NCBI RefSeq assembly: GCF_964204645.1 | Contig: NC_134027.1 | Location: forward strand, 11,336,485 to 11,400,484 | Length of the DNA stretch: 64,000 bases | Direction of reading: 5' to 3' | Source of the DNA: Tubulanus polymorphus | Taxonomy: Eukaryota > Nemertea > Palaeonemertea > Tubulaniformes > Tubulanidae | Shown: in pieces, positions 1 through 64,000 of the stretch | How the letters are laid out: the number at the start of each line of letters is the position of its first letter | Position numbering within the stretch: position 1 is the first letter of the stretch | Translations under genes and position numbers: made by a program | The notes under the pieces: generated by a model | The model's input: only the letters and a program-made list of their open reading frames with translations | Told to the model about the DNA's origin: nothing | Database searches by the model: none

Positions 1-495
1 CTGAGTGTAGCTGAGGATCCGACAAACGAGTCTCGGCCGAATCAGCAACTCTACCTCGCGATGAGACATGGGTAATCTCACAGATAATCGGATCGGAAGT
101 TTTTTTGTAATCTTACGTAAGTAATCTAGTAAAGTATGTAATCTTGTAAATAGTCTTGCATCTTTACGAAATTTTTCTAGATAAATCTAGTTTTTTTTAC
201 ACCAGTTTTATTATTACAAATATATCTGTATAACTTCCTCACTTAATTATCTTCCAACACTAATTACTGTTGTTATACCTAAAAACTTAATATTGTACTA
301 CCTTCTTATTATGTTAAACCTGTATACATGTCTACTTTATACATCTCTAGTTTATCCATTTCTTTGAAAAAAAAAGAAAACTATTAGATTTGTGCTGTCC
401 TGTACTTTATTACTGTATAAACCGATGATACATGCTTTGTATTCTATATTAAGGTGTAATAAAGCTATTTTGAATTGAATTGAATTTGAATTGTA
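1..495 (+). mobile_element. LINE-type 3' end with (TTGAA)n tail
   Basis: An open frame runs from base 1 to a TAA at 73-75 (24 codons, no recognisable motif). AT-rich sequence follows, then AATAAA at 458-463 and a tail of short TTGAA-type repeats at 468-495. A poly(A)-like signal directly followed by a short tandem tail is typical of CR1/L2-like LINE 3' ends. The frame could be the last codons of the LINE ORF or of a host gene. Family assignment is inference, since no reverse transcriptase is in view. Confidence 0.4.
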
Positions 496-1232
496 ATCGA
501 AGGATTGAAGTATTGATTATTCTAGACATCATTACATCAATTTTACATCAAACATCGTTACATCAATCAGAGTCCGCTCGCCAGGTAGTGCTGTTGGTCA
601 ACATCTGAAATCTTTACGATCTTAATATACTCAGGCGCAATGGCGCAATCGCAGTAACTTGTACTTAAAAAGCATCCTATTTGTATGACCTTTCCTGACT
701 CCATTCAAGGTCAGAATGGTGAACACAACCAAGCAATTAATAGCAATTTTCGAGAGAATCAGTAATGGCGCTTTTCTTTCATGGGTAGCTCGGCAAAAGA
801 GGGCCCTCCGCGGGAAAACATTAAGCCGCTGTTCATTGCAAAACACTCGTGATCAATAGCCGTCGCAATCATTTTGCGAAAATTGGCCAATTCTCTGACC
901 AAAATATGCATTACATTGATAAACCCAGCCAAGATGAAACCGGTACCCTGGAAAAAATCTCCATGTGACATTACCGTCAGTCGCAGCAGTCGAGATTGTA
1001 TTGCGGATCAATACGTTCATAAAAATATCTTCAAATAGAAGCTTGAAATGACACTGGCCTCTCTCAAGACACGCGCCGGATATGAATAAACAGTTTTGGG
1101 TGAATGAAATGAATAGATATTGGGTTACGCCATCACTACTCCAGAAATTGTAGGAATAAGCCGCCTAGGCCTGATGAATATTTCATGAGTCGGATTTCCA
1201 AATATAAAACCCTCGTGAGATCTAAGCCACGA
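496..1232. other. unassigned non-coding
   Basis: I see no gene, repeat boundary or RNA here. Only short minus-strand frames (631-971) with no protein-like features are present. Confidence 0.5.
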
Positions 1233-1478
1233 AGATGGTTATCATGATCACGCGGAGACGATTTGAATTGGCCCGGATCAGGCCCCGAGTCAAAATTGGC
1301 CCGTGTCTAATTAGTTCACGCCTAATCACTCACTCCATACTAAACCATGCTGAAACAAAGCGAAGTGAGTCCCTTCCGGAACTAGTTGCAATAATTTGGC
1401 CCGCGCTAAAATTTGGCTCGGACCTGATCCAATGTTTTCGGTCAGACAAAATTTGGCTTGGTCCAAAAAGACAAATAT
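1233..1478 (+). mobile_element. family A short TIR element, 3'-truncated
   Basis: The left end matches the family A terminus (GATCACGCGGAGACGATTT). The characteristic GGCCCGGATCAGGCC, TCGATACTAAAC-like and AAAGCGAAGTGAGTC blocks follow in order. The right TIR is missing. Family A recurs about 20 times here, has no coding capacity and looks like a non-autonomous DNA transposon (MITE). Plus orientation is defined by AAAGCGAAGTGAGT. Confidence 0.8.
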
Positions 1479-1719
1479 GTCAGTAAGTAGCTGTTTGAAA
1501 TGAATATTGATTCCACTTGTGGCAAGTGAGGAACTACTTAGTTCGCTAATAGTTATTCAGTTTTCTGTGTTTCAATTTCTTCAACATAAAAATTGGGATT
1601 TCATCAAATTTTCTCTCATTTCCCTGTCTGGTATGATAAGCGGCGAGAGTCTGTCTCCGAGGGCCTCTAAATGGTTAAATCATGTATATGCAAAGCCACA
1701 GTAGCTACTAATCTAGTAA

Positions 1720-2036
1720 CCCTCTCAGTGCGGTGTATGAAATGGCAATGGGCTTTGCTAGTTCACTGCACTGCGGGGTATTGACGAAATAGGTAATTAG
1801 TTTTCATCTATATGAAAGATGGCAGCACTTGTCAAATGGTTAAAGTGCCATAACATCTGTAAATTTTGTGTTGTCCCTCTAATACCTGTAATGGGTTTGA
1901 GTGTAGAATAAAATAAAATATTAGCAACTGACTATACACCGCAGAGCGGAATGCCCGTTGTGCTGGCGTGGAATTTTTGAAAACTTTCTAATCATCTCCA
2001 GCACTTTAGAGTATTAATTGAACAACACTGAAAGGG
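1720..2036 (+). mobile_element. family C piggyBac-type MITE
   Basis: It begins CCC and ends GGG, with TTAA at 2037-2040; the left target site is decayed (AGTAA). The terminal box CCCTCTCAGTGCGGTGTA matches the other C copies, as does GAAAGATGGCAGCAC in the body. About 80 bp not present in the other copies lies between the GGCAGCAC box and the TAGCAACTGA box, so this copy has gained an insertion. TTAA targets with CCC/GGG ends are the hallmark of piggyBac. Confidence 0.75.
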
Positions 2037-2040
2037 TTAA

Positions 2041-2655
2041 GGCGCCGCATGATTTTCCAAAATAATAGGATTTTTCAAGATCAACAAATAATACGAGGAA
2101 ATGTCGATATATTACGTTTGGGAGTTCTCCGGTTTACTGACGGGCAAAAATTAGTTTCATATTACACACATTTCATCTGCGCACATAAAACACTTCATTA
2201 CGTAGAACCATGTTCGTGTCTATCAATAAAACATCGTCCAACTAATCCCACGGGTTTCGTTAGCACAAACGAATCATTTATAATTAAAAAAATGATCGAC
2301 CTTTTCTCAGAAAATAATTTCATCTGTTTAATGGAGTAAAAGTAAGATAGAAGCGTAAGCATTCGTTCCGGATTTATCATGCCGCAGTCAAATGCATTCT
2401 CGTACTAACGTCGATGTCAGCGGATCAAGGAAATAGATTTATTTCCCGACCTCAAATATAGATTTCACTAAGAAATTAGAAGTAAAGACAAATCCCGCGC
2501 GTAGACAAATCCCTTTCGCATAAAAAAGGGATTTCATCGCGTTATTCTCACTCTCTCGACTCGAGATCTCGAATGAATGATTGCGAAGAAATTGAAAAGT
2601 ACATCGGGTCAACTCGATGCAGCGCACACAGCAGGCAAACAAGGACTAAATTCAG
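2041..2655. other. unassigned non-coding
   Basis: A frame at 2049-2339 on the plus strand and overlapping minus frames have no recognisable content. No repeat boundaries are seen. Confidence 0.45.
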
Positions 2656-2747
2656 GAGTTCCGAGTTAAGATTTAACTCGAGTTAACTCATTGAACATGA
2701 ACTAACTTTAATTCAGAGTTAACTCTGACTGATGTGGAACTGGGTCC
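2656..2747 (-). mobile_element. family J palindromic short element
   Basis: About 92 bp made of inverted GAGTTAACTC-type arms, ending GTGGAACTGGGTCC. It is the reverse-complement relative of the copy at 37389-37495. It abuts the TTAA of the next piggyBac-type element. It cannot encode a protein and is probably a tiny foldback MITE. Confidence 0.6.
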
Positions 2748-2760
2748 GGATCGTTCTTAA

Positions 2761-3048
2761 CCCTTTCAGTGCGTCTACACCGCAGTGCGGTGTACGAATC
2801 AGTGATGGATTTTGCTAGTACACCGCACTGCGGTGTATTGATTTAATTAGTAATTACTAATTATCTCTCTTGAAAGATGGCAGCACATGGCAAACATAGA
2901 GAAATATTAGTAACTAACGATATACCGCGCCAGGGTGTAGATGCACTATAGTGCTATTCCCGTTATTCAACACGCTAGGGTGGAATTTTTCAGAATTTTC
3001 AAATCATCTTCAGCACTATAGGGTATTAATTAGCCAGCACTGAAAGGG
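2761..3048 (+). mobile_element. family C piggyBac-type MITE, intact
   Basis: 288 bp from CCCTTTCAGTGCG to GCACTGAAAGGG, flanked by TTAA at 2757-2760 and 3049-3052. Inside are repeated palindromes of the form TACACCGC..GCGGTGTA, plausible transposase-binding repeats. There is no open frame, so it would need a transposase in trans. Confidence 0.9.
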
Positions 3049-3257
3049 TTAATAGTTTAGTTGTATGAACACAAGTAAGTTATTCAAGCTATAGAAACAA
3101 GTGAAGTGCTCCGAATTCTACCTCTGACAGTGTGGATAGACTTCTAACACCATACATATTTCATACCTGAAAATATATGAAAAAGAAATACAAATTATTC
3201 CATCATCCTAAAAATGGTATAAATGGTATACATTCAAGATATGCCATATTCAGCAGA

Positions 3258-3574
3258 AGCCGTGATCATGGAGCATTTCTGTCCCATGCCAAATTAGGCC
3301 CGGAACAACTGTTCACACGGGTGCTAAATGGGGCCCTGCCTGTTTGGCCCAACCAATATCATCGGACTAGGCCAGAGCCCAATTCAAGCATGGGTAAAAT
3401 TATTGCCTGTGAATTGCAACTAGTTTTAGGAAGCGATTCACTTCACATTGTTTAATATTGAGTGAGTGGTTCATGTGTGAACGCGCTTTCTAATTAGGCA
3501 CTGGCCAAATTTCACTCGGGCCTGATCCATACCTATTAGGCTCGGGCCAAATCATCTCCGTGTGATCGCGGCTA
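3258..3574 (-). mobile_element. family A short TIR element
   Basis: Complete copy running from AGCCGTGATCATGG to TCTCCGTGTGATCGCGGCT in the minus orientation. The CTAATTAGGCACTGGCCAAAT and GATTCACTTC blocks are present. The frame 3177-3455 that overlaps it is a by-product of the repeat. Confidence 0.85.
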
Positions 3575-4284
3575 TAGGGACGAAGCGCATTACCAAGAAA
3601 TGGACCGTTCATTTAAGAAAAGCAGCCTAGCACTCGCAGCAAAAAGTAAACCCAATCAGATTTGTACATCTGCATTTCAATGATTCGGTAGTATGCCCGC
3701 TTATTCTGTGTCATGTTTTCGTCTCCCCGTGTGCTCTAGTTTTAAGGGTAGTAATTCAGATTTACAAATTACAAAGATTTTGATCCATTTTTGAATTCTA
3801 AAATCGGCGAATTTTTCCGAGCTAGACTAATTTCGAGACACATCAAACCGGCTACATACGTCAAAACGACAATACGCGAAACAATTAATTTATTTAATGC
3901 ACTTCAAAACCCGACGGCAAGACGTGGAAAATCCCCACAGGAAATTTTATCAAGTTGAGGAAACGCAGCAATTAGTTACAAGCACAAGACATAACATGGC
4001 TTATCAGGGGAACATTTATCGATCTGGATAGCGAACTAAAAGCCGAGATCTTTTCATATATAAAAACTGCTCAATACAACCATCTATCTGCGTATCGATA
4101 CGAAACTACGTACCAGCCACCGTCGGCTGGGAGAAATAATGGACCTTGAAATTTGATGTTGTAGTCAAATCATTGTATGAACTTATGCAACAGCTATGAA
4201 TGGTTGTGAAAATATTCATAGGGAGCAGGCCAATCAGTGAGCAGGAATTCTAATATGCAAAATCGTTGCATCTCAAAATAATTT
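3575..4284. other. unassigned non-coding
   Basis: AT-rich sequence with no gene, RNA or repeat that I can support. Confidence 0.45.
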
Positions 4285-4600
4285 TTTGACGCCGTAAAAC
4301 CGTTACAATAATGTTTATATACATTGATACCTAGTACACGTTATGTAAGGGGTTCTGTGTGAGTCGAAGTGCACGTGATCAATATTGGCAATTTAGAATA
4401 ACAATTACAATAATTGCGGATTTTGGCGTTTATTTTGTAATTAAATATATTTCCTAGCTCTTATTTCATAATAATCATTTTTGAATATATTATTTATTGT
4501 CGATAACAATAAGCAATATATGTCTTATTTTTCAAGGTGTCAACAAACTTTCAAGTTAGTTTTCTTGTTTAGTCAAGTGCTGATCATGCAGCCAGACAAT
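4285..4600 (+). mobile_element. family E interspersed repeat
   Basis: It starts GACGCCGTAAAACCGTTACA and contains the conserved GGGGTTCTGTGTGAGTCGA and GGCGTTTATTTTGTAATTAA blocks. It ends near TTAGTTTTCTTG. The central (AATTG)n part seen in longer copies is deleted. Seven copies occur here. No long TIR or coding sequence is visible, so its class is open. Confidence 0.75.
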
Positions 4601-5280
4601 GGCCCAGTGAGTAGATCAGAAGTTCAAGTCCGGTTGGTGGGTACAGGTTTCAACTATATTCCATGGCCAATAAATTGAAAAGTTTGAAGTTCTGGGCTAA
4701 ACAAAAATCACCAGTGGTTTCCAAAAGTTTCACTCTAGCACGTGAAGAAGAGGAAATTACTGGCGCGTACAGCTAAGTGTATAAGTCTAGATCTATCCCT
4801 CCCCCCCCCCCCGGTGATCCGATCCGGCAACATTTTACTCATCCGACGTATCAGCCAGGAGGGCCATAAAGTAACCGGAAAGAATTAAACTGTCAACAAA
4901 AACTCCCAATCAACAGTTTATAACACAAAAACTCCGCAAAGATTTAAGAGTATCAGGATACGCGAGGATGCCACGTGAATGCGCAGATACGTCATTGGCG
5001 CCGTTGATTTATTGTAGATTTTACAAATTACGCCGAGGAGGCAATGAATAATAACGTTGTAGTTTACGGTTGGGCGTCTCGGGTCTCCGTCGTCAGGTTT
5101 CATCCATATTGATAGAAATGATCTGTCATCTCGTGTTGCTCCTACTGACTTACATAACGCATCAATGCTCACGTTTTTTATTTATGGTAAGCCGATGGCC
5201 TAATTTCACACGCGAACTCTACGTAGATGCTCGGCTTTGCGAAGTTTTTTCTTTTTTTCTGAGACTAACATGATCATCTT
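4601..5280. other. unassigned; C12 homopolymer
   Basis: Nothing gene-like. A run of 12 C lies at 4801-4812. Confidence 0.45.
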
Positions 5281-5540
5281 GTCAAGGCACGATTAACATG
5301 CGCCTACCTAGCAACTGTCCGCCTACCATAGGCTGGAGTAGAACAGAAGCAACTAGCCAGATATGGCTTGCGACGAGTTGGTAGGCGTCAGGTTGCCGTT
5401 GCAAGCCGGCTTATGTCGAACCGATAGAGCAGCAACTGGCGGCCTCTCGTAGGCCGCTAATTGACGATAAACCCAGTTGCATCGGTGGGCGTCGAGTCGC
5501 TTGTCGAAATAAGCCAGCCTTTAGACTCGACTGTGCAAAT
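5281..5540. repeat. GC-rich block with inverted GGCTTAT..TCGA arms
   Basis: A GC-richer island in AT-rich surroundings. GGCTTATGTCGAA near 5409 is inverted near 5500-5515 (TCGAAATAAGCC). It may be a small inverted-repeat element or a regulatory block. Only one copy is seen. Confidence 0.3.
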
Positions 5541-6540
5541 GATTCCTAAGTTCTAGTGAGTCCGGTAGTAGCCATGATCAATCACTTGAGTCGGCTTATT
5601 GCTCTCATACTGACACGACACAGCCCCAAACTTGCTCCTCTAATGCAACCAGTGCAACCCCTTTACTTATGCAAAGTTGCGAGATATTCAAATGAAAAAC
5701 AAAATCATCTGGCATATGAAAGCAATCTATCGTATCAATCAGTGTGCCGACGATTTTTTTGTGAACCCCGTCAGAAACGTGCGGATAGCGTACGGTTTTC
5801 GTTGTTTTTAATTAATCTCGGAATCGCATCGCCGTGCGTCCGACGACGATGACGGACACATTTCGTAAGCGGTTTTCCGAATTCTCCAACGCCTTATCCA
5901 TCATACGCGACTTCGCCGCCGAGCTCTATCGGCAGGAAATTGACTGCTTACGATCTGGCAGTGCGGTCAAATGGCCACGTAATAACTCGCTTCGCGTATC
6001 GAGCAGAAGTTAATCCAGTCATATAATAGAAACAAGAATGTTTACAGATTTCCGATAAGCGCGCATGAAGTCCGGCGCTGATGAAACTAATAATGCTTAT
6101 CGACGATATAAGAACTGTATGGTGACGAGCTCGGCGAAATATCCAGTACATCTTTTTATCAATTTCCGATAATACGAGCGAACTACCGGAATTATGATTT
6201 TGAGAGAGAAAGACGGAATAGATTCGGTTCGGCATGATATTTATTGCATCGAGGCGAAGACGCACTGAAGGTGATCTTATAAGTTACCAATTGCTGCGAT
6301 TGGCAATATAATAGATTCGAATTGAAATTCCATCATATAACTTGGGTATTCATGGAGCCAGCCAGATTTGACGCTTGACCACAAAAAATGGCACGGTACT
6401 ATCATTTTGAACTGTAATTTAGAATATTCACCCAATTCAAACTGACCAAGTCATAATTTTTAGAGAATTTTAATCTCCTACTATGTTAGATAAAATCATA
6501 CAATCACATGGATAAGTGCCAATGAATTTAAAATAGGGTT
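5541..6540. other. unassigned non-coding
   Basis: Frames at 5556-5852 (plus) and 5948-6265 (minus, 105 codons) carry no recognisable domain. I see no splice sites or composition that would support them as exons. Confidence 0.45.
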
Positions 6541-7100
6541 TAGAATGGACCAAGCATTCACGCTAGCGAAAAGTCTGTACTAACTTGGTCTGTTCCACTG
6601 CAAAAAATTGAACTTTCAAAACAGACAACTTCTGTGATGCGTAGAAAGAAACTTTGGCTTGATTGCCATCCCACAAGCGTTTTTGGCCTGTGCCAAATTA
6701 GGCTTCGAACGAATGTTTGAACGGGTGCCAAATGGGCCGTGCCTATTTGCCCGCAGCCAAATTTGGCCTGACCAAAAATGTCAGACCAGGCCCGAGTCAA
6801 ATTTCGATTTTTTGAATTGTTACTGGTACTGGAAGTGACTCACTTCGCTTTGTTTATGTTATCATGTGAGTGGTTTACGTGTGAGCGCGTTCTTTAATTA
6901 GGCACGGGCCAAATTTGACTCGGGCCTGATCCATGCGAATTTGGCCCGGGCCAAATCGTCTCCATGTGACCGGGGCTAGTGATAACACCTCGATTAAAAA
7001 TGTGTGTGAATGCACAGCCTTGATTTATTCAATCGAAATTCGTCCGTTCCAGGTACGGGGTGAAATACGAACGGCCTAATTATCGATAGTTTGAATTCGC
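6541..7100. mobile_element. family B fragments around a family A copy
   Basis: TTTAGAATGGACCAA at the left resembles the left part of family B. TCGTCCGTTCCAGGTACGG to GATAGTTTGAATTCGC at 7040-7098 resembles its right end, as at 11640-11712. The family A copy 6657-6977 lies between, so B was probably hit by A. The left match is weak. Confidence 0.4.
6657..6977 (-). mobile_element. family A short TIR element
   Basis: Nearly full-length, from GGCTTGATTGCCATCCCACA to TCTCCATGTGACCGGGGCT. It keeps GACTCACTTCGCTTTGTTTA and TAATTAGGCACGGGCCAAAT in minus orientation. The 6558-6800 minus frame is part of this repeat. Confidence 0.85.
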
Positions 7101-7192
7101 AGTTTAACTCACTTTGGAAGTCGCGTTATGTGTGGACACAGTAGAATAAAAGAAACTGCAAATTTCATGTCATTTTCATTTCATCTGTCATA

Positions 7193-7362
7193 CTAGGGGT
7201 CATTCATTGATTACGTAGGCAATAGAGGAGGGGAAGGGATAAGTGCAATTGCGTACCGTAATGCTTAATGCATACAAAAAATGGCCAATTTTGCGTACAT
7301 CGAGGCGGGTGGGTTGAAAAATGCAAATTTCCTGAGTACATAAAAAATGAGTGATCCCTTAG
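7193..7362. mobile_element. family Q short TIR element
   Basis: 170 bp with imperfect terminal inverted repeats. The left end is CTAGGGGTCATTCATTGATT and the right end is the complement of CTAAGGGATCACTCATTTTT. It is flanked by TA on both sides. It is non-coding. The ends resemble widespread animal MITEs, but I do not assign a superfamily. Confidence 0.65.
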
Positions 7363-8328
7363 TATAAATAATTGCAGCAGTTCAAAAGCATCACCGATTT
7401 CAAGAGCGTTTCAGTTGAAAATATTTCGATTTATGCGTCTAAGAACACACGTTGAACTCTGTTGTCTGTTGTTCCTCGGAGTGTATTTCAAGGACAAACG
7501 CGCGCACAAAACAAAGCAATGACAGTATTGCGCTCGCTCAAAATTAACTATCATCATCTGAGTTTGTAATTAAACGCACAACTCAACTGTAAAGATATGT
7601 CAAGGTTTAAACATCGAGGCTGATTGCCAATTATCGTCGTATGATTACTTTCCACGGCAGAAAATAGCCGCGTCTTGAACATGGAGACACAAGGTAAGCA
7701 AATGTATGTTTAACTTATTCTTGTCAGTAATTGGTAATTGGATAATGCAAACAGAAGAAATACACACACACACTCCATATACAGCTAAGGGATCCAACAG
7801 GAATGAAACTAAAGCCATAATTCCCTGAGTGTTTTTGGCCCCGAGCAAAATTTGAGCAGGGGACAAACGATTACGTTTGAATAAAGAACTTTCCAGTTTC
7901 TAGACGCCATTTTATGGCAGTCCCTCGAGGTCCCCATTGTTGCGATAATATAACTCTTTTCGGAAATGTAAGTTTTGATTGAATTGCAATTAGCTCTGCT
8001 GTCCTAAGCTTGATAAACTTAATTCATACACCATTATAAAGGAAACGAAATGAAGATATTTGCTGGTGATTCTTAGTTTTTTGAATCCAACAATTGGGAG
8101 CAATGAGGATGTGAAACTGAGGACCACATATTTTAAACTCTACTTGCATCAAAAAATCACGATTTTAGTTAATACGTGAATATCTAAGTATCTATTAAAG
8201 CTATATTTCCCATTTTGAAGAACGTTATTTGCAATTTGGGCCTGCGCTGACATTTATTGAAAATATTTGCTGACGACTGATCTGTATCCACTTGAGTTTG
8301 AAATAACGCGCGATAGGGGTCTCCCACT
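7363..8328. other. mostly unassigned; family A scrap at 7812-7882
   Basis: A short minus-orientation piece of family A lies at 7812-7882 (GTTTTTGGCCCCGAGC, then GGGACAAACGATTACG). Nothing else is recognisable. Confidence 0.5.
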
Positions 8329-8410
8329 ATGCATCACTATTTCACTGAACATTGAGATTTGAGAAAATCTAAAAACCGGGATGTTGTGGGTTCAAGTCCC
8401 AGTGGTGCAT
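8329..8410 (+). pseudogene. tRNA-like sequence (degenerate)
   Basis: ATGCATCA at 8329-8336 can pair with TGGTGCAT at 8403-8410, giving a tRNA-sized 82-nt unit. GGGTTCAAGTCCC in the T-arm position is a good Pol III B box. No proper A box or D-arm is visible. It is therefore a tRNA pseudogene or SINE piece rather than a functional tRNA. Confidence 0.35.
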
Positions 8411-8525
8411 CAACGCTATTTGGTAGGAACATATACCAGTATATCAGCGTTCCAGACACACTGACCTTGGAGTAACCAGTCAATAATAACTCCAAGCACT
8501 GATCTGTTATATGTGGGACTCTTAA

Positions 8526-8793
8526 CCCTTTCAGTGCGTCTACACCGCAGTGCGGTGTATGAATCGGTGATGGATTTTGCTATTGATGTTATTAGAAATT
8601 CGTTTTTATCTCTTTTGAAAGATGGCAGCACCTGTCAAACATAATGAAATATCAGTAACTAATGATACACCGCGCCGCGGTGTATACGCACTATAGTGGT
8701 ATTCCCGTTATTCAACACACTAGGGTGGAATTTTCCCAAATTTTCACATTTTCTCCAGCACTATAGGGTATTAATTAGTCAGCACTGAAAGGG
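8526..8793 (+). mobile_element. family C piggyBac-type MITE, intact
   Basis: 268 bp with CCCTTTCAGTGCGTCTACA at the left and GTCAGCACTGAAAGGG at the right. It is flanked by TTAA at 8522-8525 and 8794-8797. It lacks the second TACACCGC..GCGGTGTA palindrome of other copies, so it carries a small internal deletion. Confidence 0.9.
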
Positions 8794-9417
8794 TTAAACA
8801 AAGAGGTTTTCACAGAAACGGAAAGAAAGAAATTGCAACAGAAACCTCCGAGGAGTACATACACAAACTTTATCAGCAAAGAGTGTTCCTCGCAAATTTC
8901 AAATTTGCTCCTCGCAAAATGGGTTTTTCGATAACCACATTTCAATAACCATATGTCGAATCGATCGTTCATAAATCTTTTTAATTTGTTTTTTCTCATG
9001 AAAATAAACAGCGAAATTAAAACGAATTCGTTTTTATTACGAACGATCGCTCTGAGCGCGACGAGGTTATTACTCAAAAATGAAAAGCATAGAAAATAAA
9101 CATTCGTGTTTACCGGAATCTTGATTAGGCAATTCGTCGTAATCAAACGGGAAAGCCTGATAGATGACTTTCCTGCCGCGCCACGCGCGCGCGATGTGTG
9201 GTTTCAAACAATTTTCGAATGGAAATCGACATCATCGGGGTGCGAAGTAAATATATTTGTCAAATTTGCGCAGCCGTTGTTCGCGTTGAGTGATTAATTC
9301 AAACAAACGCGCCGCGTCTACAAGCTGTGTGGTGATCTTATTATTGACTTATTCGACGACATAAAATGACAAGAATTATGACAACGCCAAACGAACACCG
9401 ACTGAAATAAGTTGAAC
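8794..9417. other. unassigned non-coding
   Basis: The minus frame 8775-9146 (123 codons) overlaps the end of a MITE and has no recognisable domain. I consider it spurious. Confidence 0.45.
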
Positions 9418-9523
9418 TCAAGTTCGAGTTCAAATTATTTCATGTTCAAATTTATTTCACGTTTAAATTTGTTTCGCGTTCATAATTTACTTCAAGTTCA
9501 AATTCATTTCAAGTTCAAATATA
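9418..9523. repeat. 17-bp minisatellite
   Basis: About six diverged tandem units with core ATTTCAAGTTCAAATTT, mostly 17 bp and one 18 bp. It lies immediately left of the first family B fragment. Confidence 0.7.
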
Positions 9524-9526
9524 TTC

Positions 9527-10020
9527 CTGCACCGTATGTAAGCCGTGTTTGCACTATCACTAGTTAGACCATTTAGAACGGACCAAATCAGAGTAAGTTC
9601 ACACAGGGTTGTTGAATTCACTGCAGATAGTTACGACTGAGTCCGCAAGATGTTGCCATGAGTATTTTAACCCAAAATATATTTCAATTATATATTGGTG
9701 GCAGCAGACAATCCATTTGAACAGCTACATGATAGACGTGCCCGACTCTCACAATGCACTTAGAGTATATTACAAGCAACGATATTAGGACCGTTAGGTT
9801 ACAGAGGACATCAGTACGAAAAGAAGTTTTCAACTTGACCTTTTTACTGCATATTTTAAGAGTCCCTGTTATTCATTAAGAAATTTTTGATGACAGTTAT
9901 TATAAGCAAGTGAAGGTATAAGCTGCATTTACACTATCACTAGTTTAGAACGGACCAAATCAGAGTGTGTTGAATTGACTACAGATAGTTATGACTGCCC
10001 CCCCCCCCCCGCAAGATTTT
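9527..10020 (+). mobile_element. two direct family B fragments
   Basis: CACTATCACTAGTTAGACC then GAACGGACCAAATCAGAGT at 9550-9600 is repeated at 9930-9970, with GAATTCACTGCAGATAGTTA-type sequence following both. About 240 bp of other sequence separates the fragments (9527-9665 and 9905-10020). A C10 run interrupts the second. The layout suggests a duplication or two insertions of B. Confidence 0.6.
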
Positions 10021-10243
10021 CCCCCAAAATCTATATCTAAATGATAGATTTACGAGTCGCTGGCTGTTAGTCATTTGGGATACAAATAGACAGATTAAAA
10101 GATAAATACTAATCCGTTACACATCAATACATTATTCACGACCTTTTCCAAGAAAACAGCACGTTCCAAGAAAACAGCGAAATATACCGATTGAGACCAC
10201 AGTAAAACGGAGATGTATGCCTTACGCCTGCAGACAGCATTAG

Positions 10244-10471
10244 CACACAGCCCTACACTGGACCCCAGCTGAAGACGCAACCGGAGAGGACGTCCCTAGA
10301 TCACAAGGCGTTGCAGTGTCAACAAACAAATGTACGAACACAGGTTGGTATGAAATCAACAAGAGGGACAAGAACAAACCAGGTTGGAGAGCTCGAGTGA
10401 ATGCCTTATGTGCCAAACCACAGGCCCGTGCCGAACTTTTGGAGGAGCAGTTCACCACAAAAAAAGGATAG
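10244..10471 (+). pseudogene. protein-like open frame, unidentified (possible exon or relic)
   Basis: An uninterrupted frame of 75 codons follows TAG at 10241-10243 and ends at TAG 10469-10471. It has no ATG at its start. Composition is protein-like: three Trp, two Cys, a charged stretch near NKRDKNKPGWRAR and a helical-looking RAELLEEQF near the end. An acceptor-like CACACAG lies at 10244-10250, so this could be a terminal exon or the remains of a coding sequence. I do not recognise a family. The opposite-strand frame 10240-10458 is probably its shadow. Confidence 0.3.
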
Positions 10472-10479
10472 ATCTAAAA

Positions 10480-10640
10480 TATGAAGTGAATACCTGAATA
10501 AATCACTTTAGAATGGATGACTTTTCATTTTCCCAAAAAACACATGAAATCTTTCCCCAAATTCTCCCCAAAGGACTTTTTGAAAAAAAAGTTAGGGGGT
10601 TCATTCGCTACCCCGAACCCCCCCCCTCAGCACGGACCTG
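10480..10640 (-). mobile_element. family H element end
   Basis: Reads on the minus strand from CAGGTCCGTGCTGAGG through GTTCGGGGTAGC and ACCCCCTAACTTTTTT. It is homologous to 15634-16018 and 49915-50219. Only the terminal part is kept. Confidence 0.65.
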
Positions 10641-11324
10641 CACCGGGCACAAAAATGACTAATAAACTAAGTACGCATCAATTCTAGGCAGTAATGAAAT
10701 CATACAAATTTCGAAAGCCTTTATCGATATTGTAAACGCGGCTTTATTCGACGTTGAACTACTACGTGAACTACGACAACGCGAAACGAACACCGACTCG
10801 AAATATATTCATGCGCCATTCATAACAGTTCAGTCGTTCTTCGTGAATTATGACGGATCGTATGTCGTCGTCGACGATGATGGTATTTACCGAGCGCGCA
10901 TTAAAATGAATATTTATTTCGAAAGATTTTATATTCAAGTCGATTGGAATCTTTTGACAGCTTTACCGATGCCGAAAGCAGCAGCAGCGGCATGTCTTAT
11001 CCCGGTGTGAATTCGCGAAGGCCTGTTAAATGTTTAATGACACATGAATTAAACAACGGGACCACGCGACGCGCACATTCTGGAGGATGGTTACGTCGTC
11101 GTCGTCGTCATCCGCGAGAAAATTGAGAAAACGTCTCCGCAATGTTCCACCCGAGAGTTCGAAAAGGGTTTTTCTCGAATAATTGAAACCTTTTAGGAAG
11201 CGTTCAATTATTCATAAATTAAACACTCGAAGGATGTATCGTATATCGGTGCTGCGAGATATTTGCACGAGTCGATTAGCTGGAAAATGCCCTTCGTATG
11301 TTATGCTATAGGTGCATTGGCGAT
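10641..11324. other. unassigned, CpG-rich in parts
   Basis: No recognisable gene. A frame at 10944-11126 is low-complexity (Arg-rich from CGT repeats) and unconvincing. Confidence 0.45.
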
Positions 11325-11712
11325 ATGTTAGAGACCGTTCTAAATGGGTCTGTGCCTGGGACGGGCCAAATTTAGAATGTGCCAAATTTAGAACGGGCCT
11401 AATCGGAGTGTGTGTTCACACGCGAGTTGCAGAATTGGCTACAGATGATAATCTGAAACTGTGTATAGCCGCGATCACACGAGTATTTTTGGCCCATGCC
11501 AAATTTGGCCCGGAACAACTGTTCACACGGGTGCCAAATGGGCCTGAGCCTGTTTGGCCTGGGCCAAATTTGGCTCGACCAAAAACGTCGGACCAGACCC
11601 GAGCCAAATTGTGTGTGTGTGTGGGTGGATGTATTGTTCTGATTTGGTCTGTTCCAAATTTGACAAGTTCCAGGTAGAGGCCAATTGAGAAAGGTCTAAC
11701 TAGCGATAGTAC
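11325..11712 (+). mobile_element. family B element with nested A copy
   Basis: The left part (GACCGTTCTAAATGGG, then CAGAATTGGCTACAGATGAT) and the right part (TTGGTCTGTTCCAAATTTGA, then CTAACTAGCGATAGTACGAA) match B fragments elsewhere. The segment 11467-11610 is a truncated family A copy, followed by a short (GT)n. B was therefore the older occupant. Confidence 0.6.
11467..11610 (-). mobile_element. family A short TIR element, truncated, nested
   Basis: Starts with a perfect family terminus AGCCGCGATCACACGAG and continues GTTCACACGGGTGCCAAATG. It stops at GAGCCAAATT, so the second half and TIR are absent. (GT)n follows. Confidence 0.8.
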
Positions 11713-12786
11713 GAATACGCTTAATGTACCAATATACCCAGGCCTCCAATAATAACATGTAGATCAAAATCCACAAAATAGAAATTTAAAAGACCAGATC
11801 CGAAATATATCTATCGAAAAACATGCAATTCTAAGCGTGACAATGGCAGAACTATTTGCTATTGTGATTAGGTTCCAGCCAGGGCGAGCATCCCGAAAAA
11901 TACAAAATGTGCCAACAATTATGTAAAGTCAGTACAATTTTTGAAATCAATCCCCAACGAATAACTGACGTTGCTAGAAACCAGAGCAACTTTCAGGATA
12001 CTACGGCGTACGAATCGGATATCAATCCTGTCGGTTGTGATTCTTTTTGTCGAGACGACGGTAACAGTAGCTCCCTACGGATCTAAAAAGCCGGTGCAGA
12101 CGCCGGCGAATCATTTCGACATTATCTCGACTTAAAACTTGAAAATATTCCCGACGGACACGAGGAATCGTATGCACAGGAATAAAAAATTTGACATCCC
12201 GCTCATAATTATCTAAAACTATCCGAGACGAGACGTCACTTGGTCGACGTTGATAACAGGCAGAAATTGTTCTCGATGACTTGATTTTATTTCTAAACGA
12301 AATTTCCACCGATGGCTGTACTACTTCATCGGCGCTGTTGAACTACATTTTGGAAAATATGCCCCGAAGACGATACAAACACGAAATACGCAGAAGAACA
12401 GCGTATTCGCAAACTTTTTGCGTCCTCGACGTCAGAGCCATTTCATCCTCAAATTTGATCATCCTTAAACAACGCTTCCGGGAAAATGGATTACTGAAGT
12501 TACAGCATCATAAAAAATTGATGGCCTGTCTCTCACAGGAGAAGCTATTGGACATTTTTTTTCTTCTCTTATACTTAAGATCGGGAGGGATTACGTCAAC
12601 GCTTAATAACCTTCAGGCCGTACGCAAAAATCGCTGAGAATCGCTGATATATAATTCGATCCGGGTTTCCATTAACCCAGAACCATAAGTCTGTCATAGC
12701 GGCCACCGGTTGGCCGAGTGCGTAAATTCTTCGGACATCGACGATATCGCGGCGAGAACTCCGTTATAGAACATCATACTACGGGA
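11713..12786. other. unassigned; overlapping open frames and isolated A-box-like motif
   Basis: The plus frame 12281-12637 (118 codons) and minus frame 12022-12309 (95 codons) are basic and unrecognised. Neither has flanking splice or promoter signals I trust. TGGCCGAGTGCG at 12710-12721 resembles a Pol III A box, but no B box follows. Confidence 0.4.
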
Positions 12787-12975
12787 TACTATCACTTTTA
12801 TTATTACTATTATTATTATTATTATTTCAATCAATAGGAAACCCACATTGTGTATTCATCCTTCTTTATTTACGAATAAAATTACATCAGGCTGTATAGT
12901 GACAGCGATACAAATAGAGCGTAAACATCATTGGAATCGCGGGGAAATTCGGTTATGAAAAACCATTACGCAGCA
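12787..12975 (-). mobile_element. LINE-type 3' end, minus strand, (AAT)n tail
   Basis: On the minus strand a conserved stretch (CTATTTGTATCGCTGTCACT) leads to AATAAAG-like sequence and an AAT-repeat tail, plus coordinates 12797-12822. The same 3' region recurs next door at 12976-13545. Confidence 0.5.
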
Positions 12976-13122
12976 TACTATTATCATTATTATTATCTTT
13001 TATTTCATGGTTCCTACAGTTACATGAATTGAAAATTCCCAGGTTATTCCCAAGTGTTTCATGGAGGATTTTTCAATTTTCCCAAAATAAAAATGGTGTC
13101 TTCATAAAAGTGAAAAGATATT

Positions 13123-13280
13123 CAGGAGAGAATCCCACAATGATAATAAAAAGTCCGAAAATGAAACTTCGAGATAGTAGTTTATTCAACGTTTCGACTA
13201 TATCCTAATAGTCATCTTCAGGAATAATGTGGGATTCTCTCCTCATCGCGTCAACGCGGATATTGTGTTTTACCTATCGT
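13123..13280 (-). mobile_element. hammerhead-bearing inverted-repeat retroelement, copy 1
   Basis: 158 bp flanked by perfect 13-bp direct repeats GTGAAAAGATATT (13110-13122 and 13281-13293), i.e. a target-site duplication. Inside, GGAGAGAATCCCACA (13125-13139) is inverted perfectly at 13228-13242. The minus strand carries a hammerhead core at 13182-13225. The right end (CGGATATTGTGTTTTACC) matches copy 2 at 36998-37251. Long duplications suggest target-primed insertion, and the ribozyme points to a Penelope-like or retrozyme-type parent. Confidence 0.8.
13182..13225 (-). ncRNA. hammerhead ribozyme (type I), likely intact
   Basis: On the minus strand: stem I strand ATTC (13222-13225), core CTGAAGA (13215-13221; fits CUGANGA), then one extra T. 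Stem II GACTAT..ATAGTC and GAAA (13192-13195) follow. AC/GT form stem III, triplet GTT (13188-13190) is the cleavage site, and GAAT (13184-13187) closes stem I. Predicted cleavage follows GTT, between 13188 and 13187. Oddities are the extra base before stem II and a 2-bp stem III, which may require dimers. Confidence 0.75.
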
Positions 13281-13799
13281 GTGAAAAGATATTGTCATAG
13301 TCAACATTTTAGTGGTGATCAGTTGATTAAAAGGTGATTTTCAAGGGAAATCGGTGAAGAAACAAATGTAATACGTGAAATGTAAATGAATTTCCAAAAT
13401 TTACCCGATTTGAGAATTTCTCAAATTCCCAAGTTTTTCCCTATTTCCCTGTTCTGTGGGAACCACGTTTATATACAAATTTAATTACATCATACCACAT
13501 TGCGACAACGATACAAATAGATCATAAACAGCATTGGAATGATTCCCACGACAATACTTCGATTCAATTAAATTCATCATGCTTATTTCACGGAAAAGCA
13601 GAACACGATAAAATCAGGAGAAAAACAAACAATTCAAAAATGAGGGAACGAAAAACAAATTTACAAATATATTGGCGCGCGTTTTTCAATGTTGGCCTCG
13701 CAAAGCCATTAGAGGCCGCGACCAATGAAATGAGAAAAACTATTTGAATTTGAATACCTTTAATACCCTTGATATTCTGAAAAACCCAACGGTCAAATT

Positions 13800-14013
13800 A
13801 GCTAAATTCATTAAGACCGGCTTAGATGTATATAGATCCCTGCAATAGTATATATAGTATTGTAAATAGTTGATGTATATATATTTTAATCACTTCAGTG
13901 TTGTAGTGTAATAGTTTTGTGTAATAGTGTGTAATAGTTTTCCTCCATATACCATGGAAATGGTTGGAGTGTAAATAAAATCGTAATCGTAATCGTAATC
14001 GTAATCGTAATCG
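13800..14013 (+). mobile_element. LINE-type 3' end with (GTAATC)n tail
   Basis: A diverged 3' region ends TGGAGTGTAAATAAAATC and is followed by about five GTAATC units (13982-14012). The signal-plus-tandem-tail layout is the same as at 1-495, but the family differs. Confidence 0.5.
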
Positions 14014-14205
14014 AAGAGGAGAGAACGTGAGAAAAGAATATGCAAGACATAATAAGAAGTTGCTGAGGAGAAATTATAGAAGAAGTAGGTTATGAAGAGA
14101 CACTAAGTTGATGTATCGGCGAATTGGGAGCAATCGTAACAGGCTGGGTTGTTGCTGATTACGTTCGTATCGCATTTGGTGGTGGGTGTGATTTTAGATG
14201 GCGTT

Positions 14206-14345
14206 TACAGCTTCGATCACAATTCACATGACCAATTTTTGGCCCGATAAAAAAGGTTGGATCAGGATCGAGCCAAATTTTACCACGGGACAAATGATTG
14301 CGTTTGAATGGCAGCTGGTAGCGGTAATGACCCACTTCTCTTCAT
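14206..14345 (-). mobile_element. family A fragment
   Basis: Left portion in minus orientation (TTTTTGGCCCGATAAAAAAG, CGAGCCAAATTTTACCACGG). It ends in a diverged GACCCACTTCTCTTCATTTA. Confidence 0.7.
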
Positions 14346-14819
14346 TTAATTCGCTCCATTTGATATCATGACATTTTTATTGTCTATACTATCTATTCAT
14401 TAATTTCATTAAAATTTTTATGGAAATAAATCATATCATATCGTAAAATCTCATATCTATTTGATAGCTTGTTCAATAAGATTTGGAATTGAAACGAACT
14501 AATTTTCGCCAAAGTACATATGCTAATTCAACTGGTGACTGATTACTGCGATACTTTTCCACTTTTTAAAACTATAAAAATAACAAACTTCAAAGTAGCC
14601 TATTTTATATAACTGATAACTAGAGATTCACACAGTAAGAATGTTGCCAAAGTTGTCAAAATCCATCAAATAACCAGTGAAATATAATAAATAAACCACG
14701 CATCACAAATAGTTTTTACAAAGGAGAAAAAATGAGCCGACAATGCTGGACAAAAATACTCGAACAAAATGGCGGCTAGCAACTGTAAAATTGTTTATCG
14801 CCATTTCTCACTAGAAATC
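14346..14819. other. unassigned AT-rich
   Basis: No recognisable feature. Confidence 0.45.
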
Positions 14820-15134
14820 CAGGGGCGTAGAAACAGGTACGATTGTATGGCGCTCGCCGTACCAAAATTTTTGTAACACGTTGTTAAAAAGTTATGGCTT
14901 GTCCATGTGGGAGTTTATTGATTGAATAATTGAAGATTCAACATGTAATTTTCAATTTTCGTACTTCAAAAATGGAAAATAAGAAGTATTTAACATGGCT
15001 CAGAATGCATGAAATGGCCCTAAATTGGAGTTCAAATCTAAAGATTTTCTGGGGGAGGCCTTTGTACTACTCGCGTATACGGCGCGCGGTAGATAATCCG
15101 CTGGACCATCACTAAATAGGTTGCTACACCCCTG
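14820..15134. mobile_element. family P TIR element
   Basis: 315 bp between CAGGGGCGTAG (14820-14830) and CTACACCCCTG (15124-15134), which are inverted with one mismatch. The TTTTCTGGGGGAGGCC box is common near the ends of such elements in marine invertebrates. The frame 14930-15115 inside it is not protein-like. Confidence 0.55.
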
Positions 15135-15212
15135 AAATGGAAAGTTACGTCGGTTTATATCGCGCAAAGTTTTACATTTTTCTGATAATACAGCGCGTAG
15201 TGTTCCCGATAA

Positions 15213-15300
15213 CCAGCAGAGGGAGCCGACAGCGCATAACCAATCACGAACTCACCAGGAAATCTATATAAAGCCGAACACATGGCTGGCGAGCATCAGT
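15213..15300 (+). promoter_or_regulatory. candidate core promoter (CCAAT, TATA, initiator)
   Basis: CCAATCA at 15240-15246, TATATAAAG at 15265-15273 and the initiator TCAGT at 15296-15300 (A at 15298 as +1) have textbook spacing of about 31 bp from TATA to start. CCAGCAGAGGGAGC at 15213-15226 also resembles a CTCF site. A plus-strand transcript is expected, but no gene is recognised downstream. Confidence 0.45.
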
Positions 15301-15633
15301 TATACGAGGGATTCTAAACAAAACGCACACACGCGCGCATACACAACAAGATTCCATTTCTCGGGGAAAAAATATTTCAGGAAACGAGGATTTTGATCTA
15401 CGATCGCAACCGTTGCGTTAACTGTTTCAACTCTCATGCGGGAAAACGGTTGCCTTAGTTACGGACGCCGGAGCATTTTTGTCGACGATTTATCAAATAA
15501 CACACGTAGGTCTTGAATGTCATTGTTGTATTGTTCAGAGGTAACAATAATTTTTTTTGCGAAAAATTCCGTTTTCAAGGACGGTCATTTTGTGAAACGA
15601 GTTAAAATCGGGCTATTTGTCCGCACAGTCTAA
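15301..15633 (+). other. possible 5' leader with a 26-codon frame
   Basis: The first ATG after the predicted start is 15436, giving a 26-codon frame that ends at TGA 15514-15516. GTAGGT near its end could be a weak donor. This is not enough to call a gene. Confidence 0.2.
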
Positions 15634-16018
15634 CAGGCCCGTGCTGAGGGGCAGGGGGTCGGGGTTCCCTAAAATTTTCAAAGTGACCTTAAAAAACTAA
15701 GTTTGGGTCAAGATTTTTCAAAATTTGGATACAAGTTTTTTTCGGGAAAATTAAAGTACATTGTAATCCATTCTCAAATGATTTACTCAGGTACCATACT
15801 TAGAATTTTCTAAGGGGGAATTTAGACTTACAATAAATTTCATAAATTCAACGTCATAAAAATTGTAAACTAGACGTTAAACAACCTTAACTTGAAATTG
15901 ACTACCTTGTTTAAGTTGAGGTTATAAAAAATCATATTCAAGACCTGTCCTTTTCAATAGGAAAGAGACCCGTTTACACAACGACCTTGTTTCTTGAAAA
16001 AAGCTCGGCACGAACCTG
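15634..16018 (+). mobile_element. family H element, full-length
   Basis: 385 bp with ends CAGGCCCGTGCTGAG and the complement of CAGGTTCGTGCCGAG. Conserved inner boxes are GGGTCAAGATTTTTCA, CAAATGATTTACTCAGGTAC and TCCTTTTTCAATAGGAAAG. No coding capacity. Confidence 0.7.
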
Positions 16019-16290
16019 TCTCACGGTCGCTAGAAGACCAGAATTCGGAAAAATTGAATGAATTCATCCTCGATTATTCACAAAGCAGCCAATTACCATA
16101 TTCATTAACGATTCATGTTTTCTAATCAGTCAGCGTAAATCATGCATGAATTTCATTACCGTATTTTACGAATTTAAAATTTATAACTATAAAAGACCTT
16201 CGAAATTGTGTCTTTCCCTAACGCATGATTTGTGTCAATATTCGACAATTCTTCACCAACATATACAAATAATTCTTCTAGGTAGTGTTA

Positions 16291-16570
16291 AGCCATGATC
16301 ACACAAGCGTTTTTGGCCCACACCAAATTTACCCCGACCAAAAATGTTGGAGCAGGTCCAAGCCAAATTTTAGCATGGGACAAATGATTGCGTTTGAATT
16401 GCAACTGGTGCTGGAAGTGACCCACTTCGCTTCGTTTAAGCATTGTTTAGTATCGAGTGAGTGATTAACACGTGAATGCGCTCTGTAATTAGGCACGGGC
16501 CAAATTTGGCTCGAGCCTGTTCCGTGCGAATTTGGCCCACGCCAAATCGTCTCCGTGTGATCGCGGCTTT
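16291..16570 (-). mobile_element. family A short TIR element, near-complete
   Basis: A clean copy with ends AGCCATGATCACACAAGCG and TCTCCGTGTGATCGCGGCT. It preserves TTCGTTTAAGCATTG, the empty form of the site that a piggyBac-type element hit in the copy at 19082-19634. Confidence 0.9.
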
Positions 16571-17392
16571 AGGGTATGTTTTACAGAAGACAGGGGAAGC
16601 TTCGAGTCTACAGTAGGTACGCGTTAGGATATGGGTAGTTTTAGGATAAGGGAAAGATAATGGCATTTCTTCGTTCACAGCAGGCGTGTCAGTGGGTTTG
16701 TAGGGGAGACGTACGAAATAGGTATAAATCAAATCAATCTACCGAAAAAGAAAAATGGGACTAATATCTTTTTTTAAGTTTTGAGATACTATGGATGGTT
16801 GTCCATTATATCGCAAAACGAAAAAAGGAATATTAGGCTGTATGACACGATCTGTGGGGGAGGTGGTGGTGGATAGCAATGACAGTGAAAGTATGATAAC
16901 ATAGAATACGATATGATTAGTCGAAGTCAAATAGGCGGGATAAAAACCTGAGAATCGAAACAAAAACCAGCTTCCACTGAAGTTTGCCCTTTCATTTGCA
17001 GGCAGAGCATCATTGACTAGTGTGTTAGAAAATTAATCTCCTGCTTCGGCTGTTAAAACAAATCTATCTAATCAAAGGACGTGCATTTCGCAAAACTACG
17101 CTCACGCTCGCGCGTTCGTTCGGAATATCAGATGATTTATATACCAACTCGGATATATTACGATACGCCGACGACGCTGTAGTAGTAACAATGGTAAGTT
17201 TCATATTTGTCACGCATCAGTGGTCACAAGGTTTGCCGTCAGATAATGGTATCAGTGTCGCCGGGTGCACCGACCTCGTTACTAGAGACAACGATGACGA
17301 TCGAAATTATGTGTTACGGCGAACTTCGAATTATTCGGGATCGATTGAATTTCATCCCGGTTCCCGTGAGAAATTCGGAAACGTTATTTATC
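16571..17392. other. unassigned; long open frame without support
   Basis: A plus frame from about 17022 to 17448 is open for 142 codons. It contains YADDAVVV at about 17161-17184, directly before ATG-GTAAGT (a splice donor match). The downstream residues do not continue a reverse transcriptase, so I do not call it one. Confidence 0.35.
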
Positions 17393-17881
17393 TGCCACTT
17401 TCCGCCCATTTACGAATGCCCAGAGTTTTCGCTGATTTTTCCATGTGATTGCAAAAAATTCCAGTGAATCAAAGAAATTTCTATCAATAGCATCATCCGA
17501 GTTCCCGAGATTTCCCTGATTTTTTTTTCAGATTTTCCGATATCCAGAGTTTTCCAGGTTTTCGGTACAATTTACCAAATTCCCAGAGTGAATCAGAAAA
17601 ACATCCGAGGCTTTAGATGTTACGATTCATTCATCTCTTCGATTGAATCACGTACAAATAAACAAACACGTGGTCAATAGAATTACGCAAATTTTCCAGG
17701 TTTTTGGTACAATTTACCAAATTCCCAGAGTAAATCAGAAAAACTTCTAGGTTTTGGATGTACAGTTCATTCATTTTTCCAATTGAAACATATGGTCAAT
17801 AGCATTATCCGACTTCCCGAGATTTAACTGATTTTTTCTAGATTTTCCAAATTCGCCAGTTTTCCAGGTTCTTCCACCCTG
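17393..17881. mobile_element. family K hAT-like element
   Basis: Ends TTCTTCCACCCTG at 17881, the complement of CAGGGTGG termini. The left end is eroded (CCACTTTCCGCCCATTTACG). The body repeats TTTTCCAGGTTTT, TACAATTTACCAAATTCCCA and GAATCAGAAAAAC twice, so it holds an internal duplication (about 17546-17600 and 17694-17750). Confidence 0.55.
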
Positions 17882-19081
17882 CTTTATAATCCGTATCAGA
17901 CGCGACATTCTACGTAAATCTAAGTAAAGATCATATAAGTAACATCTAAATCGATCGCTTTGAATACTCATTTCAAAAGCGGTTCATACAATATATCGAA
18001 TATGTCCTAAGATCCGAACGTTCAGCCATCTTATAAGTGATCAGTACATCCTGCTATGAAGCTCGAGGTGATTCGCTGAATAGTCTGAATACTATATACC
18101 CCGGGACGCTCTTCCCAATATCGCTCGACAACGTTCTCATAAATCAAGCGCAACAAATGCCGGAAGGTGAAGAACATATACAGAAGCGCGGTATCGTGTG
18201 CGCGCTTCTTATTATGACGTGTTCCCCGCTTGAAGATATTTACATCGCGAATTAATAGTAATTATCGTAACAAGGCTGAACTTGAGACCTTTTCTCCTCA
18301 TTCTTATCGACGGCACTGCCGATGATCGGTTCTCAGAATTCATGTCTGCGTTTGCGTTGAACTCTGAGAACGCCATTAGAACTTGGAGTAATTACGCCCA
18401 AGATTGATGAAGATTTTACTCATTATTAGTATTGAATCGATTTTTCTGAACGACGATTTTTGCCAAAATTACTAATTCATGCAGGTGTAGAGTATGTAGA
18501 ATGTGAAATAAACAAAAATGACAACTTTAACTCGAGATTGACTATCTATAGTTACACAATGTGGACTACATACCACTAAGTTATCCCAAAAGATGGTGCG
18601 CGCGTATCAGCGCGACAACCCTATTAAAATCTATTTCATTTTCGATGAACTTTCATCTAGATTTTTAGCCTCCCTCATCAGAAATTAGGCAAATCACTCC
18701 TCTTGATAAACTCAGAGATGATCTTTAGATCTTTAGATCACATATAGGGTGAATTCGAGAAATTGTGGATAGATTTTAATCGAATCTGAGAAGAAATCTG
18801 GGAGTTGTTGTCCGAATGCACACTAACGACAATCGGTGGATCCACGCTTGCCACAAATGGAATCCTCGATTGCCGCAGTCGAACATGTAGAGTCCTCATT
18901 GAAATAGCTTCAGATACTGCGTATAAAGCGGTATACATGAATAAGGCATACACCTGTCAGTTAATCTTCTTCAATAGCCGATCACATCCGGGAAAATCAT
19001 CTCATACGTCTGACTGCCTGCCGCTGAAATGTCAGCAATTCTTTATCTAACGCCTGAGCTGTAAAACCGTTAGGGAGCGTA
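17882..19081. other. unassigned non-coding
   Basis: No recognisable repeats, RNA or exons. The short frames at 18037-18255 and 18738-19050 are not protein-like. Confidence 0.45.
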
Positions 19082-19634
19082 AGTCACGATCCCGCGAGCA
19101 TTTTCGGTAGGGCCTTACAAGGCCCGGAACTAATGTTCACATCGGTGCCAAATTTCGACCGACCGAAAATTGTCGGATCAGGCCCAAGCCAAGTGACTCA
19201 CTTCGCTTTGTTTAACCCTTTCAGTGCTCACTAATTAATATCCTATAGTGCTGGAGATAATTTGAAAATTTTGAAAAATTCCACCCTAGTGTGTTGAATA
19301 ACGGGAATACCAGACTATAGTGTGTGTCTACACCACGGCGCGGTGTATCGTTAGTTACTAGTATTTCACTATGTTTAACAGGTGCTGCCATTTTTCAAGA
19401 GAGATAATTACTAATTACTTATCAAATCAATACACGGCAGTGCGGTGTACTAGCAAAATCCATCACTGATTCATACACTGCACTGCAGTGTAGACGCACT
19501 GATAGGGTTAAGTATTGTTTAGTATCGAGTGAGTGGTTTACATATGAACGCGCTCTCTAATAAGGCATGGGCCAAATCTGACGGGGGCTGATCAGGGCCA
19601 TATCGTCCTCTCAATTCTCAGTCTCATTGCGGCT
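19082..19634 (-). mobile_element. family A element split by a piggyBac-type MITE
   Basis: The left half (AGTCACGATCCCGCGAGC to GACTCACTTCGCTTTGTTTA) and right half (GTATTGTTTAGTATCGAGTG to ATTGCGGCT) join at a TTAA. The family C element 19216-19507 sits exactly there. Confidence 0.85.
19216..19507 (-). mobile_element. family C piggyBac-type MITE nested in family A
   Basis: 292 bp, CCC...GGG, with TTAA at 19212-19215 and 19508-19511. Other family A copies show a single TTAA in the same position (GTTTAAGCATTG). This proves duplication of TTAA on insertion. Confidence 0.92.
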
Positions 19635-20359
19635 ATAGTGAGCAGCGAAATACAAGTTAATAAGAACATCTACATAGTCTTTATATTGACGTAGTTTCTA
19701 TATTGAATTTCCATTATGGAAAATCTTAGCAAAAAAAAAAAACAAAAACAAAAAGCAAAGTCCACCACTATCAGGAAAGGTATCGGTTTAAAGATACTTG
19801 AATTGATGATATGTCATCAACCAATTTCGACTGCTATGATCTCGGTCTGAACAATATTCACGAGTTTGCCTGCAAGGATTATCGGATCGTTAATATCCGA
19901 CGATGCCGCCGCACGGTGAGCTTACGCATAGATTTAGTCGGAAATATTCAGTAATAAAAGAACGGAGTCTATTATTGTGAAAGCGAAAAATCAGTTTTGA
20001 TTGAGTACACAGAGAAATCAATTCCACGGCGCGCATAGATTTCGAATCCCCCCTCCCGTCCTCGTCGTCACGTATGTTTTCAATTAGACACACACGCGCG
20101 AAATCGCATTGACTCAGATCGGAATTCGACTTTAAAATCATCAGTCGATAACTAGACGGGGTATCTTTAATAAACGCAAAACGAACTCGTAAAAGCTTCT
20201 CGCGTTGCTTTTTTCTTTAAAACGTATCGATTCGTTTTGTAGTAAAGCAGTTAATTCCATCGTCGAATTCGAGATGCGTCGGTCGATACGTCAATTTACA
20301 AATTGGTTTTCTATATCGGAGCGAATCTTCCCCGATTTTTTTAAAGGCATAATTGCATT
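19635..20359. other. unassigned; A-rich tract
   Basis: An A-rich run lies near 19730-19758. Frames at 19890-20141 are without content. Confidence 0.4.
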
Positions 20360-20820
20360 AGTTACGATCGCACAAGCGTTTTTGGCGCGGAGCCCGACCA
20401 AAAATAACCAAAATCAGGCCCAAGCCAAATTTTGGTTTTAGCACAGGTCGCATGATTGCATTCTAATTGCAACTGGTTCTGGAAGTGACTGACTTTGCTC
20501 TGTTTTAGCATCGTTTAGTATCAGATGAGAGGTTTAAGTGCTTTCTAATTAGACGCACGCCAAATTTAATTTGATCCTTGCAAGGCCGAATTGTGTCCGT
20601 GTCATCACGTGCCAAGTGGGCCTGAAATTTGGCCCGACTTAAGTCGTTGGACAAGGCCCAAGTCAAATTATTGCGTGCAAATTCCAACTGGTTCCACAAG
20701 CGTCTCACTTCTCTTTGTTCAAACATTGTTTAGTATTGAGTTAGGCATGGGCCAAATTTAATTCTGGCCTGATCTGTGCCGATTTGGCCCGGGCGAAATC
20801 ATCTCCGTGTGATCGCGGGT
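20360..20820 (-). mobile_element. two family A copies in tandem
   Basis: Copy one (20360 to about 20617) runs from GTTACGATCGCACAAGCG to TGTCCGTGTCATCACG. Copy two (to 20820) starts inside the body at CCAAGTGGGCCTGAAATTT and ends CCGTGTGATCGCGGG. The second lacks its left end. The pair is either a tandem duplication or a side-by-side insertion. Confidence 0.75.
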
Positions 20821-21285
20821 ATGTCAGCATGTGCTTGTCCATAAACCTAGAGCAAAGCCAGCCTTGAATTAATTGTCAGAATTACCGACGAATTGAAATT
20901 CCGTTCAATAAGTAACAAACGTAGCAACGGAGCAGTCAATCTTTGATCATCCGACATTTCCATTAAACAACTACGAAATCCAGGCACGAGCCCCCGCGCG
21001 CGCGTGTCTGTTTAAACATGCAAAGATAGTGAAGAGATTTTTCAGCAGCGGCAGCAGTGAAAGTACAATCGGATCGGATTGTTGTTTGAAGCCGTAAATT
21101 TCTACGAGAGCCGATACGATAAAAATGGTTAACGCGGTAACCATTAAAACCTGACTGATGCTCGATTTTATTATTCACAGCGAGCTCTCGCGGTTTCTCC
21201 TTCGAATCCACGGTTCATAAGTGGCGTGACTGACGAATGTCAATCGTTTCGAATAAACTTTTGACCAAATTTCTAGTACTCGTTC
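20821..21285. other. unassigned
   Basis: Nothing recognisable. GCGCGCGCG-type CpG clusters lie around 20995. Confidence 0.4.
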
Positions 21286-21532
21286 GGCCATCATCTCGCG
21301 GCAGGGATTTGAACCTAATGTCATCGAGACTCACCACGGAATGTCATCTTGCCACACTAGACAAAGTGCGCAGCTTCGGTGATGTCACTATCAGCCAATC
21401 AGATATATTTTGTTCTAGCCCGGATTTTTTTGTTTATAGTTTATCCAAACCTATGCACCTGGTCTACTGCCATGGCGTGGCTGAGTCAAGCGATACCATC
21501 AAGTTTAAATCCCTGCCTCCGGGGAAGAATGT
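21286..21532. mobile_element. family F foldback element
   Basis: The arms GCAGGGATTTGAACCTAATG (left) and ATCAAGTTTAAATCCCTGC (right) are inverted, with AGCCAATCAGATATATTTTG inside. It matches 24531-24830. The two plus frames across it (21237-21708) are repeat-derived. Confidence 0.65.
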
Positions 21533-21926
21533 CGTCTGGCATGTTTTTCGTTGATATAGGCCTAATCAATAATCTGGAGAAAAGTGCATTCAATTTTAAT
21601 CAAAGTGTAAAAAAAATTGATACGCTGAATATCGAACTCTGTGGATCCTTACTTCCACAATCCACGATGCACTCTAGAAAGAGCCTGTTTCCGAGAATCA
21701 AGCTTTGAAATCAGCTTATCCTATCGTAGAAGTATTTGGAATGTAAGGGGTTAAAACTGATATTTCTTATTAACCCCGAGGAGTTCTCTATTACTTCCCG
21801 ATGTTATAACCAACGCTAACAATCGATTTCTTTACATACATCAACTATTCGCGTTCGATATCCCGGGAATGATTGTTTGAATTTTTGACGGCAAGTTCCA
21901 TATCACTTACGGTTTAGGACGATAAG

Positions 21927-22226
21927 AGCCACTACCACTGGAGACGATTTGGCTCGGGGCAAAATTGGCACGGATCAGTCAAATTTGGCCCGGGCCTAAT
22001 TGGAGAGTGCATTCACACATAAACCACTCACTTGATATTAAACCATGCTCAAACAAAGCGAAGTGAGTCACTTCCGGAACTAGTTGCAATTCACACGCAA
22101 TAATATAACTGGTGCTAAAAATTTGGCTCGGGTCTGGTCCGACGTTTTTGATCGGGCCAAACAGGCTTGTTTGGCACCCATGTTAACAGTTGTTCTGGAC
22201 CAAAAAACGCTCGCCTGATTGTGGCT
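21927..22226 (+). mobile_element. family A short TIR element, full-length
   Basis: AGCCACTACCACTGGAGACG to CGCCTGATTGTGGCT. It contains AAACAAAGCGAAGTGAGTCA and AGTTGCAATTCACACGCAAT. The ends are somewhat eroded. Confidence 0.88.
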
Positions 22227-23040
22227 ATGATTGCCTGAACATGAGAAGATTTCGATTTCAATTCATTCCATAAGAAAGCATGTTATCATAGCATTTACAA
22301 ACAGAACAAAAATAAAATTAAGAAGGCTTTTTTATGAGGGCCAAGCAAAGACCAAAAGGCAAACACCCTTGAAAAGTAAAAAAAGCAGAAAAAGAAAACA
22401 AGAAAAGAATGGAAAAGACGGTGAAAAATATTGAGGATGAAGATAACCTGTGTGTGTGTGTGTATCCACATATAAGCACTGTGTGTGAAACCGGCATACA
22501 AAATTCAGTATTTACTCGCGAAATAATCACCTAAATATCATCTGAAACGTACTTTCGCTTGGAGACTTCCTTCCTGATCAAATAATAATAAAAAGTGTTA
22601 CGACCAACTTTCGCCCCTCGAGACGCGAATCGAATCGGCGCACAACGAACCTCATGGCGAGGCGTTCGCCGGTGTCGTGTTCGTTTCGCGCCGTCGTGCG
22701 AAAGACCCGACAACCCAGCAACAAAACTCATTGTTGTTTTTAACGGTATGTTTTTTTAGCGCAAATTCGTGCGCCTTTACCCGCCGGCAAGGTTTGCGCA
22801 TATGTGAATAATACTTATTGATCAAGCGATATCTAACGGCAAATGATGCTAACGCTAAATCTTCCAGCGCGCGCGACGATTATCTATACGATGCCAAGTG
22901 GCCGCAATTTATTGCGTTTATAGTCGGTATGTCATTACAAAAACTGCCATCTCCTTCGAGGCAAGTGTTTCTTTTTCTATACGTGACTAAGTATGTTTGT
23001 TTTTTCTGAACTTTGAAATGACGGTAAAAAAAAGAAAATA
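22227..23040. other. unassigned; short (GT)n
   Basis: A (GT)n lies at 22450-22464. Lys-rich frames at 22231-22434 come from A-rich sequence. The CpG-rich block 22610-22740 has no recognised function. Confidence 0.4.
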
Positions 23041-23135
23041 AACCGCGATATCTCCACCCAAATTTTTTTACACTGACTTTTTGAAGGGCACTTTGTGAAA
23101 ATTTAAGGGGGTTCGTTGGCTAAACCCCTCGACAT
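23041..23135 (-). mobile_element. family H fragment
   Basis: On the minus strand it keeps the GGGGTTTAGCCAACGAACCC and TGCCCTTCAAAAAGTCAGTG boxes of family H. Confidence 0.5.
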
Positions 23136-23465
23136 GGGAATTTCCGTTTCCCTCCCTATCTCTCCTCCCCTCCCCCAGCGAAACATGTCAGGCGGAGTGA
23201 GGTATTATCTCTACATTACAAACAAAAATCGACATTAATCATTTGGAAAGAAAAGAGTTTTAATGGCTTCGAGATCACGATAGCCCGGTGAATTTCAACG
23301 ATAAACGATCAATCATCAGAAATTCGGATCATGCCGAGATAAATCACGGTTTGTCGTCCGACGGCGAAGATGCATAGAGTTATATAAGGTTCGAGCTTGT
23401 GTTATCGCAAAAACCACACAAAAAGTATATCGATATTTTAACGAAATAGGCCTATGATAAACTAT

Positions 23466-23815
23466 CGAGAATGACGAACTCGAAAGTTTATCGACGCCTT
23501 GGAAAATAACATGAACAATGAATGATATAATACGAATAACACAATACTAAGGAACAATGAAGTTAATATGAATTGAATATATCAATAATTGAATTGAATT
23601 GAACTGACCAGCAACCAGTCTAACCCCAATATTGATGATGTAGCGCACATCCACTCATACGATATTCTTATTCTTATCAAAAATACATGGAAATTCCATG
23701 AAATAGAAAATAAATAGGGTCATGAAATTAAATTGATTACAAAATGAACGTCAATATTGATGATGTAGTGCACATCAGATCACACAGAACCCCTTAAATA
23801 ATGCATAGTATTGTT
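23466..23815 (-). mobile_element. family E interspersed repeat
   Basis: GACGCCTTGGAAAATAACAT at one end, (AATTG)n near 23585-23605, two copies of the TTGATGATGTAG(C/T)GCACAT box, and CACACAGAACCCCTTAAATA at the other end. Confidence 0.8.
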
Positions 23816-24095
23816 TTCAATATATCCAAACTTTTTTATAACGGATTTACGGCCTTAACAAATACTTCTGAGGTTGGTTCCATTGTCAAAAGTGATCTCA
23901 AATCCGAAGATTGGTCTTACATTGTTAGATTGGCTATAGAACTAAGTTGGTCTTCTACATGTACTGGTGTTTGGTCTAAGCCCATGACTATGGAACCTGA
24001 TACATTGTTGTTAAAAAGTCGGCTGGCTAGTTCAGTAGATTCAGCGACAGCAAATACCAGCAATATTGCAATATTTCAATATCTAGCGCTCTAGC
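23816..24095. repeat. diverged relatives of the 52.5-kb minisatellite
   Basis: GGTCTTACATTGTTAGATTG then GCTATAGAACTAAG recalls the ~45-bp units at 52542-52810 (TTAGRTTGGTTATAGAACCA). The plus frame 23801-24094 is open, but its repeat origin makes coding unlikely. Confidence 0.35.
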
Positions 24096-24530
24096 TGCGT
24101 GACACAAAATCAACACAGCAACCATGTTGATATCGAAAGTGTAATAGAGACAGAGTTGGTCGTGCGCTATATTACAAGGACACAAAACAATTTCTTATTG
24201 TCCAGGGTCACATTCTAATACACAACATAACGAACGGCTATGAATATCTGCCAATCATACAGCTAATCTACCGGAAATCGTTATAGAAATCTTCTAGATT
24301 CGTGGCACCACGCGGTGAGCCTGAGGCTTTTGCCGACCGCGATGTGCACATCTGTAGAAAATAGAAAATGACAGGCATGGATCCAGAAGGGGTTCGAACT
24401 CCCCTTTTTTGACCAAGTTCCCTTTTAAAAATCAAATGTGAAAATTTCCAACTGACGTTGATCTAAGACAAGAGTCCACAGTATTTCTAACAGTCTTAAT
24501 TCTTAGGTGTAGGTGGTCTTGGTCATCCTC
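24096..24530. other. unassigned
   Basis: GGGGTTCGAACTCCCC at 24391-24406 is B-box-like and palindromic. No accompanying A box is seen. Confidence 0.4.
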
Positions 24531-24830
24531 CCCTCTGCAGGGATTCGAACCTGATGGCATCGAGATTGCCATGGTATGAAACCCTGCCACACAAGACCAA
24601 GTGCGCAGCTCCATGCGCAGCTTAGATGATGTCATTATTAGCCAATCAGAAATCCAGTTTTATTTTAGCCCGGGTTTTCCCATTTATATAGTTCTTCATC
24701 CGTGAAATTTACTTCAGCGATAATACAAGCAATCTGATTGGTGCAAGTTTTCGTGTGGCAAAGCAGGGGTTCATGCCGATGCTGAGTGTAGCGATGCCAT
24801 CAGGTTCGAATCCCTGCTATGGGAGGATGG
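24531..24830. mobile_element. family F foldback element, full-length
   Basis: 300 bp with ~40-bp inverted arms at 24531-24571 and 24791-24830. Both contain GGTTCGAATCCCTGC (or its complement), a consensus Pol III B box. The interior has CCAATCAG and CTGATTGG boxes and a TATATAG near the middle. It combines foldback architecture with tRNA-like sequence. Confidence 0.75.
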
Positions 24831-24957
24831 TCTTAGGTGTCACTGCATAGTGACACCCCAGTAATATGCAATAAAAATTGCATAAAAATGTACCTAAATT
24901 TTCAAATTGTGATAATATACCCCAGACCCCCGTAAGAGCATCACGATTGCCAGGACG

Positions 24958-25135
24958 CCCACCACCCGGGTCCGCCACGAGTAAATTACCCTTGTCATAC
25001 GAGGTGAATCCTCCCATTTCTCCAAGCCTGAATGAGCAGCGTTCATCCCACCACCCGGGTCCGCCACGAGTAAATTACCCTTGTCATACGAGGTGAATCC
25101 TCCCATTTCTCCAAGCCTGAATGAGCAGCGTTCAT
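24958..25135. repeat. perfect 89-bp tandem duplication
   Basis: Units 24958-25046 and 25047-25135 are identical as read (CCCACCACCCGGGTCCGCCA to GAGCAGCGTTCAT). Identity implies a very recent duplication or an assembly artefact. Minus-strand frames across it simply repeat the same peptide. Confidence 0.9.
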
Positions 25136-25871
25136 CGTCGTACTACTTCGAGAAGCGTTCGTTTTTTCCGTCTAAGTAAAAGCTTCGAAACATGATCGGC
25201 GGCGTACTTCGTCTTCACGGCGAAATATGAATTATTGCGAAACGAACGCGTCAACTCCCGACTTCGGCGCGAACGACCAACGGCGACATAGGTATCACAG
25301 CGATCGTTTGACAAGCGATTGACTTAATGGAAACAAATGCGCGCAATCAAACGCGCGAAAAAACTAGCGAAACTCGATTGGACTGATTCCTTACATCGAC
25401 GACGACGAGGCGAATCCTACCGCTGTTAATAAGATTGTCAACGCTAAGATGAAAGATAACTCGCAGTGAAAATGTTAAGCTACGAACAGATCAATTTTCC
25501 GACTGATCAAACAAAATGAGTCGCCCGACAGACAGACGCAGAGCTTTTGTTGACACGGACAGAGGAGCGTCGAAAACGGAATGATTCGATGAAAGTTATT
25601 CGACTGCGCGTTGCTTTTTCTAGACAACGGTCGTTTTCTCTTCGTAAATAAAAACCGATCGAGTCCACGGATGATCTACGAACGTTTAAACTGATTTTCT
25701 TTCCGGCTTGTCAAATCATCGGATTTTTCATTCGCGAAACGTTAAGCGCTGTTTCTGACGTTTAAACGGGTTCAAGAATTCTTATTTTTCCGATTGACGG
25801 GGCGGGGGATCGATACCGCAGAGAGGAACGTTCCGCCAAGAAACTCCGCCATTGCCGGGATTCAAACCCAT
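25136..25871. other. unassigned CpG-rich block
   Basis: Richer in CpG than the surroundings, with many TCG/CGA words. It could be regulatory. No motif set or exon is recognised. Confidence 0.35.
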
Positions 25872-26100
25872 CAGGGTGGTCACTTTTCGTCCATTTACAA
25901 ATCCTCTGAGTTTTCCGCGTTATTACACAAAATTCCCTGAGTGAATCAGAGAAATTTTCTAGGTTTTAAATTTTATGATTTACTCATCTTTCATTGAATC
26001 CCTTACGTAGTCAATAGCATTATCTGAAATTACCAGGTTTTTTGTAAAATTTGTCAAATTCCAAGTTTTCGCTTATTGTTTCTAGAGTTTTCTAGGCAGC
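25872..26100. mobile_element. family K hAT-like fragment
   Basis: Starts CAGGGTGGTCACTTTTCG, a typical hAT-type end, then CTGAGTGAATCAGAGAAATT and ATTTGTCAAATTCCAAG boxes. The right end is not visible. A family F scrap (GGGATTCAAACCCATCA) abuts it at 25857-25873. Confidence 0.55.
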
Positions 26101-26461
26101 AAGATTGAAGGCTGAAGCAATTATTCAGCCTATACCAACTGGCCCCGATTGCTTAATTACATAGCAAAGCATTAATCTCATCATACTCAATTCGATATAC
26201 TGAAAAATTATCGCAGACCATTAGATGATGAAACACTAATGGAATGTCCAGGTAAATTCCTCGCGAGCTCAAACAAACAGATGATTGATGAGAGAATGAA
26301 CGCATTAGCTAAAAAAACGACTAATGACTATTTCGGACCGATCATCAAAATCTATCGTTGTTTGGCGATCGTTTAATGTGATTTAACTCATGCATGAACA
26401 CGACATGGATTCACTTATTATCTAATCTAACTGAGACACACATACACACAGCTATTAAACA
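26101..26461. other. unassigned
   Basis: No recognisable feature. Confidence 0.4.
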
Positions 26462-26965
26462 GACGAGCCATAGGCGAAAACGGTTCTGGGGCTCAGGCTC
26501 GAACTCTGAAATTACCTCGCATTAGTTCCCATCACATTTTAGATACGTAAGCGTTAGCTAAATTTTGTCGAGTCAAATTTTCAAATTTCGACCCCGTTTC
26601 TAAGTTATGAGGTCATCTTCAAGGTCATGTTGCTGAATAACAGTTTCTAGTACCTAGTTCTGTCGCTAGGTGGCGCATTGGGTCCATTTTCTGCACTGCA
26701 CATGACTCCCATACTAATATTGTCCCTAAGTTTCATCAAGATCGAAGCTAAGTCGCTGAAGACGGACACACACAGAAGTTAACTTCAAGGTCATGTTGCT
26801 GAAAAACAGTTTTTAGTGACTAGTTCTGTCGCTAGGTGGCGCATTGGGTCCATTCAATGCGCTGCAAAATAAGACTCCCTAACCAATATTGCACCCTAAG
26901 TTTTGACGTTAAGTCGCTGAAGACACACACAGAAACACAGACAGACAGTACGAGAATAAGGGTTT
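26462..26965 (+). repeat. family G repeat with internal 166-bp duplication
   Basis: Begins GACGAGCCATAGGCGAAAAC. The unit starting CTTCAAGGTCATGTTGCTGA occurs at 26617 and 26783, each carrying GTCGCTAGGTGGCGCATTGG and ending in CTAAGTCGCTGAAGAC and ACACAGA words. A single-unit copy is at 47563-47945. It resembles common long interspersed repeats of marine invertebrates. Its class is unknown. Confidence 0.7.
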
Positions 26966-27631
26966 CGTAACAGAAGACCAAGAAACAAAATCATAATTTT
27001 CAATACTATAGTGGTATCGAAATTATCTATATAAAGAGCTTTGAAATCCTTTTACGATTTAAAGCACTCTCATATCATTACATCGTCATTTTCACTATAT
27101 GTGATGCGTAGTTCTAGGTACAGCCGCACTTTTTAAACGGGACAGTGATATATACATATATGACGAAGCGAGAAAAACTACTGGGGATATCGGAATTTTA
27201 TCGCTATTAGAGAAATCAGCGGCATTTCAACAAAAAAATCCGGTCCAAATTGACGGAACGCAATTATTTCGATCGGAGCTACGAATTGATAATCCCGCGT
27301 TTCGATTATCGTGTCAGGGTGTCAACGTATCCGCCGTCATAATATTGATATACAATTATCGCGTTTCGCAAACGCACGGCCGGAATTGAAATCAAACGGT
27401 TTTACGACCGATAAAAGTGTATCATGCAGAATCGAGTCGGCTCATTTACAAGGCAATAATCTTCTAAATGCCTACCATTTAGAGCCATTAACGCATTTGC
27501 GACTCATAGGCCATTAATTGCGAATCATCGCGCGCACGGTGTATGCTATCCTTAATTTGCTGCTATTCAATACGCTGAGAATTTTTTGCTATTTGTTGGC
27601 GTGAAATCCGTGTCATCAGCGCCGATCTATA
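26966..27631. other. unassigned
   Basis: The frame 27311-27517 is not recognised. No repeats are seen. Confidence 0.4.
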
Positions 27632-27937
27632 AGCCACCATCACACAAGCGTTTTTGGTACCGTGCGAAATTAGGCCTGGAACAACTGTTTACATAGGTGC
27701 CAAAAGGGCCTGTGATTGTTTGGCCCAGGGCATAATTGGCCGGACCAAATTTTAGCACGGGACAAATGATTGTGTTTGAATTGCAACTGGTTCCGGAAAT
27801 AATCTTCTCACTTTGTTTGAGCATTGTTTAGTATCCAGTGAGAAGTTAACCTGTGAACGCGCTCTCTAATTAGTCACAGGCCAAATTTAAAAAATTGGTC
27901 CTGATACTGATCAAATCGTCTCCGTGTGATTTAGATC
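27632..27937 (-). mobile_element. family A short TIR element
   Basis: AGCCACCATCACACAAGCG to TCGTCTCCGTGTGAT, with the right terminus decayed. Contains GAGCATTGTTTAGTATCCAG. Confidence 0.85.
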
Positions 27938-28633
27938 TTAGGACAGATGACAAATATCTAAATACCCTATTTTGTGCATAGGAAGTGCCCTTTTCTCTAC
28001 CTCAACCCTTTTTTATATTCCTGGATCCGCCCCTCCGGGTCATTTTAACAAAATCAATTAGAATGTTCCGAGATGATCCGTCGATCAGTCGCGAGGTAGC
28101 AGTTGGCCCGGGAGACACGCCCTCCTCCGGCTACTGCCGAGGTCGAACTTACGCGGGTCAATCGCAACAATCAGTTACGGGTGCCGAGTTCCGCCAAACC
28201 GAATGATTAGTTCGAGGATCACCACGCACGATTTTAATCAAAGGACGCGATAGTTTTATTTCAGTTATCAAGCCGACCACGTCACGCGAGACTCTCCGGC
28301 AAAATCCAATACACGGCCAACTCGATACGAAAACGATGTATTAGCCTTGTGAAATCGCAGCGTTCTATTTTGGTTACCAAGCGATCTGGCGAGATTTGTG
28401 CAAAATCAAGGCCACCGCAATATGAAATAGATGCATTAGCTTTATGAAACTGGAACCATGAGGCGGTTACAATTAATACGCTGTTGTATTTTTTGGCCTT
28501 CACATTGCCACAAAGACACAACGTCTCATTTTTGACCTTACAATCCAGAATGATTAGATAGATCATATTCTCAAAGTTTCATGGAACAAAATGTACATAT
28601 GAGTGGTTTTTGTAGTTTAACTTAATATCTATT
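27938..28633. other. unassigned
   Basis: Frames 27985-28206 (plus) and 28282-28566 (minus) are without recognisable content. Confidence 0.4.
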
Positions 28634-28948
28634 AGCCACAATCACGCGGGACGATTTGACCCGGAGTCGAATTTGGCCCGTGCCTTATTAGAGAGAGCGC
28701 GTTCGCACTTAAAACCACTCACTCGATACCAAACAAGCTTACACGAAGTAAAGTGAGTTACTTCGGAGGCCAGTTGCAATTAACACGCAATAATTTGACC
28801 CGTGCTAAATTCTAGCTCAGGCCTTGTCCGACGTTTCTGGTGAGGTCAAAAAGGCACACAGGTCAATTTGGCACCCGTGTAAACAGTTGTTCCGGGCCTA
28901 ACTTGGCGATATCTGGCCTGTGCCAAAAATGCTTGCGCCGTTGTGGCT
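28634..28948 (+). mobile_element. family A element beside a B end
   Basis: AGCCACAATCACGCGGGACG to GCGCCGTTGTGGCT, full-length. Immediately to the right, ATTCGTCCGTTCCTACTTC at 28966-28984 resembles a family B right end, again pairing A with B. Confidence 0.85.
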
Positions 28949-29345
28949 ATCTAGTGACCTTCAGATTCGTCCGTTCCTACTTCATATGCACGGATAATTA
29001 TGAACGGATTATAGCCGCCGGGACATGTCAATAGTGAACAATCGCGTCCACCCGGCTATATAAGCTAATGCAAGTCGATGTCTGATGTCGTATTATAGTA
29101 ATTATATGGTTTAACCACGTTGACCGTTGCGAGTCCTGTCGTCGCTGCAGCAATAGCCGCACACATAGCGGGAACAATTCAGCCGTGATGTTTATTTGAA
29201 AATTTAATGAACTGTATTCACCAGAGCGCTTTAAAGCGGCATAGGCGGATGGTCCGCTTGAGACACGACGGCAATAGAAAGACATTCGACGGCTTCATCT
29301 TCCGAGACATTACAAAAATTTTCGACACGAAAATTTACCTTACAC

Positions 29346-29574
29346 GAAAGCTTTGCCGGACAAAAACTTGCGCCACCAATCAGATTGCTCGTTGTATAAT
29401 CGCCGAGGTAAATTTCAAGGAAGAACTATAAATGGTTAAAACAGGATATCTGATTGGCTGATAATGACATCATCTAAGCTGCGCGTGTAGCTGCGCACTC
29501 GGTCTAGTGTGGCAGGGTTTCGTACCGTGGCAATCTCGATGCCATCAGGTTCGAATCCCTGCCGGGGGAGGATG
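29346..29574 (+). mobile_element. family F foldback element, left arm lost
   Basis: The interior (CCAATCAGATTGCTCGTTG, TCTGATTGGCTGATAATGAC) and right arm (GATGCCATCAGGTTCGAATC) match 24531-24830. The left inverted arm is missing. Confidence 0.65.
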
Positions 29575-32419
29575 TTCAGATGAGGGACACAGCAGATCAA
29601 GGGACACTTTCATCTAGCTAAGCCGGTATCCGACAGAATCACTGAAAGAATGTACTATTAGTAGCAATCTTTAATGAAACAATGAGAACTCTATGCAAGT
29701 TCAACAACAATTTTCAATCGATATACACGATTGCTTATTGCGTTTACACAATTGCTTATTGCGTATACACGATAGTGCGGTTTAAATGAATTGATTTCAT
29801 GTAAACTACAGCTGTCGACAAGCGTGCTTCTTTCACTTTCAATTCGGCGCAATTTCCCCTTCAAATGTATACATACGCGCGTGAGTTAAAAATTAACCAG
29901 TGAGCAGATCTTGATAACCGAATACACGAATCGTGTCAAAACGAATCGCTATCGCCCGGGGTACGCGCCGGTAAATCATTTTGCGCGCTAGGGGCGACGA
30001 CGTCGCAGCAGCACCAGCTCGAACTATCCCTGTCAATAGCGCGAAAACCCGACCATTTTGTTGCTAGGTAATGCAGATTATAGCAATTTGATAAAACCAT
30101 ATCTCGCATAGCACCGAGACGGTTCCCCGAGGAACGGGCGAATATCGTCGTTAGAATGACAGTTTGTTCTTAGATAGAAATGCGAAAGCCACATCCAGCG
30201 GCCATATAGTGACGATCAGATCTATTTCGCTCAAGTATTAGATTTGTTTATGACAATGATGTAACTATTTTAAGTATAAATAGTATATGTGCCAACGTGC
30301 CAATATTTGAAACAAGGAACATTCATACTTTTTTACGGTGTCATGCATCTCTTTGGGGAAAAGTTACAGCTCAGAAGTCGCAAATACTTAAACGTTCGTG
30401 GGTGGAGAGACGCTACGAGGATTTAGGCAGGTTTTTGTCGGTCTCGTTCCGGAGATCTCTTTTGGCGCGTTCAGTTTCGACCAGAATGCGCTCTACCTAT
30501 TCAGGTATAGCATCATCTGTAAACCAGATAGAAGCGGCCGGTAGAGAGTTGTAATTCGGATAGCTATTCTTTGAGAGCTGAGATAAATTCGATCGAAACC
30601 TGCGTGAGCTCACGACTCCCGGCAATCCAGTCTAGACGTTCTAACCACTCGTCCTTAATTGAAAATGTCTCAAATTAGATATGTGCTTATCGAATATACG
30701 TAACGTCTGTCGTGCATCACCGCAGCATTGACGACAGACAGCGCTTGACGAGAGACACGGCCGAGAAAAATATCTCAACATCGCTCATCACATTGTCGAC
30801 AACCAATTTAGTATTTGTCTTTGGCGAGTGGCTTTCTCGAAAGAAAATAATTGTCACGCCGCCTGAAGGTCTGACAATGCGTAATGAGTCTCAGTCATCG
30901 AACGAGAGATGCTGCTCACTATTTTCGTTCGCAATCGGCTTCTCGATATAACGTCTCTCTCACGATGAAAGATGAAATCAATCGTATCATTATTTATTTC
31001 GATTTATTGCGAAGGAGATATTTACGATTCCACACGCCCGCGTACGCGGCTTACCTGCCGATAAGCTAGACGAGCTACTTAACGTTAGTTACAGGTCGTG
31101 GTTTCCTATGGTAGATTTTCTCCTTCTACAATCTATTAAGGGCATTAAACGATTTGAATAAATCGGCAGCGTGCGTATTCTGTTCTCGCCGACCAAAAGA
31201 ACGAGTTCGTTCGGCGCATAAGATTCTTTATCGTGGCACCAGAGTTATTGTAACCGAGTACCCACTACAGGTAATACGAATATAAACGATCAACCAGCTT
31301 CCGCGATATACGCGAAAACGGTTTCTCCGTCGTCGTAATGTGTCCCCGTAAAACCAGAAACCAAGCAACCATCGACGAACATCAGAGCCTGGCGTCCGAA
31401 GAAAAAAACACTAAATTAAGTCAGTCTTTGGTATCACTAGATCCTCAGTACAACCTTCTTACCGTACCCTTGCCAATGGTTTTTGCCAATATTCTCTGAA
31501 TTGATCGCTTATGATTTTTCAATACAACCCCCTGCAAGTGCATTTAAGCAATCCAAGGCGATAACCACCATCTTTATTCTTTGGCGTTTACTAGTTGGAT
31601 GATTAATGGCTCAATATTGTTATTTGGGATTTAGGAAGTTAAGAACAACTTTTGCACTATAAACGGCCAGTCTGTTGCAGGGTTTTCCCCCTTACTTCGT
31701 AGTGTAAATGATACAATGAACGTTGCTTTTATATAGTAAACTAGCCCATATCACTCCTTGGCTTCGTGCCAAGGTCTGTTTTCAATCCAAATTCGGAGAA
31801 TTGGCATATACCATAGGAAAGGATCTAACACTTGAAGGAAACATGCCCGTCGAGAACCGTGTCAGGATACATTATCTCGGAAAGGCTCGAAAACATTCCG
31901 AGGATATGTTATCATCTTTCGGAAAGGCTCGTCGGTCGGTTAGCTAATGCATCGCTTTCCCCGCATTGTCAGATTGAAAAGTTATGACAACAGATCTATA
32001 TATGCATAATACAAATATATCTACGTGTAATATCTATGATATAAATTCGCCCGCCGTCAACCTTAGCCGACTTTCTGATGTTGGCAGACCACTTAGATGA
32101 CCATTTATAATTCCCCGAAGCCGAGTTAAGCGTTCCCGACCCGATGGGAATAATCCTTTACTTTCGGTAATACCTGGGTGAGAGGATACGATTATTCACG
32201 TCAACAGGTCACCGATAACTCATACGGACACTTTTCGATGCCTCTCGAAGGTGCATTTACGCCGCGCCGCGTCAGACCGGTTTCGAGAGAAGCTATGCGA
32301 CATCATTAGAACGCTCGATACGATCTATCCGAATACGGCTTAAAACGCCTCAACATGATTAGATCGGATTCAGCTCGTTTTTACCATCGCCAGCTAAACA
32401 GGTTCAAGGTTTATCTTCT
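29575..32419. other. long unassigned stretch
   Basis: No gene is recognised. Plus frames 30297-30554, 30712-30951 and 31723-31947 are open, but none has a family signature. The minus strand of 30400-30550 also reads protein-like with stops, so coding status is undecided. Some 5S-like words near 32110-32170 are too weak to call. Confidence 0.35.
30620..30658 (-). mobile_element. tRNA-derived SINE head fragment
   Basis: On the minus strand GGACGAGTGGTTAGAACGTC is a good Pol III A-box region with tRNA-like context. No B box is within the expected distance. The same head occurs complete at 47004-47101. Confidence 0.35.
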
Positions 32420-32790
32420 TCGACGCCGTTAAAACCGTTACAATAATGTTTATATACATTGATACCTAGTATGTGTTATATATAAAGGGGTTCTGTGTCG
32501 ATGTGCATTACGTCATCAATATTCGTGTTTCAAAATAACAATTACGATTATGAATTTTGGCATTGATTATGTAACTTACTATATTTCATTACTCTCATTT
32601 CATTTTTGCTTAATTTTGATAATCATTTTTTGCGAGGATGTGCACTATCGTCATTGATATATCAGGATTAGACTGGTTGCCGGTCAATTCAACTATACAA
32701 TCAATATCATCCTTTTTATCGTCGACAATATTAAGCAATATGTGTCGTGTATCAAGGCGTCAACGAAGTTAGTTTTCTTGTTTACCCTAT
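32420..32790 (+). mobile_element. family E interspersed repeat, long copy
   Basis: GACGCCGTTAAAACCGTTAC to CAAGGCGTCAACGAAGTTAG. Includes GACTGGTTGCCGGTCAATTC and two TGCAC-containing boxes. One of the more complete copies. Confidence 0.8.
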
Positions 32791-33992
32791 TGATGGCCTA
32801 TGAGCCGATGCACTCTGCCACCACCGAATTGACGAGACCTGCTCGTTATTCATTTGACATGTTATTCTGGCCAATCTGTGTTTATCAAGCAAAGAATCTA
32901 TCATAAAAAACAAATGAAGTTCAAACCCCGATGCCCTCGCACAATTTACTGAAGACAAGAAGACATGTCGAGATTATTTTCTGCGAGATCCATATTCAGA
33001 TTCCGACTTAGACTCTCTAGAGTCTTGAGTTTCACTCCAATAAACCATCTGTGATTTGCTACTAACGCCATCTGCAGGATGCTGGATCTGTTCAGGGGTA
33101 GTTTTAAAGGTAAGGGTTATTTTCAGGGTAAGGCGACCCGACCGAAGGTGGTTAGGATCAGGTTTAATCAGGCTAGATAACACTTTAATAAGTAGAAATG
33201 ACGTGCACATTACAGTCAATGCATGTATCAGCATCTGCTCTCGATGGCTCAGTCAGTAGTGCATTGTGCTAGCATTTGTTGAATGTCGGGCTTTAATTTT
33301 GTATGCTAATTTACTCAAAATTTCACTTACATTCAACCCCCCCCCCCCCGATATACCCGCTCCCATATACCCGCACCCCCGCCTACTGCCAGGTTTTCTC
33401 AATTTTACATCTCTATACAAAAACACAGTAAAACGCTATATACTGCCATAATCTCTATACCGCCAAAATCATTCTGCACCGATTTGGGTGGTATATCGGG
33501 GTTGACTGCATATTTACTTTTTCAATGTATTCGATTTTCAAGTTCAGCACCTTCAAGCATTTGATAAGTCATTTGATACATTATTGCACTTTACGAACGA
33601 ATATCTCATGCGCAAGAGTCTATCACGCGAATATACGTGCGAGCCCCGATGCCCTTGCGCAATTCACAAAGGATGGAAGGGGGTCAAGACAATTTTCCTG
33701 TAAGCGTCGCCACGGCTACAAACAACGCCGTTAATGGAAGCGTCGCCAATTACGCTCGACCAGATGAACAAACGTCCGTCCTTTCGAACAACTCCGCGCT
33801 CTTCCTTGATGTCGTCATTACCGCACGGGAACGAAGATTATAGGCTATTTCTTTAAAGCTAGCCGCGCGACGACGACGACGACGAGTAGATCTATTTAGA
33901 AATGCCCGGAATTAATCAACATGAAAAAAAGTTTTCTCCGTCTAGGTACTGTACTCTTTTTCTTATCTTCTCCATCGCGGTAATGCCACTGA
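32791..33992. other. unassigned; SINE-like head at 33238-33275
   Basis: CGATGGCTCAGTCAGTAGTG at 33241-33260 resembles the 5' head and A box of a tRNA-derived SINE, without a B box. A C-run lies near 33340-33350. Frames 33525-33843 are not recognised. Confidence 0.35.
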
Positions 33993-34215
33993 AGCCGAGA
34001 TTACACGGCTAAGATGTGGCCTGGGCCCGATTGGCGCGGATCAGGCCCCCCGAGTCAAATTTGACGCGTGTTTAATTAGGTAGCGCCTTCATGCATAAAC
34101 AACTCACTTGACGCTAAATAATGCTCAAAGAAAGTGGAGTGAGTTACTTCCCAAACCAGTTGCAATTCGCACTCAATAATTCGCCAAATTCTCGAATGCT
34201 CGTGTGATCGCAGCT
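33993..34215 (+). mobile_element. family A element, internally deleted
   Basis: Both termini are present (AGCCGAGATTACACGG and CTCGTGTGATCGCAGCT), but it is only 223 bp. About 100 bp of the right half is deleted. Confidence 0.85.
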
Positions 34216-34787
34216 TAAAGGACGCTAGACGATGAACTTTTGAATCGAACTATGGATATCGGGAAACGCCGCAAAACTGACTCCCCACGAGTTCAACGAA
34301 CGCGAATTATTAGGATAGGCACTTATTGGTTAAAGAATGAACTACTGAAAACCACTTTAATTAACGAAGACATCGATTTCGTATCTAAAAGCGTTTTTCA
34401 AATGCCTGCACTTTTTGCGATACCAATCATTTCATGCATTTCATAAACGACAAGTTAACGGATACAGGATGAATTCTGCGATAAAAATAAAAATATGAAA
34501 TAGGTTCCATAACAACGAGTGTCTGACGAGATTATCGAATATTTTTCCGAAGATTTTTTTTTTAAATGGATTTCACAAGGGGTGCGCAGTCACAGACGTT
34601 GTATCATAGCATAAGGTACCAGGTATATGCTTGAAAGGTGCTCGAAGTTCAGGGGCGGATCCAATATCAACTCCGTAGAAGGTAGCACAACCTTACACTA
34701 AGCACATATCAGGTCAGGTCATGTGTCCTGAACACTCGTCCCATGGAACAGTACTCCCTATAAATTACTAAAAATGATACATTCTAT
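34216..34787. other. unassigned
   Basis: The frame 34240-34446 has no recognisable domain. Confidence 0.4.
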
Positions 34788-34952
34788 AGCCGCAATCACA
34801 CGGAGACAATTTGGCCCGGGCCAAATTGGCACGGATCAGGCCCAAGGCAAATTTTACCTGGGCCAAACAGACTCGGGCCCATTGGCCGCCCGTGTGAACA
34901 GGTTCTGGGCCAAATTTGGCACACGCCAAAAATACTCTCGTGATTGCTGGTT
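34788..34952 (+). mobile_element. family A element, large internal deletion
   Basis: 165 bp. It keeps AGCCGCAATCACACGGAGAC at the left and GCCAAAAATACTCTCGTGAT at the right. The central AAAGCGAAGTGAGT region is gone. It is the shortest copy with both ends. Confidence 0.85.
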
Positions 34953-35860
34953 ATATATTTAAGAAAGTGCGACTTCATTTTCTTACAGTTCGTACGAATA
35001 GGCAACCTGCGTTCATTAGCATGAAACCAACCGGAGCATCGTTGAATAATAGCATTCATTAACAACTATCAAACAGTGATTACGCGTGTAAAACTCAATT
35101 TCTGCTGAGTCGTCGATGTAACAGAGCCGTGAATTTACAAATACAGCTAATGATGCGCCGTGCGCGCGCGTAGGTAAGAAGGGTGTGAAAACCGAGAGTT
35201 CGCCGGCAACTGATTAGTATCTCGAATCGGATAATACCAACGACCGGATGGTGATAAACTAGCAATCATGTCGCAGATTATCGCTTTGACATTTGACCGG
35301 GTATAAACACCACAAACGACAACAACCTGCGTGGTCTAAATATAGAATTTATTCAGTCTCGATGATATCTTTCAGTATTAGCGCAATAACTAGCCAAACT
35401 CTAGCACACCGAATGAATAGAAATCGGATGAAATCAACATAAGGGAAACTAATCCCTACTTCAATTCAGAAAGAAATACTTAGATTAATCATGGATTCGT
35501 TTTAGAGTCCAAGCATTGAGAGAGTATTTTGTCTTACAATCACTAAGTACTATTATGATTTCGATATTACTATTATCAAAACGATTATTTGTTCATAGTT
35601 CATCTAAACAAATAGGTGGCACTTTCATCAGCAGTCGAGGCTAATTTCCTAGATAACTGTTATTAGTAACATCAACCAAGTTATAACGCAAATTGATGAT
35701 GATCTAGGGCGAGATTGAAACGTTGTGTCTTTCAATGCATATTTTTTGATTCAAGAAATTATCGGTTTTTAATTCTTTTAATCTGTAAATAGCGGGTTTT
35801 TATTATATCGTCTTCTCTCCACGTTTGCTTGTGGCTATTCTACCATATTATGCAGATAAT
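34953..35860. other. unassigned AT-rich
   Basis: No recognisable feature. Confidence 0.4.
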
Positions 35861-36113
35861 AGCCGCTATCACACAGATTTGGCACGGATCTGGCCCGAGT
35901 CAAATTTGGCCCGTTCCTAATTAGGGAGCGCGCTCATGCCTAAACCTCTCACGCGATCCTAAACAATGCTCAAACAAAGCGAAGTGGGTCATTTCCGGAA
36001 CCAGTTGCAATTCAAACGCAATCATTTCTTGTGCTGAAATTTGGCTCGGGCCTGGTTTGACGTTTTTGGCCGGGCCAAACAGGCTCGAGCCCATTTGGCC
36101 CCCCATGTGAACA
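35861..36113 (+). mobile_element. family A element, right end missing
   Basis: AGCCGCTATCACACAGATTT to CCCATGTGAACAATATTTC. AAACAAAGCGAAGTGGGTCA is conserved and the right TIR is lost. Confidence 0.85.
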
Positions 36114-36948
36114 ATATTTCAACTCTATTATATTGTATAGATATTCAACTCTGCACATATATACACTATACATATACAGGTATTTTCAGCTATTTCCCTT
36201 TTAACCAACTATCAATACAGCTGATGATTAAGTAAATAAGAAAAAAATAAAAATGAAAAAAAAAGTAGTAGAGAATCTGACGTTTCGAATCAATTCTATG
36301 AGCCATTTTCAAAATGTTCAAAAATGTCCGATTCACTTCTTTGGAAACCAATACGTGATGAGCTGAAATCTTAAATCTAAACCGTATGATAATTTAGCAA
36401 TTAATCATGTATAAAACCAGTGAAGTGGATGAATATCAGATGTTACTGCTCCGATTTCCAAATGATGAAAATCCAGTTGAAAGAGGAGACACGCGGCGCA
36501 ATTGAGAGACAGAGAGAGAAAACAATCGAATAAAACGCTATAAATCATCGTATTGAATTATTCACCATAAACGCGCTTGAAAAGATTTCATTTCATGAAT
36601 TATGTATGCGCGCGCTGAGAAACAATCGAAATCCCTTTCTTTCTCGAGCGTTATCAGAAAGCGCTGAAACGGCCGCGGTTGTCACTAAATGAATCGCGAA
36701 CGGAATCGTTATGATTTATCGCGTGTTCGAACATATTTTCATTTTCGAATCAGCTATCGCGAAGAACACGGGTGCGTATTGTTCCTCGGTATCGTGGGTA
36801 TAGTACAGTCGACGCGTAGAAGATTCACGGCGAATTCCATCAATTTTTCAACTCATTTCACGATGAGCATACAAAACAATTCATGCGAACAGATCCCAGT
36901 ATTGTTTTCTGTTATTTCTTCCAGTGTTATTCTGTTACATTGATAAAA
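36114..36948. other. unassigned
   Basis: Nothing recognisable. CpG-rich words lie around 36600-36700. Confidence 0.4.
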
Positions 36949-37010
36949 TCAAAATCATGTTCCATTACGAGGGAATTTATCAAAATCATGTTCCATTACG
37001 AGGGAAATCC
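36949..37010. repeat. 31-bp tandem duplication across an insertion junction
   Basis: TCAAAATCATGTTCCATTAC followed by GAGGGAA occurs at 36949 and 36980. The repeat covers the target-site duplication and the first bases of the hammerhead element, so it arose after insertion. Confidence 0.8.
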
Positions 37011-37061
37011 CACAATAACAAAGCCAAAATTGAAAAATTCTATACAGGAATGATTGTATTT

Positions 37062-37103
37062 GAGCGACGTTTCGGCTAACAACTGTTAGCCATCATCAGG
37101 CTT
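37062..37103 (-). ncRNA. hammerhead ribozyme (type I), likely intact
   Basis: Minus strand: AGC (37100-37102) pairs with GCT (37063-37065) as stem I. The core is CTGATGA (37093-37099), then T, stem II GGCTAAC-AGTT-GTTAGCC (37074-37091), GAAA (37070-37073), AC/GT stem III and triplet GTC (37066-37068). All invariant core bases are present. There is one extra base before stem II, and stem III is very short. Confidence 0.78.
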
Positions 37104-37107
37104 AGAA

Positions 37108-37147
37108 CGCCTGATAATGGCTAACAGTTGTTAGCCGAAACGCCGCT
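37108..37147 (+). ncRNA. hammerhead ribozyme relic, probably inactive
   Basis: The mirror copy in the other arm. Its core reads CTGATAA (37111-37117), so the invariant G of CUGANGA is A. The triplet region after GAAA is CGCC (37141-37144) instead of CGTC, breaking the A15.1-U16.1 pair. Stem II is unchanged. Confidence 0.7.
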
Positions 37148-37388
37148 CCTCAAATACAATCATTCTGATATAGAATTTTTCAATTTTGGCTTTGTTATTG
37201 TGGGATTTCTCTCATCATCATCATACCCGGATATTGTGTATCTTCTCGTCTAATCATGTTCCATTGACTATTTATTGATGAATTAAGCAACTTAATACTT
37301 AAACATCTATGCGCCTGTATATCACTACAAGACATATTTTGCAATTTGCCACTTTATTCACACCCATGGCATGTGGACATGTTCTTAT

Positions 37389-37495
37389 GGACCAGGTTCT
37401 ACAGTTGTGAGTTAGAGTTAACTCTTGAGTTAAAGTTAGTTCATTTTCAATGAGTTAACTCGAGAGTTAAAACTCGGCACTGTGGAACTGGACCA
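37389..37495 (+). mobile_element. family J palindromic short element
   Basis: 107 bp, ends GGACCAGGTTCTACAG and CTGTGGAACTGGACC. Arms of GAGTTAGAGTTAACTC and GAGTTAACTCGAGAGTTA could fold into a long hairpin. It is the partner of 2656-2747 in opposite orientation. Confidence 0.7.
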
Positions 37496-37498
37496 TGG

Positions 37499-37500
37499 TA

Positions 37501-37531
<31 letters not shown>

Positions 37532-37570
37532 GCCACCACCGCCACCATCATCATCATCATCATCATCATT
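37499..37570 (+). repeat. (CCGCCA)n then (CAT)n microsatellite
   Basis: About five CCGCCA-type units and eight CAT units, sandwiched between family J and family E copies. The His/Arg-rich frame 37495-37704 is just this repeat. Confidence 0.9.
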
Positions 37571-37574
37571 TTCG

Positions 37575-38000
37575 TCAATTAACAAGGAAACTAACTCGAA
37601 AGTTTATTGAAGCCTTGAAAAATAATAGTTATATTGCTAATTGCACTAATATAGCTGACAATAAATTATGTAATATAGATTATACTATATTGAGGGTCAA
37701 TTAAGTTATTATTGGATTTGAATTTTTCGATTGAATTGAATTGAATTGACAGGCGACCAGACTAGCCCCGATATATACTGACGACGTAGTGCATCCTCTC
37801 AAAAATAATTATCAAAAATGAAAGAAGAGTTATGAAGTATATTTAGCTAAAAAATAAATGCCAAAATTCACGATTTTAATTGTTATTTTGAAATGCCAAT
37901 ATTGATGTCGCAGTGCACATCGACTCACACAGAACCCCTTATACAACGCGTACTGGGTACCAATGTGTATGAACATTATTGTTACGGTTTTAACAACGTA
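37575..38000 (-). mobile_element. family E interspersed repeat, full-length
   Basis: Starts AACTAACTCGAAAGTTTATT. Contains (AATTG)n at 37730-37750, GACGACGTAGTGCATCCTCT and GATGTCGCAGTGCACATCGA. Ends GTTACGGTTTTAACAACG. Confidence 0.85.
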
Positions 38001-38487
38001 AAAAAAAAATCATTAAAATCTTACGACGAATCCAACCATTCTCTCATGTGGCTGTTCAACGCGATTTTCATTTCACGTTCAGTGGGGGTTTTTTTTTCAT
38101 AGTCAGCAGATGCACTAGATATTTACTAACTCGACTTTAGATAAAATCGAATCGATCCACCGAAATAAATAGTACTTCATCGCTTTCATCAGTATGAACA
38201 ACACGTGTTCACCATCCAATAAACAGACAATCGCCTGATGTCGTTCACCTGAAATCATGCCATGGTTGAATGACATTTTTTGATTTCAATGAAAAAATAT
38301 ATGTCCCGAATCGGTACACAGTGACTGTCAAACGCGGCGCGATAAGTCTAAAAATGAAACTGAAAGATTCGAATTTCGATAAGACGCCGCAAGTACCACT
38401 TTACGGCACTTAGCGCGTGATATAGGGTAATTGTATTTGATGCGCGCGTATCGTTGTCACCTCGGTCGACGTTAAGGCAATTACGAA
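38001..38487. other. unassigned
   Basis: No recognisable feature. Confidence 0.4.
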
Positions 38488-38795
38488 GCGACCCGAATGC
38501 ATACCATTTCCTCGACACGCGGCGAACATATTTCATCCCTATGCGATGTAAACAACAATTCACATCGCGGGCAGGAAGGAAATGCGTATATAAAAGACGA
38601 GGGGGGGCCGATAACCTAGCCTGGACTACGAGGACGACGAGGCGACCGAATGCATACCGTTTCCTCGACGCGCGCGGCGAACATATTTCACCCGTATGCG
38701 ATGTAAACAACAATTTCGGAAGGGAACGTGCATATAAAAGATGAGGGGGGTAACCTTGCTCGCGCACGCGCGAGTTACGTCTGGACTACTACTAC
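38488..38795 (+). promoter_or_regulatory. tandemly duplicated TATA-containing block
   Basis: Two ~153-bp units (38488-38641, 38642-38795) share CGAATGCATACC, CGAACATATTTCA, a forkhead-like GTAAACAA (38548, 38703) and a TATA box: TATATAAAAG at 38587-38596 and ATATAAAAG at 38732-38740. GGACTAC follows about 30-50 bp on. It looks like a duplicated core promoter for plus-strand transcription, but no gene is identified downstream. The frames on both strands here are shadows. Confidence 0.45.
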
Positions 38796-39334
38796 GATGA
38801 TTTGTAACGCGGATCTAATCGTGACATTATCGGCGACAAAGCCGGCTAGTTTATTGACTCGGCTCAGGCGATATCGGAAAGCGCCGGGGAATGTTCCGGA
38901 ATGTTGATTTGGCGACGCCGCCGTATTCCCGACTGGATAGTACATGAAACGTAATGGTTAACAGCCTACGTCGACCCCGCGCGGTTGAGCATAGAGGCAT
39001 TTAGCTCCCGAAGCGATCCCCGAAGTCATTTGTAGCACTCAGACAGTAGTAGAAGAGAGCGGGAAAGATAAGATGGTGTACGGCGATAATAAAAAAAGTT
39101 CAGACCGTCGAGATTCTTCTCGCTATCACCAGTAATCTCAGCGGCGGAAACCGCAGCAGAAGTTGAAAAACACTGCGAAACATATGTTTACATCGAAAAC
39201 CGAACTCTTCGCGTGCAGTGGAATTAATGCTACGCAGCTAGTTTACAAAAAAATGAACATTGCTCCGGCGCATACAGACATTGAGCTTTTCGGCTTGAGG
39301 ACAGTAACTTTTTTTTCATCTACGTGAGTCACAT
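38796..39334. other. unassigned CpG-rich sequence downstream of TATA block
   Basis: Could be leader or first-exon DNA if the TATA boxes work. No convincing frame is seen. Confidence 0.35.
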
Positions 39335-39480
39335 TCACACTATCTTTTGAGTAGGTCCGTTCTAATTTGGCTCATACCTGGAATGGACCAATTTTGAATG
39401 ACAAAAGCCCCGTTCACATTATCACCAATAAGTCCGTTCTAATTTGGAACGGACTAATTGTGAACAGACCATATCTCATG
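39335..39480. mobile_element. family B fragments, inverted GTCCGTTCTAATTTGG words
   Basis: GGTCCGTTCTAATTTGGCTC and AGTCCGTTCTAATTTGGAAC occur 66 bp apart, each after TTCACA(C/T)TATC. GGAACGGACTAATT forms a local inversion. Probably two B-like termini. Confidence 0.5.
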
Positions 39481-40237
39481 TTGTGCGTTCCCACACATTT
39501 ATCAATTAGTTGTTATGGCTGGTCCAGCTATTTCAATTCGATTCAATATCAACATTTTATTGAGCGTTTATACATACGAAATATAATCAGCTGTTATACA
39601 ATTATGCAGACACATACTTGAATATCATCGAATTTTTCAGTCCGTCAATTAACTGTTAGTGTTGTTTGCCTATGCAATTCGATAATTTCCCTCGGCTTTT
39701 GCCTCCGTAATCATTTAGCTGAACATATATACACGCTGGTTAAGATACGTATAAACAGCTAGGCTCAAGGCTGTGATTGACAGGCAATTAAAGTAGAGTT
39801 TCTATTCTATGGTCAGTCATCCATAGACTCGTGAAGTTCATGATGATGGATCATGCACTCTAGATCCGTATGGACTGAATTCAAAACATCCTAAATAAGC
39901 GTCCTAAAATAACGTAGTGCGCACGTGGCTTCGGATCGCTGGAATAACAAACTGACGGGCACAAACAGTGATATTTTGCCATGAAAAAGAAGAATTTCCC
40001 CCTCGCCCGGGGGGGGGGGGGGGGGGGGAGGGGGTGGATGGCGTGTAGCTTCGTAAACATTTGATTTCAATTTCCAGGAGCATAACGTGAATTTCAATTG
40101 GCAAGAATATTCCATACAATTGCCGAGATGATTAATTATTGTAGACGTTGGCCCAGCATGCGAATTGCGAGTGCAAAAATATATCACTTAAAGCCATTTT
40201 ATGATTAATTCCCACTCTCGACTCTCGCGTGGTACTA
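39481..40237. other. unassigned; poly(G) run
   Basis: About 20 G in a row end at 40028, a likely sequencing-difficult spot. Nothing else is recognised. Confidence 0.45.
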
Positions 40238-40441
40238 CTCGCCCATGGTTGCGACAGGCACGCTATACAGACCTGTAGTCTGCATCAAATTTGTCGTTGA
40301 GTTCTTCACGCTTGGCTCTGTCTCCCCGGGGACAGTCGGAAGTTCATCCGAATCATACCTACGCCTCCATTTAAAGAGATTTAAAATGTCTGTTCTGATG
40401 GATGGTAGGCTCTTTCGTGCTGCTCTCCCGAGCTTCTTTGT
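40238..40441 (-). pseudogene. protein-like open frame, unidentified (possible exon)
   Basis: 68 codons on the minus strand after TAG (40442-40444), ending at TAG 40235-40237. Composition is plausible for a cytoplasmic tail: basic start, KWRRRYDSDELP, then Ser/Thr-rich with VPVATMGE at the end. It has no ATG at the start. CTAG preceding could act as a weak acceptor. The overlapping plus frame 40245-40445 is equally open, so strand choice is uncertain. Confidence 0.2.
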
Positions 40442-40792
40442 CTAGATTTCAAAGTAATGCCTCTAAGTACTGTTTATGATTGAGATGAGAGATAGGGAAA
40501 GATGCTTAAACCACGAGGGACGTCACGAAAGATCGGAATTAAAGGAAACCAGTTCAAGTGGTGGGCAGGTTGAACATTCTACTCCGTCTACATCTCAACA
40601 TAGTGCCATTTTTATCTTAAAAGCTATTTCTTTTATCGATAGAAAAAGGTCAAAGTTTTCGATTTATGAGAAAAAAAAAACGTCTTCAGCCATAATTCAC
40701 ATCATCAACAACGAAAAACGATATCGACAAAACGCAATATAGCTACGAGAAATAGAAATAATTCCTCTGCGGTAGAGGAACATTTTAGTAAA

Positions 40793-41060
40793 ACCTATCA
40801 AATGATAGGGTGATATGGTCCCGAGAGGGGAGAGTTGTAGAGAGGAGAGAGGAGAGGGGGAGAGAAAGGGGTAAGAGGAGAGAGATATGTGCAATGATAT
40901 GAGATATGTGCAGTTTTCCTATAAAATGCATCAAATAATAAACCTATCAAATGATATGGTTATATTTGGCAAGAGGAGAAAGAAGAGAGAGAAACAGGAG
41001 ATAGGAGAGAGACATGTGTAATGACACCGGTTTTCCTATAAAATGCTTTAGATGAAAAAA
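40793..41060. repeat. diverged ~145-bp tandem duplication with purine tracts
   Basis: AACCTATCAAATGATA begins both units (40793 and about 40942), followed by GA-rich tracts, then GTTTTCCTATAAAATGC closing each. The GGAGAG tracts are polypurine and may form triplex DNA. Confidence 0.7.
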
Positions 41061-42398
41061 TAATGATTATCCTACGCCGCGCCGTACATCAAGAGGAGTA
41101 TGAGCAATTTGAAAGTCTTCTCGCGTTCCGATCGACCGGCGGACGCGACGCGAAGGAAAAAACCCCCGCGGGTATCTCGTGTGAAATTGATTCATTATCC
41201 GCGCGATTTCAATTTCTAGTTGGAAAACTATCTGGAAAAAAGGTTAAAGTCTAAATTGGAAATCGATGCTGCCGGCGCCAGGTGAAAGGAAATACGTTTC
41301 GCTTGTCGTCGAGCAATTTCTCCGTACAAGAACGACAACACGACGGTATAATATTTCCTGTAGGACATTTCATAGCGGATTCGAATTTCGAAAAACGCTT
41401 CCACTAACGCGTCGTTTTCGCTGCGGTAGGCAATATCGAGACCATGGGGCAGATCCAGCCTACCGCTTCAGCCCCTGCGGGTGCGGTACTCGTACTATTT
41501 TGCAAGTTCTGGTGGAAGTAATTTAAGATGGTCAATTTGAATAATCGAAAATGGGTAAACTCCTTATTTCTTTGTGAAAGATTTTTCTTTGACGGGTTGA
41601 AATTTGATATTTTCTGGATGCAGAGAATGATTTGATGCCCCAAATTGATGGATCGCATCTCAGAGCACTAAAAATTCAGGTATAGGTGCCCTTCCACAGG
41701 TGAGCAGCACTCAGAAACCCAGGCTAGATCCGCCCGTGGAACCGAACTATACAGGAGGAACGCCGAAGAAAGTTTTCCACCTGTCGCGGCCATGTTCAGC
41801 TCACCCGAGTCGTCTTTTTATCAAATCTGACAGCGCAGTTCTATATCCTATTATCCAGACACCGGCGGCAGAAAAAAAACCGAAAGCGACTTAAAACACA
41901 TCTGAAGAAGAGACGGGTAAACCGTCTTCGTCTGGCTTCTTTGTGCGCGCAGTCATTGGAAATTACGTCTCGAACGAGCGAGGAACACGTTCAAAAACGT
42001 TCGAGGCGTCATGACGCTTCGTAGGAAATAATTGTAGACAACGTCAGGTTTAATGACGTGTTTAACCATCGAAATGATTTCCGATCGGCCGCGCGAGGAA
42101 AACGCACGATTTTACGAAATATCTGAAAATAATGCCGCAAATGATATTTCCGATAGAACGCCGAGTATTCTATAGTTCTGCCCGTGTACGCGTATCGATT
42201 TTTGGATGAAAAATCAATGGCGATTTTAAGGATTTACGAAATATCAATAAATTCTTTTGCGCCTCCCTTGTATAAACGGTGATAGTGAAGCCATATAGTC
42301 ACGTGTCAGAATTCCAACACAAGCCACAATCAAAGCCTATCTCCCAGTTGTACAATTCCCGCTTGCGCAAAGATTAGTCCCAGTTTTATATTTCCCAT
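41061..42398. other. unassigned; open frame 41652-41894
   Basis: A plus frame of ~80 codons across 41652-41894 is open and CCACAG-GTGAGC at 41694-41705 looks like a splice junction. However, the frame reads through it and no family is recognised. The rest is CpG-rich without recognisable features. Confidence 0.35.
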
Positions 42399-42660
42399 TT
42401 GTCGCATGAGCGTTTTTGAACAACTTTTAACACGGGGTGCCATTATTTCCAATGCGGCAGCTGAACATCGGACCAGACCCGAGCCAAATTTCAGCGCCAG
42501 TCGAATCATTGCGTGTGAATTGCAAGTGGTTCATTTTGCTTTGTTTAAACATTGTTTAGTATCGAGTGAGTGGTTTACGGACCAAATTTTTAGGCACGGA
42601 CCAAATTTTACTGAGGCCGATTTGATCCACGCCAAATTCTCTCCGTGTGTGATCTCGGCT
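42399..42660 (-). mobile_element. family A element
   Basis: From GAGCGTTTTTGAACAACTTT to CTCCGTGTGTGATCTCGGCT. Keeps AAACATTGTTTAGTATCGAG. The left TIR is worn. Confidence 0.8.
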
Positions 42661-43182
42661 CCAACAGATACGAACCGAACTGAAAATAACGATTTTTTTT
42701 CTCCGGCACAAAACGATGCCTAATGAAGTGACTGCGCGCCGACATAATAGAAATAATTAGCTGACGAGTAATTGAACAATTTCACACACACACAGGATTT
42801 TCCTCCGGGGGATGTTTTCGAGAAAATCATACATATCTCGAGTTGCGCGCGCGCCGCTGTAATCTCACTCATTATCGGCGGCATTGAAGGTTTCGAACGA
42901 GATGTCACGTAAGCGAAACGATCCATCATGCGCTAATGTGATTGAGACAAGCGCGCGCGAAAGACTGGCTTTCACTCTGACCTGTGGTCGAAGGCGGCCA
43001 TTACTCGTGGAATCTTTCTCGGAATAGAGTGCACAGATTTCTGCGCGTTGCGTTCGCGAAAAGCGAGGGTGAGCGCGGAACGTCCTAGTCAATGAAAAGA
43101 GATCGGTGGTATTTGCATACCATTAGTTACTAATCCGTGCTAATCGCATAAATGGTTCGAAGCATAAGCATATCTTAGATAA
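42661..43182. other. unassigned
   Basis: The minus frame 42865-43092 is not recognised. CpG-rich around 42840-43080. Confidence 0.4.
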
Positions 43183-43526
43183 TTATATAAATTGGTTGGA
43201 GGTTTTTTGGAGGACACATCACAGCTATTGGGTGCTGCGTTTCATGTCGATGTGACATTCTTTGGTCCTAAATCACTGTGGAAAGGTTTTAGCATTGTTT
43301 AAAATGTGAATAATTACAAGGAGGCATTAGACTTAGTAAATGACGGACACAAAACATCATCAGCCATTTTGGAACGTGTGTCCCTCTGTGAGGAGATAAG
43401 TGAACTATAGCCTGACATTGGCAATTCTGTGAGAAAGTTCATGACCTATTTTTCTTATTACTGTAACGCTGGTATGTTTATGTCTCCACATCAACCTATC
43501 CGTCGAAGATGGGTATCCGTGTATAA
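43183..43526 (+). pseudogene. decayed coding sequence, unidentified
   Basis: One frame stays protein-like through two stops (TAA 43300-43302, TAG 43408-43410). Blocks read GAAFHVDVTFFGPKSLW, then NYKEALDLVNDGHKTSSAI and ERVSLCEEISE, then SVRKFMTYFSYYCNAGMF. Persistent frame across stops and amphipathic composition argue for a dead gene or transposon ORF. It is cut off at 43527 by a family D element. I cannot name the family. Confidence 0.45.
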
Positions 43527-43629
43527 AGCTAAGGGTGCACACAACATATTTGCCCGGCCTTGCCAACCCCACCTACCTGATCGCAACGATCGAATTCGCC
43601 AATCGAAAATACATTCGTGTGCCCCTACC
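43527..43629 (+). mobile_element. family D deletion derivative
   Basis: AGCTAAGGGTGCACACAAC and the complement of GGTAGGGGCACACGAATG bracket only 103 bp. The same termini occur on 44021-44456. Inserted in the coding relic. Confidence 0.75.
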
Positions 43630-44020
43630 GTCAGACTCTTAATTCCAGTTTCGTTTTCCATCGCCTGGCAATCTTTTACGACTTGAAATTGAAACGAGTA
43701 TACCGCGCAAGTAAATAACCCGCTAATAACATACGCTTGCCATTCATCACGTTCTCCAGCGACGTTTTCCTCTTTTTCTATAGTCGAGGCGACGAGAGGG
43801 AAACAGATTTGTTCTTGTCTCGGCATGCACGCGCGCGATGAAGAATCTCTCTCGGTGTCACCAAGATTAACGCAGACTTGAGAAAACAAGTTCTTATAAC
43901 TCATTCCTCGCGACACACAGTTCCAGCGGCTTGTTCTCGGCTGGACTCATCAATCAGGCGCAGTTTTAAATCGAACCCGGGTACAGAAAGAAAGATCGAC
44001 ATCAACACTCGGATGGTTAA
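43630..44020. other. unassigned
   Basis: The minus frame 43491-43916 (141 codons) crosses the D derivative and is not recognised. Confidence 0.4.
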
Positions 44021-44456
44021 AGCTAGGGACACACGAGCTTATTCTTTCACCCGATCGCGCCGATTAAATTCGCCAGTGAATTCGCCGACGAAATTATACG
44101 CCCGATACGAGCGGGCACACATAGCGATCAAACCGAAATTCGGTCAGCGACTGGCACTAAGAGGGAGAGAGTTAACGAATCACATGATATCAACAATGCA
44201 TCCTATTGGTTGATAAAAATGGATCGCTCGGCGAAATTCGCTGAGTGCGGGCAGACGAGCGAATTTGCGGGCGATCCGATCGCCGGCGTAAATAATCGGC
44301 CGAAAATATCAAACATGTTTGATACGGGCGATTCGTCGGGCGATCGAGTCGGCCGACGAAATCGTCGTCGCCGTGAGTGGCCACACGAGCGAATTTTTCG
44401 GGCGATTTATAAGTTCGTTGCGATCGGGTGCAAAAATACGCTTGTGTGCCCCTACC
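44021..44456 (+). mobile_element. family D TIR element, full-length
   Basis: 436 bp flanked by TTAA (44017-44020, 44457-44460). TIRs of ~37 bp, 44021-44058 and 44420-44456, share CACACGAGC/CACACAAGC and CACCCGATCGC. GGGCGAT and GAATTTTTCGGGCGA words repeat inside. Ends are AGCTAGGG/CCTACC, not CCC/GGG, so this is TTAA-targeting but not canonical piggyBac; PIF/Harbinger with a TTA/TAA target is the alternative. The long frames on both strands (44210-44590) are repeat-derived. Confidence 0.75.
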
Positions 44457-44883
44457 TTAAGACGAATACTGATAGTAATAATGAATGTTTCGTGTTTTTC
44501 ATTGCGTTTCCGAATCAAATACGAAGACAATATAGCTCAAAGTCGTTCGTATCGATTGTCGAGATATTTCCATTTATATTGAATTCTTAACAAATACATG
44601 CGACCGTCCTATACAAAAGGGGTAAGGGGCGTACGAATCAGAAAGTTCGTATTCATCATTGAATTGCGCTAAACATTCGAAGATCTGCTTCATTTCAAAG
44701 ATATCCAGAAAATAACACTTTTCCATATATTCATGGAGGCCACGTGACGTAACTATGAACTTTTTGTAGAGGGTTGCATAGGGAATATTTTTGCGTTTTT
44801 GCGAAACATTTTTCAATATCCAATCTGCTTCGTTCAGAAAAAAATATGCTGAAAACATCTTTCACATATTTAGTGAACAATAA
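44457..44883. other. unassigned
   Basis: Nothing recognised. Confidence 0.4.
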
Positions 44884-45360
44884 CATGGTTGTAGCAGCCA
44901 TCTTGAATGACCTACAATATCTAACATCCATGAAATGTATACTTAGCCTCCAATGGACAAATATGGTCGTGGCAGCTATCTTGGATGACCTACATTATCA
45001 TCTAACATCCATGAATTGTCTACTTAGCCTAAAAAAGATGCTGATGTTGTAAAACAAATATGGCCGTGGCAGCCATCTTTGATGACCTATATTACGTAAA
45101 TCAAACTCAACAATGATAGTTAAGTACTGTAAAATAAAGTTCAAGGATTCTACAGCCAATGAGAACTAAGTTGTCGTCGGGATATGAAAAACGTTTTAGT
45201 GCCAGTGGCATCCATCTTGGATATAAAATATAGCCATGCCAGACACGGCTCGGATGACCTATGTTATCCAAAATCATAGTAATATACTGAATTAATCCTA
45301 CATTAGCTATAAACCAAATTATCATGCGGAAATGAGAAACGGACAGATGACAGATGGACA
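44884..45360 (+). repeat. family N tandem block (GTGGCAGCCATCTTGGATGA)
   Basis: The box ATGGYCGTGGCAGCCATCTT plus GATGACCTA occurs near 44885, 44963 and 45059, with a weaker copy at 45201. TCTAACATCCATGAA follows two of them. It ends with GACAGATGACAGATGGACAA and GGCTATCACCATAGG, common in marine-invertebrate repeats. The frame 44774-45052 merely repeats MVVAAIL. Confidence 0.65.
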
Positions 45361-47003
45361 AGGCTATCACCATAGGAATGAGTCAAAACCTCCCTCCTGA
45401 TCAGTGCCAAATAAGGTGCTTCAACAGCAGGCCGATATAATGGATATCAGTGCCGAGATAAACGAGAAACCAGCCGAGCATTCAAGAATAGAGACAGACG
45501 AACGAACAGACAGACAGCGAACACAAAAATTCTGTTTCGTCTCAACTGAACGCCTAATAGAGTCGAGATCAAACGAGGCCATAATCTATTCGGTGGAAAT
45601 TGGTTCCACGCAAACGGAAAAGTCTTATAGTCGGGAGAGTGAGTGCAGATCATAGGAGGATAGATTAGCTTAAAGGGATAGGTCATTGTATCTTACAGCA
45701 TATATCGTATGTTGTTGTTACCAAGCGAAAATGGGAAAATATCTCCGATAACATCTCAAACTGATTTGAACTGTTTCCACGATGGATATTCTTAAATATT
45801 ATCCAAATCCCATAGCAAATTGTTGACGTTGCTATGAATGTTATGATTTGGATTGAAAACGAAAACATGGCTTCACGTATTTTCATATTTTGATGAAAAT
45901 CAAATGCAACTGATGCAACTTTAACTTCCTTATTACATAATAGTCCATACATGAATTAACAAACTAACCTTAGCTATCTCCACGCATGGACTGTAAAACC
46001 AGGGAGATGGGAGTGAAACAAACTGGTTTTTGGAGTCATGGCCCACACTAACTCAACGAACCTAGTTTTCGATGTATTTCAACTAAAATAGCTAGTAGCG
46101 TCTTAACTTATCTCATCTTCGGCAGTATGAAACCACATCAAGTGTGTAAGTTCAAGGTCATCTGTGGCGCTCAAACGCTCCACTAGAAAAAAATCAGACG
46201 CGAGTGCGGGTTTAATGTGAAGAGTACCCTTCTTTTTGAAGAAAGGTTTCAAAAAACGCGGGCAAACAGTAAACTCTGCATTGAACCTGTGTATCTAGCG
46301 TAGTGTAGATGCGTAACCCGGGTATATGAAGCATGAGTAGACGAGCCACGCGCCAAATAAAAAAAAACCTCCTAGTTTCACTTGCATCGCGGCTGAATCA
46401 CAACAAATACCTTGCAGCGATTACGTCGTCTACCTGTTCGTCGCCGATGAACGTCGATCGATAAGGATTCAAATTCTCCGCAAGACGATTACGTGGTCTG
46501 CGGTATCTTAAATAAGTTCACTAGGAAATCGCTGTCGTTGTAGAAAATGGCGATGTAAAACGTCACACGATCACCGCCCAGGATTTTACCTATATAGCCC
46601 AGCCGTATCGCGGTTTACACGACGACGACGACGACGCAATCGGTAAGAGTAGGTTATAGTTTCAACTCAGCGGCAGACAGTAAACACATCGCCGCGCATT
46701 TACTGATTGAAGCTATCGGTCTAATGGGTGGTGAGCCGAGCTGTGAATTAGTGAAAATAGTCACTATGTTAAACTATTGAATCAAGAAACAGTTAATAAA
46801 ATAACATAATATGTGTCCCAATCCAGCAAGCTCTACATTTTTCAGTATCATTACCCCAGTCATTTCAATACTCTCACATGTATCAGTCATCTCTCCCTGG
46901 GGAGAAGTAACGCCGAGCGGCCAACAATCGCTCAGGAGTCATCTATCAGGTCAGGTAGCCATTTACTCCTGAGGCAATGAGGATGATAAGTGTTACCCGG
47001 GGA
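45361..47003. other. unassigned
   Basis: The frame 45404-45655 is rich in GACAGACGAACG repeat sequence. (GAC)n lies at 46621-46637. No gene is supported. Confidence 0.4.
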
Positions 47004-47101
47004 CCCGATGGTAATGTACGGGGTTCGAACCCACAACCTGGATTCCCAGACACGACCTGGATTCCCAGAATCGAACCCTCTAACCACTCCACGTTCGTCC
47101 A
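47004..47101 (-). mobile_element. tRNA-derived SINE or tRNA pseudogene with internal duplication
   Basis: The minus strand reads GTGGAGTGGTTAGAGGGTTC (A-box region), then two copies of TCTGGGAATCCAGG, then GTGGGTTCGAACCCCG (B box). Box spacing is tRNA-like once the duplicated CTGGGAATCCAGGT unit is discounted. No long tail is visible. Confidence 0.6.
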
Positions 47102-47562
47102 AAGCAGTGAACGAAGTAAACTCAGAATGGTCTGAACGTCGTCGAGTGCGCGGAGAAGCAACGTGGCATTAAGCTTCCCCGTGCGAGATCCGATACTGAT
47201 CATATATTCCCGAATCAAAGGAACCCAATTATCTTTAAGACACACACTAACGCGGCTTCGTGCGGATGCTTCCTTTCATAATAACTAAAAATCAGATGGT
47301 GAGTAAAACCAAACAAAATCATCCGAAGATTATGATTACTAAGACGAACTCGGAAATGGACATAGTCTACGACCATACGCGGCCCCGTGTGTCAATGTAA
47401 ACGTCGAGCGATAAAATTCAGAGCATGTCTCTCTGTGAGCAGCTACTATTTGACTATGCCGTCGTCCCGATGAGCGTTGAAATAAAAATAGGCATTTATT
47501 TGCTCGATGCTTCAGCAGTGAATATTTTTTTTCTGAGGCAGACCGACACATAATATCTGAAA
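47102..47562. other. unassigned
   Basis: GTCTACGACCATAC at 47367-47380 equals the 5' end of animal 5S rRNA, but homology stops there. Confidence 0.4.
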
Positions 47563-47945
47563 CAAGCCATAGGCGACAACGGTTCTCAGGCTTGTCGACT
47601 CAAACTCCAAAATTACCATGCGTTAGTTCTCATTACATTTTGGATATGTTGCATCTAGGTCCAATTGCTAAATTTTGTCAAACATCTTTTTGAATTTGGT
47701 CAGTGTTCCTCAGTTATGAGGTCATATTCAAGGTCATGTTGCTAAAAAACAACAGTTTCCAGTGCCTAGTTCTGCCTCAAGGTGGTGCATTGGGCCCCTT
47801 CTTTGCGCTGCACAACTTGACCACCATACTAACATTGGAGCCAAGAGATCGACCGACTATTATCGAAGCTAAGTAGCTGAAAGACTGACACACACAAACA
47901 CAGACGGACACGCAGTTCGAGAATAAGGAAGCCCGAGAACCAAAA
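47563..47945 (+). repeat. family G repeat, single unit
   Basis: Homologous to 26462-26965: CAAGCCATAGGCGACAACGG, TATGAGGTCATATTCAAGGT, GCCTAGTTCTGCCTCAAGGT and a GACTGACACACACAAACACA ending. It lacks the 166-bp internal duplication. Confidence 0.7.
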
Positions 47946-49242
47946 ACTTGTATTACTGAAAATCCTTCACATCAACTATATCGCTCGGATGAGAAAATCT
48001 ACGTTGCTTTACTCCTTTGTTCGTGACTTTCACTGGCTTCTCAATGGAAGCTTATTCTAATAGCGAAAGAGCAACGCTTGAAAAAGTCATCTCCTAGAGA
48101 AGCTAACCTACTCTTTAGGCTGTACCGGCAGTTGTAAACCGACATTAAATCCCCATTCTTTCAATTTTTGATCATTCAGGCTTCATTTCGTTAGTTCAGC
48201 AACTCACGTAAATGAACTACGAATGCTAGACATTAGGCATTTCAAGTTTCTTTAGCCACTGTAAAAAAGTCAACGATTGCAAATTTGCTCCAAGAATCGT
48301 GAAAGTCTGAAATGGATGACGGTTCCGAAGATGGTGGATTTATACGGGCACATGAATGTAGGGAGGGGATGAGAAAGGTTGTCTCTTGCGGGAACTTTAA
48401 GTAAATCACCTTTTTTTGTTCGTAATACCATTACATCGGCTGGGCCGAAAGATTGAAAATTTGATTATCCCTACACCAGCTGCGATTCGGATGAAAAAGG
48501 AATTTATGATTTCGCATTATCGCATTATCGCCAACATTGCGACATCAGTTAACTCGGTTTTCGCGTATAGAATAAAAGCCATAGCAGTTTTTAGAGCGAA
48601 TTCAACAACTTTCTCAGACATCGGTCGTTTTAAGATGTACGCAATGTTTGTATAGTAATTGCAGTCATAGAATTCCATTAGCGAAAGAGAAAGAAAGAGA
48701 GATGGGGAGAGAGGGGAGGGAAGTGAAGTTGGAAGAGGGTATGGCGGAGTAAGAAGCAGATCGAGAGGGTCGACTGCAAGGCCCTTATAACTTTGAGTGC
48801 CCTGTTCTTCTACTGTTGAGCAGTACCGACGAAATCTTGGCTAGAACCTAGGCTCGATTACATACATATAATTTCATTAGTAAATTGATGGTTAGCCACA
48901 TTGGACATGCAAGGCCACATGCAATATGTATATCACTCACGAGATATTCCCGTGATATCAATCAGGTAGCTTTTGTCATCAACACCTTGAAGTCAGTTTA
49001 CTAAGGGCGTGCTGGGATTATAATCAAGTTATAACGACGCACGGCTTCGTGTATTCATCAAAGTCAAATCAGCTTGCGGTGACACTTCATTATATTTCGT
49101 TGCTTTATTGCCAAAGTGTGATATATTTCAAATCAGAAAGTATCAAAAGGCCAGCACACCCTCAAGTTGAAACTTTCGATATTATCCGTTTACGATGATT
49201 GATAACACGGGAGATAAACTGGTGTTTTTTCGAGAAAGCCCG
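47946..49242. other. unassigned; GA-rich tract
   Basis: A purine tract lies at 48682-48770. Nothing gene-like. Confidence 0.4.
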
Positions 49243-49390
49243 AGCCACGATCACACGGAGACGAATTGGCCCGGGCCAAATTGGCACGGATCAGACTCGA
49301 GCCAAAATTGGCCTGGGCCTAATTAGAGAACGCGTTCATATGCAAACCACTCACTCGATACTAAACAATGCTTAAACAAAGCGAAGTAGG
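49243..49390 (+). mobile_element. family A element, left half only
   Basis: A perfect left TIR (AGCCACGATCACACGGAGAC) continues to AATGCTTAAACAAAGCGAAG and then stops. The right half is deleted. Confidence 0.85.
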
Positions 49391-49914
49391 TAATATTTCT
49401 TATCGAAATATCGAAAAGAAATCAAACACACATGCCCGAGTTTAGCCGTGAATTTCCGCTGCAAACGCCCTCGCGTTTAATCCCTGAAATCCATACCAAT
49501 CTATCTACGTACGATTGCTTTTACATCGAGTGTTTAATTTGCAACCGAACCCATTATCACCAGCGCAGAGTACTTAAACATCTGACATCAAGAGTCTCCA
49601 ACAGGTGGCAATTATTCATTATATTAAATATAATATACATATAACTACTAGCCGTATGAAAATCATATTAAACATATAACGCGCGCGAGCTCGACGTAAG
49701 TATCTTGTATCTCGGATTAGTCTAGACCTGCGAGGTATGTAACCAATTTCATCCGATTCTGCATGAAAGAATACGCCAAAGTTAACTAAAAACGTAGTCT
49801 TAAATTCACGATTTTACGCTTAATATATCAAATCTGTTTGCGCGTATATCCAGCTAAAAATCAATTCAATAAACCTTCACTTCCGTGGCTTGGCTATTAC
49901 GAATATAAAAAGAC
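49391..49914. other. unassigned
   Basis: The frame 49432-49644 is Cys/His-containing (CLICNRTHYHQRRVLKH) and zinc-finger-like at a glance. It is too short to assign. Confidence 0.35.
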
Positions 49915-50219
49915 CAGGGCCGTGCCGAGTGGGGGTTTAAGGGTTGTGAACGAAACCCCCTAACATTTGTGCCCTTCAAAGTTAGTGTCAGAAAATTTGG
50001 GTCAAGGATGTTCTTAAATTTGGATACAATGTTCTTGTTCTTTTTTGGAAAATGAAAAGCAATCCTTTTTCAAATGATTTATTCAGGTACCGGGGCACTT
50101 CATATTTTAGATCCGTCCTTTTTCAAAAGGAAAGTGGCCCTTTTACGGTAAAAAAATGCCCTTGACCTTGAAATAGAATTGCCCTTCAAAAAAGCTTGTT
50201 ACAAGCGTGATGACCCTGA
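49915..50219 (+). mobile_element. family H element
   Basis: CAGGGCCGTGCCGAGTGGGG start, ACCCCCTAACATTTGTGCCC, GATTTATTCAGGTACCGGGG and TTTCAAAAGGAAAGTGGCCC. It ends GATGACCCTG and is diverged from 15634-16018. Confidence 0.65.
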
Positions 50220-51593
50220 TTTTGTATAATAGTCTTAAATTGGTCATACGTCTTGAACTGAGTCATGGTTTCAGTCGAAACTGAAGTCGGAAACTGGTCT
50301 TAAATCTGAAGACTGGTCCTAATTTATTAGATTGGCTATAGAAATGATAGTCTGAGCCCACGCTATGGAACCAGGCCCTCGGAAGGTCACTAAATAGTAA
50401 CCTTCTATTTCGCGATCTCTCTTACACATCTTATCACCGCCGAATAAACATGGAACATAATAATTTATCCGCGTAGTTTGTCAATACTACGTCATCATTT
50501 CTGTCAGCCGAGCCATTTATTTGCTGGCAAAATCGTGTCAGAATCCCCGCGTCGTGAATCGGTATCTAATGTATAGGTTTCGGGAGTGTCGGGCAACGAC
50601 GACGACTACGACACCGACGAAAAAGGTCGCGCATCTTTCCATAATTATCGACATCATATTCAACCGCACGTAGACAACAAGCGCTTTGATCAGCGACAAC
50701 TGCGTAAATCTTTACCCGCGCGTTTCTACACCTTAATCTTCGAGAGAGATCGTTCTCGACTCGACAACAAACTGATTCTCTCTCTCGCTCTCTCCCCCTC
50801 TCAACTTCGTACGGTTTCACCGAGACGCTGCTAACCACTCGGATTATGCTCCCCTTTTATCAACATTGAATGCAATTAGCCGAAAGAATACGGCATTGTC
50901 GGCGGTTTGTCACTGTTCATCTGCGACGCTGTCTCGCGACGGCAGACGTTCGTAATTACGAACATCCATTTTCATTCAGCTCCGCCGTGAAGGAGATATG
51001 TGTAGCAAAAATGGTTATTTTTCAACCGCGAAAAACACACAACACACACATGATGGAAATTATAAGCTAATCTGGACATTCTCCAGAGCCATCGCTATCC
51101 GTCGTCGGAAACACCAAAACCGACTTACACTTCACCGGATCAGCGATGTGAAGACAGTAACCGTCCGTCACATCTTACGCAAACTGATTTTAACCTTCTA
51201 CAAACTCAATGCACATAATGAAAATTGCCCATAAAGACTCAACAACAGTAATCAAGTTTGTCAGCTTCGAGCGGCAGATAACGAAAATATAACTGGAAGG
51301 CTGACACTGCAGCCCGGGGCATTTTTCACGTACACTTCACGTAGGAGGTTTTATCAAAATTGGTCTTACATTGATTCTTCAAATGGATGATCTTTCTCGC
51401 TAGCCCCGTTTTCCCTGCAGAGATGAGATCTATCAAATTATTCGCGCTAAACTCCGGCGTCGTGCGCGTGCGTGCCCCGACAACCATTTGAAATGTACTC
51501 GAAAAAGCGATACACAGCGAGCAGTGAATTCAGGCTGCTGTCAGAAAGTGACGAGTAGTCTGATTTCGAGCTGAAACGTGTAGTCCTGGCAGG
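50220..51593. other. unassigned; minisatellite-like scrap at 50280-50380
   Basis: ACTGGTCCTAATTTATTAGA then TTGGCTATAGAA recalls the 52.5-kb minisatellite. CCGAGTGGTTAGCAGCGTC on the minus strand near 50825-50845 is A-box-like, but no B box follows. Confidence 0.35.
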
Positions 51594-51641
51594 CTACAAT
51601 TCAAAAACTATATATATATATATATAGTTTTTGAATTGTAG
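51594..51641. repeat. 48-bp palindrome centred on (TA)n
   Basis: CTACAATTCAAAAAC and GTTTTTGAATTGTAG are perfect inversions around TA repeats. It would extrude as a cruciform and abuts the large TA tract. Confidence 0.9.
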
Positions 51642-52012
<371 letters not shown>

Positions 52013-52541
52013 CAGTGAATTCAAGTATATACCCAGTTTGGGTTGTCTGGAGAAAATCAATTTCACGCCCCAAAAAAGTGATAAACTTCCTCACCGTCTG
52101 GCGCCTGAAAAGGTGCCTACCAAGTTGACAGCTTCTGTATGAAATTACTCTGTACCGTGTTATCGCAAGCACGACTTGTCATATTTTTACATTTATCATA
52201 AAAGGCCGAGCAACGAAGCGGTGTTATTCCGAGATTAAACATTTTCTTTCGCGCAACGAGTTTTCGCCGGAATAAATCAGTTCCTAAGGGACGGGCCTCT
52301 CACTTAGCTTTAGCGAGTTGTCGTCTAGGATAAAACATAATGATGATGAATGATCTTCAGTATTCCTGGAATGATTTTGACTTTTTCTGAAGCCGCTATA
52401 TCCCGTCTAAAGTCTCCACGCGATTGTTTCAGATTATGGACATTAGTTCCATTTTAGAAATATCCGAGTGGGATACTCAATTCAATTCATTTCTTATTTA
52501 TTGACGCTTTAGGTTACAAGTTCAACTGCAGAAATTTTCTC
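52013..52541. other. unassigned
   Basis: Nothing recognised. Confidence 0.4.
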
Positions 52542-52810
52542 AGTTTAGACTAAGTCGTTAGATGGTTATAGAACCAAAATGAGCTTAGACTTGTCTAGTT
52601 GTTAGGTGGGTTGTGGAACCAGTGAGATTAAACTGATCTGGCTGTTAGGTTGGTTATAGAACCAAAATGAGCTTAGACTTCTCTTGTCAGGTTGGTTATA
52701 GAACCAAAAGAAATAAAATAAGCTTAGACTGGTCCTGTTGTTAGGTTGGTTAGAACCAAAATGGCCTTAGACTGGTCCTGTTGTTAGATTGGTTATAGAA
52801 CCAAAATGAG
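52542..52810 (+). repeat. ~45-bp minisatellite, six units
   Basis: Units of 40-51 bp start at about 52544, 52584, 52628, 52672, 52723 and 52766. Each has CTTAGACTGGTCCTGTTGTT and GGTTGGTTATAGAACCAAAA. Relatives are scattered at 23816-24095 and 50280-50380. Confidence 0.85.
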
Positions 52811-53404
52811 CAAGCCAGTAACCAGCTTGTATAAGGAGTAAACAAATGAATAATAGAAAGTATTTCATGGAATATCGAGTCGAGCAGTTGTTAAGTCGGT
52901 TGGATCCTATTTATGACTTCGCTGAGAGTTCATCAAAATAACTCCACAGCCGCCGAGCGGTATATCAACGCGCGGCTCGCATCGATCAAATGAGATCAAT
53001 TTTTTTTCAGAAACTCGTCGGGATTATGGTGTAAAATCTATTCGTTGTTGAGAGACACCCTTTAATCAGCGTTAACTGAAAATGTCAAAGATCGATAGAA
53101 ACGCAAGAGAGGTCGGGGCTCGTCTTTGAAATTGTGTACGACGACGACAATGTGACACCGACGTTACTGCGCGATTAAATACAGCACAGTAGCCTAGATG
53201 AAGCGTTTCTGGCACATTATCAAACGATGTTTGCCCGTGAAAACGATGCTTCGAAAAAGCTTTTGTTCTTCTCCCCCCCTCCCCAATCGGGTGTCAAGGT
53301 TTTGCGCTGAATTGGGGAGGAGTCAAGGTTGCGCATTTAAAGTGCACTGCTCGTCCAATAATGCTGGAGCACGCTTAACAGCGAAACCGGATAAATGCGC
53401 GTTA
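52811..53404. other. unassigned
   Basis: The frame 53198-53449 runs into family E and is not recognised. Confidence 0.4.
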
Positions 53405-54080
53405 AACAAGAAAACTTACTTGAAAGTTTATCCATGCCTTGATAAATAGCAAAATAGCTTCATATTGTCAACAATAATACAATATGTACATAGATATTAA
53501 CATTATATGTGATATTAACCCTTTAAGTGCTGAATAAATAATACCCTTTAGTGCTGGAGATGATTTTAGAATTTGGAAGAATTCCATTTTTAGTGTGTTG
53601 AACAACGGGAATACCACTATAGTGCGTCTACACAGGGGAGCGGTGTATCGCTAGTTATTAGTAATTCATTATGTGTGACAGGTGCTGCCATCTTTCAAGA
53701 GAGATATTACTAATTACATCAATACACTCCAGTGCGGTGTAATAGCAAAATCTGTCACTGATTTATACACCGCACTGCGGTAAGGATCAGCGAAGTTATT
53801 GTGGATTTGAAATTATCGATAATTGAATTGACTGGCAACCAGTCTAGCCCCGATATATTGATTGAAGGTCACATCCTTTCAAAAATAATTATGAAAATTT
53901 ATCAAAAATTTAAATAAGAGTCATGAAATATATTCAATTACAAAATAAACGCCAAAATTCAAAGTGTGAATTTTTATGTTGAAACGTCGATATTGGCGAC
54001 ATGTGCATATCGACTCATACAGAACCCCTTAAATAGCACATACTAGGAATATAGACGTGGTTGTAATGGTTTTTATGGCG
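53405..54080 (-). mobile_element. family E repeat split by a piggyBac-type MITE
   Basis: The left part (ACTTACTTGAAAGTTTATCC to GTGATATTAA) and right part (GGATCAGCGAAGTTATTGTG to GTGGTTGTAATGG) rejoin into the uninterrupted E consensus seen at 61190-61560. The insert is family C. Confidence 0.85.
53519..53782 (-). mobile_element. family C piggyBac-type MITE nested in E, right end lost
   Basis: CCC at 53519-53521 follows TTAA 53515-53518. The body matches 19216-19507. The last ~20 bp are gone: sequence jumps from CACCGCACTGCGG to TAAGGATCAG of the host repeat. Confidence 0.88.
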
Positions 54081-55771
54081 ACAAAAAACTACGGCTTACA
54101 TCTATGGCTGAGTCGGATATCAAATATGTTTAACAACTTGATGGCGGCCACTTGTCCGAAAGGTTCGCGTGCATCGTCATTCGGTGAAACTGCCGTCATC
54201 GCCATCCAGCTAAATCGGGCATTGTGTCAATATCGCGAAAACTGCGACGAAAGCGCAACGCACCGAGCGAGCGTTAAAAAAGTTGAGATATACACGAAAA
54301 CATAAACATAATTCAGTTCGCGCGTTGTTAAAAACCGGGCCGTTTCACTGAAGGGCTTCCATGCGTCATTTTAATTACACTGAGGAGAATTGGCGGCGGC
54401 GAATTCTCCCATTAAAATCGGATTTTTTTGGTTTCTATGGGAATTGATTTCGGTGTTCTGCGAAGCGTGCGAAACTGATACGTCTCTCCTCGAAAGCGCG
54501 CGCGGGATTACGGCGAACCGTTAAACGAACGCGGCTTTCGTCTCTCCGCCAGACTATGACGAAACGTCGCGCGACCAGAGACACGAAAACCAAATACGGA
54601 TGTATATGAATAAATCGGATGCGGTATCTAATGAGTTAATTTCCGTACCTTATCGTCGACCGAGAGAATAACCGTAGTAGGCTTACCTGAAAAAAAGCAA
54701 AACGGAGAAAAAAATTTATATCATTAGTATCGGAAGATTTCAAATAACGAAAAATGACATATGTTCGCTAGTAAGGATCAGCTGTTTGCGAGTGGGACAG
54801 ATGTTATCGGAGACGATTTTGCGACAACGTCGAAGAACTGCGCGGTAGAACATGGCAGATTTCGTGAAAAAAGAAATCTCGCGATTATAAAAAAAAAAAC
54901 ATTTGGAAAAGAAGTCGTAAAAAACGAAATTGGATCGATTATCGAAATTGGATCGGATATCGCTCAATTTGGACACATTCTTTGGTACCAACTGATCTGA
55001 CTTCAGAAGTGGAAAAAAATTGCCAATTGTGTATAATCCAGATATCGCATACCGCGAGATGATGAGAGGTTAACTTTACCATTCTAATCTAGAATAGGAT
55101 TCCTTTTCTCGGAATTTCTTTTTTAAGTATCTTTCTAAGAACGCGCGCGGCGCGTATATAGTTTCGTATTTCAATCGAATCGAAATGCCATCCGCCAACT
55201 TCAAAAGTACCCGACAACGCTCGCTCGACAAGTCACATCACGATGTCGTTTCAAGACACGGATATTTATAGAACGGCCTTAAAACGCCTGATTTCGTAAC
55301 CGGCGCTAAGAACGACTAAACATCTTGAGCTTTTTCATCTTCATCGCGCGGAACTACAAATTCCGCTAATAACGCGCGCATACCTCGGCAAATGAAATGA
55401 ATACGATAGCGTTCCATTTCACATCACTAAAAACATTCGTCGAATGCTCGAAACGAGCAGCAGCTAAAAATAATGAGTTTTCAGTGTTTGTGTCTCATTT
55501 TATTGCCTTCAGCGGTTCGAAGCTAATCAACTATTCTCCAATGTCTATATTCACTAGTGCATCCATTAAAACTTCAATGAGTTTTCGGCTGTTTTTGTCA
55601 TTTTGCTTGGCGACGCCGGCAGCACTTCAATATTGGTAGGGAGGGGGGGGCGACGATGACATGATTGTTGATCGTCACAAATCGGCGCTCCCATGGCTGA
55701 ACGGGTTAATATGAGGGTAGACTACCCAAAACAAAAATGAAAAATCACTGCACAAAAATGCTATTCCCTGG
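54081..55771. other. long unassigned stretch
   Basis: Overlapping frames on both strands at 54740-55000 and a frame 55397-55639 show no family signature. CCATGGCTGAACGGG at 55692-55706 is A-box-like only. Confidence 0.35.
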
Positions 55772-56025
55772 CTTGTAGAAAGCATTTTTGGCCCTTGCAT
55801 CGGACCAGGCCCTAGCCAAATTTTAGCACCGGTTAAATTATTGTATATGAATTTCAACTGGTTCCGGATGTAACTCACTTTCCTATGTTTAAGCATCGTT
55901 TATAATTGAGTGAATGGTTTGCATACATATGAACGCACTCTCTAATCAGGAACAGGCCAAATTTGAATCGGGCCTGATCCGTGCCAATTTGGCCCCGGCA
56001 AAATCGTCTCCGTGTGATCGCGACT
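55772..56025 (-). mobile_element. family A element, left end eroded
   Basis: AGCATTTTTGGCCCTTGCAT to TCTCCGTGTGATCGCGACT. Contains TTTAAGCATCGTTTATAATT. Confidence 0.8.
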
Positions 56026-57101
56026 TATATCGTTCATCAAGGACAGATAGTTTTGGTTCATTTATCCACCTAGTACCTGGAATTGGACGTTCCGTCTTAC
56101 TCGAGATATATCTGCGGACAAAAAAGAGAAAAGTGGGTTTTGTAACATTCAGCTAGAAAGAAGTAAGGACCTGTGGGGAAGGCTTCTTCTGTACATATTG
56201 ATAAATTAGTAGAGATGATTTGGTCCGTATTAAACTAGTCCCGAACCAATCCATGTGATATTTGGCCCATGTCCAACTGAAGAGCATGTTTACGGGTAAA
56301 CTGACTAACAACGCTATCAAAATGATGCTGAGGTAACAGGCACATTTCTAGGGGGTATTTAGGGGGCTAAAGGCAAACCTCTTTAGAAAATTCCTTTTGG
56401 GCCATTTTCAGGCCTACATGCCGAATTAAGGGGTTGGAATGTCAGTGGCGCCCTCTTTATCCGCCCTTGTAGTAATAGAAACATAAGGTGTGGGACCGCT
56501 GGGAATGTCAAAGCTGTAGTCGCTTCATTCGATCTTAACAGTAATCCTTCCGAATGATTACTCGAAGATTTAATTGTGAGCGCAACCATCGAACAACGGC
56601 ACTTCAATAGATTACATTCATTTCCTTGGTTTATACTTCCAATCTTTCGTATACATCCTACCTATCACGAATACTTCATTTAGCGCCCGATGCGAAGAAC
56701 GACGATGATTGCCCGTGATATGGACACTATGTACCTGATTATCGCCGCTGACCGCTCATAAACAAGGTCGCATTACGCGTAGATGACCACACATCGGCGC
56801 TAATCGAATTACCCAGCGAATTATCCTGGTTTCGTGATAAACCTAATCTTATTTAGAACGCTACGGTCTCGGTCACCTAACATCCATAAATACTGCAAAA
56901 CATGCATTCAACGGATATTCGACGCGAGGCCTTAATCAATTTACGGCCGTTGGAATTTCCCTATATGTTTCTCAGGGTGTAATTCGGTTAGACATCCTAG
57001 TGTTGATGGGGTATTCGGTACGTTCTATGAAACCATAAAATTGTTAGTACCCAAGCGCGGCGTGATATCGAAAATATTTCGCAGCTTGGGTTAGAAAGGT
57101 A
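56026..57101. other. unassigned; weak A and H scraps
   Basis: A worn A-like stretch lies at 56210-56300 (GAGATGATTTGGTCCG). H-like sequence lies at 56343-56470 (GGGGGCTAAAGGCAAACC). The remainder is unrecognised. Confidence 0.4.
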
Positions 57102-57307
57102 AGCCGCGATTACACGGAGACGATTTGGCCCGGCCCAAATTGGCACGGATTAGGCTCGAGCCAACCACTCACTAGATACTAAACGATGTTCAAACAAAGT
57201 GAAATGGGTCGATTTCGGCACCAGTTGCAATTCAAATGCAATCATTTGGTCTGGCCAAATTTGGCCCAGGCCAAACAGGTCCCGCCCATTTGACTTTGAT
57301 TGTGGCT
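57102..57307 (+). mobile_element. family A element, internally deleted
   Basis: AGCCGCGATTACACGGAGAC to TTGATTGTGGCT, 206 bp, missing parts of both halves. AAACAAAGTGAAATGGGTCG is recognisable. Confidence 0.85.
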
Positions 57308-57418
57308 GTGGTAGGACCTTCGGATCTGGTAAAACTTCAACCATCGACCGTCGCTACTGCTTTTAGAGAACAAATGGCCAATCAAAAACTGAAAACTGAT
57401 TCGATGCCGATAATTCGG

Positions 57419-57740
57419 CCGCGTGCCCACTCATGGCGACGAGGAATACCTCGCCCGTATCAAACACCTTTGATATTTAATTCTGGTTCGATTACGCACC
57501 GGCGATCGGATCTGCTCCGCCTTCGCTCGTTTACTCGATCAGATCTTTATCAACCGATCGGATGCATTGTCAAGTCTCCGCCCCAGGCATACGCTGTCGG
57601 AACTTCGTTTCGATCGTTGCGTACGTGCCCGCTAGTATCGGGGACGGGGTACAAATTCATCGGCAAATTCGCCGGTGAATTTTGCCGGTGAATTCAATCA
57701 TTGCAATCTGGCGAAAAAATATGCTCGTCCGCCGTTAGCT
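57419..57740 (-). mobile_element. family D element, diverged copy
   Basis: Plus-strand reading parallels the complement of 44021-44456 for over 300 bp: CGCCCGTATCAAACACCTTT, GCACCGGCGATCGGATC, TTTATCAACCGATCGGATGC and AATTCGCCGGTGAATT. Termini are worn. The 151-codon frame 57236-57691 is a by-product. Confidence 0.8.
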
Positions 57741-58198
57741 CAACACACCAATCACCGATCCGAGAGCAATCACCTAGCGTGCCCTGCGCGTCTTTTCTTT
57801 CAAAATACACCCGTGACTAGAAAAAAACCGATCAGCACAAAAGTTGCCTAGTACCGTGTTCCCGGCATAAGTGATTAAAAAAAAAAACGATTTCTAAATG
57901 TCAACTTCTATCGCGTTGTTTTTGTTTTCTAATTCGCGGATTACGTTCGAGTAACTTGTCACATCAACGCCAGTTGTGTTTAAAACATTTTCTAGAGGCT
58001 TCGTAATTCATCTTTCAAATCGCCCGTTAAACTCACAACAGCCTCGCGTATCGAAACGCGTTTAACGGTGACGTTTCCATAGTTACACACAACACTACGT
58101 TTATAATCCGACGACTGGGAATTTCAAAAGCGGGAGGTGGACCATGAAAAAATGCGCAAATCAAAATTCACGACAGGTGTCTTCTGCTTCACGCAGGA
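57741..58198. other. unassigned
   Basis: No recognisable feature. Confidence 0.4.
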
Positions 58199-58490
58199 GT
58201 TCAAGTTCAAGTTCAAGTTTGTTTTCCATACATAAATGGTTAAGAAAATACCCCACAGAGAATACATTATTTTTCTCCAAGAAAGATATATACATTATAT
58301 ATGGCAGGATGCAGGGAAGCCAATTTAAGCTGTCAACCGAAAGTCCAATGCCCCCTGACAACAGGGCTAACAATACAGCGCAAATACAAGTGATATGGTT
58401 GAGATGGGATGGGGAAAGAAAACAGATAGCCCCGTACAGGACTGCTGTCAATAACTTGATTCATTGAACTATGAAGGAAAATATTTCAGG
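58199..58490 (-). mobile_element. LINE-type 3' end, minus strand, (TTGAAC)n tail
   Basis: On the minus strand a 3'-UTR-like stretch ends CCATTTATGTATGGAAAAC, followed by four CTTGAA repeats at 58220-58199. The frames here (58144-58467 and opposite) reflect this tail and lack domains. Confidence 0.5.
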
Positions 58491-58640
58491 GTGGCTTCAC
58501 TTTTATTTGTCTTGCTTATTCCCTGACAACTCTCTGTTACGCACACGCTTTTTCATCCGAGTTCATCTGCTAAGAATCCAATCAATTAATACAGTCAGAT
58601 ACGTAAGACATAGACAGAGACTGTTTGATTATACCGTACA

Positions 58641-58812
58641 CGCGATCTAGCAATCTCGACAAACTTCCCCGACTTATCAATGATTTTAAGCTTCTTTTTT
58701 TTTTTTACAAAATTCCCAGACTATTCCCGCGCGATCTAGCAATCTCAACAAATTTCTCCGACTTATCCCCCATGATTTAAAGCTCTTTTACAAAATTCCT
58801 GGACTATTCCCT
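58641..58812. repeat. diverged 89-bp tandem duplication, hAT-like wording
   Basis: CGCGATCTAGCAATCTC(G/A) starts at 58641 and 58730. Both units continue TTACAAAATTCCC/TGGACTATTCCC. The wording resembles family K bodies. No termini are seen. Confidence 0.6.
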
Positions 58813-60027
58813 GATTTCCACATAAAATCATCGACATCGTGAACTTAAACAGTCAGAATGTCACGTGCGGATGTTTCGTCGAAATACGAAGAAACGCGTG
58901 TTGTAGAGGAATCAGTTATCAAGAGTAAGAACTTACGCTAATGCATTTCCCAATTCCTTACGCATCAAATCGGTATTTTTCCGCCGGCCAGAAGGATAAA
59001 AACATAAACGGCGAATCGCGAAACGTTTGGCAGCGCCAATCATCCCTTCGCTCGGTAATTCCATTACGAAATAGCATTTTTCGAAACGACGTCGTCGTCG
59101 TCGTCGAACAGAAAATCTGATTCGGCGTTGATTTATTTCGGGAGATTAAGATAAAAATAAAAGCAATTTATTTTTGACCGTATTAATAAATCTTCTCAGC
59201 GTGTTGAGCCTTTCTGACGACACTGAAAAAAAAAACGACTGATAAATTGATATTCAATTTTCGTCATCGTTTTTGAGCGTTTTACGCTCACGCCCGGATT
59301 TATAAATTGAAAACCATTTCGGGTTGAACTTTCTACTCTCTTTAAAAAATTTTTCATCGCATCGAGAATCACGATTGGCGACGATAAAAAATCGCAGATT
59401 TGACCGCGTACGATCTGATCGGATCTTAGCGCGACCTGAATTAAGTCCACCCTTATCTAACAGCGGCACAAACAATCGCGCGTCAAGCGTAACCTTCCCG
59501 TAATTATTACTCCAAGGCAAATCTCACATTGTCAAAGTTAATAGATCAGTTCATCAGCGCTGCCGCCGTGGCAGGCTGAGAAATTCCCCAGCAGAAAATT
59601 CCGCGCGCGATGACATCTAATTAAATCAACAACAAATCTTGTCAGTAGCAGTTTGAATAATCCGCCAGAACCCCAGTTACGGTCCATCGCTAGTTTCACG
59701 TAGATAGATCGTTGAGATATAGCCTGTCACTGAGAAACTAATAAAATTTTATCATAATTTCATCAGCGTGCGAGCAATTGTTTGTGCATAGGAAAGACGT
59801 TTGAGCGATTCCGCGATGATATAAATCTCTATTACTGTCAGTTGACCAGTGTCGTCGATGATGATTCCTAAAAGACACGCGCTACGAGTTATTTCACTAA
59901 CGGGCCAGCTGCGGCAATCGAGGATTATGCACTTAAACTCTGCTGGTAGTTCATTTCGTAATGTCGTGATCCTTTCTCTCCGCGTTTCGATCGAAATTAT
60001 CAACGACGAGAAAACTATAACTTGAAT
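58813..60027. other. unassigned; (GTC)n
   Basis: CGTCGTCGTCGTCG lies near 59091-59105. Overlapping minus frames at 59196-59520 and 59752-60078 (108 codons) are unrecognised. Confidence 0.4.
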
Positions 60028-60440
60028 TGATGCCTTGAAGAAAAATAACACACACATATTGTGTGTTATTTTTCGCATGTATTGCGTAATATCGTCGAAA
60101 ATGGATTATGTATAAATGATATAATATCGAGGATCAATAAAGTTGCCTTGAATTTGAGTATATCAATAATTGAATTGAGCGGCAACCAGTCTAGTCCCGA
60201 TATATATTGATGACGTAGCGCACATCCTCTAAAAAAATTATCAAAGATCAATCAAAAATGATTAAGAGTTATGAAATATGTTTGATTAAAAAATAAACGC
60301 CAAAATTCGCAATTGTCATTGTTATTTTGAAACGCCAACATTGATGACATAATGCACATCGACTCACGCAGAACCCCTTATATATTGCATAATAGGTATC
60401 AATGTAACAGATTATTGCAGCAGTATTTACAACATCAAAA
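60028..60440 (-). mobile_element. family E interspersed repeat, full-length
   Basis: GATGCCTTGAAGAAAAATAA, an inverted AACACACA/TGTGTGTT hairpin at 60047-60072, AATAAAGTTGCCTTGAATTT, two TTGATGACRTARYGCACAT boxes and CAGAACCCCTTATATATTGC. Confidence 0.85.
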
Positions 60441-61189
60441 AACTGTACTGAGCACTGTACCAGTAACAAAAAGTGATAACTTTCTCTGTAAAAAATAGCA
60501 TGCATGGATTTGCGAGCGTCAAATTCGCGGTTCAAAGTTGAGATCGCAAGTTTGACTACACAAGACCAACAGTTAGTCATGCCGGAATAGCTACGCTTAA
60601 TTTATTGGATTTGTCTCTTTCAACCGATATCGATCTCGCTCGCAAGATATCGGTCGACGTCCTTCTCGGTCGATAAAAACTATTCCGACAAATGTTTGCA
60701 AAAATCGCACGAAATAAAACCGTAATTCACGAGATAAGGGTTATTTTGAACACACCGATTTTAAGTAAGCGCCCGTCACAGTTTAACATCAAAGCAATCA
60801 ACGTCTAAAGATAGATCAGCGCGTAATTGATGCTCAATTACGATGCAGAAACTGGCTTTTAAACATTTTGTATTCGCCAACACTGCTTACAGGAACTCAG
60901 GAACTCCGCTCCTTTAACGGCAGTCTTAATGACGCCAACTAATTCGGGGACTAATTTCGCATCCGGAAGTCAATCTCGGGATATGGGAAACGGTGTCAAG
61001 TGATCAGAATGAACCTGAAAGTCTTGACTACGCGCCAGAATCCGGGTAGAATTAATTCCTCTCATGTTCAGCGCATTCCGGTGATCTAATACGCGAATAC
61101 TAATACATATATAGACGTATCGAAATTTCTAAAATACGAATTAAAGAAAATGTCGTGAGTCACGTCGAGATAGCCAACACAGATTTTTG
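60441..61189. other. unassigned
   Basis: No recognisable feature. Confidence 0.4.
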
Positions 61190-61560
61190 ATGCCCTAAAA
61201 ACCGTTACAATAATGTTATATACATTTATGCCTAGTATGCGTTATATAAGAAGTTCTGTGTTCTTTTGACATTTATTCAATAATCAAATATATTTCATTA
61301 CTCTCATTCTATTTTTGATAAATTTGGATCATTATTTTCAAGAGGATGTGCACTACTTCGGTACTTCGGGGGGGGGGGGATAGGGGGGATGTGGGGTGAG
61401 ACCTTGCCAATTCGATCATTGGTACATTCAAATCCAAAATAACTTTGTTGATCCTTAATATCATATAATTCATATCACAATATCTATTACAATATTACAC
61501 AATATATGTTTTTTTCAATGTGTCAATAAACGTTGAAGTTGGTTTTCTGTCTAACTCGCC
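61190..61560 (+). mobile_element. family E interspersed repeat
   Basis: GATGCCCTAAAAACCGTTAC to AGTTGGTTTTCTG. A poly(G) run and G-rich insertion at about 61369-61398 interrupt it. AACTTTGTTGATCCTTAATA is the empty version of the TTAA site occupied in the copy at 53405-54080. Confidence 0.8.
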
Positions 61561-62143
61561 TTTAGGCTTAAAATGATGGAAATGAACTCAGTTTAACTAT
61601 ACAGCCTAACCTGGTCATTTAAACTGGTTTATACATCCATATGGAGCCTAAAGAATCAAACATCGAATCATCTACTAGACCCTTGAGGTTGATCGGAGCC
61701 ATTAAACAGTAGCATTTGGCACATGCGCCGATACCCTATGACACCTATGACAATGCCTTATGTTATCGTGCATATCACCACACCCAAGATTTAAGTTATT
61801 TAATTTGGTACATTCGGCGAAAGCAAAATCATAATCAAAGCCATTGACTCCAGTCTACATGAATATCATAGAAATTGAAGACATATATTTCCTGGTTCGC
61901 AAGACAAATGTCAATTTCGATTTTTGTTATTAACCAGTACATAAGCTCATATACCGGTAACAAACCATGTTCAGGCGATAATAGATTTTAACGGTAAGCA
62001 TTTAGCAGTATATCGGTAGCCCTCTAGGCTATAAAGATATTCTATCGCGATCACATAGGGTTGCATTCTCTGAATCACTCTCTCTCGGGAGAAAGCCCGA
62101 GTCGAATTCGGCCAATGACTGATTAGAGAGCGTGTTGGCCACG
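61561..62143. other. unassigned; family A scrap at 62095-62140
   Basis: A short A-like fragment (CCCGAGTCGAATTCGGCC, TGATTAGAGAGCGTGTT) lies next to the following hAT-like end. Confidence 0.45.
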
Positions 62144-62290
62144 CAGGGTGGCCACCTGGTCGAAAGCAATACCGTCTTTGAATTCCCGGAATTTTTTCAA
62201 GGGTTTTGGTAAAATTTGTCAAATTCCCTGATCTTTTTCTAGATTTGTCAGTTTCTCTGAATTTTCCAGGTTTACCAAGTCAGTCGCCAG
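62144..62290. mobile_element. family K hAT-like fragment
   Basis: Begins CAGGGTGGCCACCTGG, continues TTTTGGTAAAATTTGTCAAA and TGAATTTTCCAGGTTTACC. It closely parallels 25872-26100. Confidence 0.6.
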
Positions 62291-62880
62291 CCTGTGACAC
62301 ACGCAGATGCTGAAGAAAGGCAAGTCACCTAGCGCGTGAACAATATTGGCCCAAACTGGCAGGGGCTGAATTTTACGCCCGTCCAAAATGCGCGAATCGC
62401 CCCACCTGCCTTACTCTGAGCTGTGTGCGTGTGACCTAATCATCTCACCGATTGCTCGATCACTTGTTTGTAGGCGTGAATTAAATTCGCATTGGTGTGA
62501 CCATAGACCTATGTACCACTAGTTTATAAGTCCATGGTGTGAACCTTTTATTACTGCGCACACCCTGATAGATGTTTGAACGACTAATGAACGCGCACAC
62601 TTTCATTTAGATTATGTCCTCGAGGGCGCGAATCCCATAATCCAATAGATAGACGCGAGGTGATGCATACCCATCGGGATATATTGAACACAGATATACC
62701 GAGATATGCGAGTAAACTAATCAGTATCTTATACTTGTATACTTTCAGAATTACTAGCAATATGTGCGATCGGCTTCAAGAAACCTGTAATGATCTTGTT
62801 GGAGTGCCGACAAAGCGCCGATGATGCAAGTTTGTTCAATCAATCGGTTACCTGTATATAATACACGTGATTAGCCGGAA
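62291..62880. other. unassigned
   Basis: GTACCACTAGTTTATAAGTC near 62513-62532 may be a family B trace. Confidence 0.35.
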
Positions 62881-62932
62881 ACTGGATGCCATTTGGTATT
62901 ATATAAGACGACGAGAGTTATAATACGGGGAA
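62881..62932 (+). promoter_or_regulatory. candidate TATA promoter of the right-edge gene
   Basis: TTATATAAG at 62898-62906 predicts a start near 62930-62940. It is the nearest strong TATA box upstream of the ATG at 63897. Confidence 0.35.
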
Positions 62933-63896
62933 TACAACTGAATCATCCAGTAATAAAATGAACGACCGTGCAGTGGTGGCGGTGGTGATCGTTATGCGCG
63001 CGCTCAGTACGAGTACGTTCGCTCGATGATCCGGTCGTCTTCAGAACGAGCTGAAGAAGGACGGCTACAATATCGTAGCTGCATTCGCACTCATCGCGAG
63101 AGAAAATAGGAAATACAAGGAAATTCGCGAAAATATCTACGAAATTCGGACAACCGCAATTTTCGCAAAATTAACGAGTCATTTCAAACACCGGTGGCGC
63201 CGATTACCGGATTACCCGATTACTCGGAAATGGACTAAATCATTTCGAAATCACCCCGTAAAAGCTCTTAACGTGTCGGGGCGTGTCGTATTTTTATCGT
63301 CGGCGGAAAGTGTTAATATCGTTATAAAAACGCCGTCATTCGACGCGTATTCGTGTATGTTCGGCGAAAAAGAAACGCGCTGCGTTCGCGATACTTCGAA
63401 GCGTCATTACGCCGTGTTTGCGTAACTGATGCAGGTATCCGGTGTTTTTCGCGTGAGTTCTCCGCTGCGTTTAATACCGCCGCATTTTAACACTTTCGAT
63501 ATCATCGATAGAAGTAGAAACAAACTGAAAACGTGGCCGATGTTTACCCGACGACGACAACGTTTCGCGGAATAGCTTTCACACGCTTTTTCGATCGCGC
63601 GCGTGCGTGTGTGAACAACCGCTACTACTACGACAACAACCGGGAATTAACTTATAATAATGAAACTTGTTCCGCGGAAAACGTGCGTATACGAAACCGT
63701 AGCGACTTATTTTTCACGGAACACTGCTGAATCGGGGATCACTGGTAATTTTGATTATCGCGAATTGTAACCGAAGCGAGAGGCTAGCAGCGGCGGAGAA
63801 CGCGGAGTATTACGAGACGAGCTACGACAACGAACACGCAACCGCGACGAAAGCTTCGTTCGAGATTTTTTCCATCGTCGTGTCATCGGTTACGTC
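62933..63896 (+). other. CpG-rich putative 5' leader with a 23-codon upstream ORF
   Basis: Rich in CpG compared with most of the window. A short ORF (62958-63029, ATG to TGA) with a hydrophobic centre AVVAVVIV could be a regulatory uORF or the start of an exon. A GTG-started frame at 63533-63730 has no ATG and is probably untranslated. Confidence 0.35.
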
Positions 63897-64000
63897 ATGA
63901 ATAATGCGTCCGTCGTGGGTGCCACGGCATCGGTAGTGGCGAACCATTCGAACAACGTCGAATACATGCTTTCGAACGCGACTAAAAACGGCAACTTCAG
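63897..64000 (+). CDS. 5' end of a probable cell-surface receptor (partial)
   Basis: ATG at 63897 opens 34 codons that continue past the window edge. The peptide is Asn/Ser/Thr/Val-rich, has no cleavable signal peptide, and contains sequons at N3 (NAS), N16 (NHS) and N27 (NAT). This pattern is common in the extracellular N-terminus of class A GPCRs, where the first transmembrane helix serves as signal anchor. A second ATG lies at codon 24. No transmembrane segment is within view, so another secreted or membrane protein is possible. The leader upstream is CpG-rich with a TATA box about 1 kb away. Confidence 0.5.
   Translation, partial: MNNASVVGATASVVANHSNNVEYMLSNATKNGNF

Follow-up and report, generated by a model that had tools for sequence, protein, structure and literature searches.

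The insertion of Penelope-like elements (PLEs) is poorly known, and inverted repeats with a tail on one side have previously been ascribed to self-priming. In LINE-1 elements, twin priming, in which the second target strand primes internally on the RNA, yields a 5' inversion together with a target duplication. The internal site is variable, and the two segments hardly overlap.

Inverted pseudo-LTRs (pLTRs) of PLEs are described from Adineta vaga, where an optional 31-bp tail is reported on one side (PMC3846280). The same 2013 paper argues for self-priming of bdelloid Penelope elements, based on palindromic inverted junctions (PMC3846280). For Poseidon of Anolis carolinensis (PAc), PMC11167929 reports that the purified protein cuts and extends both target strands and uses two internal start sites bounding the tail. 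Hammerhead mutants of PAc still insert in vitro, indicating that cleavage is dispensable (PMC11167929). Most PLE hammerheads are of a minimal form that has no helix III (PMC6155905). Metazoan retrozymes are small non-autonomous retroelements with tandem repeats and canonical hammerheads that are found as circular RNA (PMC7229834).

Here, we analysed a palindromic insertion in a 64,000-nucleotide stretch of Tubulanus polymorphus DNA (the window) and its copies in the 268-Mb genome that contains it, and found that the insertion is derived from the leader of a PLE. The copies bear on the open question of the origin of PLE inverted repeats. In many of these small insertions, the start and the inner end of each arm can be read together with the target duplication; they thus form a natural data set that separates models and can be compared with in-vitro work.

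Structure of the palindromic insertion

The 254 bp at positions 36998-37251 form a nearly perfect inverted repeat, both arms of which contain a hammerhead-like core (Table 1). The arms pair in two blocks, 36995-37064 with 37149-37218 (70 nt, 91% identity) and 37062-37101 with 37109-37148 (40 nt, 95% identity). We found AATCATGTTCCATT three times, starting at 36953, 36984 and 37252; the copies at 36984-36997 and 37252-37265 enclose exactly 254 bp, which gives a target-site duplication of 14 bp. The preliminary description of this locus had claimed an opposed hammerhead pair with a 14-bp target-site duplication, and we verified both the inverted arms and the flanking AATCATGTTCCATT. The third copy, at 36953, was absent from that description and is part of a tandem duplication of the left flank, most simply a product of later slippage.

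Table 1. Coordinates of features in the window; positions with a plus sign count from the putative RNA start
Feature	Position	Strand	Remark
Tandem duplication	36948-37006		28-nt copies, spacing 31; spans the left target site plus 9 bases at the start of the element
Left target-site duplication, AATCATGTTCCATT	36984-36997		second of two tandem left-side copies
Left arm, inverted, without tail; putative PLE leader cDNA	36998-37101	-	maps +114 to +2; outer end at putative start site 1
Predicted minimal hammerhead core of left arm, intact	37066-37099	-	CTGATGA, stem II, GAAAC, GTC; stem II varies among related leaders
Copy-specific centre between the arms	37102-37108		putative junction of two cDNAs
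Right arm, PLE leader	37109-37216	+	5' end at +3
Predicted hammerhead core of right arm, damaged	37111-37144	+	CTGATAA; GCC replaces GTC
Putative start site 1 within right arm	37209-37216	+	CTCTCATC here, CTCTCGTC in many A-type copies
PLE tail, right arm only	37217-37250	+	34 nt; ends at putative start site 2 (CTCGTC)
Right target-site duplication, AATCATGTTCCATT	37252-37265		
Second leader insertion with flanks	13110-13293		core on minus strand

The minus-strand core reads CTGATGA-stem II-GAAAC at 37069-37099, followed by GTC. The plus-strand core is changed at two positions (CTGATAA and GCC), as the preliminary description had stated in reporting a G-to-A change in the core and the loss of the A15.1-U16.1 pair (hammerhead numbering). 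Of 100 shuffles, none contained the 31-nt core pattern, even when as many as 3 mismatches were allowed. The conserved core CUGANGA...GAAA and the paired stem II, with the minus-strand core intact, are consistent with a minimal hammerhead of the PLE type. Across six related sequences, 92.9% of stem II cells are paired, and three pairs vary at both positions, in one sequence apiece. The Rfam hammerhead models, by which a canonical hammerhead would be recognised, gave no match at gathering level in the window and none at E <= 10 for 36900-37300. This absence is consistent with the minimal hammerheads of PLEs (PMC6155905), yet it is no independent support for one.

We also folded this copy. The whole palindrome reached -161.5 kcal/mol compared with a shuffle mean of -50.5 (z = -24.8), whereas single arms alone reached about -25 kcal/mol each; these values apply to the copy at 36998-37251 only. 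Its transcript is predicted to form one long hairpin, and joint action of the hammerhead pair as a double ribozyme is therefore unlikely. On this predicted fold, a role as a source of dsRNA appears more plausible for such a transcript than paired ribozyme action. A microRNA was considered and rejected: the cmscan matches (mir-4662-like and similar) lie below gathering scores and are expected of a long hairpin.

A related insertion lies at 13123-13280, with a hammerhead core at 13191-13221 on the minus strand, presumably the first hammerhead element of the preliminary description. This insertion has the target duplication GTGAAAAGATATT, a tail-less left arm and a short tailed right arm. Its leader family gave 1211 first-look candidates genome-wide, of which 40 were scored. 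The palindromes of this second family show a one-sided tail and differing centres in 7/7 copies read, including the window copy; six of the loci (L125-L130) were chosen as palindromic pairs, and the tail of L130 was judged by eye.

Copies in the genome and their source

A genome-wide search with the 254-bp unit, proposed in the preliminary description, gave 903 first-look candidates. Among the best 40, which were scored, 40/40 match on both strands, showing that the palindromic form is a family and not a one-off. An alignment of 19 copies has common outer ends and differing centres. Allowing at most one mismatch, we counted 404 genomic occurrences of the 22 nt that end the tail and 1095 of the arm end, and the reversed-pattern control gave 0 in both cases.

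L001-L050 were selected by similarity and do not belong to the neutral sample. The structure-neutral sample consists of the first 60 of 100 exact tail matches listed, out of 404 counted. Four of these (L069, L074, L087, L108) were dropped as flank duplicates, leaving 56 distinct tail-bearing copies; L108 is identical to L001, the locus at 36998-37251, and L074 to L003, and both L074 and L108 are dual-arm. An inverted piece was counted if it was at least 14 nt long, and site-1 arms were filtered for outer ends at +105 to +123. One copy with a weak 18-nt piece (L024) passed the dual-arm filter, giving 63 dual-arm copies with it and 62 without it; it is included in the arm-divergence set and in the mismatched-flank control (63 copies).

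Most dual-arm copies are flanked by apparent target duplications. The own flanks share a word of at least 8 bp (8-17 bp) in 47/62 dual-arm copies, compared with 39/3906 mismatched pairs of flanks. A shared word of this length was also found in 25/33 dual-arm copies of the neutral sample; no shared 8-bp word was seen in 15/62 and 8/33 copies, respectively. The duplications thus vary in length, from about 8 to 17 bp, as in PLEs, and do not have the constant length expected of a fold-back or TIR DNA transposon. The ends GACGAG.../...CTCGTC do resemble short terminal inverted repeats, which would suit a DNA transposon or a fold-back MITE. Such an origin is extremely improbable: the target duplications are not of one length, copies with a single arm or a partial inversion but an identical right end are common, and the PLE unit itself bears arm and tail. 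We rejected a TIR DNA transposon on account of the variable duplications.

That PLE unit was found at L067, which holds an open stretch of 817 codons with a match to RVT_1 (4e-12, residues 351-545) and a partial C-terminal match to GIY-YIG (5.5e-6, residues 706-740, profile positions 2-35 of 78). Reverse transcriptase and C-terminal GIY-YIG thus share one frame, as in PLEs, the latter by a partial match. The leader, arm plus tail, stands at both ends of the unit, and this order of leader, open reading frame and leader is the pLTR structure of PLEs. By eye, the first ATG lies directly past the tail, so that the protein would be slightly shorter than the open stretch. We also observed that the B-type leader subfamily is young, with 0.4% divergence between 7 copies, and that four tail ends lie near C1:15.22 Mb.

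The arms of the insertion are PLE leader sequence, and hence belong to a known kind of mobile element and not to the undescribed element type that the preliminary description had proposed. A palindrome with two hammerheads need not mean a new element type. That description had also taken the flanking repeats to show that the palindrome moved as a unit. The repeats do behave as target-site duplications (47/62 against 39/3906), but movement of the palindromic unit is unusual, as the outer ends are near-fixed while centres and lengths vary.

A dedicated non-autonomous palindromic element, with opposed ribozymes and transposing as a unit, is accordingly quite unlikely. Where a target duplication bounds them, dual-arm inserts measure 122 to 510 bp. 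The TATA box described below lies outside the leader, which suggests that a typical palindrome would lack such a promoter of its own, and a transcript of the copy at 36998-37251 would fold as a single hairpin. A new class of palindromic elements was rejected, as centres and lengths differ between copies.

Two pairs of copies do speak for re-copying. L007 and L049 have a common centre and a rare right-arm variant, L011 and L020 a common centre and an arm-specific variant, and the target duplications differ within each pair; L049 has the appearance of a palindrome copy truncated at its 5' end. These shared features suggest that a finished palindrome was probably re-copied as a unit in both cases. 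When 47 centre strings were compared by a dynamic-programming script, 13 pairs passed the similarity cut, but filler and variants are common only to these two pairs. The other 11 pairs have little or no filler or differing filler (L008 and L048, for example, have a filler-free junction in common). Since the outer end is nearly fixed (33/38) and centres and lengths vary by copy, the palindrome appears normally to be created at insertion.

Arm ends and the one-sided tail

The arms begin at two CUCGUC-like sites, 34 nt apart. An inverted piece is present in 38/56 distinct tail-bearing copies of the neutral sample, and 33/38 have its outer end between +107 and +122, counted from the putative RNA start. 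The remaining five (L072, L085, L086, L103, L105) have it at +40 to +64, for which a different start site, truncation of the palindrome or a chance inverted match could each account.

The tail is present on one arm in nearly every palindrome read. A second, inverted tail within 650 bp was found in 0/60 tail-ascertained copies, in which right arms carry the tail by selection. We also ascertained copies by the arm end, and found 18 palindromic pairs (opposite arm ends at most 500 bp apart) among 100 places listed. Exactly one tail was present in 13 of the 14 pairs that were read and none in the other (L123); the remaining 4/18 have a tail on one arm, judged from coordinates alone.

Ten further arm ends (L111-L120) were chosen for having no exact tail match listed beside them, and were read by eye. 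Three are one-tailed palindromes (L116, L117, L119), and three are site-1 arms without a tail (L113, L114, L118). The set also includes a tiny product that draws on both sites (L112), an old tail-plus-arm copy (L120) and a degraded copy (L115). L111, which is outside the neutral sample, combines a site-1 arm with a tail-less arm that starts at neither site. Read by eye, L113 (G000:C1:4873070-4873670) holds no more than 34 bp of leader, beginning at site 1, within a 14-bp target duplication, and represents a near-minimal product of retrotransposition.

A palindrome could also arise by self-priming, in which a single cDNA or antisense transcript snaps back and copies itself. The published case for this route is the argument from palindromic inverted junctions (PMC3846280), and the short centres (1-28 nt) of many copies are in agreement with it. 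L123 (G000:C3:2503846-2504246) has no tail on either arm, its flanking DNA forms a long inverted repeat of about 60 bp by eye, and the copy looks like a fold-back product. A snap-back copy, on the other hand, could contain only what its template arm contains. In 15/33 neutral-sample copies the inverted (left) arm holds sequence that is missing from the right arm while the right arm holds the tail, although some of these 15 might reflect later deletion within the right arm. The inverted arm also starts at a near-constant internal site (33/38). We consider self-priming unlikely, and the non-nested arms led us to reject it as the main route.

The inner ends of the arms are variable. The left inner ends in 33 copies spread from -114, the edge of the reference, to +87. 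A cluster is found at -3 to +10 of the A in TCAGT/TCAAT, with 17/33 left and 14/56 right inner ends. Both reference leaders and one leader of the second family have a TATA box that begins 31 nt before this A. This arrangement suggests that the A of TCAGT/TCAAT/TCATT is the transcription start, and that cDNAs reaching it probably ran off the 5' end of the RNA. Inner ends upstream of -10 (left 6/33, right 11/56) derive from templates reaching further upstream than the putative start.

The predicted hammerhead cut, at +38 to +45, coincides with 0/33 left and 1/56 right inner ends. Since inner ends are nearly absent from this position, the template was apparently uncut RNA; a hammerhead-cleaved template was rejected, there being no pile-up of ends at the predicted cut. 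In three copies (L031, L081, L082), short hammerhead-region repeats follow one another between the arms, which would fit a polymerase that jumped or stuttered on its own ends.

Proposed mechanism of insertion

The copies display near-fixed starts, variable inner ends, target duplications, and one tail in nearly every palindrome read, and the genome holds a PLE coding unit with such a leader. We regard it as well supported that the palindrome was made by dual-strand target-primed reverse transcription of a PLE leader RNA. The RNA would begin at the initiator just upstream of the hammerhead core, and two CUCGUC-like sites, about 111 and 147 nt into the leader, would serve as start sites 1 and 2. 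Both target strands would be cut, and each 3' end would prime reverse transcription of the leader, one at site 1 and the other at site 2. Both cDNAs would then be extended toward the 5' end of the RNA, often reaching it, and their ends would be joined through short homology or small fillers. Such an insertion should leave two head-to-head arms, of which one alone carries the 34-nt tail, flanked by a target duplication of about 8-17 bp. The two arm starts, 34 nt apart, match the pair of start sites used in vitro by the Anolis PLE (PMC11167929).

Whether the two arms come from one RNA was addressed by arm divergence. In 26 A-type copies, a copy's own arms diverge by 3.7% compared with 5.7% between copies, with 0/10000 permutations as low; arm-arm conversion or re-copying of palindromes could also raise identity within copies. 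In 7 young B-type copies, divergence was 0.42% within and 0.43% between copies, which carries no signal of same or different RNA. In two copies (L079, L090), the tailed right arm stops at +113, adjoining site 1, as is expected if the second cDNA met the first on the same RNA. Taken together, this suggests that both arms were probably copied from one RNA molecule.

We lean narrowly towards a broader version of dual-strand priming, in which it is the normal mode of PLE insertion. One RNA would be read twice; the first strand, priming at the inner site, would force the second to the outer site, 34 nt downstream, and the second cDNA would displace or abut the first. If dual priming of one RNA is true, it would explain inverted pLTRs with a one-sided tail without hammerhead cleavage.

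Comparison with known systems

The source of these insertions is an ordinary element of a known kind, the evidence on mechanism is unusually clear, and the novelty is modest. LINE-1 twin priming differs in its variable internal site and its scarcely overlapping segments; in the present copies, the internal site hardly varies and one stretch has often been copied into both arms.

Retrozymes are likewise small non-autonomous retroelements with hammerheads (PMC7229834). They differ from the present copies, which consist of single or inverted arms, have a minimal core and lack any accumulation of ends at the predicted cleavage site. The tandem repeats typical of retrozymes were not found among the sampled copies.

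The likeness to the PLEs of Adineta vaga is closer. As in GIY-YIG PLEs, including those of Adineta vaga, reverse transcriptase and GIY-YIG lie in one frame within a pLTR-ORF-pLTR unit, the inverted pLTR is shorter than the direct ones and has a one-sided tail, and a TATA box with an initiator-like motif and short target duplications are present (PMC3846280). The Adineta vaga examples considered are mostly inverted pLTRs bounding longer elements, whereas most sampled copies here are short and leader-only, with arms that can be mapped to two start sites (PMC3846280). In a partial survey of the literature, we found no published work in which each arm of an inverted pLTR is traced to one of the two start sites.

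PAc provides the closest parallel in mechanism. It shares with the present element two internal start sites of reverse transcription that bound the tail, and a minimal hammerhead at the start of the element (PMC11167929). Two differences are apparent: the start sites of PAc lie about 111-118 nt inside the ORF whereas those proposed here lie just before the ATG, and the strands of PAc show no difference in start site whereas nearly every palindrome read here uses one of each (PMC11167929).
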